The notes beneath the pieces were generated by a model. It was not told the origin of the DNA. It was given only the letters and a program-made list of their open reading frames with translations, and made no database searches. Source: a virus. From it: 39,121 nucleotides of DNA. This document shows positions 1 to 39,121 of this stretch, one piece after another. Both the position numbers and the translations under genes were made by a program. The first letter of the stretch is position 1. Each line of letters opens with the position of its first letter. The stretch covers positions 1 through 39,121 of IMG/VR virus record IMGVR_UViG_3300022821_000051. One strand, written 5' to 3'.

Positions 1-127
1 ATACACATAAACCCATTAAAAAGATTTTCACAGTATTTACAGGAGTCACAGGATTTACAGAAGTCACAGGATTTACAGAAGTCACAGGAGTCACAGGAGT
101 CACAGGAGTCACAGGAGTCACAGGAGT
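1..127. repeat. Terminal direct repeat, left copy (circular overlap)
   Basis: Identical to 38995-39121. An exact 127-base overlap at the two ends of a contig is what a k=127 assembler leaves on a circular molecule. A reading frame crosses the join without a break, which supports true circularity. The unique genome is therefore 38,994 bp. A genuine terminal redundancy cannot be excluded from sequence alone. Confidence 0.92.
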
Positions 128-182
128 CACAGGAGTAACAGGAGTCACAGGAGTCACAGGAGTTACAGAAGTAATTGCTCAT
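1..182 (-). CDS. Cys-triplet repeat protein, N-terminal part (continues across the join at 38994)
   Basis: Start ATG at 182 overlaps the stop of the YopX gene as ATGA. Reading leftward through base 1 and on from 38994 to the stop at 38886 gives 96 residues. After M-S-N-Y-F, sixteen cysteines occur at every third position (C-x-x, mostly CDS, with CNS, CYS, CDF and CKS variants). The C-terminal part is lysine-rich and aromatic and has one more Cys. No family is recognised. The last part ([13 protein letters not shown]) resembles a small zinc-binding knuckle, so metal binding is a reasonable inference. The triplet stretch is an in-frame expansion of a 9-bp DNA repeat. Shown as partial because the window linearises the circle inside the gene. 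Confidence 0.85.
39..167. repeat. 9-bp tandem repeat array (ACAGGAGTC)
   Basis: About 14 head-to-tail copies of a 9-base unit, perfect in the middle and degenerate at both edges (ACAGGATTT, ACAGAAGTC, ACAGGAGTA). Nine bases are three codons. On the minus strand the array reads TGT GAC TCC, so it adds Cys-Asp-Ser triplets to the gene crossing the join without disturbing frame. Copy number could change by slippage. Confidence 0.95.
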
Positions 183-589
183 TTTCTAAGCTCCTTTTTC
201 AATAATTTAACTGCCCTATCTAAAACCTCTTGAACATTCCCTGGATTTGATAAAAATTCTGGGTTCTCGTAGATGTTCCCGATTATTTCACCATAATCAT
301 TTACGTTAGGAATAGTTCTATTAGATTTTTTTAATAAAAATTGTCCTTCACTAAATATAATCTCATCTACACCACTAATAATTGCAAATTTATATTTTAA
401 AATATCTCCTTCATAAATATCTTTTCCATTTTTATCTTTTAATCCTGTGAATTGCATAATTTTAACCTTCCCAAATCCTTTAGGAATCATAGCCTGTTCT
501 CCAGTTTTATTATTTAAAACCCAATGAAATTCTACATGGCTCCATTTCTTTTTATCTTTATCCCAAGCTCTGAATTTTATTTCTCTCAT
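179..589 (-). CDS. YopX family protein
   Basis: 136 residues. The start [10 protein letters not shown], the central [20 protein letters not shown] and the C-terminal [14 protein letters not shown] are the signature blocks of the YopX family, small beta-rich proteins common in phages and of unknown biochemical role. The ATG overlaps the stop of the preceding 39-aa gene (ATGA), and its own stop overlaps the start of the Cys-triplet gene. It is full length for the family. Function inside the virus is unknown; it travels with other small early genes. Confidence 0.9.
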
Positions 590-705
590 TGTGCTTCCAC
601 CATTGCTTTTTTAATTACGCACTTCAATCCCCAGGCTGCGCCCATTGTTAAAATTACAGTCACATAATATCCAAAGTAATCTAATGAAGTTAATTTGTCT
701 TTCAT
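586..705 (-). CDS. Small single-span membrane protein
   Basis: 39 residues beginning MKDKLTSLDYFGYY, with one hydrophobic segment (about residues 10-28, YFGYYVTVILTMGAAWGL) and a short positively charged tail. It fills the gap between two genes exactly: the ATG overlaps the upstream stop as ATGA at 702-705, and its stop overlaps the YopX ATG as ATGA at 586-589. This coupling makes the gene credible despite its size. No family is recognised. Confidence 0.7.
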   Translation of the reverse strand: MKDKLTSLDYFGYYVTVILTMGAAWGLKCVIKKAMVEAQ

Positions 706-1241
706 AAGTCGCCTCCGCATAGAACATTATCTGATCCAAAAATATCTTTAATTTTTTTTGCATTTCTACCCATCATCCCATTATACTCATCTAAATAATT
801 TTTTAATCTATTTTCTTCTGCTTCGGAGTGGCCTGTTTCATAATATCCTGATTCGTCATGAACCTCTGAGTTTTCGCAGAAGGATCCAAACCATCTCAAA
901 AATTCTGCTACTTGCACATGAACTTTATATCCTGCATAATGTGTTTTAACAAATGCTCCACAGAACCATTCCTCATCATCAAAATTAAAATCTTTTAATT
1001 TTGCTCCCTCAAATGACCAATCTTCAGTGATTTTTCCATCTTTATATACTGGTTTAATATTTTTTACTTTGTGGAAATGTAAGTCAACACTTTCGCATTC
1101 TGTGTGTGGGTGCACAATTAATTTGTTCCAGCTTCTTTCGAGGATCTCCCAACCGAGTTTTTTTGCAATAATCTCTGCTCTCTTTAAAAGTTCTTCTGGA
1201 CTTCTTTCTCTCTTAAAAGAATAATGTATTGTTAATCCCAT
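702..1241 (-). CDS. Hypothetical protein, 179 aa
   Basis: Starts MGLTIHYSFKRERSPEELLKR. Soluble, mixed alpha/beta composition, rich in Trp, His and acidic residues, with a cluster HPHTECESVDLHFHKV near residues 44-59 and conserved-looking Cys at WFCGAF, SFCEN and VLCGG. Similar unassigned proteins occur in phages, but I cannot name a family or activity. The His/Cys distribution would allow metal binding, but this is not shown. The ATG overlaps the upstream gene's TAA as TAATG, and its stop overlaps the next ATG. Confidence 0.8.
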   Translation of the reverse strand: MGLTIHYSFKRERSPEELLKRAEIIAKKLGWEILERSWNKLIVHPHTECESVDLHFHKVKNIKPVYKDGKITEDWSFEGAKLKDFNFDDEEWFCGAFVKTHYAGYKVHVQVAEFLRWFGSFCENSEVHDESGYYETGHSEAEENRLKNYLDEYNGMMGRNAKKIKDIFGSDNVLCGGDL

Positions 1242-1378
1242 TATTCAAAAATCCCCCTTAAAATTTCTTTTTGTTTTTCTTGATAGATTTCTAATTCTGT
1301 TTTACCTTTTGGTTGTGTGATTAAAATTAAATTGTTTATTCCTGCCTTTCCGTGTTGTTGTCCTATGTTAATTTTCAT
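1241..1378 (-). CDS. Small hypothetical protein, 45 aa
   Basis: Begins MKINIGQQHGKAGINNLILI and ends in a charged helix (KTELEIYQEKQKEILRGIFE). First gene after promoter P1 (1411-1432). A GGAG motif lies 17 nt upstream of the ATG, too far for a normal ribosome site, so leader use is unclear. Its TAA shares a base with the next ATG (TAATG). No family is recognised; support comes from the promoter spacing and coupling. Confidence 0.6.
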   Translation of the reverse strand: MKINIGQQHGKAGINNLILITQPKGKTELEIYQEKQKEILRGIFE

Positions 1379-1410
1379 TTTATCTCTTTTTTTCTCCATA
1401 TATACTCTGT

Positions 1411-1432
1411 TTTTATCCTTTTTAAAAGTTTC
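1411..1432 (-). promoter_or_regulatory. Promoter P1 (archaeal BRE/TATA type)
   Basis: Minus-strand GAAACTTTTAAAAAGG followed by ATAAAA. The same element occurs at 2067-2088, 4798-4820 and 37474-37495. The form fits an archaeal BRE plus TATA box. P1 and P4 also share AGTTTTCC placed 6 nt further upstream, a possible activator or operator site. Expected transcription starts about 25 nt downstream, near 1395. Confidence 0.75.
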
Positions 1433-1800
1433 TATCTTGGAAAACTATTAAAAGATTTACCCTCGCTGTCCTCTGTTTTGGGAGATTTGAGTTTATTGCA
1501 AATTTGCTTCAATTTCAGACATTTTGCAGTGATATGCTTTCCGTTCTTTCTGTTGATATATCTCCAGTCTCCTGGAAACTTTAAACTTAGATCATCCATA
1601 ATCTTCTTAGTATCCTCAATATATTCTTTATAAAATTCTAAGGCCTTATTAATTATTAAAGATTTGTTTTCTGATCCATTCAAAAAAAGCGCCACTTGGT
1701 TTGTGGGCCTAAAAGGGATCGCTGCGTTTTGTAATACTTGTTTGCGCCACTTCTTTGTTGGGTTCGCGTGCTTTTGTTTTTTAATAATATTTTGTTCCAT
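1432..1800 (-). CDS. Hypothetical protein, possible ribbon-helix-helix DNA-binding protein
   Basis: 122 residues, strongly basic. The stretch around residues 37-57 (VALFLNGSENKSLIINKALEF) has the strand-turn-helix pattern of ribbon-helix-helix repressors; the rest is basic and helical. The assignment is tentative because the N- and C-terminal regions are unlike typical CopG/Arc proteins. Its stop codon abuts promoter P1, so it ends its own unit and may regulate P1. No clear ribosome binding site is seen. Confidence 0.55.
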   Translation of the reverse strand: MEQNIIKKQKHANPTKKWRKQVLQNAAIPFRPTNQVALFLNGSENKSLIINKALEFYKEYIEDTKKIMDDLSLKFPGDWRYINRKNGKHITAKCLKLKQICNKLKSPKTEDSEGKSFNSFPR

Positions 1801-1889
1801 TTTGTTTGTTTTGAGTATAATTTGTTGTTTTTATGTTGTTTTTTTTTGTATTTCAAATTAAGATTGAGATAATTCAAAAATAAAAAAAA

Positions 1890-2052
1890 ACTCTATCTAC
1901 ACTTTAAACCCTCCATAAAGGTATTACAAGATCTCTTTTCTTTCGCAACTTCGTTCAGCTTATAGCACATAGACCACAGGCAGACCAATTGAAAACTGCA
2001 CTTAATGGGGGACTCGGTCCGTCCAAAAAAATTCTTGTCACACCAATTTATC
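1890..2052 (-). ncRNA. Candidate non-coding RNA downstream of P2
   Basis: The 333-base gap 1801-2133 has no convincing gene. It starts with a promoter of the repeated type (2067-2088) and ends in a run of minus-strand U residues (1879-1892). Between them the sequence is less AT-rich than the surroundings and contains a short hairpin, GGAC(N7)GTCC, near 2010-2025. This fits a roughly 160-nt transcript of unknown role. The limits are estimates from promoter and U-tract positions. Confidence 0.4.
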
Positions 2053-2066
2053 ATACATCTCTATAA

Positions 2067-2088
2067 TTTTATGCTTTTTAAAAGTTTC
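2067..2088 (-). promoter_or_regulatory. Promoter P2 (archaeal BRE/TATA type)
   Basis: Minus-strand GAAACTTTTAAAAAGC then ATAAAA, matching P1, P3 and P4. The nearest downstream coding start is about 270 nt away, so it more likely drives the candidate RNA at 1890-2052. Confidence 0.65.
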
Positions 2089-2133
2089 TAAGAATACACA
2101 TTGGTGCGTTAAAGGTTGGTGAATCAAACAAAA

Positions 2134-2403
2134 TTAAATATTCTTAAACAATTCAACAAGATTTTTTAATTTTGTTTTAAATTCCTTTTTTATAGAATAG
2201 TCGTTTTGATTCTTACCCTTAACCTGTTCTTTACCAAGAAATTTAAAGGTGTTTATTGCCTTCAATCGTCTTGAAATTGCTGTTTCTTCTAATCCTGTTT
2301 TTTGGGATATTTCTTTTTGACAAAGTTTATTACATTCTAAAAGAGATTTGTAAATTAATATGTCTGTTTTTGTAACTAAAAAATCTTTTTTACTATTAGT
2401 CAT
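2134..2403 (-). CDS. Winged-helix transcriptional regulator
   Basis: 89 residues. A helix-turn-helix (CQKEISQKTGLEETAISRRL, about residues 28-47) is followed by a wing-like segment (FKFLGKEQVKGKNQNDYSI), the layout of archaeal MarR/ArsR-like regulators. A TATA-like TTTATAAG lies about 25 nt before the ATG (2424-2439), suggesting a nearly leaderless mRNA. Three 16-bp direct repeats sit just upstream (2448-2495) and are the obvious operator. Autoregulation and control of early genes is an inference from this layout. Confidence 0.75.
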   Translation of the reverse strand: MTNSKKDFLVTKTDILIYKSLLECNKLCQKEISQKTGLEETAISRRLKAINTFKFLGKEQVKGKNQNDYSIKKEFKTKLKNLVELFKNI

Positions 2404-2423
2404 AATAATATAGAGAGAATCAT

Positions 2424-2439
2424 CTTATAAACTTTACTT
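2424..2439 (-). promoter_or_regulatory. TATA-type promoter of the winged-helix gene
   Basis: Minus-strand AAGTAAAGTTTATAAG: a purine-rich BRE-like stretch and TTTATAAG about 25 nt before the ATG at 2403. The spacing predicts a leaderless or very short-leader transcript. The upstream edge abuts the 16-bp repeats. Confidence 0.55.
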
Positions 2440-2447
2440 TTTAGTAA

Positions 2448-2495
2448 ATATACTATATTGTAAATATACCATAATGTTTATATACTATGTTGTTT
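2448..2495. repeat. Three tandem 16-bp repeats, probable operator
   Basis: Units at 2448-2463, 2464-2479 and 2480-2495 (ATATACTATATTGTAA, ATATACCATAATGTTT, ATATACTATGTTGTTT). They start ATATAC and vary mainly in the last bases. The period of 16 bp and the position immediately upstream of the regulator promoter suggest cooperative binding of that regulator. Iterons for replication are an alternative. Confidence 0.7.
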
Positions 2496-2657
2496 ATATT
2501 CTTTTATGAAACAAAACATATTTAAAACTAATTTACTAAGTAACCCTATGAAAAAAGAGGGTGTTAATTTTGGCTTGTATTTTTTGCGACCAATAGGTTT
2601 TTATAATAATATTTCTTGTAGTAATTTAATCGGAGTTACACAATTAGGTTCCTCCTT

Positions 2658-2728
2658 TGGACCGACCGAGAATCGAACCCGAGACTCATACTTACCAAGC
2701 ATGCATGTTACCACTACACCATCGGCCC
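2658..2728 (-). tRNA. tRNA-Thr (anticodon GGU)
   Basis: Minus strand. Acceptor GGGCCGA pairs with TCGGTCC (one G-U). The D arm is GTGT/ACAT with a GG in the loop. The anticodon stem CATGC/GTATG holds the loop TTGGTAA with anticodon GGT. The T arm has loop TTCGATT with a 5-bp stem including two G-U pairs. The discriminator is A and no CCA is encoded, as is usual in archaea. Length is 71 nt, with no intron seen. The anticodon reads ACC/ACU. It is preceded by two hairpins (2749-2858) on the same strand. No integrase is present, so a role as attachment site has no support. Confidence 0.92.
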
Positions 2729-2748
2729 ATTAAAGGTTAGGGGAACAA

Positions 2749-2780
2749 GTCGGTAACTTTCCTACAATGAAAGCACCGAC
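2749..2780 (-). ncRNA. Hairpin upstream of the tRNA
   Basis: Plus-strand GTCGGT-aa-CTTTC-loop-GAAAG-c-ACCGAC: 6-bp and 5-bp stems separated by a small internal loop, with a 7-nt loop containing CATTGTA in minus orientation. It lies 20 nt before the tRNA on the minus strand. It may be a processing element or part of a larger structured RNA with 2784-2858. Confidence 0.5.
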
Positions 2781-2783
2781 GAG

Positions 2784-2858
2784 GTAACAGGATGAAAAGA
2801 AGGGATTGCTACTCTTACAATGATAGGCAATCCCTCTTTCAACTTTTACATCTGTTAC
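2784..2858 (-). ncRNA. Long structured hairpin
   Basis: Outer stem GTAACAG/CTGTTAC with a near-adjacent GATG/CATC, then AAAG/CTTT and AGGGATTGC/GCAATCCCT, closing a loop that again contains CATTGTA on the minus strand. The pairing is far beyond chance for AT-rich sequence. It lies between a frameshifted small gene and the tRNA and is probably part of the same minus-strand transcript. Function unknown. Confidence 0.55.
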
Positions 2859-2865
2859 TATAAAA

Positions 2866-3146
2866 TTATTTTTCTTCACTTTCTTTTTTAACCTCACTCT
2901 CTTTTTTTACTTCTGCAAAATCTATTACAAATATTTTTTTTCCTGAATCAAAATCTTCAATATAAGGAGTAAATCTTCAAACGAAATAAACTCTTTCTCA
3001 TCCCAATAAACTTTATACAATAAAACAATAGCTTGAACATCTTTGGGTAAATCCATTTCTACAATTTTAATATGTGCATATTCTTGCCTATATCTTTGTA
3101 AATCAATAGTTTTAAGGAATTCTGTAAATTCTTGTAACTTACTCAT
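2866..3146 (-). pseudogene. Small hypothetical gene with an apparent frameshift
   Basis: Frame 1 from the ATG at 3146 gives MSKLQEFTEFLKTIDLQRYR and runs to 2925 as 73 aa, ending in an unnatural LLLILKILI tail. From about 2970 the protein character moves to another frame, reading TPYIEDFDSGKKIFVIDFAE and a charged KKESEVKKESEEK end, stop at 2866. Adding one T to the TTT run in GAAGATTTACTCC joins both into about 94 aa (EDFTPYIEDF). Either a real indel, a sequencing error, or frameshifting. No family is recognised. Confidence 0.55.
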
Positions 3147-3220
3147 AAATTAGGCAAGAAAAAGAAACTTAAAAACTTATCTACCAACCTCTAACTCACC
3201 AATATACTAAGAATAAAAAA

Positions 3221-3265
3221 GTCCCTGTTTATGATAAATTGGTGTATAAAAATACGCCCAGGGAC
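3221..3265 (-). terminator. Hairpin with U-tract
   Basis: GTCCCTG (3221-3227) pairs with CAGGGAC (3259-3265). On the minus strand the hairpin is followed directly by TTTTTTATTC. The 31-nt loop holds the sequence TATGATAAATTGGTGT, which occurs inverted at 2040-2055. It would end transcripts coming from the HNH region above. Confidence 0.5.
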
Positions 3266-3285
3266 CCTCTAAGGAGTTATTTACC

Positions 3286-3591
3286 CTATATAAATTTAAT
3301 GATTAAGGGCATGGAACTCGAAGGAGAGGTTCCCAACATCCCCTTCTCTAACGTCCCAGAGTTCAAATGAGATAAAAAATAATTACATTTTTTAGTTTGT
3401 TTTGGTTTACCCGCAGGTGTTTTGCCCATACCAGTAAATGGAATTGAACCACTTCCTAAAGCTCTCTCAAATTTTCTGATGTCGAGTTTTTCATGAGGCT
3501 TTTGGGCTACCATTACCCCATACTGATTTAAAGGGATCTCGTTGGCTTTAAGGTCACCCGAACTATCAAATCCAACCCCCCCGTTTGACTG
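3286..3591 (-). other. Uncertain ORF or structured RNA between an HNH gene and a terminator
   Basis: This stretch is more GC-balanced than its neighbours. It is open on the minus strand in the same frame as the HNH gene above, right after that gene's TAG, and ends at 3286. An ATG at 3513 gives MVAQKPHEKLDIRKFERAL and more, 75 aa. It also contains pairings such as GAACTC/GAGTTC near 3314-3366. I cannot decide between the tail of a gene interrupted by the HNH gene, a short gene, and a structured RNA. Confidence 0.3.
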
Positions 3592-3912
3592 CTATGTGAT
3601 TAATTTATGTACTTTATTGTGGCATCCCCTACACAAAACCATTATTTTAAATGGTTTGTCATAATCTTCATGGTGCATTACCAAATCCTCTTTGATTCCA
3701 CATTTCTGACATTTTACTATTTCTATAATTCCTTTTCTCTTTAAATAATTTAATTTATTCCACATTGAAATCTTTTCTTTATTTTTATCAGCATATTCTT
3801 TCTTTTTCTTTAATATTTTCTCCCTATTTTTAATATAATTCTTTCTGCACCTATTCTTTCCTTTATCTGGATACTTTGCACGATATCTTCTATCTTGTTC
3901 TCTTTTTGTCAT
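3592..3912 (-). CDS. HNH endonuclease-like protein
   Basis: 106 residues. A long basic helical N-terminus (RRYRAKYPDKGKNRCRKNYI and a run of lysines) precedes a compact C-terminal HNH/zinc module: CQKCG (about 69-73), MHHEDYDKP (about 79-87, with the catalytic-type His pair) and CRGCHNKVH (about 94-102). This is a common phage HNH form. It sits alone between structured sequences, as expected for a selfish free-standing nuclease. Target unknown. Confidence 0.8.
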   Translation of the reverse strand: MTKREQDRRYRAKYPDKGKNRCRKNYIKNREKILKKKKEYADKNKEKISMWNKLNYLKRKGIIEIVKCQKCGIKEDLVMHHEDYDKPFKIMVLCRGCHNKVHKLIT

Positions 3913-4056
3913 TTTAACATAATCCCCGTCTTTCCGAGGTGTCAGATGACTTTTGTTGTACTTAGGACTTTATCAACGATTGTCCACAATGGGAACGGCA
4001 TCTTTTACAATGCAATCCCCCAAAATCTAAAAAATAAAAATAATAATTAAGTAATT
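3913..4056 (-). terminator. U-tract after the 4057 gene, then a structured leader
   Basis: Directly after the TAA at 4057 the minus strand reads a T-rich run (4020-4056), a probable archaeal terminator. Below it are short hairpins: GCAT/ATGC, ATTGT/ACAAT and CCTCG/CGGGG (the last at about 3922-3937, just before the HNH ATG). No gene is seen. Confidence 0.45.
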
Positions 4057-4719
4057 CTAAGCAAAGATTGCTGGTTCTTCAAAGCTGAATTCTACAAGAC
4101 TTACATCTTCGTCATCAAAATCTCCTTCATCATAAAGAACATTGTAATGCGCGTAAACATATTTTTTGTAGTCATCATCTGTTCCTTCTAAAAGTTCGTA
4201 TTTAACTTTCAGCTTGAAGTATACATCAGCTTCTTTGTCATCTTCGTCATCAAGACCTAATTGAAGAACCTTCACTTCCATTTCTCTTTCGTCTACATCG
4301 TTAAGTTCATCGAACCCTTCGATTTCAACTTCTAAGAATTCTTCTAATTCATCAAAGTCATCGTCTTCTAATTCTAATCTTGAATCTTCTTCTGATTCTG
4401 CCTCAATCTCATCAATTTCATCTGAGTATAAATCTTCCCACAAGTCATGCATTTCATCATAAACATCTGGAATTTCTACACTTGGAATAACTATTTTTGA
4501 TGCGATTTCTTCAGCACTCGGAACAATTACTTCTTCTTGTGCTGGCAAGTTTGCCAAAACATAAGCTGATGCAACCTTCGCAAGAGAATCTTGGTCTTCC
4601 TCTGAAAAATTAAATTTCTTATTAGAGATCATGCTCATAGAAACAAAGCTCATAACTAAACAAACTATCACTGCTATTGAGATTACCCAAAGAAAAGCGC
4701 TATAATTTTTTTCTGTCAT
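4057..4719 (-). CDS. Membrane-anchored acidic protein
   Basis: 220 residues. One N-terminal transmembrane helix (about residues 7-30, FLWVISIAVIVCLVMSFVSM) is followed by a highly acidic domain with runs such as EAESEEDSRLELEDDDFDEL. Topology is probably N-in with the acidic domain outside. It has a strong ribosome site (GGGAGGT, 8 nt spacing) and its own promoter P3 with a roughly 80-nt structured leader, so high expression is likely. No family is recognised. A role at the host surface or in egress is conceivable but only inferred. Confidence 0.8.
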   Translation of the reverse strand: MTEKNYSAFLWVISIAVIVCLVMSFVSMSMISNKKFNFSEEDQDSLAKVASAYVLANLPAQEEVIVPSAEEIASKIVIPSVEIPDVYDEMHDLWEDLYSDEIDEIEAESEEDSRLELEDDDFDELEEFLEVEIEGFDELNDVDEREMEVKVLQLGLDDEDDKEADVYFKLKVKYELLEGTDDDYKKYVYAHYNVLYDEGDFDDEDVSLVEFSFEEPAIFA

Positions 4720-4732
4720 TTTTTTTACCTCC

Positions 4733-4762
4733 CGAATTTAATTCGTTTGACGCCAAACGGCG
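4733..4762 (-). promoter_or_regulatory. Structured 5' leader of the acidic membrane protein
   Basis: Two adjacent hairpins lie between P3 and the ribosome site: CGCC-GTTT-GGCG (4751-4762) and CGAAT-loop-ATTCG (4733-4745). The GTTT loop could also pair with the AAAC just downstream, giving a compact pseudoknot. Similar hairpin leaders precede other genes in this genome. Confidence 0.45.
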
Positions 4763-4797
4763 AGTGTGAGAATTTATTTTCATGTATTTATCCAATG

Positions 4798-4820
4798 TTT
4801 TGTGCCTTTTTAAAAGTTTC
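4798..4820 (-). promoter_or_regulatory. Promoter P3 (archaeal BRE/TATA type)
   Basis: Minus-strand GAAACTTTTAAAAAGG then CACAAAA, matching P1, P2 and P4. GTTTTCC occurs upstream but at a longer spacing than in P1/P4. It drives the acidic membrane protein. Confidence 0.75.
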
Positions 4821-4865
4821 TTTGTTTTAATTTTGGAAAACAAATTTTAAAAACTACTTTAAAGT

Positions 4866-4913
4866 TATAAAAAGATTGGTGTGATGCCTGTGGCTAATGT
4901 TCTAAGCCCAACC
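4866..4913 (-). terminator. Terminator of the long tail operon
   Basis: On the minus strand GGTTGG pairs with CCAATC (4874-4913) and GGC with GCC inside it, followed by TTTTTATAA. It lies 15 nt after the last gene of the tail/membrane block and before P3, so it closes the main leftward operon. Confidence 0.6.
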
Positions 4914-4927
4914 TTTTTTTTTAAAGA

Positions 4928-5131
4928 TTATTTTCTATTTAATACTGGTAAATCTCTGATCCCAAATACAGCTAATATTGCTATTGCTGCAGACCATAAT
5001 TCCGCAATTGGAACTACGCCTGTGTTAAGCCAACCAATTAATCCTCCAAGTGCAATTCCTACACCTGCAAGGATCCCGGCCATCTTTGTCTTTGATTTCC
5101 AAAAAGGTTCATTTCCTTTTACTTTTTCCAT
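4928..5131 (-). CDS. Small two-span membrane protein, holin-like
   Basis: 67 residues. A short charged N-terminus (MEKVKGNEPFWKSKTK) precedes two hydrophobic segments, about 17-34 (MAGILAGVGIALGGLIGW) and 42-58 (IAELWSAAIAILAVFGI), and a basic end (RDLPVLNRK). Size and topology match small phage holins and similar proteins of tailed viruses. It is last in the tail operon, where lysis genes often sit, next to an XhlA-like protein. No endolysin is seen, so the lysis role is unproven. Confidence 0.6.
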   Translation of the reverse strand: MEKVKGNEPFWKSKTKMAGILAGVGIALGGLIGWLNTGVVPIAELWSAAIAILAVFGIRDLPVLNRK

Positions 5132-5136
5132 TTTTC

Positions 5137-5324
5137 TTATTTTTTTATTAATTTAGTTACTAACCCTCGACTTATGCCAAGATTTTGAGCAGTTTTTCTT
5201 AAACTTTTTGTTTTTTTATATTCTTTTAAAACAATAGGTTTAAATTTTTCCCTTTGTTTTTTCCTTATTTCCGCAGATTTTTTAATTCCCTCATAAGGAA
5301 TTTTTCCTTTTTTTCTATTGCCAT
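5137..5324 (-). CDS. Small HTH protein reached by a -1 frameshift at A-AAA-AAG
   Basis: The ATG at 5324 shares a base with the upstream stop (TAATG), which fixes the start. The zero frame stops after 19 codons. A canonical -1 slippery heptamer A AAA AAG lies in the correct phase at codons 4-6 (5313-5307). Slipping there gives 62 residues, beginning MAIEKKGKIPYEGIKKSAEI and ending in a clear helix-turn-helix (SLRKTAQNLGISRGLVTKLI). An indel in the A-run would look the same. The function of the HTH protein is unknown. Confidence 0.6.
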
Positions 5325-5581
5325 TATAATGTTGCTAAAACTGCAGCCCCCACAATTACTGCAATAATTCCTAAAATCCACCAAACTATTTTTGATGTGA
5401 TTTTTAATTTTCCTTTAATTTCTCCCAAATCTACCGCCATATTTATTATTTGTTCTTTTGTGACTTTCGCATCATCTTTCATCTCTGTAATATTATGATT
5501 TAATGTTTGAACCATTAATTTAAAATTTTCTTTAAAATCACAAAATTCTGTTTCATTAATATAATTTTTATTTTTTGGCAT
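5324..5581 (-). CDS. XhlA-like coiled-coil membrane protein
   Basis: 86 residues from MPKNKNYINE at 5581. This start overlaps the upstream gene by 14 bases; a longer ORF reaches 5647 but would overlap much more. A helical stretch (about 15-60, FKENFKLMVQTLNHNITEMK and on) is followed by one C-terminal transmembrane segment (about 66-85, IVWWILGIIAVIVGAAVLAT). This is the layout of XhlA-type haemolysin/lysis-associated proteins. It is paired with the holin-like gene 193 bases downstream. A role in membrane disruption is inferred from topology only. Confidence 0.6.
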   Translation of the reverse strand: MPKNKNYINETEFCDFKENFKLMVQTLNHNITEMKDDAKVTKEQIINMAVDLGEIKGKLKITSKIVWWILGIIAVIVGAAVLATL

Positions 5582-5909
5582 TAAACACCTCTTTAATTGT
5601 TGGAAAAAATTCTTTAAAAGGATTTGATTTATTGTAAGTTGCTCCAACTAAAAAACCAACCCAAATCAATAATCCAAAATACATCCCAGTGATTAGAATT
5701 CCAATTGTTATTAAATACATTCCCCACCATTCATGACCAATAAGAAAATCATAAAAATCCCATCTATCCCAAATAAAATAATGTTCAAAAAATAAAAATC
5801 CTCCAATACAAATTATTAAATTAAATTGCTCTCTAATTAATAAGATTGAAATTATAAAAATTATTAAACTTCCAATAAGTTTTCTTGAATAATCTAATCT
5901 GGACCACAT
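5568..5909 (-). CDS. Polytopic membrane protein, 113 aa
   Basis: Three to four hydrophobic spans: IGSLIIFIISILLI, FNLIICIGGFLFF, GMYLITIGILITG and FGLLIWVGFLVGA. The centre is Trp/Tyr/His rich (EHYFIWDRWDFYDF, GHEWWG). No family is recognised. It lies between the tail collar fibre and the XhlA-like gene, at the end of the tail operon. Virus exit or membrane remodelling is possible, but there is no direct sequence support. Confidence 0.65.
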   Translation of the reverse strand: MWSRLDYSRKLIGSLIIFIISILLIREQFNLIICIGGFLFFEHYFIWDRWDFYDFLIGHEWWGMYLITIGILITGMYFGLLIWVGFLVGATYNKSNPFKEFFPTIKEVFNAKK

Positions 5910-5910
5910 T

Positions 5911-6528
5911 TTATCTTACTTTCATTATCCAAACAATTTCATAATATGATGGTAGTGTTGATGTACTTGCTGCAACTACTGTTACTGAGGCACCTGTATT
6001 TGATAATACTGCTCCTCCTGGTGTAGACATTACGTGAGTATGAGTTTCTGTTCCTCCAATTCCTCCACTTGATGTTTTACCACGTAAGAATCTTTCAGTC
6101 CCAGAACTTGCATTTAAATCTGGAATAGTTTCTCCATTATATGGAGAGTCGGCATCACTCAATGCTTGCCCATTACACTCTACCCAATAATCTGGAAGTT
6201 TTGTAGTTTTATATATAACATAATTTTCTCCTGTTGCCATAATATCTGAATCAATAGAAAGAATTGTATCAGAATCAATTGCTGTGACATTTGCAAAAGT
6301 ATCATCAGTAGTATTATGAATAATCATATTTACTTTAATTGTTGTTTGGAAATTTTGTCCTGATTGAATTAATTTATCTGTTGTTGTTGAACCATCTGTT
6401 GTTCCTGAATCTGCTGTGCCAAATGTTTTTACCCATGCAATAATAGTTCCAAGTGGGCTAAATGAATTTACTTCACTTCCATATAATATATCTCCATCTA
6501 CTTTTGGGAATTCTCCTTCTGCTGCCAT
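5911..6528 (-). CDS. Tail fibre protein with collar-like C-terminus
   Basis: 205 residues. The C-terminal half carries the tail-collar/fibre-tip pattern: WVECNGQAL (about 130-138), IPDLN, ERFLRGK, GGTETHTH, and the ending SYYEIVWIMKVR, typical of host-recognition tips of tailed phages. The N-terminus (MAAEGEFPKVDGDILYGSEV) is a short attachment segment. It has GGAG 15 nt upstream of the ATG. Second gene after the large fibre, hence probably a distal or short fibre. Confidence 0.8.
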   Translation of the reverse strand: MAAEGEFPKVDGDILYGSEVNSFSPLGTIIAWVKTFGTADSGTTDGSTTTDKLIQSGQNFQTTIKVNMIIHNTTDDTFANVTAIDSDTILSIDSDIMATGENYVIYKTTKLPDYWVECNGQALSDADSPYNGETIPDLNASSGTERFLRGKTSSGGIGGTETHTHVMSTPGGAVLSNTGASVTVVAASTSTLPSYYEIVWIMKVR

Positions 6529-6546
6529 TATTTATTTTTCTCCATT

Positions 6547-7605
6547 TTATGCTAAGTTATATTTTAGTGAATATGCTGTTGCTTTAGGTGTAGTTTCTGG
6601 AATAGTTATTGAAGCAATTGTTTCTACGGCTCTATAAATTATTTGTGTTCCTGTGTTTGTTGGTCTAAGAATTTCTCCAGATGTTATTGTTTCATAATTT
6701 GCTCCATTATCTACACTCAATTGTCTTACTACATTATCTCCTTCTGTTATATTTTGAACTCCAATAATATTTGTTACTGTTGCATCCGCAGTATCTGCGG
6801 TTGATGTGATTGATAAAACTTGGTCTACACTTCTTGAATAAACATAATAAAAGTTTACTGATGCAGTAAAATTTACTGTGCCTGAAGAAGTTAAAGTTGC
6901 TTCTCCTGTTAAATAATAATTTCCACTTAATGAAGAAATATCAATATTTGCTGTATCTAAAACTCCATCATCATATAAATGTGCTTCGTCTGCTGATGCA
7001 TCAATATAGATGTCCCATACACTATCATTTGTCACTCTATTATTACTTGTAGTTTGTGTTTTTAACCACACTGTATTTGAACCATCTGTTAATCCAAATC
7101 TTTCTGTTGATGCTGTTGTGTTGTAATCTATCCCTGTTCCAGATAATAAAATTCTTGTTCTTATATGCACATCTTTATTAGTATTATAAAAATCTAATGG
7201 AGTTGTTGCTCCATTTGAAATACACGCTGCTGTCCCTGTGTTTGTTGATGCATGATGAACTGCTGCAGATAAGTCAGAAGTATCTTCTGAAACAGTAGCT
7301 CCAACTCCAGAAGTTTGCGCGGTCCATGAATCAGTATAACTTGAATCATCACACTCATCATCAACAGAAATAAATTCATAATAATCGCTCGTTGCATTAT
7401 AACTTACATTTGATTTAGTCATTGAATCTGATGTAAATGTATCATACATAACATTTTTTAAAATGGGTATACCTGTTCCTGCTAATCTTCCATCAAACCC
7501 AATATAATCCGCATTAAAAATTAATTGTGAAGTATCTATAAACATACTTCCAAATGCGTTCATAACATCATCTGCACTTGCTACTTCTCCATTTAGTATT
7601 GTCAT
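6547..7605 (-). CDS. Tail fibre / adhesin-like structural protein
   Basis: 352 residues, rich in Ser, Thr, Asp and beta strands. It starts MTILNGEVASADDVMNAFGS, a form common in fibre proteins that describe a set of sites or states. The centre resembles a jelly-roll carbohydrate-binding domain (about 80-265), and the C-terminus contains VRQLSVDNGANYETITSGE and AVETIASITIPE. ATGA overlap with the upstream gene. Role in receptor binding is inferred from position between two fibre genes. Confidence 0.65.
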   Translation of the reverse strand: MTILNGEVASADDVMNAFGSMFIDTSQLIFNADYIGFDGRLAGTGIPILKNVMYDTFTSDSMTKSNVSYNATSDYYEFISVDDECDDSSYTDSWTAQTSGVGATVSEDTSDLSAAVHHASTNTGTAACISNGATTPLDFYNTNKDVHIRTRILLSGTGIDYNTTASTERFGLTDGSNTVWLKTQTTSNNRVTNDSVWDIYIDASADEAHLYDDGVLDTANIDISSLSGNYYLTGEATLTSSGTVNFTASVNFYYVYSRSVDQVLSITSTADTADATVTNIIGVQNITEGDNVVRQLSVDNGANYETITSGEILRPTNTGTQIIYRAVETIASITIPETTPKATAYSLKYNLA

Positions 7606-8000
7606 GCTAATTTATCCTTCTGCACAAATGAAATTTCGACAGAGTTTGTTTTAGTTATTGCTGAATATACTGCGTGACTATACATTTTTTTAGTCCCATC
7701 ATTATTAAAAATCCCAAATTCCGTTAGAGAGTTTCCATTTCCCTCGAGTGAATTAAGATAGCATCTTATTGTAACCTGCTTGTTTGTCTCGTCGATGGTT
7801 GGATAACCTGTCACGAAAACTTTTGTTGCTCCACCATTAATATTTACACCTGTTTCGACGTCTGTATCTCCCACTGCAGGCGTTGTTGATCCAGTCCCAA
7901 TTTTAAAAAGAGTTGGCGCAAGATAATCTGGAACTGCTTTAAATGTTCTATTAAGCATGATGATTTGCCCATTGTTTGTAATTACACTTCCTGTTGAAAT
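7602..8000 (-). CDS. Tail fibre N-terminal/base protein, probable AUU start
   Basis: The first ATG is at 7958, but the frame stays open and protein-like upstream: STGSVITNNGQII directly precedes MLNRTFKAVPDYLAPTLFKI, the usual opening of phage fibre-base proteins. A good ribosome site (AAGGAG) lies 7 nt before an ATT at 8000, and no ATG, GTG or TTG is available there. I therefore place the start at AUU, giving 132 residues. The body (IGTGSTTPAVGDTDVE, LTEFGIFNNDGTKKMYSHA) matches tail-fibre proteins. It starts 2 bases after the HNH stop. Confidence 0.7.
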   Translation of the reverse strand: MSTGSVITNNGQIIMLNRTFKAVPDYLAPTLFKIGTGSTTPAVGDTDVETGVNINGGATKVFVTGYPTIDETNKQVTIRCYLNSLEGNGNSLTEFGIFNNDGTKKMYSHAVYSAITKTNSVEISFVQKDKLA

Positions 8001-8001
8001 T

Positions 8002-8565
8002 TTAACACTCCTTCTGCATTTGCTTTCTTCTATGCAGACCTGATTTTAAATGATATTCAGCACAATAAGTAATTCCATTATCTATTTTGAAAGCCAACTC
8101 TGGAAATTCACTTAATTGTTTTATATGATGTGGATGCAATAAAACTCCAATTTTATTATTACAAAATTCACAATTTTTATTTTGGCAAGTAAAATTATCT
8201 CTCAAGAAAATAAACTCTCTCCAGATTTTCCATTTAGAAGAATTTCTTAATAATTTATTTAAGGTGGTAATCCCTCCTTTCCAATTTGGATTATTTTCTT
8301 TAATTATTCTTGAATCTCCTTCTTGAAAACTTGTTTGATTTGATTTCATAATTACTTTTGTTCCTTTATTCCACGCAACATTTTTTTTAATAAAATTATT
8401 TTTCCAACTATATTTTAAAGAACAAGAATGCCCACAGAATTTTCTGGACCTTGATTTAAAAGTCCTAATCTTTTTATCACAATACAAACAATTAGTATAA
8501 CTTCTTTTTATTTCCATTCCAAGATTATGCCCTTTCATGAATCTTCCTTTTGCATCTTTTGCCAT
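8002..8565 (-). CDS. HNH homing-type endonuclease
   Basis: 187 residues. Zinc-finger-like N-terminus (CLYCDKKIRTFKSRSRKFCGHSC, cysteines in CxxC...CxxxC spacing), linker with NPNWKGGIT, then HNH core: TCQNKNCEFCNN, LHPHHIKQL, NGITYCAEYH. The same order (zinc finger, WKGGIT, HNH) occurs in the nuclease inside the methylase gene. It is inserted between the tail-tip and fibre genes, typical of free-standing homing nucleases. The C-terminal CxxxH differs from the usual CxxCH, which may reduce metal binding. Confidence 0.85.
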   Translation of the reverse strand: MAKDAKGRFMKGHNLGMEIKRSYTNCLYCDKKIRTFKSRSRKFCGHSCSLKYSWKNNFIKKNVAWNKGTKVIMKSNQTSFQEGDSRIIKENNPNWKGGITTLNKLLRNSSKWKIWREFIFLRDNFTCQNKNCEFCNNKIGVLLHPHHIKQLSEFPELAFKIDNGITYCAEYHLKSGLHRRKQMQKEC

Positions 8566-8602
8566 GTTAAATTAAAGTATTCTCCATTTTTAAATTTTCT
8601 TA

Positions 8603-10567
8603 TCAATGATAAGTGTTAACCTCAATTTTACTTATTTCGCCTGTGCTTGCCGCATCCTCAGTTGCACGCCATCGAAGATCTGTTCCTGTGTCTGTGAATG
8701 TGTGAGCTGTCCCGCTTGTTACACTTTCCCAGTCAGAACCATTTGATGTCATCTCGTATGTAAAACTTCCGCTTACTTCTGTGCTTGTTAATGTGGCCAC
8801 AGTGATTGTTGAATTATTAAAATCAATGCTCGAAGAGAGTGCTATTTGGCCAGATGTAAAAGAAACACTCCCTGTTGTTGACCAACTTGCAGTCCCGTCT
8901 GTATCTTCAAAATCATCATCAATAAAATTTTCTGTATAAGAATTATTATATTGCCTTGCGAATTTTAATACTTCGGAACTTGTCAAACTTCCTAATGGAG
9001 AGGTTCCTAATATTGCTGCTCCGGAATTTCCTAATATAAAACTTGTTTGCGCAGCTCCTCCCCACTTGCCTGTTCCCCATATCCCAAAACTCGCATTTCC
9101 CCATATTAATGTTTCTCCTCCAATATTTTGCTCATAAATTAAATTATATCTTGGTTCTAATTTATCAAAATTCTGCGCATCTGAATCTGCAAACTCTACT
9201 AATTCTATAAGAATATCTTGATTTCTAACAAATTGTTCTTCTAATCGTTTTAATCTTTCTTCTGTTTGTTGTTGCCAATCTGCCAAACGCCACTTCTTGT
9301 CTCCAATTTCTAATTCTTCATAAGCGCTTGGAAACATATATTTTATTTTCCCAACAACATAATTCCCTGACAAATAACTTCCATTTATTTTTGGAGATTT
9401 TTCGTCTACAACTTCGATTAAATCTCCTCGATTTGGGATATATGCTGATTGACTTCTAACTTGGATTACACCAGTAACATAAGGCACACTTCTTTTAGAT
9501 AAAATATTTGTCGCACGACTTTCTGCATCTGCCACACTTGAAATGTCATTATATTCTAAAGTCTTTTCAAAAATTCCATATAAATCTATGCTTGCTTGGT
9601 TTCTCATGTGAATTGGCATTTGCGCAGACCAAACATAATTTATTATTGCATAATGATTTCCCGTAAAAGTAGTTCCAACCGCAGGCATTACTTTTTTATT
9701 TTCCTTATCAACATAATAAAAATTACCTGAACTCGAATCTTTGGATCCACCAGTTTGTTGAGTTGTTGGAGGAGTCCCAGCATCCATATAAAGTTCAACA
9801 CTATCTGGTGTTTTTGTTAATGTGATACCTTCTGTTGTATAATTTGCCGTAACTCCAATTTGTCCTGTTTCTGTGATGTCTGTTGGAACACTGGCCCCAT
9901 CTACTCGCAAATCATTAATCATATTAGAAGTGTCCTCAGACCATTCTGGGAGAGATATAATCTCTGTTCCTACTGTCAAAGTGATCCCTGAATCATTATA
10001 TCCCTCTGGCTGAAAATAAACAACCCTATCTGAGTCATTATAAAATAAATCCCAATTAAGTGCTTTCTTTAAAGTTTGAATTCTCTCCCAGATGTCTGTG
10101 TTTATGCATTTAAATTGGTCTATTCTTTCTCCATCTGAGGTTCCGCTTGCTTGAACTGTTGCAGTTAACCCTCCATAAGTTTCGATCATATCCTCTACAA
10201 TCTCACTTACTTCTCCTGCGCTCGCATCAATTGTTGAATCATAAACATGATTGATATTCTTTCTTACCAATAAAATCATTTCATTTTTACATAAAACTCT
10301 AATTGTTGCTCCGTCTGGCCTTACATCATCGACATATCCATAAAAGTATCTTCTGTCTGTTGAAGTCGTCCAGCCACCCCATATTTCTACAACCTGTCCA
10401 TTTGAAATGTCTAATAAATCATTTACGCTTCTTGGGAGAATTAACTCTGCCTCTGATATTTCCTCATCATCTTTCTTATATTCCCAACTAATTAATTGAT
10501 TTGGATCTGGGCTTCCGTCTGTATCTTTAATTGTTACAGAATCAATTACAACTTTTGTGAGTTTCAT
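8603..10567 (-). CDS. Tail tip / baseplate hub protein
   Basis: 654 residues. The N-terminal 450 residues have the pattern of gp27/gpJ-like hub proteins: opening SWEYKKDDEEISEAELILPR (about 28-47), GQVVEIWGGW, FYGYVDDVRP, IPNRGDLIEVVDE and GNYVVGKIKY. A coiled-coil (WQQQTEERLKRLEEQF, about 430-445) leads to a Gly/Ser/Thr-rich C-terminal beta domain, probably a tip adhesin. Position after the tape measure and before the fibres supports the role. ATGA overlap with the upstream gene. Confidence 0.8.
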   Translation of the reverse strand: MKLTKVVIDSVTIKDTDGSPDPNQLISWEYKKDDEEISEAELILPRSVNDLLDISNGQVVEIWGGWTTSTDRRYFYGYVDDVRPDGATIRVLCKNEMILLVRKNINHVYDSTIDASAGEVSEIVEDMIETYGGLTATVQASGTSDGERIDQFKCINTDIWERIQTLKKALNWDLFYNDSDRVVYFQPEGYNDSGITLTVGTEIISLPEWSEDTSNMINDLRVDGASVPTDITETGQIGVTANYTTEGITLTKTPDSVELYMDAGTPPTTQQTGGSKDSSSGNFYYVDKENKKVMPAVGTTFTGNHYAIINYVWSAQMPIHMRNQASIDLYGIFEKTLEYNDISSVADAESRATNILSKRSVPYVTGVIQVRSQSAYIPNRGDLIEVVDEKSPKINGSYLSGNYVVGKIKYMFPSAYEELEIGDKKWRLADWQQQTEERLKRLEEQFVRNQDILIELVEFADSDAQNFDKLEPRYNLIYEQNIGGETLIWGNASFGIWGTGKWGGAAQTSFILGNSGAAILGTSPLGSLTSSEVLKFARQYNNSYTENFIDDDFEDTDGTASWSTTGSVSFTSGQIALSSSIDFNNSTITVATLTSTEVSGSFTYEMTSNGSDWESVTSGTAHTFTDTGTDLRWRATEDAASTGEISKIEVNTYH

Positions 10568-10929
10568 AATGCTGTTCCCTCTAAAAGTGTTAAGGTATAA
10601 GCCACTTTACTTTCATCTGCTGCAGTTTTAGTATGAGTAAAATCCTGAATTAAAACATTTTTATTTGAATTTGTCCAACTACTTACAAATGTTGAACCAG
10701 ATTGCTCTCCATTCTGAACTGTTTCAATATTTTCAACAAAAGTTCTTAAAACTGCAGCTGCTCCTGTTTTTTTTCCTTCAACAGTAATCAATCTGCTCGT
10801 CCCAAGTAAATCCATAATCAATGCTTGATCACTATCTGAAAAAGGCAGGGGTTGATTAAATAGATTTGAACTTTTTGTTGAACTTTCTGAAGAAACAGTT
10901 CCTAAATCTTGTCCATCTATTGATGCCAT
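10564..10929 (-). CDS. Tail tip-associated structural protein
   Basis: 121 residues, starting MASIDGQDLGTVSSESSTKS with GGAGGT 6 nt upstream. A central segment (FSDSDQALIMDLLGTSRLIT and VEGKKTGAAA) and an ending with alternating beta strands (DESKVAYTLTLLEGTAL) suggest a small beta-sandwich. Between tape measure and hub gene, so probably a distal tail or tip component. Its start lies inside the 3' end of the upstream gene in another frame (74-base overlap). I do not recognise a named family with confidence. Confidence 0.65.
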   Translation of the reverse strand: MASIDGQDLGTVSSESSTKSSNLFNQPLPFSDSDQALIMDLLGTSRLITVEGKKTGAAAVLRTFVENIETVQNGEQSGSTFVSSWTNSNKNVLIQDFTHTKTAADESKVAYTLTLLEGTAL

Positions 10930-11149
10930 TTTTAACCTCCATTTTTGATTTAATTTCTTTAAGTAATTTGTTTTGATTTAATAATTCTAAATTTCCTCTT
11001 TTGGTAAGTTGAGCTTGTGCTATTATAAAACATTTCAAATCATAAAAAGTTTTATTCAAATTAATTAATTCTTTTAATTCTTTTTTAGAATTTTCTTCAA
11101 TATTTTTATTCAATATTTTTATTTCTTTAATTATTTTTTCATCATTCAT
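10856..11149 (-). CDS. Small coiled-coil protein next to tape measure
   Basis: 97 residues, Lys/Glu/Asn-rich and helical (KIIKEIKILNKNIEENSKKE). The ATG overlaps the tape-measure stop as ATGA, which supports translation. The last 24 codons run through the start of the next gene in a different frame and give a basic, Arg/Phe-rich tail (RWTRFRNCFFRKFNKK). Such a long overlap is unusual here. It may be a tail assembly factor. Confidence 0.55.
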   Translation of the reverse strand: MNDEKIIKEIKILNKNIEENSKKELKELINLNKTFYDLKCFIIAQAQLTKRGNLELLNQNKLLKEIKSKMEVKNGINRWTRFRNCFFRKFNKKFKSI

Positions 11150-12297
11150 GCTGAACTAAACCTCCCAGTCATTTGTCTTTGTAAAACTTTCGAAACTTCA
11201 TTCGCCATTCTTTTAATATCTGAATCATTTCTCACAGAAGTATTATTTATATTTACTATTATTGATTTTCCACCTAAACTTGAAGCATCTTTTACTCCAA
11301 TAATTGTATCGTCTGGAGAAAAACTTACTGCTGATCGCCCTGGTCTCATTAAAAAATCACCAAAAAATTCATTTTGTTTGGCTTGTTCAATTGATTGATG
11401 TTGTCCTCTTTTTGAATCTCCACCACTACGACCAAAATTAACTAAAGACTCAAATACACTTTTTACTACTGCTGCAATTATTTTCACAATAGCATCTGCA
11501 ATAGTTGGTACTAAAGGCAAAAGAGCCTCAATTAATTTAACAAATGCTGGAATTAATTTTGGTATCACTGGAATTAACTTATCAATTACTTTAATAAAGG
11601 CTTCAACCAATTTATCTACAATTCCTCCTTCAATCAAAGCATCAATAACTCTAACAAATGCATTAATCAATGGATCAATAAATTCTATTAAGCCTTCGAT
11701 TACTAAAGTTAAAGCATTAATGATTGAGTCAATAATTCCTGAATCAATCAACAAATTTACGAAATCTTCAAACCCCTCTAATAATGAATCTAAAACATTC
11801 GGTAAAATTTCAGCAACTGATGTAAAAACACCTATAATAGTTTGTAAAATTGCAGGAGCCATATCTAAAAATACTTTTACCATTTCATGAACCAGAACTG
11901 CAATTGCCTCTCCAAATCCTCCTGTACCAAATGCTGCTTCAACTTTATCTGCTACACCTTTCATAATTGGTGCAAGAGTTTTTGCCATTTCTCCAAGTGC
12001 TTTAAAAACAGGTTTCATTATTGGAATTAAAGGTATCCAAAGAAGCATCATTAATACTTTTAATAAACTAAAAATAGGTTTAATTAAAAAAAACATTGAA
12101 CTTAAAACTGCTAAAACTGATCCAAGAATTCCTGCAATCTTTCCAATTCCCATTCCACTTTCAGAACTTTTTTTATCTCCTCCAATCCCAATAGATTTTA
12201 AAGAATCTTTTATTTGCTTCGCTATATCTGAACCAATATTCTTTCCTAAACCTTTGCCCTTTATAGTTATTGGGACTTTAATTTCATAACCTGCCAT
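11146..12297 (-). CDS. Tape measure protein
   Basis: 383 residues: a short basic N-terminus with GIGGDKK, a long hydrophobic and helical centre (about 50-290) including membrane-like segments (IAGILGSVLAVLSSMFFLI, LLWIPLIPIMKPV) and repeated amphipathic motifs (LIEFIDPLINAFVRVIDALI, FIKVIDKLIPVIPKLIPAFV), and a C-terminal domain containing IIVNINNTSVRNDSDI. At about 1.5 angstrom per residue, the length predicts a tail of roughly 55-60 nm. It follows the frameshifted chaperone pair, the diagnostic position. Confidence 0.9.
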   Translation of the reverse strand: MAGYEIKVPITIKGKGLGKNIGSDIAKQIKDSLKSIGIGGDKKSSESGMGIGKIAGILGSVLAVLSSMFFLIKPIFSLLKVLMMLLWIPLIPIMKPVFKALGEMAKTLAPIMKGVADKVEAAFGTGGFGEAIAVLVHEMVKVFLDMAPAILQTIIGVFTSVAEILPNVLDSLLEGFEDFVNLLIDSGIIDSIINALTLVIEGLIEFIDPLINAFVRVIDALIEGGIVDKLVEAFIKVIDKLIPVIPKLIPAFVKLIEALLPLVPTIADAIVKIIAAVVKSVFESLVNFGRSGGDSKRGQHQSIEQAKQNEFFGDFLMRPGRSAVSFSPDDTIIGVKDASSLGGKSIIVNINNTSVRNDSDIKRMANEVSKVLQRQMTGRFSSA

Positions 12298-12298
12298 T

Positions 12299-12894
12299 TT
12301 ATTTTTTCATTGCTTGTTTTTCGAGTTTTTTAAATTCTTTTTCGAGTTCCATCAAATAAATTGCTGTATCAAAAGGTAATTCATCAACTTGACTTGGAGT
12401 AAATCCAAATTTATGTGCAAAGAACCAATAAATTAAATTCTTACTTACATCTGGATAATCAAGATTATATCCTTTTAATGATCCCCTAATCAATCTTTTT
12501 TTTTATCTGAAGGCTCTGCAAAGTCGTTATATTCTCCAAAAAGATAATCACTTACTTCTGCCGGCAAATCATTAATCATCGATTCGCTTATCTCGAATGG
12601 AGCTTCAATCATTGACACACTCAAAATCTTAACTTTGATTGCTGTATGATCTACCTTAACACTTTGTTGATTTCCAACTATCTTCACACTTGTACATGCA
12701 TCTGTAATCTTATTTTTCTCTCGAGTGTTCAATTTTCTCAAAACAACCTTTTTTTCTTCCCCATTAATTTTTAATGGAACATCGTGTGTTTGATAAACAA
12801 TCTTATTCTTTGCATCGATTTGCATGTCTGGCACTTGCCTTTTATCTTCTTCAATTTCTTCAATTTTTTCAACCGCTTGGTTTTTTTCTGTCAT
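12299..12894 (-). CDS. Tail assembly chaperone fusion G-T (by -1 frameshift)
   Basis: The G reading frame from 12894 continues into the T frame (stop 12299) by a -1 slip on a run of nine A (12496-12504), which supplies A AAA AAA in phase just before the G stop. After the slip the protein reads RLIRGSLKGYNLDYPDVSKN and on. The T part has a TTG at 12493 but no ribosome site, which favours frameshifting. Conserved G/G-T organisation upstream of the tape measure is established in long-tailed phages. The fusion binds the tape measure during assembly. Confidence 0.8.
12490..12894 (-). CDS. Tail assembly chaperone G
   Basis: 134 residues, charged N-terminus (MTEKNQAVEKIEEIEEDKRQ) then a compact domain (VPLKINGEEKKVVLRKLNTR, ISESMINDLPAEVSDYLFGE) typical of tail chaperone/assembly proteins located between the tube and tape-measure genes. 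The gene ends SDKKKD just after the A9 slippery run. An AGGAG ribosome site precedes the ATG, with hairpins upstream (12914-12952). Most product is expected to be this unshifted form. Confidence 0.8.
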   Translation of the reverse strand: MTEKNQAVEKIEEIEEDKRQVPDMQIDAKNKIVYQTHDVPLKINGEEKKVVLRKLNTREKNKITDACTSVKIVGNQQSVKVDHTAIKVKILSVSMIEAPFEISESMINDLPAEVSDYLFGEYNDFAEPSDKKKD

Positions 12895-12913
12895 GTTTTT
12901 TTTCTCCTGTTTA

Positions 12914-12983
12914 ATTTGCCACTAAGTGACTTTACCGGGAATCCCGGTATTTTCGTTCTATTTAAAAAAAATAAATAAAAAAA
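12914..12983 (-). terminator. U-tract and hairpin leader after the tail tube gene
   Basis: Directly after the tube stop the minus strand has T-rich runs (12958-12983), then a strong hairpin ACCGGG-AAT-CCCGGT (12934-12952) and a second one GTCAC-TTA-GTGGC (about 12919-12931), before the chaperone ribosome site. The layout suggests partial termination after a highly expressed gene and a structured or processed leader for the next one. Confidence 0.55.
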
Positions 12984-13988
12984 TTAAGCATTTGCTGCTT
13001 CTGCTGGCGCTGTCTGAATATCATTTGTATAAATAATATTTGTACAAGCTCTGGCCCAACCAGTCACATCTTCCTTTGTAACTTCTCCAACATTTTGTGG
13101 CAATGTTTCTTCGTTAAGATGAACTCCTGTCAAGTTAATATCCAAAATATCTCCATCATCATTTGTAAAAGTTAATTCTAAAGTTGCGATCTCTGTTCCA
13201 CTTCCAGTCGTTGGTGCACTCGCTGAGTTTGTTCCATTAAGAAAATATGTTAGTAAGTCTGTATAATCATTGAACGCTGCAGTCATTGAGAAATTGTATT
13301 CTCTTTGCTTTCCAACATTCGAAGTCATAAATCTACTTCCAATTCCATAAATTGATTCAAGTGTATTCACAATTGTCAATTCAAAAGATTGAACTGCTGC
13401 GATTTTTGTCCCGTCTGGCATCTCGATTGATCCATGCGCGAATGTAAAAACTGGCTCTGCGTCTGCAAGATTTGCTGTTTTTGTTGTACCCTCTGTTTCA
13501 TATCTATAAGGACATTCAAGACTAAACTTTAAGGCCTCATTTACTGCTGCCGAAATTGTACATGAATTAACTTTACATCCCAATAAAACTGATCTGAAAT
13601 CTGTTGTCCCTAATTCGAATGAAGTGTGACAAGTAAAACTTGGAATCGCATCTGCTTCTGTGTACGTGTGAGTATAGGCTCCAGTTGTTCCTGCATCTGC
13701 ATTTGCCCCCATAACTCCTAAAAGCCAATAAGCATTAGATAAACTTCCGTTTATTGTTGCTGTCCCGGCGTATTGTTTGTTAATTGTGGCTGTTGCATTT
13801 CGCGCGCCAATTCCATAAATTCTTTCTGCATTGTTGTTTCTTGAAACACTAATCTCAACCCCATGTCCAAAAGGCATATATGTTTGATCACTCGCGTCAT
13901 GACTTGCTGCTGCTTTTGCCCATGTGTCTGGATCTTCCCAAGCTAAAAGTGCTGAACTTTCTGCTCCTGAAATATAATTTTGTGCTAT
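12984..13988 (-). CDS. Major tail (tube) protein, probable AUA start
   Basis: The first ATG (13877) has no ribosome site, while the frame is open and protein-like upstream: AQNYISGAESSALLAWEDPD, DTWAKAAASHDASDQTY, then MPFGHGVEISVSRNN. GGGAGGT lies 9 nt before an ATA at 13988, and there is no ATG, GTG or TTG to use, so I infer an AUA start and 334 residues. The remainder shows two tube-like beta repeats (YGIGARNATATINKQYAGT, then YGIGSRFMTSNVGKQREY). It lies immediately before the chaperones, as tube genes do. It is surrounded by leaders typical of strong expression. Confidence 0.75.
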   Translation of the reverse strand: MAQNYISGAESSALLAWEDPDTWAKAAASHDASDQTYMPFGHGVEISVSRNNNAERIYGIGARNATATINKQYAGTATINGSLSNAYWLLGVMGANADAGTTGAYTHTYTEADAIPSFTCHTSFELGTTDFRSVLLGCKVNSCTISAAVNEALKFSLECPYRYETEGTTKTANLADAEPVFTFAHGSIEMPDGTKIAAVQSFELTIVNTLESIYGIGSRFMTSNVGKQREYNFSMTAAFNDYTDLLTYFLNGTNSASAPTTGSGTEIATLELTFTNDDGDILDINLTGVHLNEETLPQNVGEVTKEDVTGWARACTNIIYTNDIQTAPAEAANA

Positions 13989-13989
13989 T

Positions 13990-14169
13990 TTAATTTACCT
14001 CCCGCTTTAATTGTTTAGTTCTCTTATGAGTGTTCTTGGGTATAGCTCTCGCTTTAATAGAGCCTTTCTCAGCCACTTTTTTCTCTTTCATGAGCAATTC
14101 TGCCTCTTTCATTGAAAGTTCTCCTTTGGCCACTTTCGTCATTAATAATTTTTTTTCTTTTTTATTCAT
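13990..14169 (-). CDS. Small basic helical protein, 59 aa
   Basis: Begins MNKKEKKLLMTKVAKGELSM and continues with EAELLMKEKK; rich in Lys, Glu and Leu, probably helical. It fits between the HNH stop (14171) and the tail tube start. Its stop (13990-13992) lies between the tube ribosome site and the tube start, indicating coupling. No family recognised. It is too short to classify; a scaffold or tail assembly helper is possible. Confidence 0.55.
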   Translation of the reverse strand: MNKKEKKLLMTKVAKGELSMKEAELLMKEKKVAEKGSIKARAIPKNTHKRTKQLKREVN

Positions 14170-14170
14170 T

Positions 14171-14710
14171 TTAATTTGTGTAAAGCATTAATTTAGATAT
14201 TTGACTCTCAATTTTTCTGTGACATGAAGGACATAAAGTTATTAAATTTTTAGGAGAATTATCAAACGATTGTAGAAAAGGAATTTTATGATGAACATGG
14301 AATGGAATTTTACTCATTCTTTCTCCACATTCTTGACAAGTAAAATTATCTCTCGCATAAATCAATAATCTAATTGCTTCCCAATCATCTCCATATCTAT
14401 ATGGTCCCTTATTATAACTCCTTCCATCAATATATCTATGGTGACTTTTAGGATCATCATGGTATTTTTTTGCAACACCAGTTATCTTTAATTTTCCTTC
14501 CTTAAACATTATTTTTAATTTTTCACTTATTTTAATCTTTTGTTTTTCTGACATTTTATATCCTGAATGAGATTCAGACAATTTTTTACAATGTTCTTTA
14601 GACAATTCTTTCCCCTTATTCCAAGGGATTTTTCCTTTAAGTTTATCCCCAACACTTTCCCTAATATTTCTCTTATGATCTTTTGTTTGTTTATATCCTT
14701 TTTTTGGCAT
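14171..14710 (-). CDS. HNH homing endonuclease with NUMOD3 repeats
   Basis: 179 residues. The N-terminal half has NUMOD3-type DNA-binding repeats (WNKGKELSKEHCKKLSESHS, SEKQKIKISEKLK), typical of GIY-YIG and HNH homing nucleases. The C-terminal half is the HNH core: RDNFTCQECG, VHHKIPFLQS, NLITLCPSCHRKIE, with intact CxxC pairs and the catalytic His pair. It sits between the tail completion and tail tube genes, as an insertion would. No intron signature was found around it. Confidence 0.9.
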   Translation of the reverse strand: MPKKGYKQTKDHKRNIRESVGDKLKGKIPWNKGKELSKEHCKKLSESHSGYKMSEKQKIKISEKLKIMFKEGKLKITGVAKKYHDDPKSHHRYIDGRSYNKGPYRYGDDWEAIRLLIYARDNFTCQECGERMSKIPFHVHHKIPFLQSFDNSPKNLITLCPSCHRKIESQISKLMLYTN

Positions 14711-14721
14711 TATATTTTCTC

Positions 14722-15378
14722 CTATCCATCAACATGGAACATACTCTCAAAATCCACATTTCTGTGAAGGATCTCATCGCTTCTTTCCGGTGTCACGATT
14801 AATGGCCCTGTTCCAATTGGTTTAATAAATCCGGAATAATAAAATGTTTTTGCGTTTGTTTGGAATGCGCTTAAAATATCATCAACATAGCCATCTACAA
14901 TGGAGTTTCCCTTTGCATAAACAATCGCCGAGATCATAACCTCTGAAATAAATGAATTTCCTCCTATTCCAAAAGCATCAGAAGTCACATTCAAAATATC
15001 TACTGCAATTCTCGGATAGCTATCGATTGAGAGATCGTCTCTTGGATAATCTGCCCATATTTTATCTGAGCCATAATCATAAGTTATTGTATAAGCGCCT
15101 GTTTGTGCTGCTGTAAAAGTAATTTTTGTTTTGATTGTTGTGTCTGAGAAGTCTATGTCATAAGTGTAATCTTCTCCATAAGCCAAAGTTGTAGATCCAA
15201 CCACTATGCTTCGAATATTCTTTACATTCGTGACTGAAATTGATAAAGATGATGTCGCTGAAAATGTTCCAGTCGCTGTTGTTGTAGTAACCCCCCTCGT
15301 AGAAATAGAAAAAATATCTTGATTTCTTAGAAAGTAAACTAATTCGTTTCTGAAATTTTCAATTTGTAGTGTTGTCAT
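14722..15378 (-). CDS. Tail completion / terminator-type protein
   Basis: 218 residues: MTTLQIENFRNELVYFLRNQ start, an inserted beta-rich Ser/Thr domain (TTTTATGTFSATSSLSI) and a core (DSYPRIAVDILNVTSDAFGI, FISEVMISAIVYAKGNSIVD) resembling neck/tail terminator proteins that sit between gp10-like and tube genes. The assignment is from position and fold-like pattern. Its ATG has AGAGGA upstream and a separate promoter-like TATA at 15455-15464. Confidence 0.65.
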   Translation of the reverse strand: MTTLQIENFRNELVYFLRNQDIFSISTRGVTTTTATGTFSATSSLSISVTNVKNIRSIVVGSTTLAYGEDYTYDIDFSDTTIKTKITFTAAQTGAYTITYDYGSDKIWADYPRDDLSIDSYPRIAVDILNVTSDAFGIGGNSFISEVMISAIVYAKGNSIVDGYVDDILSAFQTNAKTFYYSGFIKPIGTGPLIVTPERSDEILHRNVDFESMFHVDG

Positions 15379-15411
15379 TTTTTCCTCTTGGAGTTTTTGA
15401 TTATTGTGGAT

Positions 15412-15464
15412 GGCACAAAATCTTACCGCTTGGCTGATTATTTAAAGTGCCTTAAAGTTTTAAA
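15412..15464 (-). promoter_or_regulatory. Promoter-like TATA and leader hairpin
   Basis: Minus-strand TTTAAAACTT (15455-15464) is also the core of the late elements at 24546-24571 and 26907-26932. Just below, GGCAC/GTGCC (15412-15451) forms a hairpin with a long loop, then AGAGGA and the ATG of the tail completion gene. It suggests an extra internal late promoter. Confidence 0.4.
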
Positions 15465-15465
15465 C

Positions 15466-15840
15466 TTACCTATCCAAAATCTTTATTATTCTTTGGATTT
15501 CTTCTATGATAATTCTTTGGAGTTTTTGTTTTAGGGTTGTTTTTATAAATGGGTTTGGCCTTGTTCTTGGATGTTTTACTGCTCCTGCAAAAACATTTTT
15601 ACTACCTATCTTAAATTTTAATGCCTTCTTATTCTTTGGCTTTATTATATGTGGATTTGTTCCAAACTCTACAAACTTTGCATAATCTACTAAAGAAATA
15701 ATAACCCCTTGGCCGTATGGAACAACTTTAATTGAATTTTTTAATCTTCCTTTATCTACTGGCGCTTTCAACATTAATTCTGTTTGAAGTCTGAACGCTA
15801 TTCTTGGGAGAGCCATTTCAAGTATTTTTTCAAATTCCAT
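15466..15840 (-). CDS. HK97 gp10-like neck protein
   Basis: 124 residues. Has the family pattern MLKAPVDKGRLKNSIKV (about residues 23-39), YAKFVEFGTNPHII (about 52-65) and RTRPNPFIKTTL (about 92-103), characteristic of HK97-gp10/neck proteins that join the portal/connector to the tail. Full family length. The ATG overlaps the stop of the previous gene by one base. It supports siphovirus morphology. Confidence 0.9.
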   Translation of the reverse strand: MEFEKILEMALPRIAFRLQTELMLKAPVDKGRLKNSIKVVPYGQGVIISLVDYAKFVEFGTNPHIIKPKNKKALKFKIGSKNVFAGAVKHPRTRPNPFIKTTLKQKLQRIIIEEIQRIIKILDR

Positions 15841-16454
15841 TATATCCTGTAAAGTAAAACAACCAAATACATCGAATCTACAGCAAATAATCTCTCACTA
15901 ACTGCATCCACTCGATAAGTAATTGAGTTATGGGTTATCTTATCATTTTTATTAATAGTATCTGTTGTTTTCATAAGGATCCTTGCATCTGCTCCCTCAC
16001 TCAATCCACTTTTATCTAATGAATATTTTGTATTTGCATTCTCAATCATCACTGTGATTGTTGTGTCTGTTCCATCAGTATAAGTCTTTCCCCCATCAAC
16101 ATTTGAAAGTGTGACTGTCACTGGTGTTCTCGTTACATCAATTCCGAAGTCTGATAATGGCCCATTAATAAAATCATTATTCCCAGTTATTGTTGGAGCT
16201 CCAACTGATTCATAATAATTAACTACAATATTCTGATCGTCATAAACATTGATTAAAAAAGTTATTGTTGAACTTGCTGATGCGTGCGTGATTGTGAAGT
16301 CTGTATCTAATACTAAAACTCTCGAGGAGAAGACTAATAATCCTTCATCCTGTGTTAATTGGGAATTGCTTAATGTAAGAACTCGATTTGCATCACCGCT
16401 TGTTCCAGAGCAATCACTTCCATCAAAATATTTCGTATTAATTGCTGATGCCAT
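15840..16454 (-). CDS. Head closure / connector protein
   Basis: 204 residues beginning MASAINTKYFDGSDCSGTSG. Beta-rich with an inserted Ser/Thr domain and a C-terminal motif (THNSITYRVDAVSERLFA) typical of head-closure/stopper proteins (a barrel with 'I-Y-x-V' strand). Position between adaptor-like and gp10-like genes fits the head-tail interface. The assignment is inferred from synteny because sequence similarity to named stoppers is weak. Confidence 0.55.
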   Translation of the reverse strand: MASAINTKYFDGSDCSGTSGDANRVLTLSNSQLTQDEGLLVFSSRVLVLDTDFTITHASASSTITFLINVYDDQNIVVNYYESVGAPTITGNNDFINGPLSDFGIDVTRTPVTVTLSNVDGGKTYTDGTDTTITVMIENANTKYSLDKSGLSEGADARILMKTTDTINKNDKITHNSITYRVDAVSERLFAVDSMYLVVLLYRI

Positions 16455-16962
16455 TTATCCATCCTGTTGAACAATAATCCCAACCCTTTTTATCTAAATC
16501 ATAACATCTTGTTGCCTTTCCGCCAGATAATCCTCCAGGACATTCAGAAAAACTATTCTCATCTTCACAATAATATAAAATTACACTAAATGATTTTTTT
16601 ACATTTGATATTTCTTCTGTTTGATTAATAACTTCCTCTGAAATAATTAATTTATCCACCTTAAAACTTCTTGTTCCTTTTACATTTTCTTTATAAGTTC
16701 TATTAGTCCAATCAATCACATTTGTAATTTCTTCATGACAAATTTTCCCAACTGCATATTCAAAATCATCGTCTATATCCATGTTTGGTTCATCTAAATA
16801 AATAGACATTGGAGTTTTTCCACAATCAAAAGTTATAGTTCCATTCTGTCTTACAACTTCTGAATAAATTTCAGGAGTGAACTTTGCATTTGATAGACTA
16901 ATTACTCCTGCACTAACTAAACTTATCAACATTATTGCAAATATTATATTTAATTTTTTCAT
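16438..16962 (-). CDS. Secreted cysteine-containing protein
   Basis: 174 residues from MKKLNIIFAIMLISLVSAG (ATGA overlap fixes this start at 16962). It has a clear signal peptide (residues 1-18) followed by a soluble ectodomain with Asn-x-Ser/Thr sequons and about eight cysteines, ending in CYDLDKKGWDYCSTGW. The cysteines suggest disulfides formed outside the cell. It is paired with the larger exported protein upstream. Export from the host is unusual for a gene within the virion head/tail block. Function unknown. Confidence 0.75.
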   Translation of the reverse strand: MKKLNIIFAIMLISLVSAGVISLSNAKFTPEIYSEVVRQNGTITFDCGKTPMSIYLDEPNMDIDDDFEYAVGKICHEEITNVIDWTNRTYKENVKGTRSFKVDKLIISEEVINQTEEISNVKKSFSVILYYCEDENSFSECPGGLSGGKATRCYDLDKKGWDYCSTGWINGISN

Positions 16963-19166
16963 GCCAAACACCCCTTATATTCCATAAAGTTCTTTGAACT
17001 TCCTAAACAACTTTCGTATTCAGAAAGTCTTTGTCTTAGAACATCAATTTCCATTCCAAGATTAACTCCTTCTTCTGTTTTATTAAAAGGATAAATAATA
17101 TTTTCTCTATCCACCATTCCACAAACTTCAACTAATCCACATTTAACTTCTTGACAAAGTTCATCCTCTAATCCACAAACTACTTCTTTACAACTTTTAT
17201 CTTCAACCATATTACATTCTTCCTCTTGATATTGTTCTGTTTCAGGTTTTGAGGTATCTGGAACTTCCCAACTTGAAAATCCATAAAACTTATTATGATC
17301 TATTTTATTATCTGTTAAATAAAAATCAGAATCTTGAATGTAATCTTTTGCCTTTTTTGTTTTATCAAAAGTTGATGTTCGTGTTATAAATCCTGTTGCC
17401 GAGATATTCTTCTCAAACCATGCTGAAATATCTGAAGAATCTCCATAAACTGTTAAAGGATAACTTGGTGTTGAAGTTCCAATTCCAAAATATCCTGCTG
17501 TCATATAACCTTGAACTCCACTACTTGCATAACTTCTCATTAAAAATTTAGCACTTCCTGTATTATCTTTTAACCACATATAAGTGTTGTTGGTTCCTGC
17601 AACTGCAATTCTTCCATCTCCATTTCCTTTTGTTGCTCTAATAACTAACCCAGAAGCAACATCATTTTCACAGACGATAGAAGTTCCTGTATAAGCATCT
17701 GCACTAACATCATCTGTAACAATTAAATCATCTCCAACAATTAAATCATCTCCAATATAAGAATCTCCTGTTACATTAATATCTCCAACAATATTTAATT
17801 TCTGACTTGGTGTTATTGTTCCAATTCCTACTTTCCCTGAACCTAATATTTGCATAGCATCCACTGGAGATGCTCCATTTGTTTTTGTTCTAAATGTAAT
17901 TCCTCCATTATCATCATCATATCTACTATCAATAAATGCTCTCCCATTTCCACCTACATCAACCCATAAATCCAAACCAGTTACATCATCACTCCTCCTT
18001 ATAAAAACCCCTGAATCTCCTTGATTTGTTGATGTTGTTTTAACCTCTAAAACTTTCTCCCATGTTCCAGTTGCAAAACTATGAGGCATATTATTTCCTG
18101 GTGTTGTTGTTCCTATTCCAACATTTCCACCACTATAAGAAATATTTTCTCCATCACTAACCCAATAACTTGAATTAATATCATTATATGTTTGATTGAA
18201 AGTAGAACCTGAGTATGTTTGGTTGTAATTAAAGGTTTCATTATTTAAATAAGAATTATTATTAATTAATCCATTGTAAGTTGCATTGAAAGTTGAAAGC
18301 CAATCCCCCTCATTAGTATTGATATAATCCCATAAAGAAGAATTTACAGATAATATTAATATTGTATCATTAAGAGATTGTCCTGTCGTGAGATTTATAA
18401 AATTACTTGGATTGTTTATTGAATAATAAAGTGTGTCTGTTAAACTTTGATTAAAAGTTGAGTTGTAACTACTCATTGAATTTATTTGGACTTGTAAATA
18501 ACTATCATTTCCTATTCTTTCTGTTTCTTCAATAATAATTAATCCTTGATTGTCCCATGTTCCATTGTATAAATTAAAGGTTTCAGTTGTTTGATTGTAG
18601 TTCCAAATATTCATAAATGAATTATCCCATGTTGAATTCCACATATTAAAAGTTGCAGTGCTTTGATTATAATCCCATTCAATTCCTGAGTAAAGTGTAT
18701 CTGCATGACTTTGATTCCAGCTTGAATTATCATAAAGATTTGTTGCGCCCTCTGTTAAATCATCAGTTGTTTTTGTTCCGAATATTGTATTCCACAATGT
18801 TGTAAACCAACTTACTTTTATATTTAATTCATCTCCTGAATTTTCCATCTGAGTTGAATTTATTGAATTCATATTTGCCCAGTAATCTGAACTATTGACA
18901 TTTAAATCTCCCTCATTTATTTGCCAGATATATTTTGCATCTGCAATAGCCTCTGTCCAACTTGAATTTCCTGTGGTCCCATATAATTGTGTTACAGATT
19001 TACAAATTAAACCATCACATAAAACCTCACTTGTAATATTTCTTCCAAGAATTATGTCATATCTGCTTCTCAAATTAATGTCATCACTTGGATCGAAGTC
19101 TGCGCTTGCAATTCCAATCATCATTCCAAAAATTAAACAAATAAATAAAAAATTTAAAAATTTCAT
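16959..19166 (-). CDS. Exported fibre-like protein with signal peptide
   Basis: 735 residues. Signal peptide MKFLNFLFICLIFGMMIGIA is followed by a sequon-rich region (many NxS/T, such as NNNSYLNNETFNYNQTY) with repeated W/Y-N units, then three copies of a fibre motif (NVGIGTTTPG, KVGIGTITPS, YFGIGTSTPS) known from tail-fibre and intramolecular-chaperone proteins. The end is Cys-rich (CNMVEDKSCKEVVCG) plus a helix (MEIDVLRQRLSEYESCLGS), like a trimerising end. Such surface proteins occur in DPANN genomes. It may coat the host surface or act outside virions. Its ATG overlaps the connector stop. Confidence 0.75.
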   Translation of the reverse strand: MKFLNFLFICLIFGMMIGIASADFDPSDDINLRSRYDIILGRNITSEVLCDGLICKSVTQLYGTTGNSSWTEAIADAKYIWQINEGDLNVNSSDYWANMNSINSTQMENSGDELNIKVSWFTTLWNTIFGTKTTDDLTEGATNLYDNSSWNQSHADTLYSGIEWDYNQSTATFNMWNSTWDNSFMNIWNYNQTTETFNLYNGTWDNQGLIIIEETERIGNDSYLQVQINSMSSYNSTFNQSLTDTLYYSINNPSNFINLTTGQSLNDTILILSVNSSLWDYINTNEGDWLSTFNATYNGLINNNSYLNNETFNYNQTYSGSTFNQTYNDINSSYWVSDGENISYSGGNVGIGTTTPGNNMPHSFATGTWEKVLEVKTTSTNQGDSGVFIRRSDDVTGLDLWVDVGGNGRAFIDSRYDDDNGGITFRTKTNGASPVDAMQILGSGKVGIGTITPSQKLNIVGDINVTGDSYIGDDLIVGDDLIVTDDVSADAYTGTSIVCENDVASGLVIRATKGNGDGRIAVAGTNNTYMWLKDNTGSAKFLMRSYASSGVQGYMTAGYFGIGTSTPSYPLTVYGDSSDISAWFEKNISATGFITRTSTFDKTKKAKDYIQDSDFYLTDNKIDHNKFYGFSSWEVPDTSKPETEQYQEEECNMVEDKSCKEVVCGLEDELCQEVKCGLVEVCGMVDRENIIYPFNKTEEGVNLGMEIDVLRQRLSEYESCLGSSKNFMEYKGCLA

Positions 19167-19981
19167 ACAATATAAAACCTTATCTTGACTTTCTCCATTA
19201 ATCTGTCTCTCTCACGGATTAATTGAGTCGCAGTTTCTCTCCACTGCGTGTAAGGTTCCCCCTTTTGAACATGAAATTCAGTTATTGTGTATCCTACAAT
19301 ATCGCTTGCTGATTCTCCGACAACTCTCGCGACTAATTGGATACTTGTAATAATATTCATTAATTTTGTAAATATTGGATTTACCTCCAATAATTCTACT
19401 ATGCTTCCTGATTCATGGGTAAAGACTAATTGGTCTACTGTGATCTCTCCTGTGTCTGTTGCGCTGACTTGTGCTACCTCTTTGTGGCCGTCCATTCCAT
19501 AAACTTCAACCCAATCATCTGCGCTAAAAGAAATTGCGCTTGCTACGGATAAAGCAACGCTTGTTCCGGCAACACTTGCAGTGTCTGTTGTGGTTGTTGT
19601 CCCTGAGTTTTCCATCATTCCATAAAGATATTTTACAACTACTGTATTTGATAAATCCTTAAAGACATTTGTTGATGAGCTTGTGCTTAGTTCGATATAA
19701 CCGCTTTCCTTGTAAACATTTAGATCCGCAACATCTGTGCTGTCCCCATCAATCTTTAATTCTCTAACTGATAATAAAGGATTTCCCATTAAAAGAATTC
19801 TATTTGTTCCGTTTCCATCGAGGATCTCTATTTTCTGTGTTGGAGTAAACACTGTATTAAATTCTCTTGGGACTTGTGCCTCAACTTCTACTATCGCTGA
19901 TTCAACATCTGCATCACTTATCTGTGTTGAACTAATTCCCGAAGTCCTTCTCACTGATGCCACTGTGACATAACTACCCAT
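19163..19981 (-). CDS. Head-tail connector (adaptor) protein
   Basis: 272 residues. Opening SVRRTSGISSTQISDADVES (about 9-28) is the N-terminal helix pair of gp6/gp15-type adaptors, followed by VFTPTQKIEILDGNGTNRIL. A middle Thr/Ser-rich beta insertion (about 125-190) precedes a C-terminal helix (YTQWRETATQLIRERDRLME) of adaptor form. It lies after the capsid genes as expected. It overlaps the preceding gene by 8 bases. Confidence 0.7.
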   Translation of the reverse strand: MGSYVTVASVRRTSGISSTQISDADVESAIVEVEAQVPREFNTVFTPTQKIEILDGNGTNRILLMGNPLLSVRELKIDGDSTDVADLNVYKESGYIELSTSSSTNVFKDLSNTVVVKYLYGMMENSGTTTTTDTASVAGTSVALSVASAISFSADDWVEVYGMDGHKEVAQVSATDTGEITVDQLVFTHESGSIVELLEVNPIFTKLMNIITSIQLVARVVGESASDIVGYTITEFHVQKGEPYTQWRETATQLIRERDRLMEKVKIRFYIV

Positions 19982-20360
19982 AGTATCTCCTCAACTTATT
20001 TTCAACATCATCTCTGACTGGCAAAATGTCACCTGTTTTTATTACTCTGATTAATTCGTTTCTATCTCCAAATATTTTAATAATATCTATTGCTGTTCTT
20101 TGGCCAATTCCTTTAATTGAGATTAATTCTTTTTTAAAATTAGTGTCATCTATAATATCTTCTGTGAAATTATCTGGTTCCTCGATTTGTTTTGTTTCGC
20201 CTATTGCAATTTGAGTAACTTTTACTTTTCTTAGTCCGGCTCTTTTTCCAACTGATTCTGGTAGATCCTTAGTTTCTCCTGTCCTAATAAAAATCCAATT
20301 ACAATTATAACTACTTCCAATTCTTATTCTCATGGGTTCTCCATTATTAATAAATTCCAT
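19974..20360 (-). CDS. Helix-hairpin-helix-containing small structural protein
   Basis: 128 residues. N-terminal beta part (MEFINNGEPMRIRIGSSYNC, GETKDLPESVGKRAGL) resembles small capsid-associated proteins of tailed phages; the C-terminal part contains a helix-hairpin-helix (LISIKGIGQRTAIDIIKIFG, about 81-100). A later ATG at 20333 has a better ribosome site (GGAG), but the MEFINN start matches related proteins. Location suggests a head or neck protein, perhaps DNA-contacting. Confidence 0.6.
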   Translation of the reverse strand: MEFINNGEPMRIRIGSSYNCNWIFIRTGETKDLPESVGKRAGLRKVKVTQIAIGETKQIEEPDNFTEDIIDDTNFKKELISIKGIGQRTAIDIIKIFGDRNELIRVIKTGDILPVRDDVENKLRRYYG

Positions 20361-20361
20361 T

Positions 20362-20727
20362 TTAATTTCTATATGTTATTGTCATTTTAACTGACTCAGT
20401 TGCTGCTGCACTTGCCAAAGTTAATCTTAACCTTCCAAAAACTGCGAAAGGCACTGGGATTTCTTCTCCAGCGGCAATATATACTAAGTCTACTCCAGCG
20501 ATAGTTTCTGCAAATGCTCTTGGATAAAATGTTGAATCTGTATTCCCGGTATAATCTATGATCGCTTGGGCTGATTGCTCGCCAAATGAATCAAGATTGA
20601 TGTCCATTGAATTCCCAGTCACATTCATTGCTATCTTCAAAATCTCTCCATGGATTGTGCTACTATCTGCTGTGATTCCTGTCTCTCCTGCGGGGACAGT
20701 TGCTGTTATTGTTTCTTGTCTAATCAT
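20362..20727 (-). CDS. Small beta-rich virion protein, 121 aa
   Basis: Starts MIRQETITATVPAGETGITA and has an alternating hydrophobic beta pattern with GEQSAQAIIDYTGNTDSTFY and VYIAAGEEIPVPFAVFGRLR. It looks like a small decoration or capsid-associated beta protein and sits in the head gene block. It has its own pseudoknot leader (20752-20776) and ribosome site TACGGAG, implying separate control after a U-tract. Name is uncertain. Confidence 0.6.
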   Translation of the reverse strand: MIRQETITATVPAGETGITADSSTIHGEILKIAMNVTGNSMDINLDSFGEQSAQAIIDYTGNTDSTFYPRAFAETIAGVDLVYIAAGEEIPVPFAVFGRLRLTLASAAATESVKMTITYRN

Positions 20728-20751
20728 CTTGTTTTCTCCGTATTTAATTGT

Positions 20752-20776
20752 GAGGGTTATAGCCTTCCTCGTGGCT
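20752..20776 (-). promoter_or_regulatory. Pseudoknot leader of the 20362 gene
   Basis: Minus strand AGCC-ACGAGGAA-GGCT forms stem 1. Its loop GAGG pairs with CCTC 5-6 nt downstream (stem 2). The layout is the same as at 22265-22294, where stem 2 has a different sequence but still pairs. It is preceded by a U-tract and followed by TACGGAG and the ATG. Confidence 0.5.
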
Positions 20777-20813
20777 TTTCTGAAAAAAAATAAAATAAAA
20801 AAAAATAATAAAT
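20777..20813 (-). terminator. U-tract after the zinc-knuckle gene
   Basis: Minus-strand ATTTATTATTTTTTTTTATT and further T runs follow directly on the stop of the 40-aa gene and precede the pseudoknot leader. Probably partial transcription termination. Confidence 0.5.
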
Positions 20814-20936
20814 TTACTTCTTCCGTGGTTTTCTTTTAGTTGGTTTTGGATTGCCTTCGCCGTCACAAAGTGAACATTCTTCGCCTTTTGCTTTTGCGAA
20901 ACCTGCGCACTCAATACAATGAAATTTATCTGCCAT
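20814..20936 (-). CDS. Small zinc-knuckle protein, 40 aa
   Basis: MADKFHCIECAGFAKAKGEE then CSLCDGEGNPKP and a basic tail (TKRKPRKK). Two CxxC pairs 11 residues apart (FHCIEC...CSLCDG) make a single zinc ribbon like those in DnaJ-type knuckles. It fills the gap between the beta-helix gene and the 20362 gene, 1 base after the former's stop codon. Role unknown; nucleic-acid or capsid-related metal binding is plausible. Confidence 0.65.
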   Translation of the reverse strand: MADKFHCIECAGFAKAKGEECSLCDGEGNPKPTKRKPRKK

Positions 20937-20937
20937 T

Positions 20938-21933
20938 TTAACTTTGTCTGGTTATAATAGCGTCTTCTTGATAATTTGCTACCATGAACACTGTTGTTGG
21001 AATTACTCCGCCAGTCACTGTTCCATCGCCCATTGTCAAACCTGTGAATCCGTGCATATTTCTTGAATATACACCAACACAACCTGTCAATTCGCAATTT
21101 ACATTCTCATCTCCAGAACTTAATGCTGGATCACATGGGAATATATTGTTATCAATAATTACTCCATTAACTCCACTTCCGCCTGCAAGATATAAATTAC
21201 AATTTACACTTGCTGCTGGTCCACTGAATAAATTATCTCTAATTACCCAATCTTGTGGCACAGTGTTGCTTGTTCCTACCAAAACAATATCTCCTTCATT
21301 TTTATAGAAATGATTTCCTATAAAACTACATTGCCAACAGTTTCCTGCTGATGTTGTATAAATTGCTCCGCCTGTTGCTGCAACAGTTGTTGTTACTTTA
21401 CAATTCTTGAAGTGACATCCAATTATTGAGGTTCCGAATGCGCATTTTGTTGCGTAATCATCATCCAATAAAATTCCTCCACCTGTTGAACTTGCTCCAT
21501 TAAAACCTAAGTTTGCGATTAAACATCCTGGTGCTCTAATAGTTAACATTGCCACTGCTCCTGCTCCAATTTTGATTTGTGGTAATCCACCTTGAGTTGG
21601 ACCTCGACTAATTCCAATAATCGACAAATTACTTGTCGCTGCTGGAATTATGATTGTCTCTGCATAACTTGTTGGATCTCCTGTAAAATCAGTTAAATCT
21701 TTTGCAGTAACATAGATTGTATCTCCTGGCCCGGCTGCAGTCACAGCTAATTGAATTGTGCTATATGCTTTGTTCCAACTTCTTCCGTCTCCACCAGTTG
21801 ATCCGTTTGTTCCATCTACATACCAAACATCTCCTTCTCCATTTGGTGAAGAACTGCCTTGCATGAATGTGCATGGATCGTGGTATCTTCGTCTTCCGTA
21901 ATAATCTCCAGTTACATTTCCGTCTTTTGCCAT
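20938..21933 (-). CDS. Parallel beta-helix head-associated protein
   Basis: 331 residues. The N-terminus carries a motif seen in virion surface proteins (DVWYVDGTNGSTGGDGRSWN, AYSTIQLAVTAAGPGDTIYV, about 36-73). The rest is a right-handed beta-helix pattern with repeated 'I-x-G-N/C-x-F' rungs (SIIGCHFKNC, FIGNHFYKN, VIRDNLFSG, IIDNNIFP). Located two genes after the capsid protein, so probably a capsid fibre or decoration. No catalytic residues of pectin lyases can be assigned. Confidence 0.75.
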   Translation of the reverse strand: MAKDGNVTGDYYGRRRYHDPCTFMQGSSSPNGEGDVWYVDGTNGSTGGDGRSWNKAYSTIQLAVTAAGPGDTIYVTAKDLTDFTGDPTSYAETIIIPAATSNLSIIGISRGPTQGGLPQIKIGAGAVAMLTIRAPGCLIANLGFNGASSTGGGILLDDDYATKCAFGTSIIGCHFKNCKVTTTVAATGGAIYTTSAGNCWQCSFIGNHFYKNEGDIVLVGTSNTVPQDWVIRDNLFSGPAASVNCNLYLAGGSGVNGVIIDNNIFPCDPALSSGDENVNCELTGCVGVYSRNMHGFTGLTMGDGTVTGGVIPTTVFMVANYQEDAIITRQS

Positions 21934-21950
21934 ATTATGTTAAAAGACAA

Positions 21951-22244
21951 CTATTTGCAACGAAGGACTATTGTTTTTGCCCCAGTATCTGAACCGCCTA
22001 ATGTAACCACTAAAACTCCTGAACTTACTACTGTTGTTGGTGCTTGTGATACAACTACGCTTCCTGTTGTTGTTTGATCATAAACATCGATTGACAATAA
22101 TGTTGTAGCTCCGTAATCATTTAAGTCGATTTGAACTGTGTCAGTCCCACCTATAACTGTATCTGCCAATTCCCACATAAGCACTTTCACTCCTGCGTTT
22201 GGCGCTTCTTGAGTCACTGTTCCTATTTCTCCTAATGCTGTCAT
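21951..22244 (-). CDS. Small capsid-associated (decoration-like) protein
   Basis: 97 residues starting MTALGEIGTVTQEAPNAGVK; beta-rich, ending VLVVTLGGSDTGAKTIVLRC. Directly downstream of the major capsid gene, after a U-tract and pseudoknot leader, in the position of decoration proteins. Ribosome site GGAGG is present. No exact family is recognised; a capsid stabilising role is inferred from position and composition. Confidence 0.6.
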   Translation of the reverse strand: MTALGEIGTVTQEAPNAGVKVLMWELADTVIGGTDTVQIDLNDYGATTLLSIDVYDQTTTGSVVVSQAPTTVVSSGVLVVTLGGSDTGAKTIVLRCK

Positions 22245-22264
22245 ATTTTTTTTCCTCCGTAGTT

Positions 22265-22294
22265 ACCACAATCTTAAGCCGTCGTGGTCTGGCT
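22265..22294 (-). promoter_or_regulatory. Pseudoknot leader of the 21951 gene
   Basis: Minus strand: AGCC-AG-ACCAC-GAC-GGCT forms stem 1 (AGCC/GGCT) and the loop ACCAC pairs with GTGGT 7 nt downstream (stem 2), an H-type pseudoknot. It lies between the capsid U-tract and the ribosome site TACGGAGG. It matches the layout at 20752-20776. Confidence 0.55.
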
Positions 22295-22296
22295 CT

Positions 22297-22351
22297 GTTT
22301 TTTTCCGAAAAAAATAATTAAAAAAATTAAAATCAAAAAAACAAAAATGAT
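22297..22351 (-). terminator. U-tract after the major capsid gene
   Basis: Several long T runs on the minus strand immediately follow the capsid stop. This is the usual archaeal termination signal and would make excess capsid message relative to downstream genes. Confidence 0.55.
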
Positions 22352-23479
22352 TTATGCAATATTATCTATAAAGCTGTTAAAAGCGTTGTTTCTAAAAATA
22401 AGACATTCATATATTTTCAACATGAATTTCTGCGAATCGTTAGTTTTAGCTAAGTCTTCGTAGGTCATATCTTGTAGAACTCGCATCTCAATAAAATCTG
22501 TATCAAGAAAATAGATTTGCTTTGCTCCTGTAACGTTTGACAGATACATGCTTGGAATTACTGGTATCGGTCCTACCATTGTTTGTAGAACTAAAGCAGC
22601 GCTTACTCCGAATGGTAAGCCTCCTCCCATTGCCATGTCTGATGGCCCGTATCTGAATGTATCAATCATCAAACTTCTTAGATCTTGCACTACTGAACTT
22701 GAAGCAACAGCCAATTTTGGCCTTCCTCCATCATCCCATGCGTATCTAACTGCAGTTTCAATGTCATCGTAAGTTAAAGCCGCAGAACTCAAATCTAATT
22801 GATTTACTGACGCTTGTAATTTTACAATTCCAGAGAATTCTGTTGCTGTTGTTGATGCATCTCCGTTAACGATCAAAGATTCTTCTTTCTCTCTTAGACT
22901 TCTTGCCTTCATTACAACTTCTAATTGTTTTGCATTTGGTGCTCCTGTTGGACTGAATGGGCTTCCTGCTCCTAATCCTGCTCCTGCGCTTTGAAATCCT
23001 TCAAGTATATATGAAGGGTAAGCTGCTTGAGCTTGTCCTGTGATTCTTCCTATCGCATACAAATATTTGATAGATGTAGATTGTCTGTCATAAGTGTCGT
23101 TTGTCTCACTTAATGCAGCATCTTCTGCAGCAGTCACAGCTCCGCCTTTTGCGGTGATTACGTTATAGTCAGCAGTAATTCCTTGATTAGTCACTCTTGG
23201 GATTAACTCTACTAAGGGCGTGAATTTTCTTGTTGTATCAACAATTCTCGGATCTAAGTAGACCGGAATCATTGCATAACCAGCAGTTCCTTCGCCACCT
23301 GTTTGGGTGTTTGCAGCTTTAAAGCCAGCATCGTGAAGATCCTTCAAGTTATTTCTCAAATCTTGTCCTTGCCAAGCGTCCACATATCGTGTTCCGTCTG
23401 ATAAAAGTCCAAAAGATTGAGCATAAGCCCCCTTTAAATCAACTCCCATTGCACTTCCTGTAAAAATTCCTTCTTCCAT
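22352..23479 (-). CDS. Major capsid protein (HK97 fold)
   Basis: 375 residues. A typical HK97-type sequence: an N-terminal arm, the segment MIPVYLDPRIVDTTRKFTPL (about 70-89), LVELIPRVTNQGITADYNVI, an Ala-rich spine helix (LEVVMKARSLREKEESLIVN), and C-terminal SAALVLQTMVGPIPVIPSMY and IYFLDTDFIEMRVLQDM. It follows the protease-scaffold gene with 2 bases between. Together with portal and terminase it fixes the virus as a tailed virus. Probably the most abundant product, followed by a U-tract. Confidence 0.92.
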   Translation of the reverse strand: MEEGIFTGSAMGVDLKGAYAQSFGLLSDGTRYVDAWQGQDLRNNLKDLHDAGFKAANTQTGGEGTAGYAMIPVYLDPRIVDTTRKFTPLVELIPRVTNQGITADYNVITAKGGAVTAAEDAALSETNDTYDRQSTSIKYLYAIGRITGQAQAAYPSYILEGFQSAGAGLGAGSPFSPTGAPNAKQLEVVMKARSLREKEESLIVNGDASTTATEFSGIVKLQASVNQLDLSSAALTYDDIETAVRYAWDDGGRPKLAVASSSVVQDLRSLMIDTFRYGPSDMAMGGGLPFGVSAALVLQTMVGPIPVIPSMYLSNVTGAKQIYFLDTDFIEMRVLQDMTYEDLAKTNDSQKFMLKIYECLIFRNNAFNSFIDNIA

Positions 23480-23481
23480 TT

Positions 23482-23772
23482 TTATTTAAGCATATCTAAA
23501 GGTCCTTGAGATTTCTGTTCTTTTACTTCCTTAGATTGTGGTGTTGCCATAGCTTTGTGAATTGGTTTGCTTCTAAATTCGTTTAACTCTTTTTCTACAG
23601 TTGCCAGTCTATCTTTCAAACTTTTTATTTCTGAAAGTGGTTCTGCAGGTGCCTCAACAGGTTTTTCAACCGGTGCTTCGACAGGAGCTTCTTCTTTGGC
23701 TACTTCTTCAACTACTTCAACAGGTTCTTCTAAAGGTTGTTCTTGAACAGCTTCCTCGTTTTCCTTTTCCAT
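23482..23772 (-). CDS. Nested scaffold protein (internal start)
   Basis: An in-frame ATG at 23772 within the protease-scaffold gene has a strong ribosome site (GGGAGGT, 7 nt spacing) and gives 96 residues starting MEKENEEAVQEQPLEEPVEV, acidic and Pro/Glu rich, with a C-terminal helix and basic tail. The C/Nu3 system of phage lambda (protease plus nested scaffold) is the established parallel. It implies a separate scaffold made in excess of the protease. Confidence 0.65.
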   Translation of the reverse strand: MEKENEEAVQEQPLEEPVEVVEEVAKEEAPVEAPVEKPVEAPAEPLSEIKSLKDRLATVEKELNEFRSKPIHKAMATPQSKEVKEQKSQGPLDMLK

Positions 23773-24525
23773 TATTTTACCTCCCATTGGATTTAATTGT
23801 TTTTCTTTCTCGTATGAGCATTTCTTTTTTGGTTTTTTTTCAACTTCGTCTTCTTCTTCCTCTGGTTCTTTGTGTGGATCTGGTTGAGGTTTTGGTTTCT
23901 TTGATTGGGCCTTAACTTCTAATTTGTTTGCTATCTCTGGGTTTGTTAATTTTTCACGCTTGTATTCTTCTACTGCGTCCATGCTTTTCATAAACACCTC
24001 ATTTATCTGTGCCTTTGTGTTGCAAGGGTTCCCTGTTAAAGCTACATTCAATAATCTTACATCATCTAAAAATCTTATTTTTTCTCCATCAACAATTTCT
24101 TCTTTGATTTCTGTTGGGATGAAAGCAATAGAATAAGCGTCTAAGAATTTGTTCACAACATTCCCTCGAACCTTTTCAAAAGATTCATTAAATCTGTTTA
24201 AAACACTTTTAACTCTCAATCCAAAATTATTATCTGAAACTTGTTCAATTATTGCATCGGATAATCTTCCTACTGGGATTTTTGTTTTGTTGATCTCTTG
24301 CTGTTCTTTTGTTTCTCCCCGGAATGCCTCATGTTCTAAATCTAATTTTATGTTTCTGTCCATGATTTGGGCCTTCATTGATTCAAGACATTTTTTTGTC
24401 ACAACATCATTTACTAAATCTTTATGAGTTGTAGAAATAAAGCCCTCCATGGAGATTTCCTCTCCTTCAAGTGTGTCTTTCACAACAACATTAAAAGGCA
24501 TTGTGAATCTAAATTCGTTTTCCAT
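23482..24525 (-). CDS. Prohead protease with C-terminal scaffold
   Basis: 347 residues. The N-terminal ~180 residues are a herpes/HK97-type serine protease: opening FISTTHKDLVNDVVTKKCLE, DLEHEAFRGE (about 61-70, catalytic His), DAYSIAFIPTEI (about 129-140, catalytic Ser) and LLNVALTGNPCN. A Lys/Glu/Pro linker (about 205-245) leads to an acidic scaffold region (EEPVEVVEEVAKEEAPVEAP) with a helix. Preceded by a late-type promoter at 24546-24571. Confidence 0.9.
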   Translation of the reverse strand: MENEFRFTMPFNVVVKDTLEGEEISMEGFISTTHKDLVNDVVTKKCLESMKAQIMDRNIKLDLEHEAFRGETKEQQEINKTKIPVGRLSDAIIEQVSDNNFGLRVKSVLNRFNESFEKVRGNVVNKFLDAYSIAFIPTEIKEEIVDGEKIRFLDDVRLLNVALTGNPCNTKAQINEVFMKSMDAVEEYKREKLTNPEIANKLEVKAQSKKPKPQPDPHKEPEEEEDEVEKKPKKKCSYEKEKQLNPMGGKIMEKENEEAVQEQPLEEPVEVVEEVAKEEAPVEAPVEKPVEAPAEPLSEIKSLKDRLATVEKELNEFRSKPIHKAMATPQSKEVKEQKSQGPLDMLK

Positions 24526-24545
24526 TAATAATAAGATACAAGAAT

Positions 24546-24571
24546 AAGTTTTAAAGGTTCTTATCCAAATT
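24546..24571 (-). promoter_or_regulatory. Late-type promoter of the protease gene
   Basis: Minus-strand AATTTGGATAAGAACCTTTA then AAACTT; 24 of 26 bases match 26907-26932. TTTAAAA serves as TATA with an upstream purine-rich BRE-like part. Start of the gene lies about 25-40 nt downstream. Different in sequence from the P1-P4 group. Confidence 0.65.
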
Positions 24572-24576
24572 TGAGG

Positions 24577-26832
24577 TTATTTTTTTTCATTTGGAATATA
24601 AACAGCTGAACTTCTGCAGTTGACATGACTCGGAGGGGCTGTTCCTTCCCATCCTGTTATGCTATCTTTAAATTTTCCATTAATTCCAACTACTTGGCCA
24701 TTTAATCTTTTACAGATTCCGCTTGTTCTATCATCAATGTGTGAAGACCATTGTTTTACGAAGTCCTCTCCGCTTTCCTTAACTGCTAATAATCTTCCCT
24801 GGTTCTCTGCCCTATTGGATTCAGTTCGAGCAATCATATCTCCTCTTGTTTTTCCAACATCAAAAACTTTAGTAACTCTCTCATTCAATTTTGTAAGGCT
24901 TTCTCCATTAATAATTCCTCTCTGTAATTCTTGCCTGAGCTTATCTTTCACATCTTTGGTCATTCCTTTAATATTATCAAAAGTATACTCTTGTAAGAAT
25001 TTTACTGCTCCAGTGTTTATCATTAAATTTCTATCCAATTGCTTTTCGGATTTTTCCCAGCCTTCTTCAAATAGATCCTTAATCATCAAATCACTTAAAC
25101 TTTTTATCCCCTCGAATGTTACTAAAACTTCAACAGCCTTTGCGAGATCTTCCACTGCCTTAATTCCGACTATCTTGCTCTGGCCCATTTCTTTTTCTAA
25201 AAGAGCTTTCACTTTCTTTTCGTTTTTACTCATCCATACTGTGATTGATTTGTTTAATTTATCTCCAGTCATTTGCTCGCCTTCCTTTGGAAATAAAACC
25301 TCTTGACTATTAAGCTCTTTTTCTTCTTTCTTTGGCTTAGGTTTTTCTTGTTCAGGTTTTAATCTTGATTGAAGTTTAGATCTCTTATCATTGTCTGCTT
25401 GTTCCTGCTCCTGTGGATTTCCAAAATTAATATTATTTCCTTGCCCTCTTTTTGGATCGTCGTCTCCCCATTCGACTTCATCTAATCCTTCTTCGGCTCT
25501 AACTTCATTTACTGTCTTTAGTCCGATGTCTGTCTGTAATTTGTAAAGATTTGCTTTTTTGGTTTCTTCCTCAACATCAAACATTTTATATTTGTATTTG
25601 ATTCCCTCATAGCCAAATTCACTAATAACTTCCTTGTTCATCTTGTATTCAATCATTCTCAATAATGGGTTGATTGCTCTCTTTCTAAAAATATTTGATT
25701 GAACTATTTGATTTGCCATTCCTTTTGCGTCATCTGAGTATCCTAATTCTGTTGGAGTAACTCCATAGCAAGCCCACACGATCTTTGCCCACCATTTTTG
25801 GCCCTCTAATAATTGAAGTTCTGCATTTGAATATCCAAATTTCTCAAACTTTGGGATCTTACCCACAATAGGCAATTTATGGAACACTTTTTTCCAGTTC
25901 CCTGCTGAGTCTTTTTGCCTTTGGACTTCCATCCATTGTTTTTTGAATTGCTTTATTTCATCTGCGGTTGAACCTTCCAATGCCAACACTCCCTGGGGTA
26001 TTTCATTTTCATTAAAATAAGATAAATTATGTTCGATTGCATAAACTAAGGTTTGGATTGTGTCTGCTAAGTTCTCCACTGGTGACTTTCCGTATATGTT
26101 GTCTGTTCGGCAGTTTTTTTCAAAATAAACAACTTCCCTCTTTCCGAATGGGATTGGTCTTGCGCCTGTAACCCAACCATACTGAAAATATGCCGCCTTT
26201 TCTCTTGCATCCTCTGGATTGATTAATCCTGGCCCATTAAGAATTGATGGCAAGACTTGATTCGCGTTCATTGGATCTGTTGTTCCTAATGCGTCAACTC
26301 CACTGCTTATTGATTCAAAAATAAAATCTTCTCGGTTGGTCATCATTCCGTGTAAGTCTGGATTCTTTGTGAATGTGATTCCATCTCTCGCAACAATTTC
26401 AACCATTTCTTCTTTGGCATTAAAAACTTTAATAAGCACACCAGAATCTACCTCTAAAACATCTCGAATAAATAATCTTTGAATCTGGTCCCAGCTTTCT
26501 TTATTTGTATTTGGGTTCTCAAAAAAATCTTTTACATGCTGAACTTCTTTTTCTTTACTTTCAACTGGATTGCCGTTTTCATCCTCTGCAACAATATTCC
26601 AAGGGATTGCGCAGATTTCATCAATAATTGTTGAGATACACATTTCTACAAATGGTGTCGCTGCTAATCTTCTTATAGTTGGTAAGTCAACATATCTGGG
26701 GTAACCATACGGAGGTTTATAAAAAAAGTTTGGGATTACTGCTTTCTGTAATCCATCTCTTGTTCGTTCACTTACTTGATCTACTGGGGGAACTGTTTTG
26801 TCCTCCTTCTTTTTGAAAAAATTGAATGCCAT
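24577..26832 (-). CDS. Portal protein fused to MuF-like head domain
   Basis: 751 residues from MAFNFFKKKEDKTVPPVDQV; an ORF reaches a TTG at 26874 but this part looks like leader. The N-terminal ~480 residues are a portal (YPRYVDLPTIRRLAATPFVE, VIAIEHNL-type helix, WAKIVWACYGVTPTELGYSD, NIFRKRAINPLLRMIEYKMN). After a charged linker comes a MuF-type domain (about 640-750: MIARTESNRAENQGRLLAVK, WSSHIDDRTSGICKRLNGQ, PPSHVNCRSS). The fusion of portal and minor head protein is known in some siphoviruses. Placed after the large terminase. Confidence 0.9.
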   Translation of the reverse strand: MAFNFFKKKEDKTVPPVDQVSERTRDGLQKAVIPNFFYKPPYGYPRYVDLPTIRRLAATPFVEMCISTIIDEICAIPWNIVAEDENGNPVESKEKEVQHVKDFFENPNTNKESWDQIQRLFIRDVLEVDSGVLIKVFNAKEEMVEIVARDGITFTKNPDLHGMMTNREDFIFESISSGVDALGTTDPMNANQVLPSILNGPGLINPEDAREKAAYFQYGWVTGARPIPFGKREVVYFEKNCRTDNIYGKSPVENLADTIQTLVYAIEHNLSYFNENEIPQGVLALEGSTADEIKQFKKQWMEVQRQKDSAGNWKKVFHKLPIVGKIPKFEKFGYSNAELQLLEGQKWWAKIVWACYGVTPTELGYSDDAKGMANQIVQSNIFRKRAINPLLRMIEYKMNKEVISEFGYEGIKYKYKMFDVEEETKKANLYKLQTDIGLKTVNEVRAEEGLDEVEWGDDDPKRGQGNNINFGNPQEQEQADNDKRSKLQSRLKPEQEKPKPKKEEKELNSQEVLFPKEGEQMTGDKLNKSITVWMSKNEKKVKALLEKEMGQSKIVGIKAVEDLAKAVEVLVTFEGIKSLSDLMIKDLFEEGWEKSEKQLDRNLMINTGAVKFLQEYTFDNIKGMTKDVKDKLRQELQRGIINGESLTKLNERVTKVFDVGKTRGDMIARTESNRAENQGRLLAVKESGEDFVKQWSSHIDDRTSGICKRLNGQVVGINGKFKDSITGWEGTAPPSHVNCRSSAVYIPNEKK

Positions 26833-26906
26833 GATCGTGAGGTATTGACAGCTGAGCCGTAACCCAGCCATCAAGACTTTGCAAGATAATATAATAATAG
26901 CCTTTC

Positions 26907-26932
26907 AAGTTTTAAATGTTCTTATTCAAATT
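26907..26932 (-). promoter_or_regulatory. Late-type promoter of the portal gene
   Basis: Minus-strand AATTTGAATAAGAACATTTA then AAACTT, nearly identical to 24546-24571. It predicts transcription start around 26888 and a leader of about 55 nt carrying a hairpin GCTGGG/CTCAGC (26851-26868). No ribosome site precedes the ATG. Confidence 0.65.
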
Positions 26933-26937
26933 AAATA

Positions 26938-28278
26938 TTAAACAAAATCAAAAACCAGCTTATTTGGGTTGATTTCAAAATACATTCTCATCATGAACAT
27001 ATCTCCGACATCTGTTGAACGCCCGATATTTTCTTTTATCTCATCCTTTGGAATCACATTTAAGGGCACATCTTTCCCGGGATCCTTTTGTTTGATTTGC
27101 TCCAAGTCCTCAATTAATAATTCTCTGGTCTCAACTTTTAAATCTCTCGTGATTCCGATTAATCCTGAATTGACGTGGTTTGCTAATTCGAACCAGCACT
27201 GCGCTTTTAGGTTTTTATAATTGTGCAGAACTTTTTCGTCATCTGTTTCCTTCTTCTTTTTGATTGGGGTTGAGTTTGCCACAAATCCCTTAACTCCATC
27301 TAAGTCCTTCACTAACCCAAATCCAACACCATCTTCATCAATTATGCAATGGCTCCTGGAGATTTCTCTGTCTGTTAGAATCTTATCTAACTCTGTGCTC
27401 GATATGTTATTCATCACAATCACTTCCACACAGAATAATCCTTCCCAAATTCCTATGACTGTCTTATCTCGGCCTCTCCCTGCAACATCCACCACACAGC
27501 GTTTTTCTCCTTTCTCAGGGCTATTTGTGAAGATGTCCATGATTGAGTCATAATTAAATAATTTTGTTGGATCATCATCATATTCGAAGTTACCATATAA
27601 AAGTCTCTCCTTGGAGATCTTGTCCAACTTCTTTAAATTCTCGATGTAATAGGGAGAAATAAACGGATTATCTACCACTAATGCTGGAATGAACTTTCTA
27701 TATTCTTTAATGGATCCATCTTTGCTTGGCTTGTAGAATTCAAAATAAAGGAAATTCTTGGCTGGATTGCTCGCAATTAAAAGTTTTGGGATTAGTCCGA
27801 ACTCATCTAATTTAAATCTTAACCGGCTCATTACAATATTCTTTGCCTTGACTGTGATCTGGCTTGCTTCATCAATAAATGCTCCTGTGAATTCTGTGGA
27901 CCCTAAACTATCAAACTCTGGATCACTTGGATAAGCAAATAAATCTTTTAAATAAACTGTCGAACCATTCCAAAATTTAAGGCATCCTTCCATGGCATTG
28001 TATTTGTAGTCTACATTAATCTTTAAACCAAATTCTCTACACACTTGAAAAAATGTCAATAATGTCGATTCTTTTAATGATTTTAAAACTGCTCGGCCCA
28101 TCAGCCATCTGCTTCCGGGGTATTGAATACAATTAATAATCAACCAGACGCATCCTAAGTAAGACTTTCCTCCGCCTGCTCCTCCGCCATAAAATATCTC
28201 TGTATGGATTCTATTCTGAAGAACTTCCAGCGCCTGTTCCTGTCTCTTGCTCGGTTTCCACTTTATTGTTATCATCAT
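26938..28278 (-). CDS. Terminase large subunit
   Basis: 446 residues. ATPase part: Walker A GGGAGGGKS (31-39), Walker B with catalytic carboxylate GAFIDEASQ (about 132-140), and motif III IASNP. Nuclease part (RNase H fold): VVDVAGRGRDKT, CIIDEDGVGFG and STDVGDMFMM provide the metal-binding Asp residues. Drives DNA packaging at the portal. The ATG lies inside the 3' end of the small subunit gene (68-base overlap). Full length for the family. Confidence 0.95.
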   Translation of the reverse strand: MMITIKWKPSKRQEQALEVLQNRIHTEIFYGGGAGGGKSYLGCVWLIINCIQYPGSRWLMGRAVLKSLKESTLLTFFQVCREFGLKINVDYKYNAMEGCLKFWNGSTVYLKDLFAYPSDPEFDSLGSTEFTGAFIDEASQITVKAKNIVMSRLRFKLDEFGLIPKLLIASNPAKNFLYFEFYKPSKDGSIKEYRKFIPALVVDNPFISPYYIENLKKLDKISKERLLYGNFEYDDDPTKLFNYDSIMDIFTNSPEKGEKRCVVDVAGRGRDKTVIGIWEGLFCVEVIVMNNISSTELDKILTDREISRSHCIIDEDGVGFGLVKDLDGVKGFVANSTPIKKKKETDDEKVLHNYKNLKAQCWFELANHVNSGLIGITRDLKVETRELLIEDLEQIKQKDPGKDVPLNVIPKDEIKENIGRSTDVGDMFMMRMYFEINPNKLVFDFV

Positions 28279-28630
28279 CAGCCTTTTCGATTAGGATTCT
28301 TTTTCTTTGGTCGTTTATGTCAACTTCTTTTCTCTCGAAGTATCCCCTGTCTTTGTTTTTAGTCTTATTAAAAAATATTGTTGCAGAACTATTCCCATCT
28401 TTCATTAATTTTAATAATAAATGCTCTCCAAAATCTTTTAATTCATATTTTGCCTCATTTACAAAATAATTATAATTTTCATCTTCTCTTAACCACCTAT
28501 AATGGGTTTCTCTGCTAATCCCCACTTGGCTACATGCGTTAGAAACAATCCCCAATGCAGTATTTAATGCTTTAATCATTAAGGCTTTCTTGCCTCTTGG
28601 TTTTATGTGCTTTTTGTCATCTTTTGTCAT
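28211..28630 (-). CDS. Terminase small subunit
   Basis: 139 residues. N-terminal HTH (ALGIVSNACSQVGISRETHY, about 27-46) and the typical following WLREDENYNYFVNEAKYEL and HLLLKLMKDGNSSATIFFNK pattern of phage small terminases; an acidic/Gly-Ser tail ends it. Recognises the packaging site and delivers DNA to the large subunit. ATGA overlap with the cytosine methylase gene upstream. The packaging site itself could not be located. Confidence 0.85.
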   Translation of the reverse strand: MTKDDKKHIKPRGKKALMIKALNTALGIVSNACSQVGISRETHYRWLREDENYNYFVNEAKYELKDFGEHLLLKLMKDGNSSATIFFNKTKNKDRGYFERKEVDINDQRKRILIEKADDDNNKVETEQETGTGAGSSSE

Positions 28631-30417
28631 ATCAATTTCTCCGCGATGGCTTTAATTACATTGACCGTAACTGCATTTCCCATCATTTTATATCTTTGAG
28701 TGTCTGAAAAACCAAAAGTATATCCAAACCTTGATTTAATCTTCAATTTCAATGAATTGTTTATCTTTGTTTCTTTTTGAATGCACCCAATTATGGCACT
28801 TATTACATAAGAGAATGAGATTCTCCACTTTGAATCTGAATTTTTTATATTCAAATGGTTTGATGTGATGTATTTCAAATGTCCTCTGAGTGTGATTAAA
28901 TCTTTCTTTACATCTTTGGCAGGTTGCATCATCTCGTTTCCAAATAACTTTACGAATATCTTTCCATTCTTTACTTGAATCAAAGACTCCTCGTTCTGAA
29001 GTAATTCCTCCTTTCCAAGATTTATTATTTTCTCGCATATTGAATTTATGCCAACAATCATTTGAGCAAAATCTTCTTTCTTTATATGTTGGAGAAACGA
29101 GTCTTGGCTTTCCACATAATTCACAAATTCTAATGATTTTTCTTGATTGTTTATCACTATTTTTTCTTCCTCGCAATTTATAAGCACATTCTCTTGAACA
29201 GGTTTGTTTATTTCTTGTTTCAAATTCCTTTCCACAGATGACACATTTTTGTTTATGTCTTCTTTTTCTACATTCCCAGCAACACTTAGCAACTTGAGAT
29301 TTTGGCTTTCCACATTTACATAACTCTTTTGAAGGTCTAATTGGCATATATTATCTTGAATTTGTAGGTTTATATAACTTTCGTATTGAGGAAATCCTTG
29401 TAGTCTTTCGCATTCTGTTGGAGTTAGTCTTCTTATTTTCATTTGTTCTTTTATCTTTGGACTCCAATTATTAAGAGGGCAGATTACACCTTTTTCTCCA
29501 TACACTCTGTTTGCTTGCCCAATTTCTGGTCTGGAGTCGTTTGTATCATATCCTATTGCTACTTTTGTCATAACTCCTCCGCCTGTTCCTGTTGGGATTG
29601 TTGGGCTGATTCCTTCTGTTCCATAGACTCTCCTAATAGATTCATTTCTTTTTCTCCAAGTTTCGCTATTGAGGTTTCCGATAACTTCAATACTTTTGAT
29701 ATATTCTTTTGAACTCCCTTGCCTTCCGATTGCTTCGGTGAGTGTGGGATGGACAACCCCTTCTGAATTAAATTGTTGCTCTGTTTCTCTGAAAGGTAAT
29801 ATTTCTGGTCGGGGTTCTCCTCTAAGACTTCCGATAATGAATACCCTCTCTCTGTTCTGGGGAACTCCGAAAAATTTGCTGTTAAGAACCATCCATTGAG
29901 TTCTATACCCCAATTCTTCCAGCGTTTGAATAATGACTTTGAAAGTTTCCCCTTTGTTGTGATTGAGTAACCCTTTGACATTTTCAAGGAGTATAAGTTT
30001 AGGTCTTTTAATTTTAAGAATTCTTGCAACCTCAAAAAACATAGTCCCTCTGGTATCTTCGAAGCCTCGCCGTTTTCCAGCGATTGAGAATGCTTGACAA
30101 GGAAATCCTCCACACAACATATCAAAGTCTGGTAATTCATTTGGATCGATCTTTGTGCAGTCTCCCCAATTTTTAACTGATGGGAACTTTTTGTTGAGGA
30201 GTTCACTTGCGTATTTGTCAATTTCGGAACACCCAATGCAACGAAATGTGGACTTCTGTCCAGTGAAAAACAATGTTCCTTGCTCTTTAGAAGTCCTGTT
30301 CCCCCTTTCCCTGTCTTGCTGGATCTCGGAAAGTGATTTAAGATTATTGGCTCCAAGTCCAAGTTCAAATCCTCCGACTCCTGAGAACATTGAGAAGTAT
30401 CTGATTTCATTTGTCAT
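28627..30417 (-). CDS. DNA cytosine-5 methyltransferase interrupted by an HNH insertion
   Basis: 596 residues. Motif I FSGVGGFELGL (10-20), motif IV GGFPCQAFSIAG (Cys nucleophile near 106), motif VI ENVKG, motif VIII QNRERVF, the recognition part, then motif IX RRLTPTECERLQGFP (about 330-344) and motif X SDTQRYKMMGNAV (about 570-582). These two normally lie close together, but here about 220 codons (29385-28726) intervene, housing an HNH gene in another frame. The methylase frame stays open through it. Solitary methylase, no restriction partner. The small terminase follows. Confidence 0.9.
   Translation of the reverse strand: MTNEIRYFSMFSGVGGFELGLGANNLKSLSEIQQDRERGNRTSKEQGTLFFTGQKSTFRCIGCSEIDKYASELLNKKFPSVKNWGDCTKIDPNELPDFDMLCGGFPCQAFSIAGKRRGFEDTRGTMFFEVARILKIKRPKLILLENVKGLLNHNKGETFKVIIQTLEELGYRTQWMVLNSKFFGVPQNRERVFIIGSLRGEPRPEILPFRETEQQFNSEGVVHPTLTEAIGRQGSSKEYIKSIEVIGNLNSETWRKRNESIRRVYGTEGISPTIPTGTGGGVMTKVAIGYDTNDSRPEIGQANRVYGEKGVICPLNNWSPKIKEQMKIRRLTPTECERLQGFPQYESYINLQIQDNICQLDLQKSYVNVESQNLKLLSVAGNVEKEDINKNVSSVERNLKQEINKPVQENVLINCEEEKIVINNQEKSLEFVNYVESQDSFLQHIKKEDFAQMIVGINSICEKIINLGKEELLQNEESLIQVKNGKIFVKLFGNEMMQPAKDVKKDLITLRGHLKYITSNHLNIKNSDSKWRISFSYVISAIIGCIQKETKINNSLKLKIKSRFGYTFGFSDTQRYKMMGNAVTVNVIKAIAEKLI
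28736..29347 (-). CDS. HNH endonuclease overprinted inside the methylase gene
   Basis: 203 residues in a frame different from the methylase: several CxxC zinc fingers (CGKPKSQVAKCCWEC, CVICGKEFETRNKQTCSREC, ICELCGKPRL, CSNDCW), the linker NNKSWKGGIT, and an HNH core (ATCQRCKERF, FEIHHIKPFE, LILLCNKCHNWVH). Same architecture as the 8002-8565 nuclease. It covers nearly all of the insertion that separates methylase motifs IX and X. Likely a homing-type nuclease that inserts at a conserved site. Confidence 0.9.
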   Translation of the reverse strand: MPIRPSKELCKCGKPKSQVAKCCWECRKRRHKQKCVICGKEFETRNKQTCSRECAYKLRGRKNSDKQSRKIIRICELCGKPRLVSPTYKERRFCSNDCWHKFNMRENNKSWKGGITSERGVFDSSKEWKDIRKVIWKRDDATCQRCKERFNHTQRTFEIHHIKPFEYKKFRFKVENLILLCNKCHNWVHSKRNKDKQFIEIED

Positions 30418-30673
30418 TTTTCACTCCAAATTGTGTATTTTTGTCAACTTTGTCCACTTTTACTCGCAAATCCGACCGCGCAACTTGACAATTATGTTCT
30501 ATTTTGTCGAAAAGTCTCCCAATCATGCCCTCTATTTGGTTTATTCTATCCTTTTTGTGTGAATTAAACTCCTTTTTCACAACAAATGGCATAAAAATAC
30601 ATTCTGGTTCTTCTTCATCTAAGCTTAAATTAAATTCTTCTTTTGTCCAATCAAACTTCCAATCACTATTCAT
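30407..30673 (-). CDS. Hypothetical protein, 88 aa
   Basis: Starts MNSDWKFDWTKEEFNLSLDE at 30673, fixed by ATGA overlap with the adenine methylase. Acidic N-terminus then a helical, charged C-terminus (NQIEGMIGRLFDKIEHNCQV). No family is recognised. It lies between the two methylase genes and overlaps the start of the cytosine methylase by 11 bases. It may be an accessory of the methylases, but nothing in the sequence shows it. Confidence 0.65.
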   Translation of the reverse strand: MNSDWKFDWTKEEFNLSLDEEEPECIFMPFVVKKEFNSHKKDRINQIEGMIGRLFDKIEHNCQVARSDLRVKVDKVDKNTQFGVKNDK

Positions 30674-31953
30674 AATTTCACTCCCGTATTTCCAGTGGAG
30701 ATTTCCCACCTTTCAATTATGTGACTGCAAAATACTGGATCTAATTCGATTGTGTAGCAATTTCTGTTTTTTTCCTCACAGGCCATCAATGTGCTTCCAC
30801 TTCCTGCAAAGGGGTCCAATATGTTATCTCCTATCTTTGAGCTGTTCACGATTGCTCTGGCAGCCAATTTGGTTGGTTTTTGGGTTGGATGGATGTAGTT
30901 TTGGGATTTTTCTTTCTTTATGTCCCACACCGTGCTTTCTTTCTTGATTTTCTTAATAAATTTTATCATGTCTTCTTTTTCCATTTTGTCTGGATCTATT
31001 TGTGTTAATATTGTTTTGTTTGACCGTGTTCCGTAAAATAATGGGCTTTCGTTGATTCTACAAGCAAAAAATAAAGGTTCATGACACCAGTGATAGTGTG
31101 CTCTGCCTAAAACGTGATGCTTATTCCAGATTAATTGTTGCTTAACCATAAAATTGGCCTCATTTAGTGCCTTCTCGAAGATTATTTGGTTCGAGCTTGA
31201 ATGAAAAACATATAAGGATCCATTTCTTATTAAAACTTGATTGACCTGTATAAAACTATCTCTAATCAATGCAAATAAATCATCTCCTCTCAATTCGTCT
31301 CCCTCAATCATATCCCACTTTCTATCATTTCCTCGCTTGGGGCTTCTTCTTCCTTGATTGGTCATCCCCTGGTAACTCACGACGTATGGAGGATCTGTAA
31401 AAACCAAGTGAATGTCTTTCTTTTCGAGTAATTTTAAATAAGTTTCTTCTTTTGTTGCATCTGCGCACATAATTCTATGTTTTCCGAGTTGATAAATATC
31501 CCCTATTTTAATCTCGTATTTTGGTTCTTTCTTGCCTATTGTAAAATCTTCTTGTTCATTCATTACCTTGTCAATCTCTGCCTCACTGAATCCGGTAAAG
31601 GACAAATCTGTCATCGTTTCAAACTCTCCTTTCAATAAATCCCAATCCCAATCACTCTTTTCTGCTGACTTGTTGTCCATGATTCTGAATGCTTTTACTT
31701 GTTCTGGTATTAAATCTTCCACCCAAATCACTGGCGCTTCCTGGAGTCCTAATTTGATTGCTGCTCTTAGTCTTGTGTGACCGGCTATGATCTCATTGTT
31801 TTTGTCGAGAATAATTGGGTTTTTGAATCCGAATTCCTTAATGGATTTTGCTACCATATCTACTGCTTTGTCGTTTTTACGGGGATTCTTTGCATAAGGA
31901 ACTATCTCTGCGATTGGGATATAGTCTATTGTGATTTTTGTATCTTTTGCCAT
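30670..31953 (-). CDS. ParB-domain N6-adenine DNA methyltransferase
   Basis: 427 residues. N-terminal ParB/sulfiredoxin-like domain with NEIIAGHTRLRAAIKLGL (about 51-68). C-terminal methylase of beta order: DPPYVVSYQG (catalytic motif IV, about 184-193) precedes the SAM-binding motif DPFAGSGSTLMACE (about 380-393). Such ParB-methylase fusions are common in phages. With the cytosine methylase it may protect viral DNA or affect host regulation. No restriction enzyme is encoded nearby. Confidence 0.92.
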   Translation of the reverse strand: MAKDTKITIDYIPIAEIVPYAKNPRKNDKAVDMVAKSIKEFGFKNPIILDKNNEIIAGHTRLRAAIKLGLQEAPVIWVEDLIPEQVKAFRIMDNKSAEKSDWDWDLLKGEFETMTDLSFTGFSEAEIDKVMNEQEDFTIGKKEPKYEIKIGDIYQLGKHRIMCADATKEETYLKLLEKKDIHLVFTDPPYVVSYQGMTNQGRRSPKRGNDRKWDMIEGDELRGDDLFALIRDSFIQVNQVLIRNGSLYVFHSSSNQIIFEKALNEANFMVKQQLIWNKHHVLGRAHYHWCHEPLFFACRINESPLFYGTRSNKTILTQIDPDKMEKEDMIKFIKKIKKESTVWDIKKEKSQNYIHPTQKPTKLAARAIVNSSKIGDNILDPFAGSGSTLMACEEKNRNCYTIELDPVFCSHIIERWEISTGNTGVKL

Positions 31954-32441
31954 TTTTTTATTGTTTTTAATTTGCTTACCTGCACATTTTTTTCAAATTT
32001 AATTATTATTTCATCTCTCAACTCAAGACAATCTTCTAAAGGGCTTTTTTCTATGTATTTTAGTATCTTCTTTCCGATTTCTTGCTCCATTCGGTCTATT
32101 ATTGCTCTTTGCATTCCCATAAATTTTATATTTCTTTTGGAGGCCTCTGCTCTTACTGCATATATTGTGAAGGATTTACCGAACTCCATCTCCATTAAGG
32201 GCTTTGTTGCTATTGAGGTTAATCCATTTTTTGAACACTTTCTCATAAAAGCAATAACCTTTTTATTGAAGATCCTTTTAATCTTCTTATTTCTGTGGAA
32301 TTCTCTTGCATGCGCCATTGCTTTTTTTTTCTTTTCAATCGACTCTTTTGTGGGAGTCATTTTATAAAAACAATCTAAGCATCTTACACCGTAGCAATTC
32401 TTTCCACAGTCAGCGCACTTCCTAATTTGCTTGCTTGTCAA
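31926..32441 (-). CDS. Zinc-finger protein with helical C-terminus
   Basis: 171 residues, start at TTG (32441), overlapping the previous gene by 20 bases. A four-Cys zinc finger (CADCGKNCYGVRCLDC, about 9-24) is followed by a long basic helical region and an ending typical of HTH-like small proteins (FTIYAVRAEASKRNIKFMGM). Probably DNA-binding. The last 28 bases overlap the adenine methylase start. No named family. Confidence 0.55.
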   Translation of the reverse strand: MTSKQIRKCADCGKNCYGVRCLDCFYKMTPTKESIEKKKKAMAHAREFHRNKKIKRIFNKKVIAFMRKCSKNGLTSIATKPLMEMEFGKSFTIYAVRAEASKRNIKFMGMQRAIIDRMEQEIGKKILKYIEKSPLEDCLELRDEIIIKFEKNVQVSKLKTIKKWQKIQKSQ

Positions 32442-32559
32442 TTTTCTTTGGTCTACCTGCCCTATTCATCTTTGACCGACAGATGTTTCCATCTTTGTCA
32501 ATAAAATAAAGATAGCCCTTTTCTCTAACCACTGCTCTCGCAACAACTAATTCACTCAT
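32422..32559 (-). CDS. Small hypothetical protein, 45 aa
   Basis: MSELVVARAVVREKGYLYFI then DKDGNICRSKMNRAGRPKK. Short beta-hairpin-like peptide, ATGA overlap with the Tad2-like gene and a 20-base overlap with the zinc-finger gene below. The motif YLYFIDKDGNICRSKMNRAG resembles short archaeal viral peptides containing a conserved 'DG-I' turn. Function unknown; kept because coupling and length between two genes are good. Confidence 0.6.
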   Translation of the reverse strand: MSELVVARAVVREKGYLYFIDKDGNICRSKMNRAGRPKKIDKQAN

Positions 32560-32990
32560 TTTTTAACCTCCACTGATTTATCTCCGAATTCTTCTTTGAA
32601 TATTTTATCAACTGTATCCTTTTCTTCTTTTAATCTTTTATGAGCATTTTGGATTTTTTCTTTTGCATCTTTTTTTTCAAAATATGATTTTGTAATACTT
32701 CCAAGAGTTTGTTCTTTATCACTCAAAGTTTCTTTCTCAAAAACTATTTCTATACGTCCACAATTTTTGCATCTTCTTTGATTTCTTATTCTTACATCTC
32801 CAGATTGTTTTAATTCCCAATCATGTTCTTTACAATATATTTCCCAATCTGTTGCTTCAATCTGTTCTATAGAATATTTCCATTCATGTCTATAATCTGG
32901 CTTAAATCCTTTAGTTGATTTACCTTCCCAAGACTTTCTTCTAACTTCCTTCCCTGCTTTTAATTGTTCGATTGCCCATTGAAAATTCAT
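32556..32990 (-). CDS. Short Tad2/DUF2829-like protein with zinc motif
   Basis: 144 residues. N-terminal domain reads MNFQWAIEQLKAGKEVRRKS and ends IEQIEATDWEIYCKEHDWEL, the pattern of DUF2829 (now Tad2: Al-x-lk-Gk-vrR-W ... ATDWE). The central loop is short compared with known anti-Thoeris Tad2 proteins, so ligand sequestration is uncertain. A CxxC pair (RRCKNCGRIEI) and a charged helical tail follow. Lies in the early/middle block next to the methylases, a good place for an anti-defence gene. Confidence 0.6.
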   Translation of the reverse strand: MNFQWAIEQLKAGKEVRRKSWEGKSTKGFKPDYRHEWKYSIEQIEATDWEIYCKEHDWELKQSGDVRIRNQRRCKNCGRIEIVFEKETLSDKEQTLGSITKSYFEKKDAKEKIQNAHKRLKEEKDTVDKIFKEEFGDKSVEVKK

Positions 32991-33277
32991 TTTTTAACCC
33001 CAAGTTTTTTGAAAAACTGATCTTGATGATATAATACATCTTGAATCATCTTTATTGAGATTCCCTTAGTTCTTATATAAGAAATCATAATATCTTCGTT
33101 AATTCCAAGTTTTTCTAATGTTTCAAAAGCACGACTTATTTTTATTAAATCTTTACGAATAGCCTCTATTGGATCTCCCTTCTCTATTAAGGAAAGTTTT
33201 CCATCTTTTTCCCATCTGGCTATCTCTGCACCTATTAACATTGCATTTTCAGGATTTGTCTCTATTAAGTATCTCAT
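32987..33277 (-). CDS. Hypothetical protein, 96 aa
   Basis: Helical protein starting MRYLIETNPENAMLIGAEIA, with LGINEDIMISYIRTKGISIK near the end. No family is recognised. ATGA overlaps with both neighbours make it a real gene. Could be a small protein-binding subunit, but there is no sequence clue. Confidence 0.65.
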   Translation of the reverse strand: MRYLIETNPENAMLIGAEIARWEKDGKLSLIEKGDPIEAIRKDLIKISRAFETLEKLGINEDIMISYIRTKGISIKMIQDVLYHQDQFFKKLGVKK

Positions 33278-33705
33278 TTCTTTTTCCCCAAGTTTAATCT
33301 TGATCCAATTGCATCTTTCAATTCTTTCATGCTTTGCTTGTGTTTCTTTAAAGTCTCATTTGCTGATTCTTTTGTGACTCCCTGTTTTTTAAGCTCCTTA
33401 ATTCGATTCAATTGGTCCATATTCTTTTGAAATTCTTGAAATTCTTTTGAATTATCTAAATCTAAAATTATCATGTCCTTATTGATTGTATTAATTTGGC
33501 TTTGAACGAATTCAATTGCTGCATTGATCCCTTTTTCATTAAAAGAAGATTCTGTTGTGATCTTTACATCGCCTTCTTGTCCATCGTTACCCTCTGTTGA
33601 ACGAGTTTCTATGACTTTATGTTTTAAGATTTTTCTTCTCTCATCAAAATTAAAATTACTCTCTATTTTCTGTTTCATCTTCCCCCCCTTTTTGATTTTC
33701 TTCAT
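33274..33705 (-). CDS. Hypothetical coiled-coil protein, 143 aa
   Basis: Start either at 33705 (MKKIKKGGK) or at the better-spaced ATG 33678 (MKQKIESNFNFDERRKILKH), behind a GGGGGGG run; the latter gives 134 residues. A beta segment (EGDVKITTESSFNEKGINAA) is followed by a long helix with Gln/Lys/Asp repeats (about 70-125, coiled-coil). No family is known. The ribosome-site context favours the inner start. Confidence 0.6.
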   Translation of the reverse strand: MKKIKKGGKMKQKIESNFNFDERRKILKHKVIETRSTEGNDGQEGDVKITTESSFNEKGINAAIEFVQSQINTINKDMIILDLDNSKEFQEFQKNMDQLNRIKELKKQGVTKESANETLKKHKQSMKELKDAIGSRLNLGKKK

Positions 33706-33946
33706 TCTTCAAAATTTGCTCTAAAAGTGATAATTGTGCTTTTCCGTAATCTGTTAAGGATATTTTAATTTCCTTCCCGGAGGATTTTTCTTTCTTGATT
33801 AATCCTTCATCTGCCCATTTTGTTAATGTCTGAGAAACAACATAAGCTGCTAAATTTGTTCTTTTTATTAAATCAATAATTTTTGAATAATCCTTTTTCA
33901 AAAGTAGAAATAAACTTACATATCGTCGGTTGATTAAATTAAACAT
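33656..33946 (-). CDS. Winged-helix (MarR-like) regulator
   Basis: 96 residues. Helices RRYVSLFLLLKKDYSKIIDL and the HTH RTNLAAYVVSQTLTKWADEG (about 29-48), then a wing (LIKKEKSSGKEIKISLTDYG, about 49-68) and a final helix. Own promoter at 34009-34020 with a 40-60 nt leader. First gene of the block running to the methylases and packaging genes, so it may control the switch to late genes. This is an inference from position. Confidence 0.75.
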   Translation of the reverse strand: MFNLINRRYVSLFLLLKKDYSKIIDLIKRTNLAAYVVSQTLTKWADEGLIKKEKSSGKEIKISLTDYGKAQLSLLEQILKNEENQKGGEDETENRE

Positions 33947-34008
33947 CTTGCGTTTTTTTATCTTGATGGCCTATCTTTTTTAATTGATAATTTAACGAGG
34001 TAAAAAGG

Positions 34009-34020
34009 GTTTATAAATTT
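34009..34020 (-). promoter_or_regulatory. TATA-type promoter for the winged-helix gene
   Basis: Minus-strand GGTAAATTTATAAACCC (34004-34022 region): GGTAAA BRE-like part and TTTATAAA box about 60-70 nt before the ATG. Predicted start is 25 nt downstream, close to 33985. A different form from the GAAACTTTTAAAAAGG promoters. Confidence 0.5.
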
Positions 34021-34025
34021 ACCGA

Positions 34026-34316
34026 CTAAAATTGTCTGCCGAGACTTTGTTCAAAATCTCTAAATAATAAATAATCTAATGCTCTGTGATAACCTGTAAC
34101 AACCCTTTCGTGCATTAGTTCGTGATACTCTTTGGAGTTTAGTTTTGGGCTTCCTTTCTTAACTCCTAATCTTTGATATTGTAAAATCTTTTCCGCAAAA
34201 ATTCCAAAAGTATACGCATGTGACATCATTGATCTATCTGATTTAAATTTTTTTGAAAGTTGATTCATATCTTCTATTGCTTTCATGCTTAACTCAATGT
34301 AATCTTCTTTTTCCAT
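34026..34316 (-). CDS. Hypothetical helical protein, 96 aa
   Basis: Start MEKEDYIELSMKAIEDMNQL at 34316, fixed by TAATG overlap with the HNH gene (a longer ORF to 34361 is less likely). Helical, with LQYQRLGVKKGSPKLNSKEY and YHRALDYLLFRDFE. No named family. It is last of the unit above the promoter at 34009. Confidence 0.6.
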   Translation of the reverse strand: MEKEDYIELSMKAIEDMNQLSKKFKSDRSMMSHAYTFGIFAEKILQYQRLGVKKGSPKLNSKEYHELMHERVVTGYHRALDYLLFRDFEQSLGRQF

Positions 34317-34552
34317 TATAAAAATTCTCCTCCGTGATAGGCCTTGTGACATTTTCCACAAAGCATTTTCACATTGCCTGGTCTATAAGTTCCACCTTTG
34401 TTTCCTCTGATTATTCTATGTGGGATTAATTTTCCTATTGGGGCGCCTTCTCTCAGCTTATCTTCGTGATGATTACATCCTTCACAAGTGAACTTAACTG
34501 CCTTTCTGTATGCTAATTTGAGCCATTCTGGGCATTTTGTATAGCCGTTCAC
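34316..34552 (-). CDS. HNH endonuclease, short form
   Basis: 78 residues: FTCEGCNHHEDK (first zinc pair), LIPHRIIRGNKGGTYRPGNV (about 43-62, catalytic His region) and KMLCGKCHKAYHGG (about 63-76). This compact HNH form is widespread in phages, often near packaging genes where it can aid cos cleavage; here it is about 6 kb from terminase and among small early genes. Coupled by overlaps to both neighbours. Confidence 0.85.
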   Translation of the reverse strand: MNGYTKCPEWLKLAYRKAVKFTCEGCNHHEDKLREGAPIGKLIPHRIIRGNKGGTYRPGNVKMLCGKCHKAYHGGEFL

Positions 34553-34848
34553 TTTATTCCCTCCAAAATTTTAATTGCTTTTTGACAACCTTTACACATA
34601 TGTTCATCAATACCACATTTTGGTATATAATCTTCTAAGTCTGGTGCCCATAATTCTTCCTCACAACCTTCCCTCGCTATTTTTAAGAGTTTGGTTGCTT
34701 GTTCTTTACAATCAAGACAATATCTTATTTTTCCAGAAAATTCAGAACCACATTTTATTTCTAACCATTCATCTTGATTCCAACAAATAGGAAACTTCTT
34801 TCCACAACCTTTTTCAATTTCCTTTGCCTGTTTTAATATGTTATTCAT
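34549..34848 (-). CDS. Cysteine-rich zinc-finger protein
   Basis: 99 residues with several Cys pairs: EKGCGKKFPICW, IKCGSEFSGKIRYCLDC, EGCEEELW and CGIDEHMCKGCQKA. At least two zinc sites are likely. Adjacent to an HNH gene and a winged-helix gene through ATGA overlaps. It resembles small viral zinc proteins; partner and function unknown. Confidence 0.65.
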   Translation of the reverse strand: MNNILKQAKEIEKGCGKKFPICWNQDEWLEIKCGSEFSGKIRYCLDCKEQATKLLKIAREGCEEELWAPDLEDYIPKCGIDEHMCKGCQKAIKILEGIK

Positions 34849-35087
34849 TTTAATTTTTTTAAGTGTTTAACGAAGTAACTTCCTGTTTGAGAGATTTTTA
34901 TAAATTTGTTTCTCCCTTCTTTTTCTGAATTGATCATTCCGGTGCTCTCTAATTGTTTAATTTTCTTGGATAAACTTCCCTTAGAATTACAACCTAATTT
35001 TTTATAAAATTCAAAGACTTCTTTAAATTGTCTTCTTTTCCCTAAAAACTTCATGATCTCAAAATCTTTTCTGTTGATTGTTAACAT
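34845..35087 (-). CDS. Winged-helix DNA-binding protein
   Basis: 80 residues: MLTINRKDFEIMKFLGKRRQ, then a helix-turn-helix (YKKLGCNSKGSLSKKIKQLE, about 29-48) and a beta-hairpin wing (GMINSEKEGRNKFIKISQTG). Typical small archaeal viral regulator. It is coupled by overlap to the nuclease gene upstream. Confidence 0.75.
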   Translation of the reverse strand: MLTINRKDFEIMKFLGKRRQFKEVFEFYKKLGCNSKGSLSKKIKQLESTGMINSEKEGRNKFIKISQTGSYFVKHLKKLK

Positions 35088-35716
35088 TTAAACTCCTTAT
35101 ATTCTATCTTTCCACGCTTTTCTGACTTGCTTGCAATTAGGATTTTTATGAAAATATTATTTTGTAATAACCATCTGCATTTTTCTTTTTCAGTTTTATC
35201 TAAATATCCATTCATCTTTGATTCAACTCCAACAATTTGATATCCTCTCCAATAACCATCATCCTTTTGACTTAAAATATCATCTTCTCCAAAATAAATA
35301 TGACTTCCGGTTGCTTCTTCAATAAAGATATGACTTCTAAAAGCCATAAAATCTGGGAATCCTCCACCTAACATCATTGGTTTGCCTGGGCCTAAGAATT
35401 TATTTTTAACTTTTACTAATTTTCCAACTTTTAATTCTGCTCTTTCTGGATTACAATCAGTACATGCTTTGTAATGATTTTCATCACAATCTCCTTTATA
35501 TTCTAAATGAGACCCACAGGCCCAAGCCCCACAATCTGGACATTTCCTTTCTCCTTCTGCTCCACACCAACATTTTTCATCTTCTTCAAACTCAACATTA
35601 TTTGACCACTTATCAACAATCCAACCTTTCGATTCTAAGTCTGCTCTAACTTTCAATTCGAATCTGCCTCCTGCAGCACGACTTGCTTTCCCTATTTGTG
35701 ATTTTGTTTTTATCAT
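35081..35716 (-). CDS. PD-(D/E)XK nuclease with zinc-finger insertion
   Basis: 211 residues. The start (GKASRAAGGRFELKVRADLE, about 9-28) is the N-terminal helix of archaeal Holliday-junction-resolvase-like and VRR-NUC folds. The catalytic core is GGGFPDFMAFR (Asp) and VGVESKMNGY (Glu-x-Lys), followed by KCRWLLQNNIFIKILIASKS. A cysteine-rich insertion (CWCGAEGERKCPDCGAWACG and on) occupies residues 48-85, probably two zinc sites. Likely recombination/resolution or DNA repair nuclease; the zinc insert could set substrate choice. Confidence 0.75.
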   Translation of the reverse strand: MIKTKSQIGKASRAAGGRFELKVRADLESKGWIVDKWSNNVEFEEDEKCWCGAEGERKCPDCGAWACGSHLEYKGDCDENHYKACTDCNPERAELKVGKLVKVKNKFLGPGKPMMLGGGFPDFMAFRSHIFIEEATGSHIYFGEDDILSQKDDGYWRGYQIVGVESKMNGYLDKTEKEKCRWLLQNNIFIKILIASKSEKRGKIEYKEFKC

Positions 35717-36300
35717 TTGATTTTTATATTACTCAGATCACATCTTAATTCCTCAAGTATTTCTATTTTTACAGCTCTTGCAATTTTAAGATATTCTTCA
35801 TGAACATTGGATTCACTATATGGATTTAATTTTTTAATACTTTCTTTTATTTCATAATTTATTTTTGATTTAATATATAAATCAAAAGCATTATCTCTTA
35901 TATCTTCAAATTGTTTTTTTATATGAATATTTATCTTATTATGGCTAAGTTTTTCTATTTTCTTCCAAATTATATTATTTAAATCTTGAGTCCTTAATGA
36001 GTCTATGACTTTTGATTGTATAGACTTATTAACTAAATTATCAATTCTTCCAATACCAACCCAATATTTTACATCTTGTTCCATAGAACCTTTTAAATTT
36101 TTTAAATACTTTTCCTTAAATGATTTTAATTTTTTATTAGTTTTTTCAAGAATTTTTAAACTAAATTTTTCAGATAAATTATCTATAAAATTATTATTTT
36201 TGCTCAAAATTCCATTAAAAATTCTTTCATTTAATTCTTCTAAAAGTTCTTCTTTTAATTTTTGGTATACTTCTTCTTTTAATTCAAGATATTCTTTCAT
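35713..36300 (-). CDS. Large helical protein, hypothetical
   Basis: 195 residues, Lys/Glu/Asn/Ile-rich and almost all helical (YLELKEEVYQKLKEELLEEL and further heptad-like stretches). Probably a coiled coil. ATGA overlap with both neighbours. No known domain; low-complexity composition limits inference. It may be a structural or oligomerising partner for the nearby nuclease. Confidence 0.6.
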   Translation of the reverse strand: MKEYLELKEEVYQKLKEELLEELNERIFNGILSKNNNFIDNLSEKFSLKILEKTNKKLKSFKEKYLKNLKGSMEQDVKYWVGIGRIDNLVNKSIQSKVIDSLRTQDLNNIIWKKIEKLSHNKINIHIKKQFEDIRDNAFDLYIKSKINYEIKESIKKLNPYSESNVHEEYLKIARAVKIEILEELRCDLSNIKIK

Positions 36301-36665
36301 TTGATTTTATTATAGGTATTTTCCCATTGTTTTTTTAATTTTTTAATCTCTTTTGGATTGTCTGTGTTTAAAGGAACAATTATTGGCTTAACCATCTGGA
36401 CATTGTTTATTGAATCTCCACAATCTTGACAGAAATTTCTCATTACAATATATGTTGAAACAGCCAATTTATGAGAACATCTTGGATTTTCATTACAGAA
36501 TCTCGAATGGTTTGGGCATGAACAACTATCAATTAATCTTCCATTCTTTTTTATTATTTTTACTATCTGATTTCCAACTTCCCAAATTTGAGAATATTGA
36601 TTCCCAGAGACATATCTAACTTTTCCTTCCTTAATAAATTTATTTGCTTTTTCTATTGCTGTCAT
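36297..36665 (-). CDS. SWIM-like zinc-finger protein
   Basis: 122 residues. A SWIM pattern CSCPNHSRFCNENPRCSHKL (CxC...CxH, about 48-67) follows a beta segment (SQIWEVGNQIVKIIKKNG); a later CQDCGDS gives another Cys pair. SWIM motifs bind DNA or proteins. ATGA overlap with the zinc-ribbon gene above and with the helical protein gene below. The genome holds a second SWIM protein at 37457-37813. Confidence 0.7.
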   Translation of the reverse strand: MTAIEKANKFIKEGKVRYVSGNQYSQIWEVGNQIVKIIKKNGRLIDSCSCPNHSRFCNENPRCSHKLAVSTYIVMRNFCQDCGDSINNVQMVKPIIVPLNTDNPKEIKKLKKQWENTYNKIK

Positions 36666-36772
36666 TTTTGATTATCGTTTATATAGCCACATCTTTCACA
36701 ATGTAACTTGTTTTTATTTATGTTTGTTTTTGATGAGCCACAAACTGGGCATTTCTTTTTTTTCTTTTCCAT
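36662..36772 (-). CDS. Zinc-ribbon protein, 36 aa
   Basis: MEKKKKKCPVCGSSKTNINK then a second pair CERCGY: CPVCG...CERCG, a full four-Cys zinc ribbon. Overlaps the next ATG as ATGA and is preceded by a U-tract and hairpin leader (36785-36825). Resembles the ribbons of small archaeal regulators and TFB-like fragments, but is too short to name. Confidence 0.65.
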   Translation of the reverse strand: MEKKKKKCPVCGSSKTNINKNKLHCERCGYINDNQK

Positions 36773-36784
36773 TTTGATTATAAG

Positions 36785-36825
36785 AGAGTTTTGGAGATCT
36801 CCCAACTCTTAAAAAATAAAAATTT
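36785..36825 (-). terminator. U-tract and hairpin after the annealing-protein gene
   Basis: Minus strand: T-rich run (36811-36825), then AGAGTT...AACTCT (36785-36809) enclosing GGAGATCTCC, then the zinc-ribbon gene. Same U-tract-plus-hairpin arrangement as after the capsid and tail tube genes. Confidence 0.5.
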
Positions 36826-36834
36826 ATCTTCTGC

Positions 36835-37434
36835 TTATTTCTTTAATTCTTCAGCCATAGCTTGACCAATATTCAAATAGTCTCTCAAAGCCCTTCCTTT
36901 TGCCCTTGTATGTGCCATTTCAATAGGATGGTCCGATGTCATTTTTCCTGTGTTCTCTGGTGTTGAACTTCCAAATCCATCAAAGATTCTTCCATCTGCT
37001 GTTATTCTAACTTTACACCAAGCCATTTTCATATCTGCACTCACAAAAGATTCAACTATTTCCATATTAAAGTTTTCTTTCTTCTCATGCGCTTTATTAA
37101 GTAATCCTTCATAAGTCATAAAATCTTTTCCAGATATGTTTACAATATATTTAGAACCACTATCTTTCTTCTCTGTAGTATCAAACTTTGGCTTTTCTAA
37201 CATCACTAAATTCTTTAAAGCAATTCCATCGTAATCAAATTTAACCTTTGCGCCCCTGGACAATATGTTGTTCAAAATCAATCCTAATTCTTTTTCTTCT
37301 CCAGACATATTATACCATTGTGTTGGATCTGTATCTAAAGTAAAGCCTATTTGTTTTACCCCATTAAATTCTCTAACTCCGCTTGTAGACTTAACTACTC
37401 CTTCCTTGCTCTCGTAATTTTCTTTATCTTGCAT
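36835..37434 (-). CDS. ssDNA-annealing (Rad52-like) protein, candidate
   Basis: 199 residues. N-terminal ~85 residues form a beta-rich unit (TSGVREFNGVKQIGFTLDTD). The C-terminal ~120 residues match the Rad52-like pattern: GKDFMTYEGLLNKAHEKK, a strand AWCKVRITADGRIFDGFGSS and the strongly typical PIEMAHTRAKGRALRDYLNI. Likely a recombination mediator acting with the PD-(D/E)XK nuclease nearby. First gene of the P4 unit and with a GGGAGGT ribosome site. The assignment comes from pattern only. Confidence 0.6.
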   Translation of the reverse strand: MQDKENYESKEGVVKSTSGVREFNGVKQIGFTLDTDPTQWYNMSGEEKELGLILNNILSRGAKVKFDYDGIALKNLVMLEKPKFDTTEKKDSGSKYIVNISGKDFMTYEGLLNKAHEKKENFNMEIVESFVSADMKMAWCKVRITADGRIFDGFGSSTPENTGKMTSDHPIEMAHTRAKGRALRDYLNIGQAMAEELKK

Positions 37435-37456
37435 TTTATTTTTATACCTCCCTAAT

Positions 37457-37813
37457 TTATAATAAATCTATGTTTTTATCCTTTTTAAAAGTTTCCCCAC
37501 TGGAAAACTGACATTTATTTTCTTGAATTTCCTTGAACATTGTTGCTGCTAAAATATGTGAGCAAGTTTGATTTGTTGTTTGAAAAAATTGGCAATTACA
37601 CTCGGTTAAAGTTCCATTGTAAGTTGTTTTGTTGTATCCTGGAATCGGAGAACAAGTAAAATTATCTCCGTCTAATTTTATGCAACTCAAACTTAAAAAC
37701 TTTTTTGCTTTTGTAAGCCTGGCTTTCCCTTTTGGAACATTTAAACTCTTTGCTTCTGGTGACCAATAAATAATATTCTTTTGAGTTAGTTGTTCTGGCG
37801 GTTCGAATTTCAT
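37457..37813 (-). CDS. SWIM zinc-finger protein
   Basis: 118 residues. CNCQFFQTTNQTCSHILAAT (about 77-96) is a SWIM motif (CxCx(n)CxH). Upstream is a beta region (ARLTKAKKFLSLSCIKLDGD). ATG overlaps the previous stop as ATGA. The 3' end of the gene (SGETFKKDKN) is written by the same bases as promoter P4, so the promoter lies inside the coding sequence. Confidence 0.75.
   Translation of the reverse strand: MKFEPPEQLTQKNIIYWSPEAKSLNVPKGKARLTKAKKFLSLSCIKLDGDNFTCSPIPGYNKTTYNGTLTECNCQFFQTTNQTCSHILAATMFKEIQENKCQFSSGETFKKDKNIDLL
37474..37495 (-). promoter_or_regulatory. Promoter P4 (archaeal BRE/TATA type)
   Basis: GAAACTTTTAAAAAGG then ATAAAAACA on the minus strand, sharing AGTTTTCC with 6-nt spacing upstream with P1. 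It drives the annealing-protein gene, which starts 40 nt downstream of the element. It is embedded in the last codons of the SWIM gene. Confidence 0.75.
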
Positions 37814-37968
37814 CTTTTAATTAAATCTCCTCTTTTAATCACTGAATCTAAAACTGCTAAAACTTTTATTATTTCGTCGTCTTCTACTGCGTCATTGATT
37901 AATTTTTCCTCTGTTTTGTTAATCCAAAAGCCCCACAGCACTTTTCCTTTTCTTTTATTTTCTGCCAT
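37810..37968 (-). CDS. Small hypothetical protein, 52 aa
   Basis: MAENKRKGKVLWGFWINKTE then acidic (NDAVEDDEIIKVLAVL). Coupled by ATGA to the SWIM gene and overlapping the HNH-like gene by 14 bases. The motif VLWGFWINKTEEKLINDAVE resembles small unassigned proteins of tailed viruses. Function unknown. Confidence 0.6.
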   Translation of the reverse strand: MAENKRKGKVLWGFWINKTEEKLINDAVEDDEIIKVLAVLDSVIKRGDLIKR

Positions 37969-38167
37969 TTTTCTTTATCTTATACTTGGGAGTTCCAGGT
38001 TGATATTTTTTATTTAATTTTGTTTTTGGTTTCATATGATGTTCATTGTCGTGACATTTTCGGCAGAGTTTTATGAATGGCGGTCTGTGGCCCCCTCTTA
38101 ATGAGTGCTTTGTTAAAAACCTAAATTTTTCACATCTGGGGCATTTTTTAAATATCATCTCATCCAC
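37955..38167 (-). CDS. HNH-like zinc protein, 70 aa
   Basis: Two zinc pairs: CPRCEKFRFLTKHSLRGGHR (with first CxxC and His residues) and LCRKCHDNEHH; basic tail (KTKLNKKYQPGTPKYKIKKN). The spacing fits a reduced HNH: first CxxC, 'GGHR-P-F' and CxxCHDxEH. It may be a degenerate HNH nuclease or a DNA-binding zinc protein. Overlaps both neighbours. Confidence 0.65.
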   Translation of the reverse strand: MDEMIFKKCPRCEKFRFLTKHSLRGGHRPPFIKLCRKCHDNEHHMKPKTKLNKKYQPGTPKYKIKKNGRK

Positions 38168-38409
38168 TTATTTTCTTGCATGTCTCCTGTTTTACTTTTT
38201 ATGACTCTGCCTTTAACTGGTTGCCTCTCCAATACTGGTTTAACGACTCCTCGCCCTGTGTGACCGATAGTTCCTCTCCATTTAATCCAAACACCCCTTG
38301 AATCTGTAAAAAAGCCGTAAGTGACCTTATAATCCCATCTGATCTTGTTTATGTAATTGAAAGACATGATCTCTTTTTCTGTGTTGACTGTTCTTGTTCC
38401 TTGGCCCAT
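38155..38409 (-). CDS. Hypothetical basic protein, 84 aa
   Basis: Begins MGQGTRTVNTEKEIMSFNYI; Arg/Lys/Trp-rich, with a beta pattern (RGVWIKWRGTIGHTGRGVVK). Basic charge suggests nucleic-acid binding. Overlaps the HNH-like gene by 13 bases. No named family. Confidence 0.6.
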   Translation of the reverse strand: MGQGTRTVNTEKEIMSFNYINKIRWDYKVTYGFFTDSRGVWIKWRGTIGHTGRGVVKPVLERQPVKGRVIKSKTGDMQENKWMR

Positions 38410-38441
38410 TATATTAATTTCTCCCCTGCGAGTTTATTTGA

Positions 38442-38684
38442 TTATTTATTATATTTAATTTGTTTAATTATATCAATAAACTTTTGTTCTTCTGTTAAAT
38501 CTTTATAAGGTTTTTGTGCTTTTTCATTAAAACTTTCTGGATTAATTTTTCGTGTTACTTCTAAATACCAATTATGTAATTCTTCTGGGGTAATCTTTTT
38601 ATTCTTAATAAATTCTTTGACATCTTTTGGTATAAAATATTCTCCTATAACATTAATTTCTTTTCTTTTATCACTCAAACTCAT
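38442..38684 (-). CDS. Hypothetical protein, 80 aa
   Basis: Starts MSLSDKRKEINVIGEYFIPK at 38684, where ATGA overlap and GGAGG with 7-nt spacing fix it; a longer ORF to 38717 is unlikely. Helical, with EFIKNKKITPEELHNWYLEV. No family recognised. Part of the early small-gene string. Confidence 0.65.
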   Translation of the reverse strand: MSLSDKRKEINVIGEYFIPKDVKEFIKNKKITPEELHNWYLEVTRKINPESFNEKAQKPYKDLTEEQKFIDIIKQIKYNK

Positions 38685-38776
38685 TTTGTATCCTCCTCTG
38701 TGAGATTGTTTTTCCATTTGATATAATCTTTTAATAAACTTCTTTCTCTATCACCAATTTTATTATTCAAAATCAT
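38681..38776 (-). CDS. Small peptide gene, 31 aa
   Basis: MILNNKIGDRERSLLKDYIK then WKNNLTEEDTK. ATGA overlaps with both neighbours, and its last codons contain the ribosome site of the next gene. Similar short peptides with 'RERSLLKDYIKWK' could form one helix. Function unknown. Confidence 0.5.
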   Translation of the reverse strand: MILNNKIGDRERSLLKDYIKWKNNLTEEDTK

Positions 38777-38889
38777 TCAAAATCACCCTCTCTTGTATTC
38801 TCCAGGACAAAGTCTTCCTGTTGGCTTGTTAATTCTTCAAAATCTAAATCAACATTTCTCTGTTTTCCCTCGTCCCACATTACACTCAT
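38773..38889 (-). CDS. Small acidic protein, 38 aa
   Basis: MSVMWDEGKQRNVDLDFEEL then TSQQEDFVLENTREGDFE. ATG overlaps the Cys-triplet stop as ATGA, and its stop overlaps the next ATG. Acidic peptide with a Gln/Asp/Glu-rich end. No family recognised; a second ATG lies at codon 4. Confidence 0.55.
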   Translation of the reverse strand: MSVMWDEGKQRNVDLDFEELTSQQEDFVLENTREGDFE

Positions 38890-39121
38890 TTTCTAACTCC
38901 TTTAATTTCAAATCTTTTATCCCATTCTTTTTTTGAAACTTTTTTATTAAAAATCCAAAACTTAGTTTTATCTTTTTTATCAAACTTTAAATTAATACAC
39001 ATAAACCCATTAAAAAGATTTTCACAGTATTTACAGGAGTCACAGGATTTACAGAAGTCACAGGATTTACAGAAGTCACAGGAGTCACAGGAGTCACAGG
39101 AGTCACAGGAGTCACAGGAGT
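38886..39121 (-). CDS. Cys-triplet repeat protein, C-terminal part (other side of the join)
   Basis: The same gene as 1-182 seen from the right-hand end. It holds part of the (CDS)n stretch and then [20 protein letters not shown] followed by a Lys/Trp/Phe-rich tail (KFWIFNKKVSKKEWDKRF) to the stop at 38886. The 5' end is missing here only because the circle was cut; full length is 96 residues. It should be annotated once in a circular map. Confidence 0.85.
   Translation of the reverse strand, partial: SCDSCDSCDSCDSCDFCKSCDFCKSCDSCKYCENLFNGFMCINLKFDKKDKTKFWIFNKKVSKKEWDKRFEIKGVRK
38995..39121. repeat. Terminal direct repeat, right copy
   Basis: Exact copy of bases 1-127. It ends inside the perfect 9-bp tandem array, which is probably why the assembler opened the circle here. 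The number of perfect repeat units may therefore be under-counted. Confidence 0.92.

Follow-up and report, generated by a model that had tools for sequence, protein, structure and literature searches.

A C5-cytosine methylase gene of a virus contains an HNH endonuclease gene in a second reading frame and stays open across it

The window, that is, the whole 39,121-nt stretch of DNA analysed (IMG/VR virus record IMGVR_UViG_3300022821_000051), carries on its minus strand a C5-cytosine DNA methylase gene, inside which an HNH endonuclease gene is read in another frame. The features of the locus are listed below; family A comprises the HNH gene of the window and its nested relatives.

28627..30417, minus strand: C5-cytosine DNA methylase ORF of 596 aa, open across the insert, with motif IX before the insert and motif X after it
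29386..29430, minus strand: DNA coding for motif IX, the conserved spot adjoined by every family-A copy
28726..29385, minus strand: insertion of 660 nt, or 220 methylase-frame codons, relative to the uninterrupted homologues L003 and L007-L010
29348..29385, minus strand: leader of the insert, 38 nt, upstream of the HNH start codon; a TATAAT-like box is absent in the window copy
28736..29347, minus strand: HNH endonuclease gene of 203 aa (612 nt including the stop), in frame +2 relative to the methylase
28627..28725, minus strand: methylase motif X and C-terminus after the insert, in the methylase frame; 17 motif X codons were compared with L002

The 596-aa methylase ORF matched PF00145 with an E value of 1e-81 (Pfam). 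When it was aligned with the uninterrupted homologues L003 and L007-L010, the insert was found to correspond to methylase residues 345-564, flanked by motif IX (RLTPTECERLQGFP) on one side and motif X (SDTQRYKMMGNAVT) on the other. In these homologues, the sequence RLQGFP-DNWT-EGFSDTQRYK is continuous at the insert position; in a longer form, the junction reads RLTPxECERLQGFP-DNWTEGFSDTQRYKMMGNAVT. The original prediction had placed 660 nt between motifs IX and X at 28726-29385, and the alignment returned exactly these borders. The ORF listing and the Pfam search likewise confirmed that an intact HNH gene of 612 nt lies there in another frame and that the methylase frame has no stop. A second contig (L001) was identical in sequence. 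The neighbourhood is that of an ordinary tailed-phage packaging region, with the genes for the large terminase (26938-28278) and the portal (24577-26874) downstream of the methylase on the same strand. The gene immediately upstream of the C5 methylase (30670-31953, minus strand) encodes another DNA methyltransferase, the N-terminal part of which is ParB-like.

The nested HNH gene starts with ATG and lies wholly within the methylase ORF, so that just 48 nt of the insert (38 before and 10 after) fall outside it. Its protein matched PF01844 (E=4e-9, Pfam) and contains CxxC zinc-finger pairs together with an HNH domain, in which the catalytic residues and Cys ligands are intact (the invariant Cys, H160, H161, N176 and H185). 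The AlphaFold model of the protein had a mean pLDDT of 81. The best relative in the PDB by sequence was 6me0, the HNH end of a group II intron maturase, and the best fold match was the GVE2 HNH protein (5h0m). The window also holds a free-standing HNH gene (8002-8565, minus strand), the product of which is 28% identical to the nested HNH protein over 163 aligned positions.

Across the 203 HNH codons, 0 stops were found in the methylase frame and 33 in the third frame. When the nested gene's own synonymous codons were shuffled, the probability of 0 stops was 0.003; under a model of the codon usage of the phage, 6.7 stops were expected in the methylase frame (P=5e-5). Among 3,008 stretches of 203 codons drawn from the other long genes of the phage, none had an open alternative frame, the mean number of stops per stretch being 17 and 19 in the two alternative frames. 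The free-standing HNH gene at 8002-8565, which served as an internal control, had 13 and 24 stops in its alternative frames.

Scans with the family-A HNH protein gave L107-L120, later L192, L203 and L204, and a bacterial contig, L121, which belongs to a Bacteroidetes metagenome-assembled genome. With near-identical contigs counted once, family A consists of the window and 15 further loci (L002, L107, L109-L113, L115, L117, L119-L121, L192, L203 and L204), on contigs of 33% to 56% G+C. Every copy adjoins the end of motif IX and uses one and the same frame, and in each the methylase frame crosses the insert without a stop. Among named phages, no relative of the family-A HNH exceeded approximately 32% identity across the greater part of its length. 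The host methylases diverge widely, down to 23% identity, and in L120 the methylase is circularly permuted, with motif I coming after motif X. The HNH copy of L120 (4998-5609) was seen to contain an in-frame TGA or other stop. In 45 of the 45 pairs compared, the HNH identity was higher than the host methylase identity. Moreover, methylases approximately 56-74% like that of the window are without the insert, and others near 30% have it. Since the HNH proteins are more alike than their hosts and the insert is patchily present, the element appears, from these comparisons, to have moved horizontally from one methylase to another, arriving each time at the same place.

The arrangement was also found with other HNH types. 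Genes of the HNH_3 type are nested after motif IX with an open host frame in L123-L130. L132, L133, L135, L137, L139, L141 and L142 carry theirs behind motif VIII (the second site), again with the host frame open. In the same scan, all homologues outside methylases had stops in both other frames. The label 'nested' had been set by openness in that scan, and the genes were reclassed by their flanking methylase motifs: of the genes preceded by motif IV and followed by motif IX or X, 14 of 14 were open. In L006, a different HNH gene takes the other relative frame, and 0 stops compare with 9-15 expected. In L113, a single 879-aa methylase ORF holds two different nested HNH genes (3603-4223 and 4998-5609), one at each site. 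Cultured phages of Mycobacterium (Schatzie, KashFlow, Thibault and others) have a C5 methylase with the HNH_3 form at the second site; in Schatzie (L187, 1989-3512), the host frame is open through the nested gene.

When 30 nested HNH genes were pooled, the methylase frame contained 0 stops in 5,932 codons, compared with 92 expected after synonymous codons were shuffled within each of the 30 genes; the loci are related, and the pooled count is not a probability of independent events. Nevertheless, common descent alone is an insufficient account on this comparison, because the HNH genes are of several types, occupy two sites and use both of the relative frames. We conclude from these sequences that the open methylase frame through the insert is real and is neither chance nor an artefact. 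The original prediction had considered such a frame unlikely by chance, which is borne out by the shuffles, the stretches of the phage's other genes and the 30 nested loci. Its suggestion of selection for two open frames finds strong support in the comparison across many insertions.

It could be argued that the insertion splits or kills the methylase, leaving two pieces or no product, and that the open frame is a coincidence or a relic. The methylase frame is indeed broken by the HNH insertion in L013, and in L082 and L100 the C5 methylase is split over two ORFs around other HNH insertions. However, all family-A copies are open across far diverged methylases, other HNH groups are open too, and the results of the synonymous shuffles do not fit a coincidence. 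Furthermore, when 17 codons of motif X downstream of the insert were compared between the window and L002, 9 synonymous changes and 0 non-synonymous ones were counted; on this comparison, motif X is under purifying selection in the same frame as the methylase. A split or dead methylase is, for these reasons, an improbable explanation. The HNH genes of L082 (5671-6225) and L100 (5542-6090) are of another type and are inserted after motif VIII; there, the N-terminal methylase frame is open through the HNH gene and ends soon after it, and the C-terminal part is a separate ORF.

Phage homing HNH genes are commonly carried by group I introns. An undescribed or very small intron, removed from the RNA with the HNH gene as its passenger, would be compatible with such a precedent. 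An intron was also suspected by the annotators of Schatzie in a comparable nested case, the C5 methylase of the public record bearing the remark 'coding region not determined; unable to determine intron boundaries'. In the window, however, only the 48 nt outside the HNH gene would be available to it, no match to the insert was obtained from Rfam at E<=1, and the RNA of the insert folded no better than its shuffles (z=0.44). A group I or II ribozyme core was not found by either approach, in agreement with the earlier statement that the extra sequence is too little for a ribozyme. Splicing would also leave the 0 stops in 5,932 host-frame codons without a reason, since an excised RNA needs no stop-free frame. 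Therefore, the removal of the insertion from RNA, which the original prediction had offered as an alternative, was unsupported, and we regard an intron as very unlikely.

We then considered what the methylase frame of the insert encodes. In the AlphaFold model, the pLDDT of this segment was 24-52, and that of the methylase core was mostly 70-95; the product is probably a floppy loop, as judged from this model. The conserved frame is that of the HNH gene, which shows 67% identity and in which the catalytic residues and the Cys residues do not vary; in the methylase frame approximately half of the positions are conserved. Some sequence conservation in an open methylase frame is what would be expected if the segment were a functional methylase domain on which the HNH frame had been overprinted. 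Such a domain is nonetheless absent from close homologues, the HNH frame is the better conserved one, the HNH protein has free-standing relatives, and the loop was predicted without confidence. The original prediction had named a native methylase domain as the finding that would overturn it; homologues without the segment and a fold prediction without confidence gave no such result, and this reading is highly unlikely. The excess of third-position conservation in the nested HNH genes was 0.045-0.088 at 40-55% identity, slightly above shuffled sequences, compared with 0.000 in free-standing HNH genes and 0.088 in the host methylase. Any selection that acts on the amino acids of the loop, apart from the avoidance of stops, would thus be weak at most, its signal in these alignments not being separable from that of the host gene itself.

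The codon-precise insertion at a conserved motif resembles that of an intein, and the segment might leave at the protein level as an unorthodox intein or be skipped by ribosome bypassing. Nevertheless, the Pfam matches of the 596-aa protein included no intein family, and invariant intein-type junction residues are missing from family A, whereas bypassing would not need a stop-free frame. We hold this pair of possibilities to be extremely unlikely. A conventional intein, with a splicing domain in the host frame, a Cys/Ser start and an Asn plus Cys/Ser/Thr junction, was rejected on the same Pfam result and on the family-A junction residues, which are of another type.

The start of the nested gene was compared across family A. 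The hexamer ending 6 nt before the HNH ATG averaged 4.5 of 6 matches to TATAAT, with 8 of 13 copies scoring 5 or 6, and no other spacing came close. The same spacing gave 1.7 matches for background ATGs and 1.6 for free-standing HNH genes. The box is mostly preceded by TGn, and L192 has TATAAT at the same 6-nt spacing. The peak is also present in the nested HNH_3-type genes at the motif IX site (3.4 matches), and L133, at the site after motif VIII, has an exact TATAAT 6 nt before its HNH ATG. A sigma-70 -10 box at this distance would put the start of transcription at the ATG. Since the -10-like box lies 6 nt upstream of the ATG, a leaderless HNH mRNA is predicted in most family-A relatives, the window's copy excepted. 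In the window, the conserved place is occupied by TCAAGA and lacks a TATAAT-like box, a promoter scan of 28500-29600 returned fewer sites than in shuffles, and no Shine-Dalgarno-like sequence was evident for the HNH start. Part of the signal could come from conservation of the residues, often V-I-I, that the methylase frame encodes over the box. The Ile codon ATA over the box is retained even in L113 and L115, where ATA is a minority codon.

Taken together, we consider it probable that the locus represents a mobile HNH homing-endonuclease gene which is tolerated unspliced in a C5 methylase and whose stop-free second frame is read through as a loop. The HNH element would invade C5-methylase genes at the DNA for motif IX and stay in the RNA without splicing, its second reading frame having evolved to be stop-free. 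Ribosomes on the methylase message would continue through the insert, adding approximately 220 residues between motifs IX and X; motif X would remain joined to the methylase after this loop, and the protein may keep its methylase activity. Such read-through translation is likely the simplest reason for the stop-free methylase frame. The HNH protein would be made separately, from its own start codon within the insert, and in most relatives a leaderless HNH mRNA would arise from the TGnTATAAT-like promoter element, which is placed 6 nt upstream of the ATG. By cutting uninvaded methylase genes, which would be repaired from the invaded copy, the HNH protein may spread the element. The nested HNH gene is probably selfish.

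An arrangement of this kind has been known since 2025. The 'ShiLan domain' of Mycobacterium phage ShiLan gp65 and its relatives (PMC11855218, PMC9957025) is an HNH hidden out of frame inside methylases of mycobacteriophages, the host frame being open, and PMC11855218 also gives Pacc40 gp60 as a second, single case. As in the window, the ShiLan kind has an out-of-frame HNH ORF in a methylase gene with a stop-free host frame, no recognisable intron or intein, and a scattered distribution suggesting mobility. However, ShiLan gp65 is an N6/N4 methylase (PF01555; HNH ORF from 4510 of L122), whereas the host in the window is a C5 methylase (PF00145). The ShiLan HNH is of another sequence type with a GTG start, compared with PF01844, several CxxC pairs and an ATG start in the window; it is confined to mycobacteriophages, whereas the family of the window occupies the motif IX site on contigs from 33% to 56% G+C. 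In Pacc40 gp60, too, an HNH-like ORF is nested in a methylase gene whose own frame is open, but the methylase, the position and the HNH are all different. By these sequence comparisons, the window is of the ShiLan kind but belongs to a separate family in a different methylase class, and C5-methylase family A, as the wider family, appears new. In the literature examined, we found no prior description of family A and its motif IX site, nor of the second site, of the double invasion, of statistical evidence that the frame is maintained or of the -10-like box.

Other homing systems share part of these features. Intron-borne or free-standing phage HNH proteins of the I-HmuI type and GVE2 HNH (5h0m) have the HNH fold and a presumed homing role in common with the nested protein, but are found in ribozymes or between genes, whereas the window has no ribozyme and a preserved host frame. 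Inteins with homing endonucleases are also tolerated in-frame invaders of conserved motifs; unlike them, the window's insert has no splicing domain, its nuclease is read in another frame, and its product is presumably kept in the host protein. We propose tentatively, and with slightly more doubt than belief, that homing genes which preserve the host frame offer selfish nucleases a third general way, next to introns and inteins, of residing within coding DNA, several distinct HNH types having become stop-free in the host frame at two C5-methylase sites and many of them having a promoter box for a leaderless mRNA. If so, the box and the leaderless mRNA would answer how such hidden nucleases are expressed; leaderless HNH mRNA is a concrete prediction for a question left open in PMC11855218.

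What had been a curiosity of some ten mycobacteriophages emerges from the present comparison as a recurrent and statistically secure arrangement that is shared by very different phages and methylases. The family suggests a way for an invader to occupy a gene without any splicing, and it provides a natural experiment on the amount of foreign peptide that an enzyme tolerates. It also explains why cultured phages such as Schatzie and KashFlow have been difficult to annotate; with their nested C5-methylase/HNH_3 cases, the idea becomes testable in Mycobacterium smegmatis.

The first half of the methylase gene is overlapped by a further ORF, 280 codons long (29568-30410, minus strand, frame +1; phrog_16143). 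It was open beyond synonymous shuffles in the close methylases L002-L004, L006, L007, L009, L010, L033 and L107, but was not kept open in L117 and L119. Its sequence 'LSEVLEENPDQKYYLSEK' is similar to a motif that the C5 methylases of L119 and L121 read in the methylase frame.
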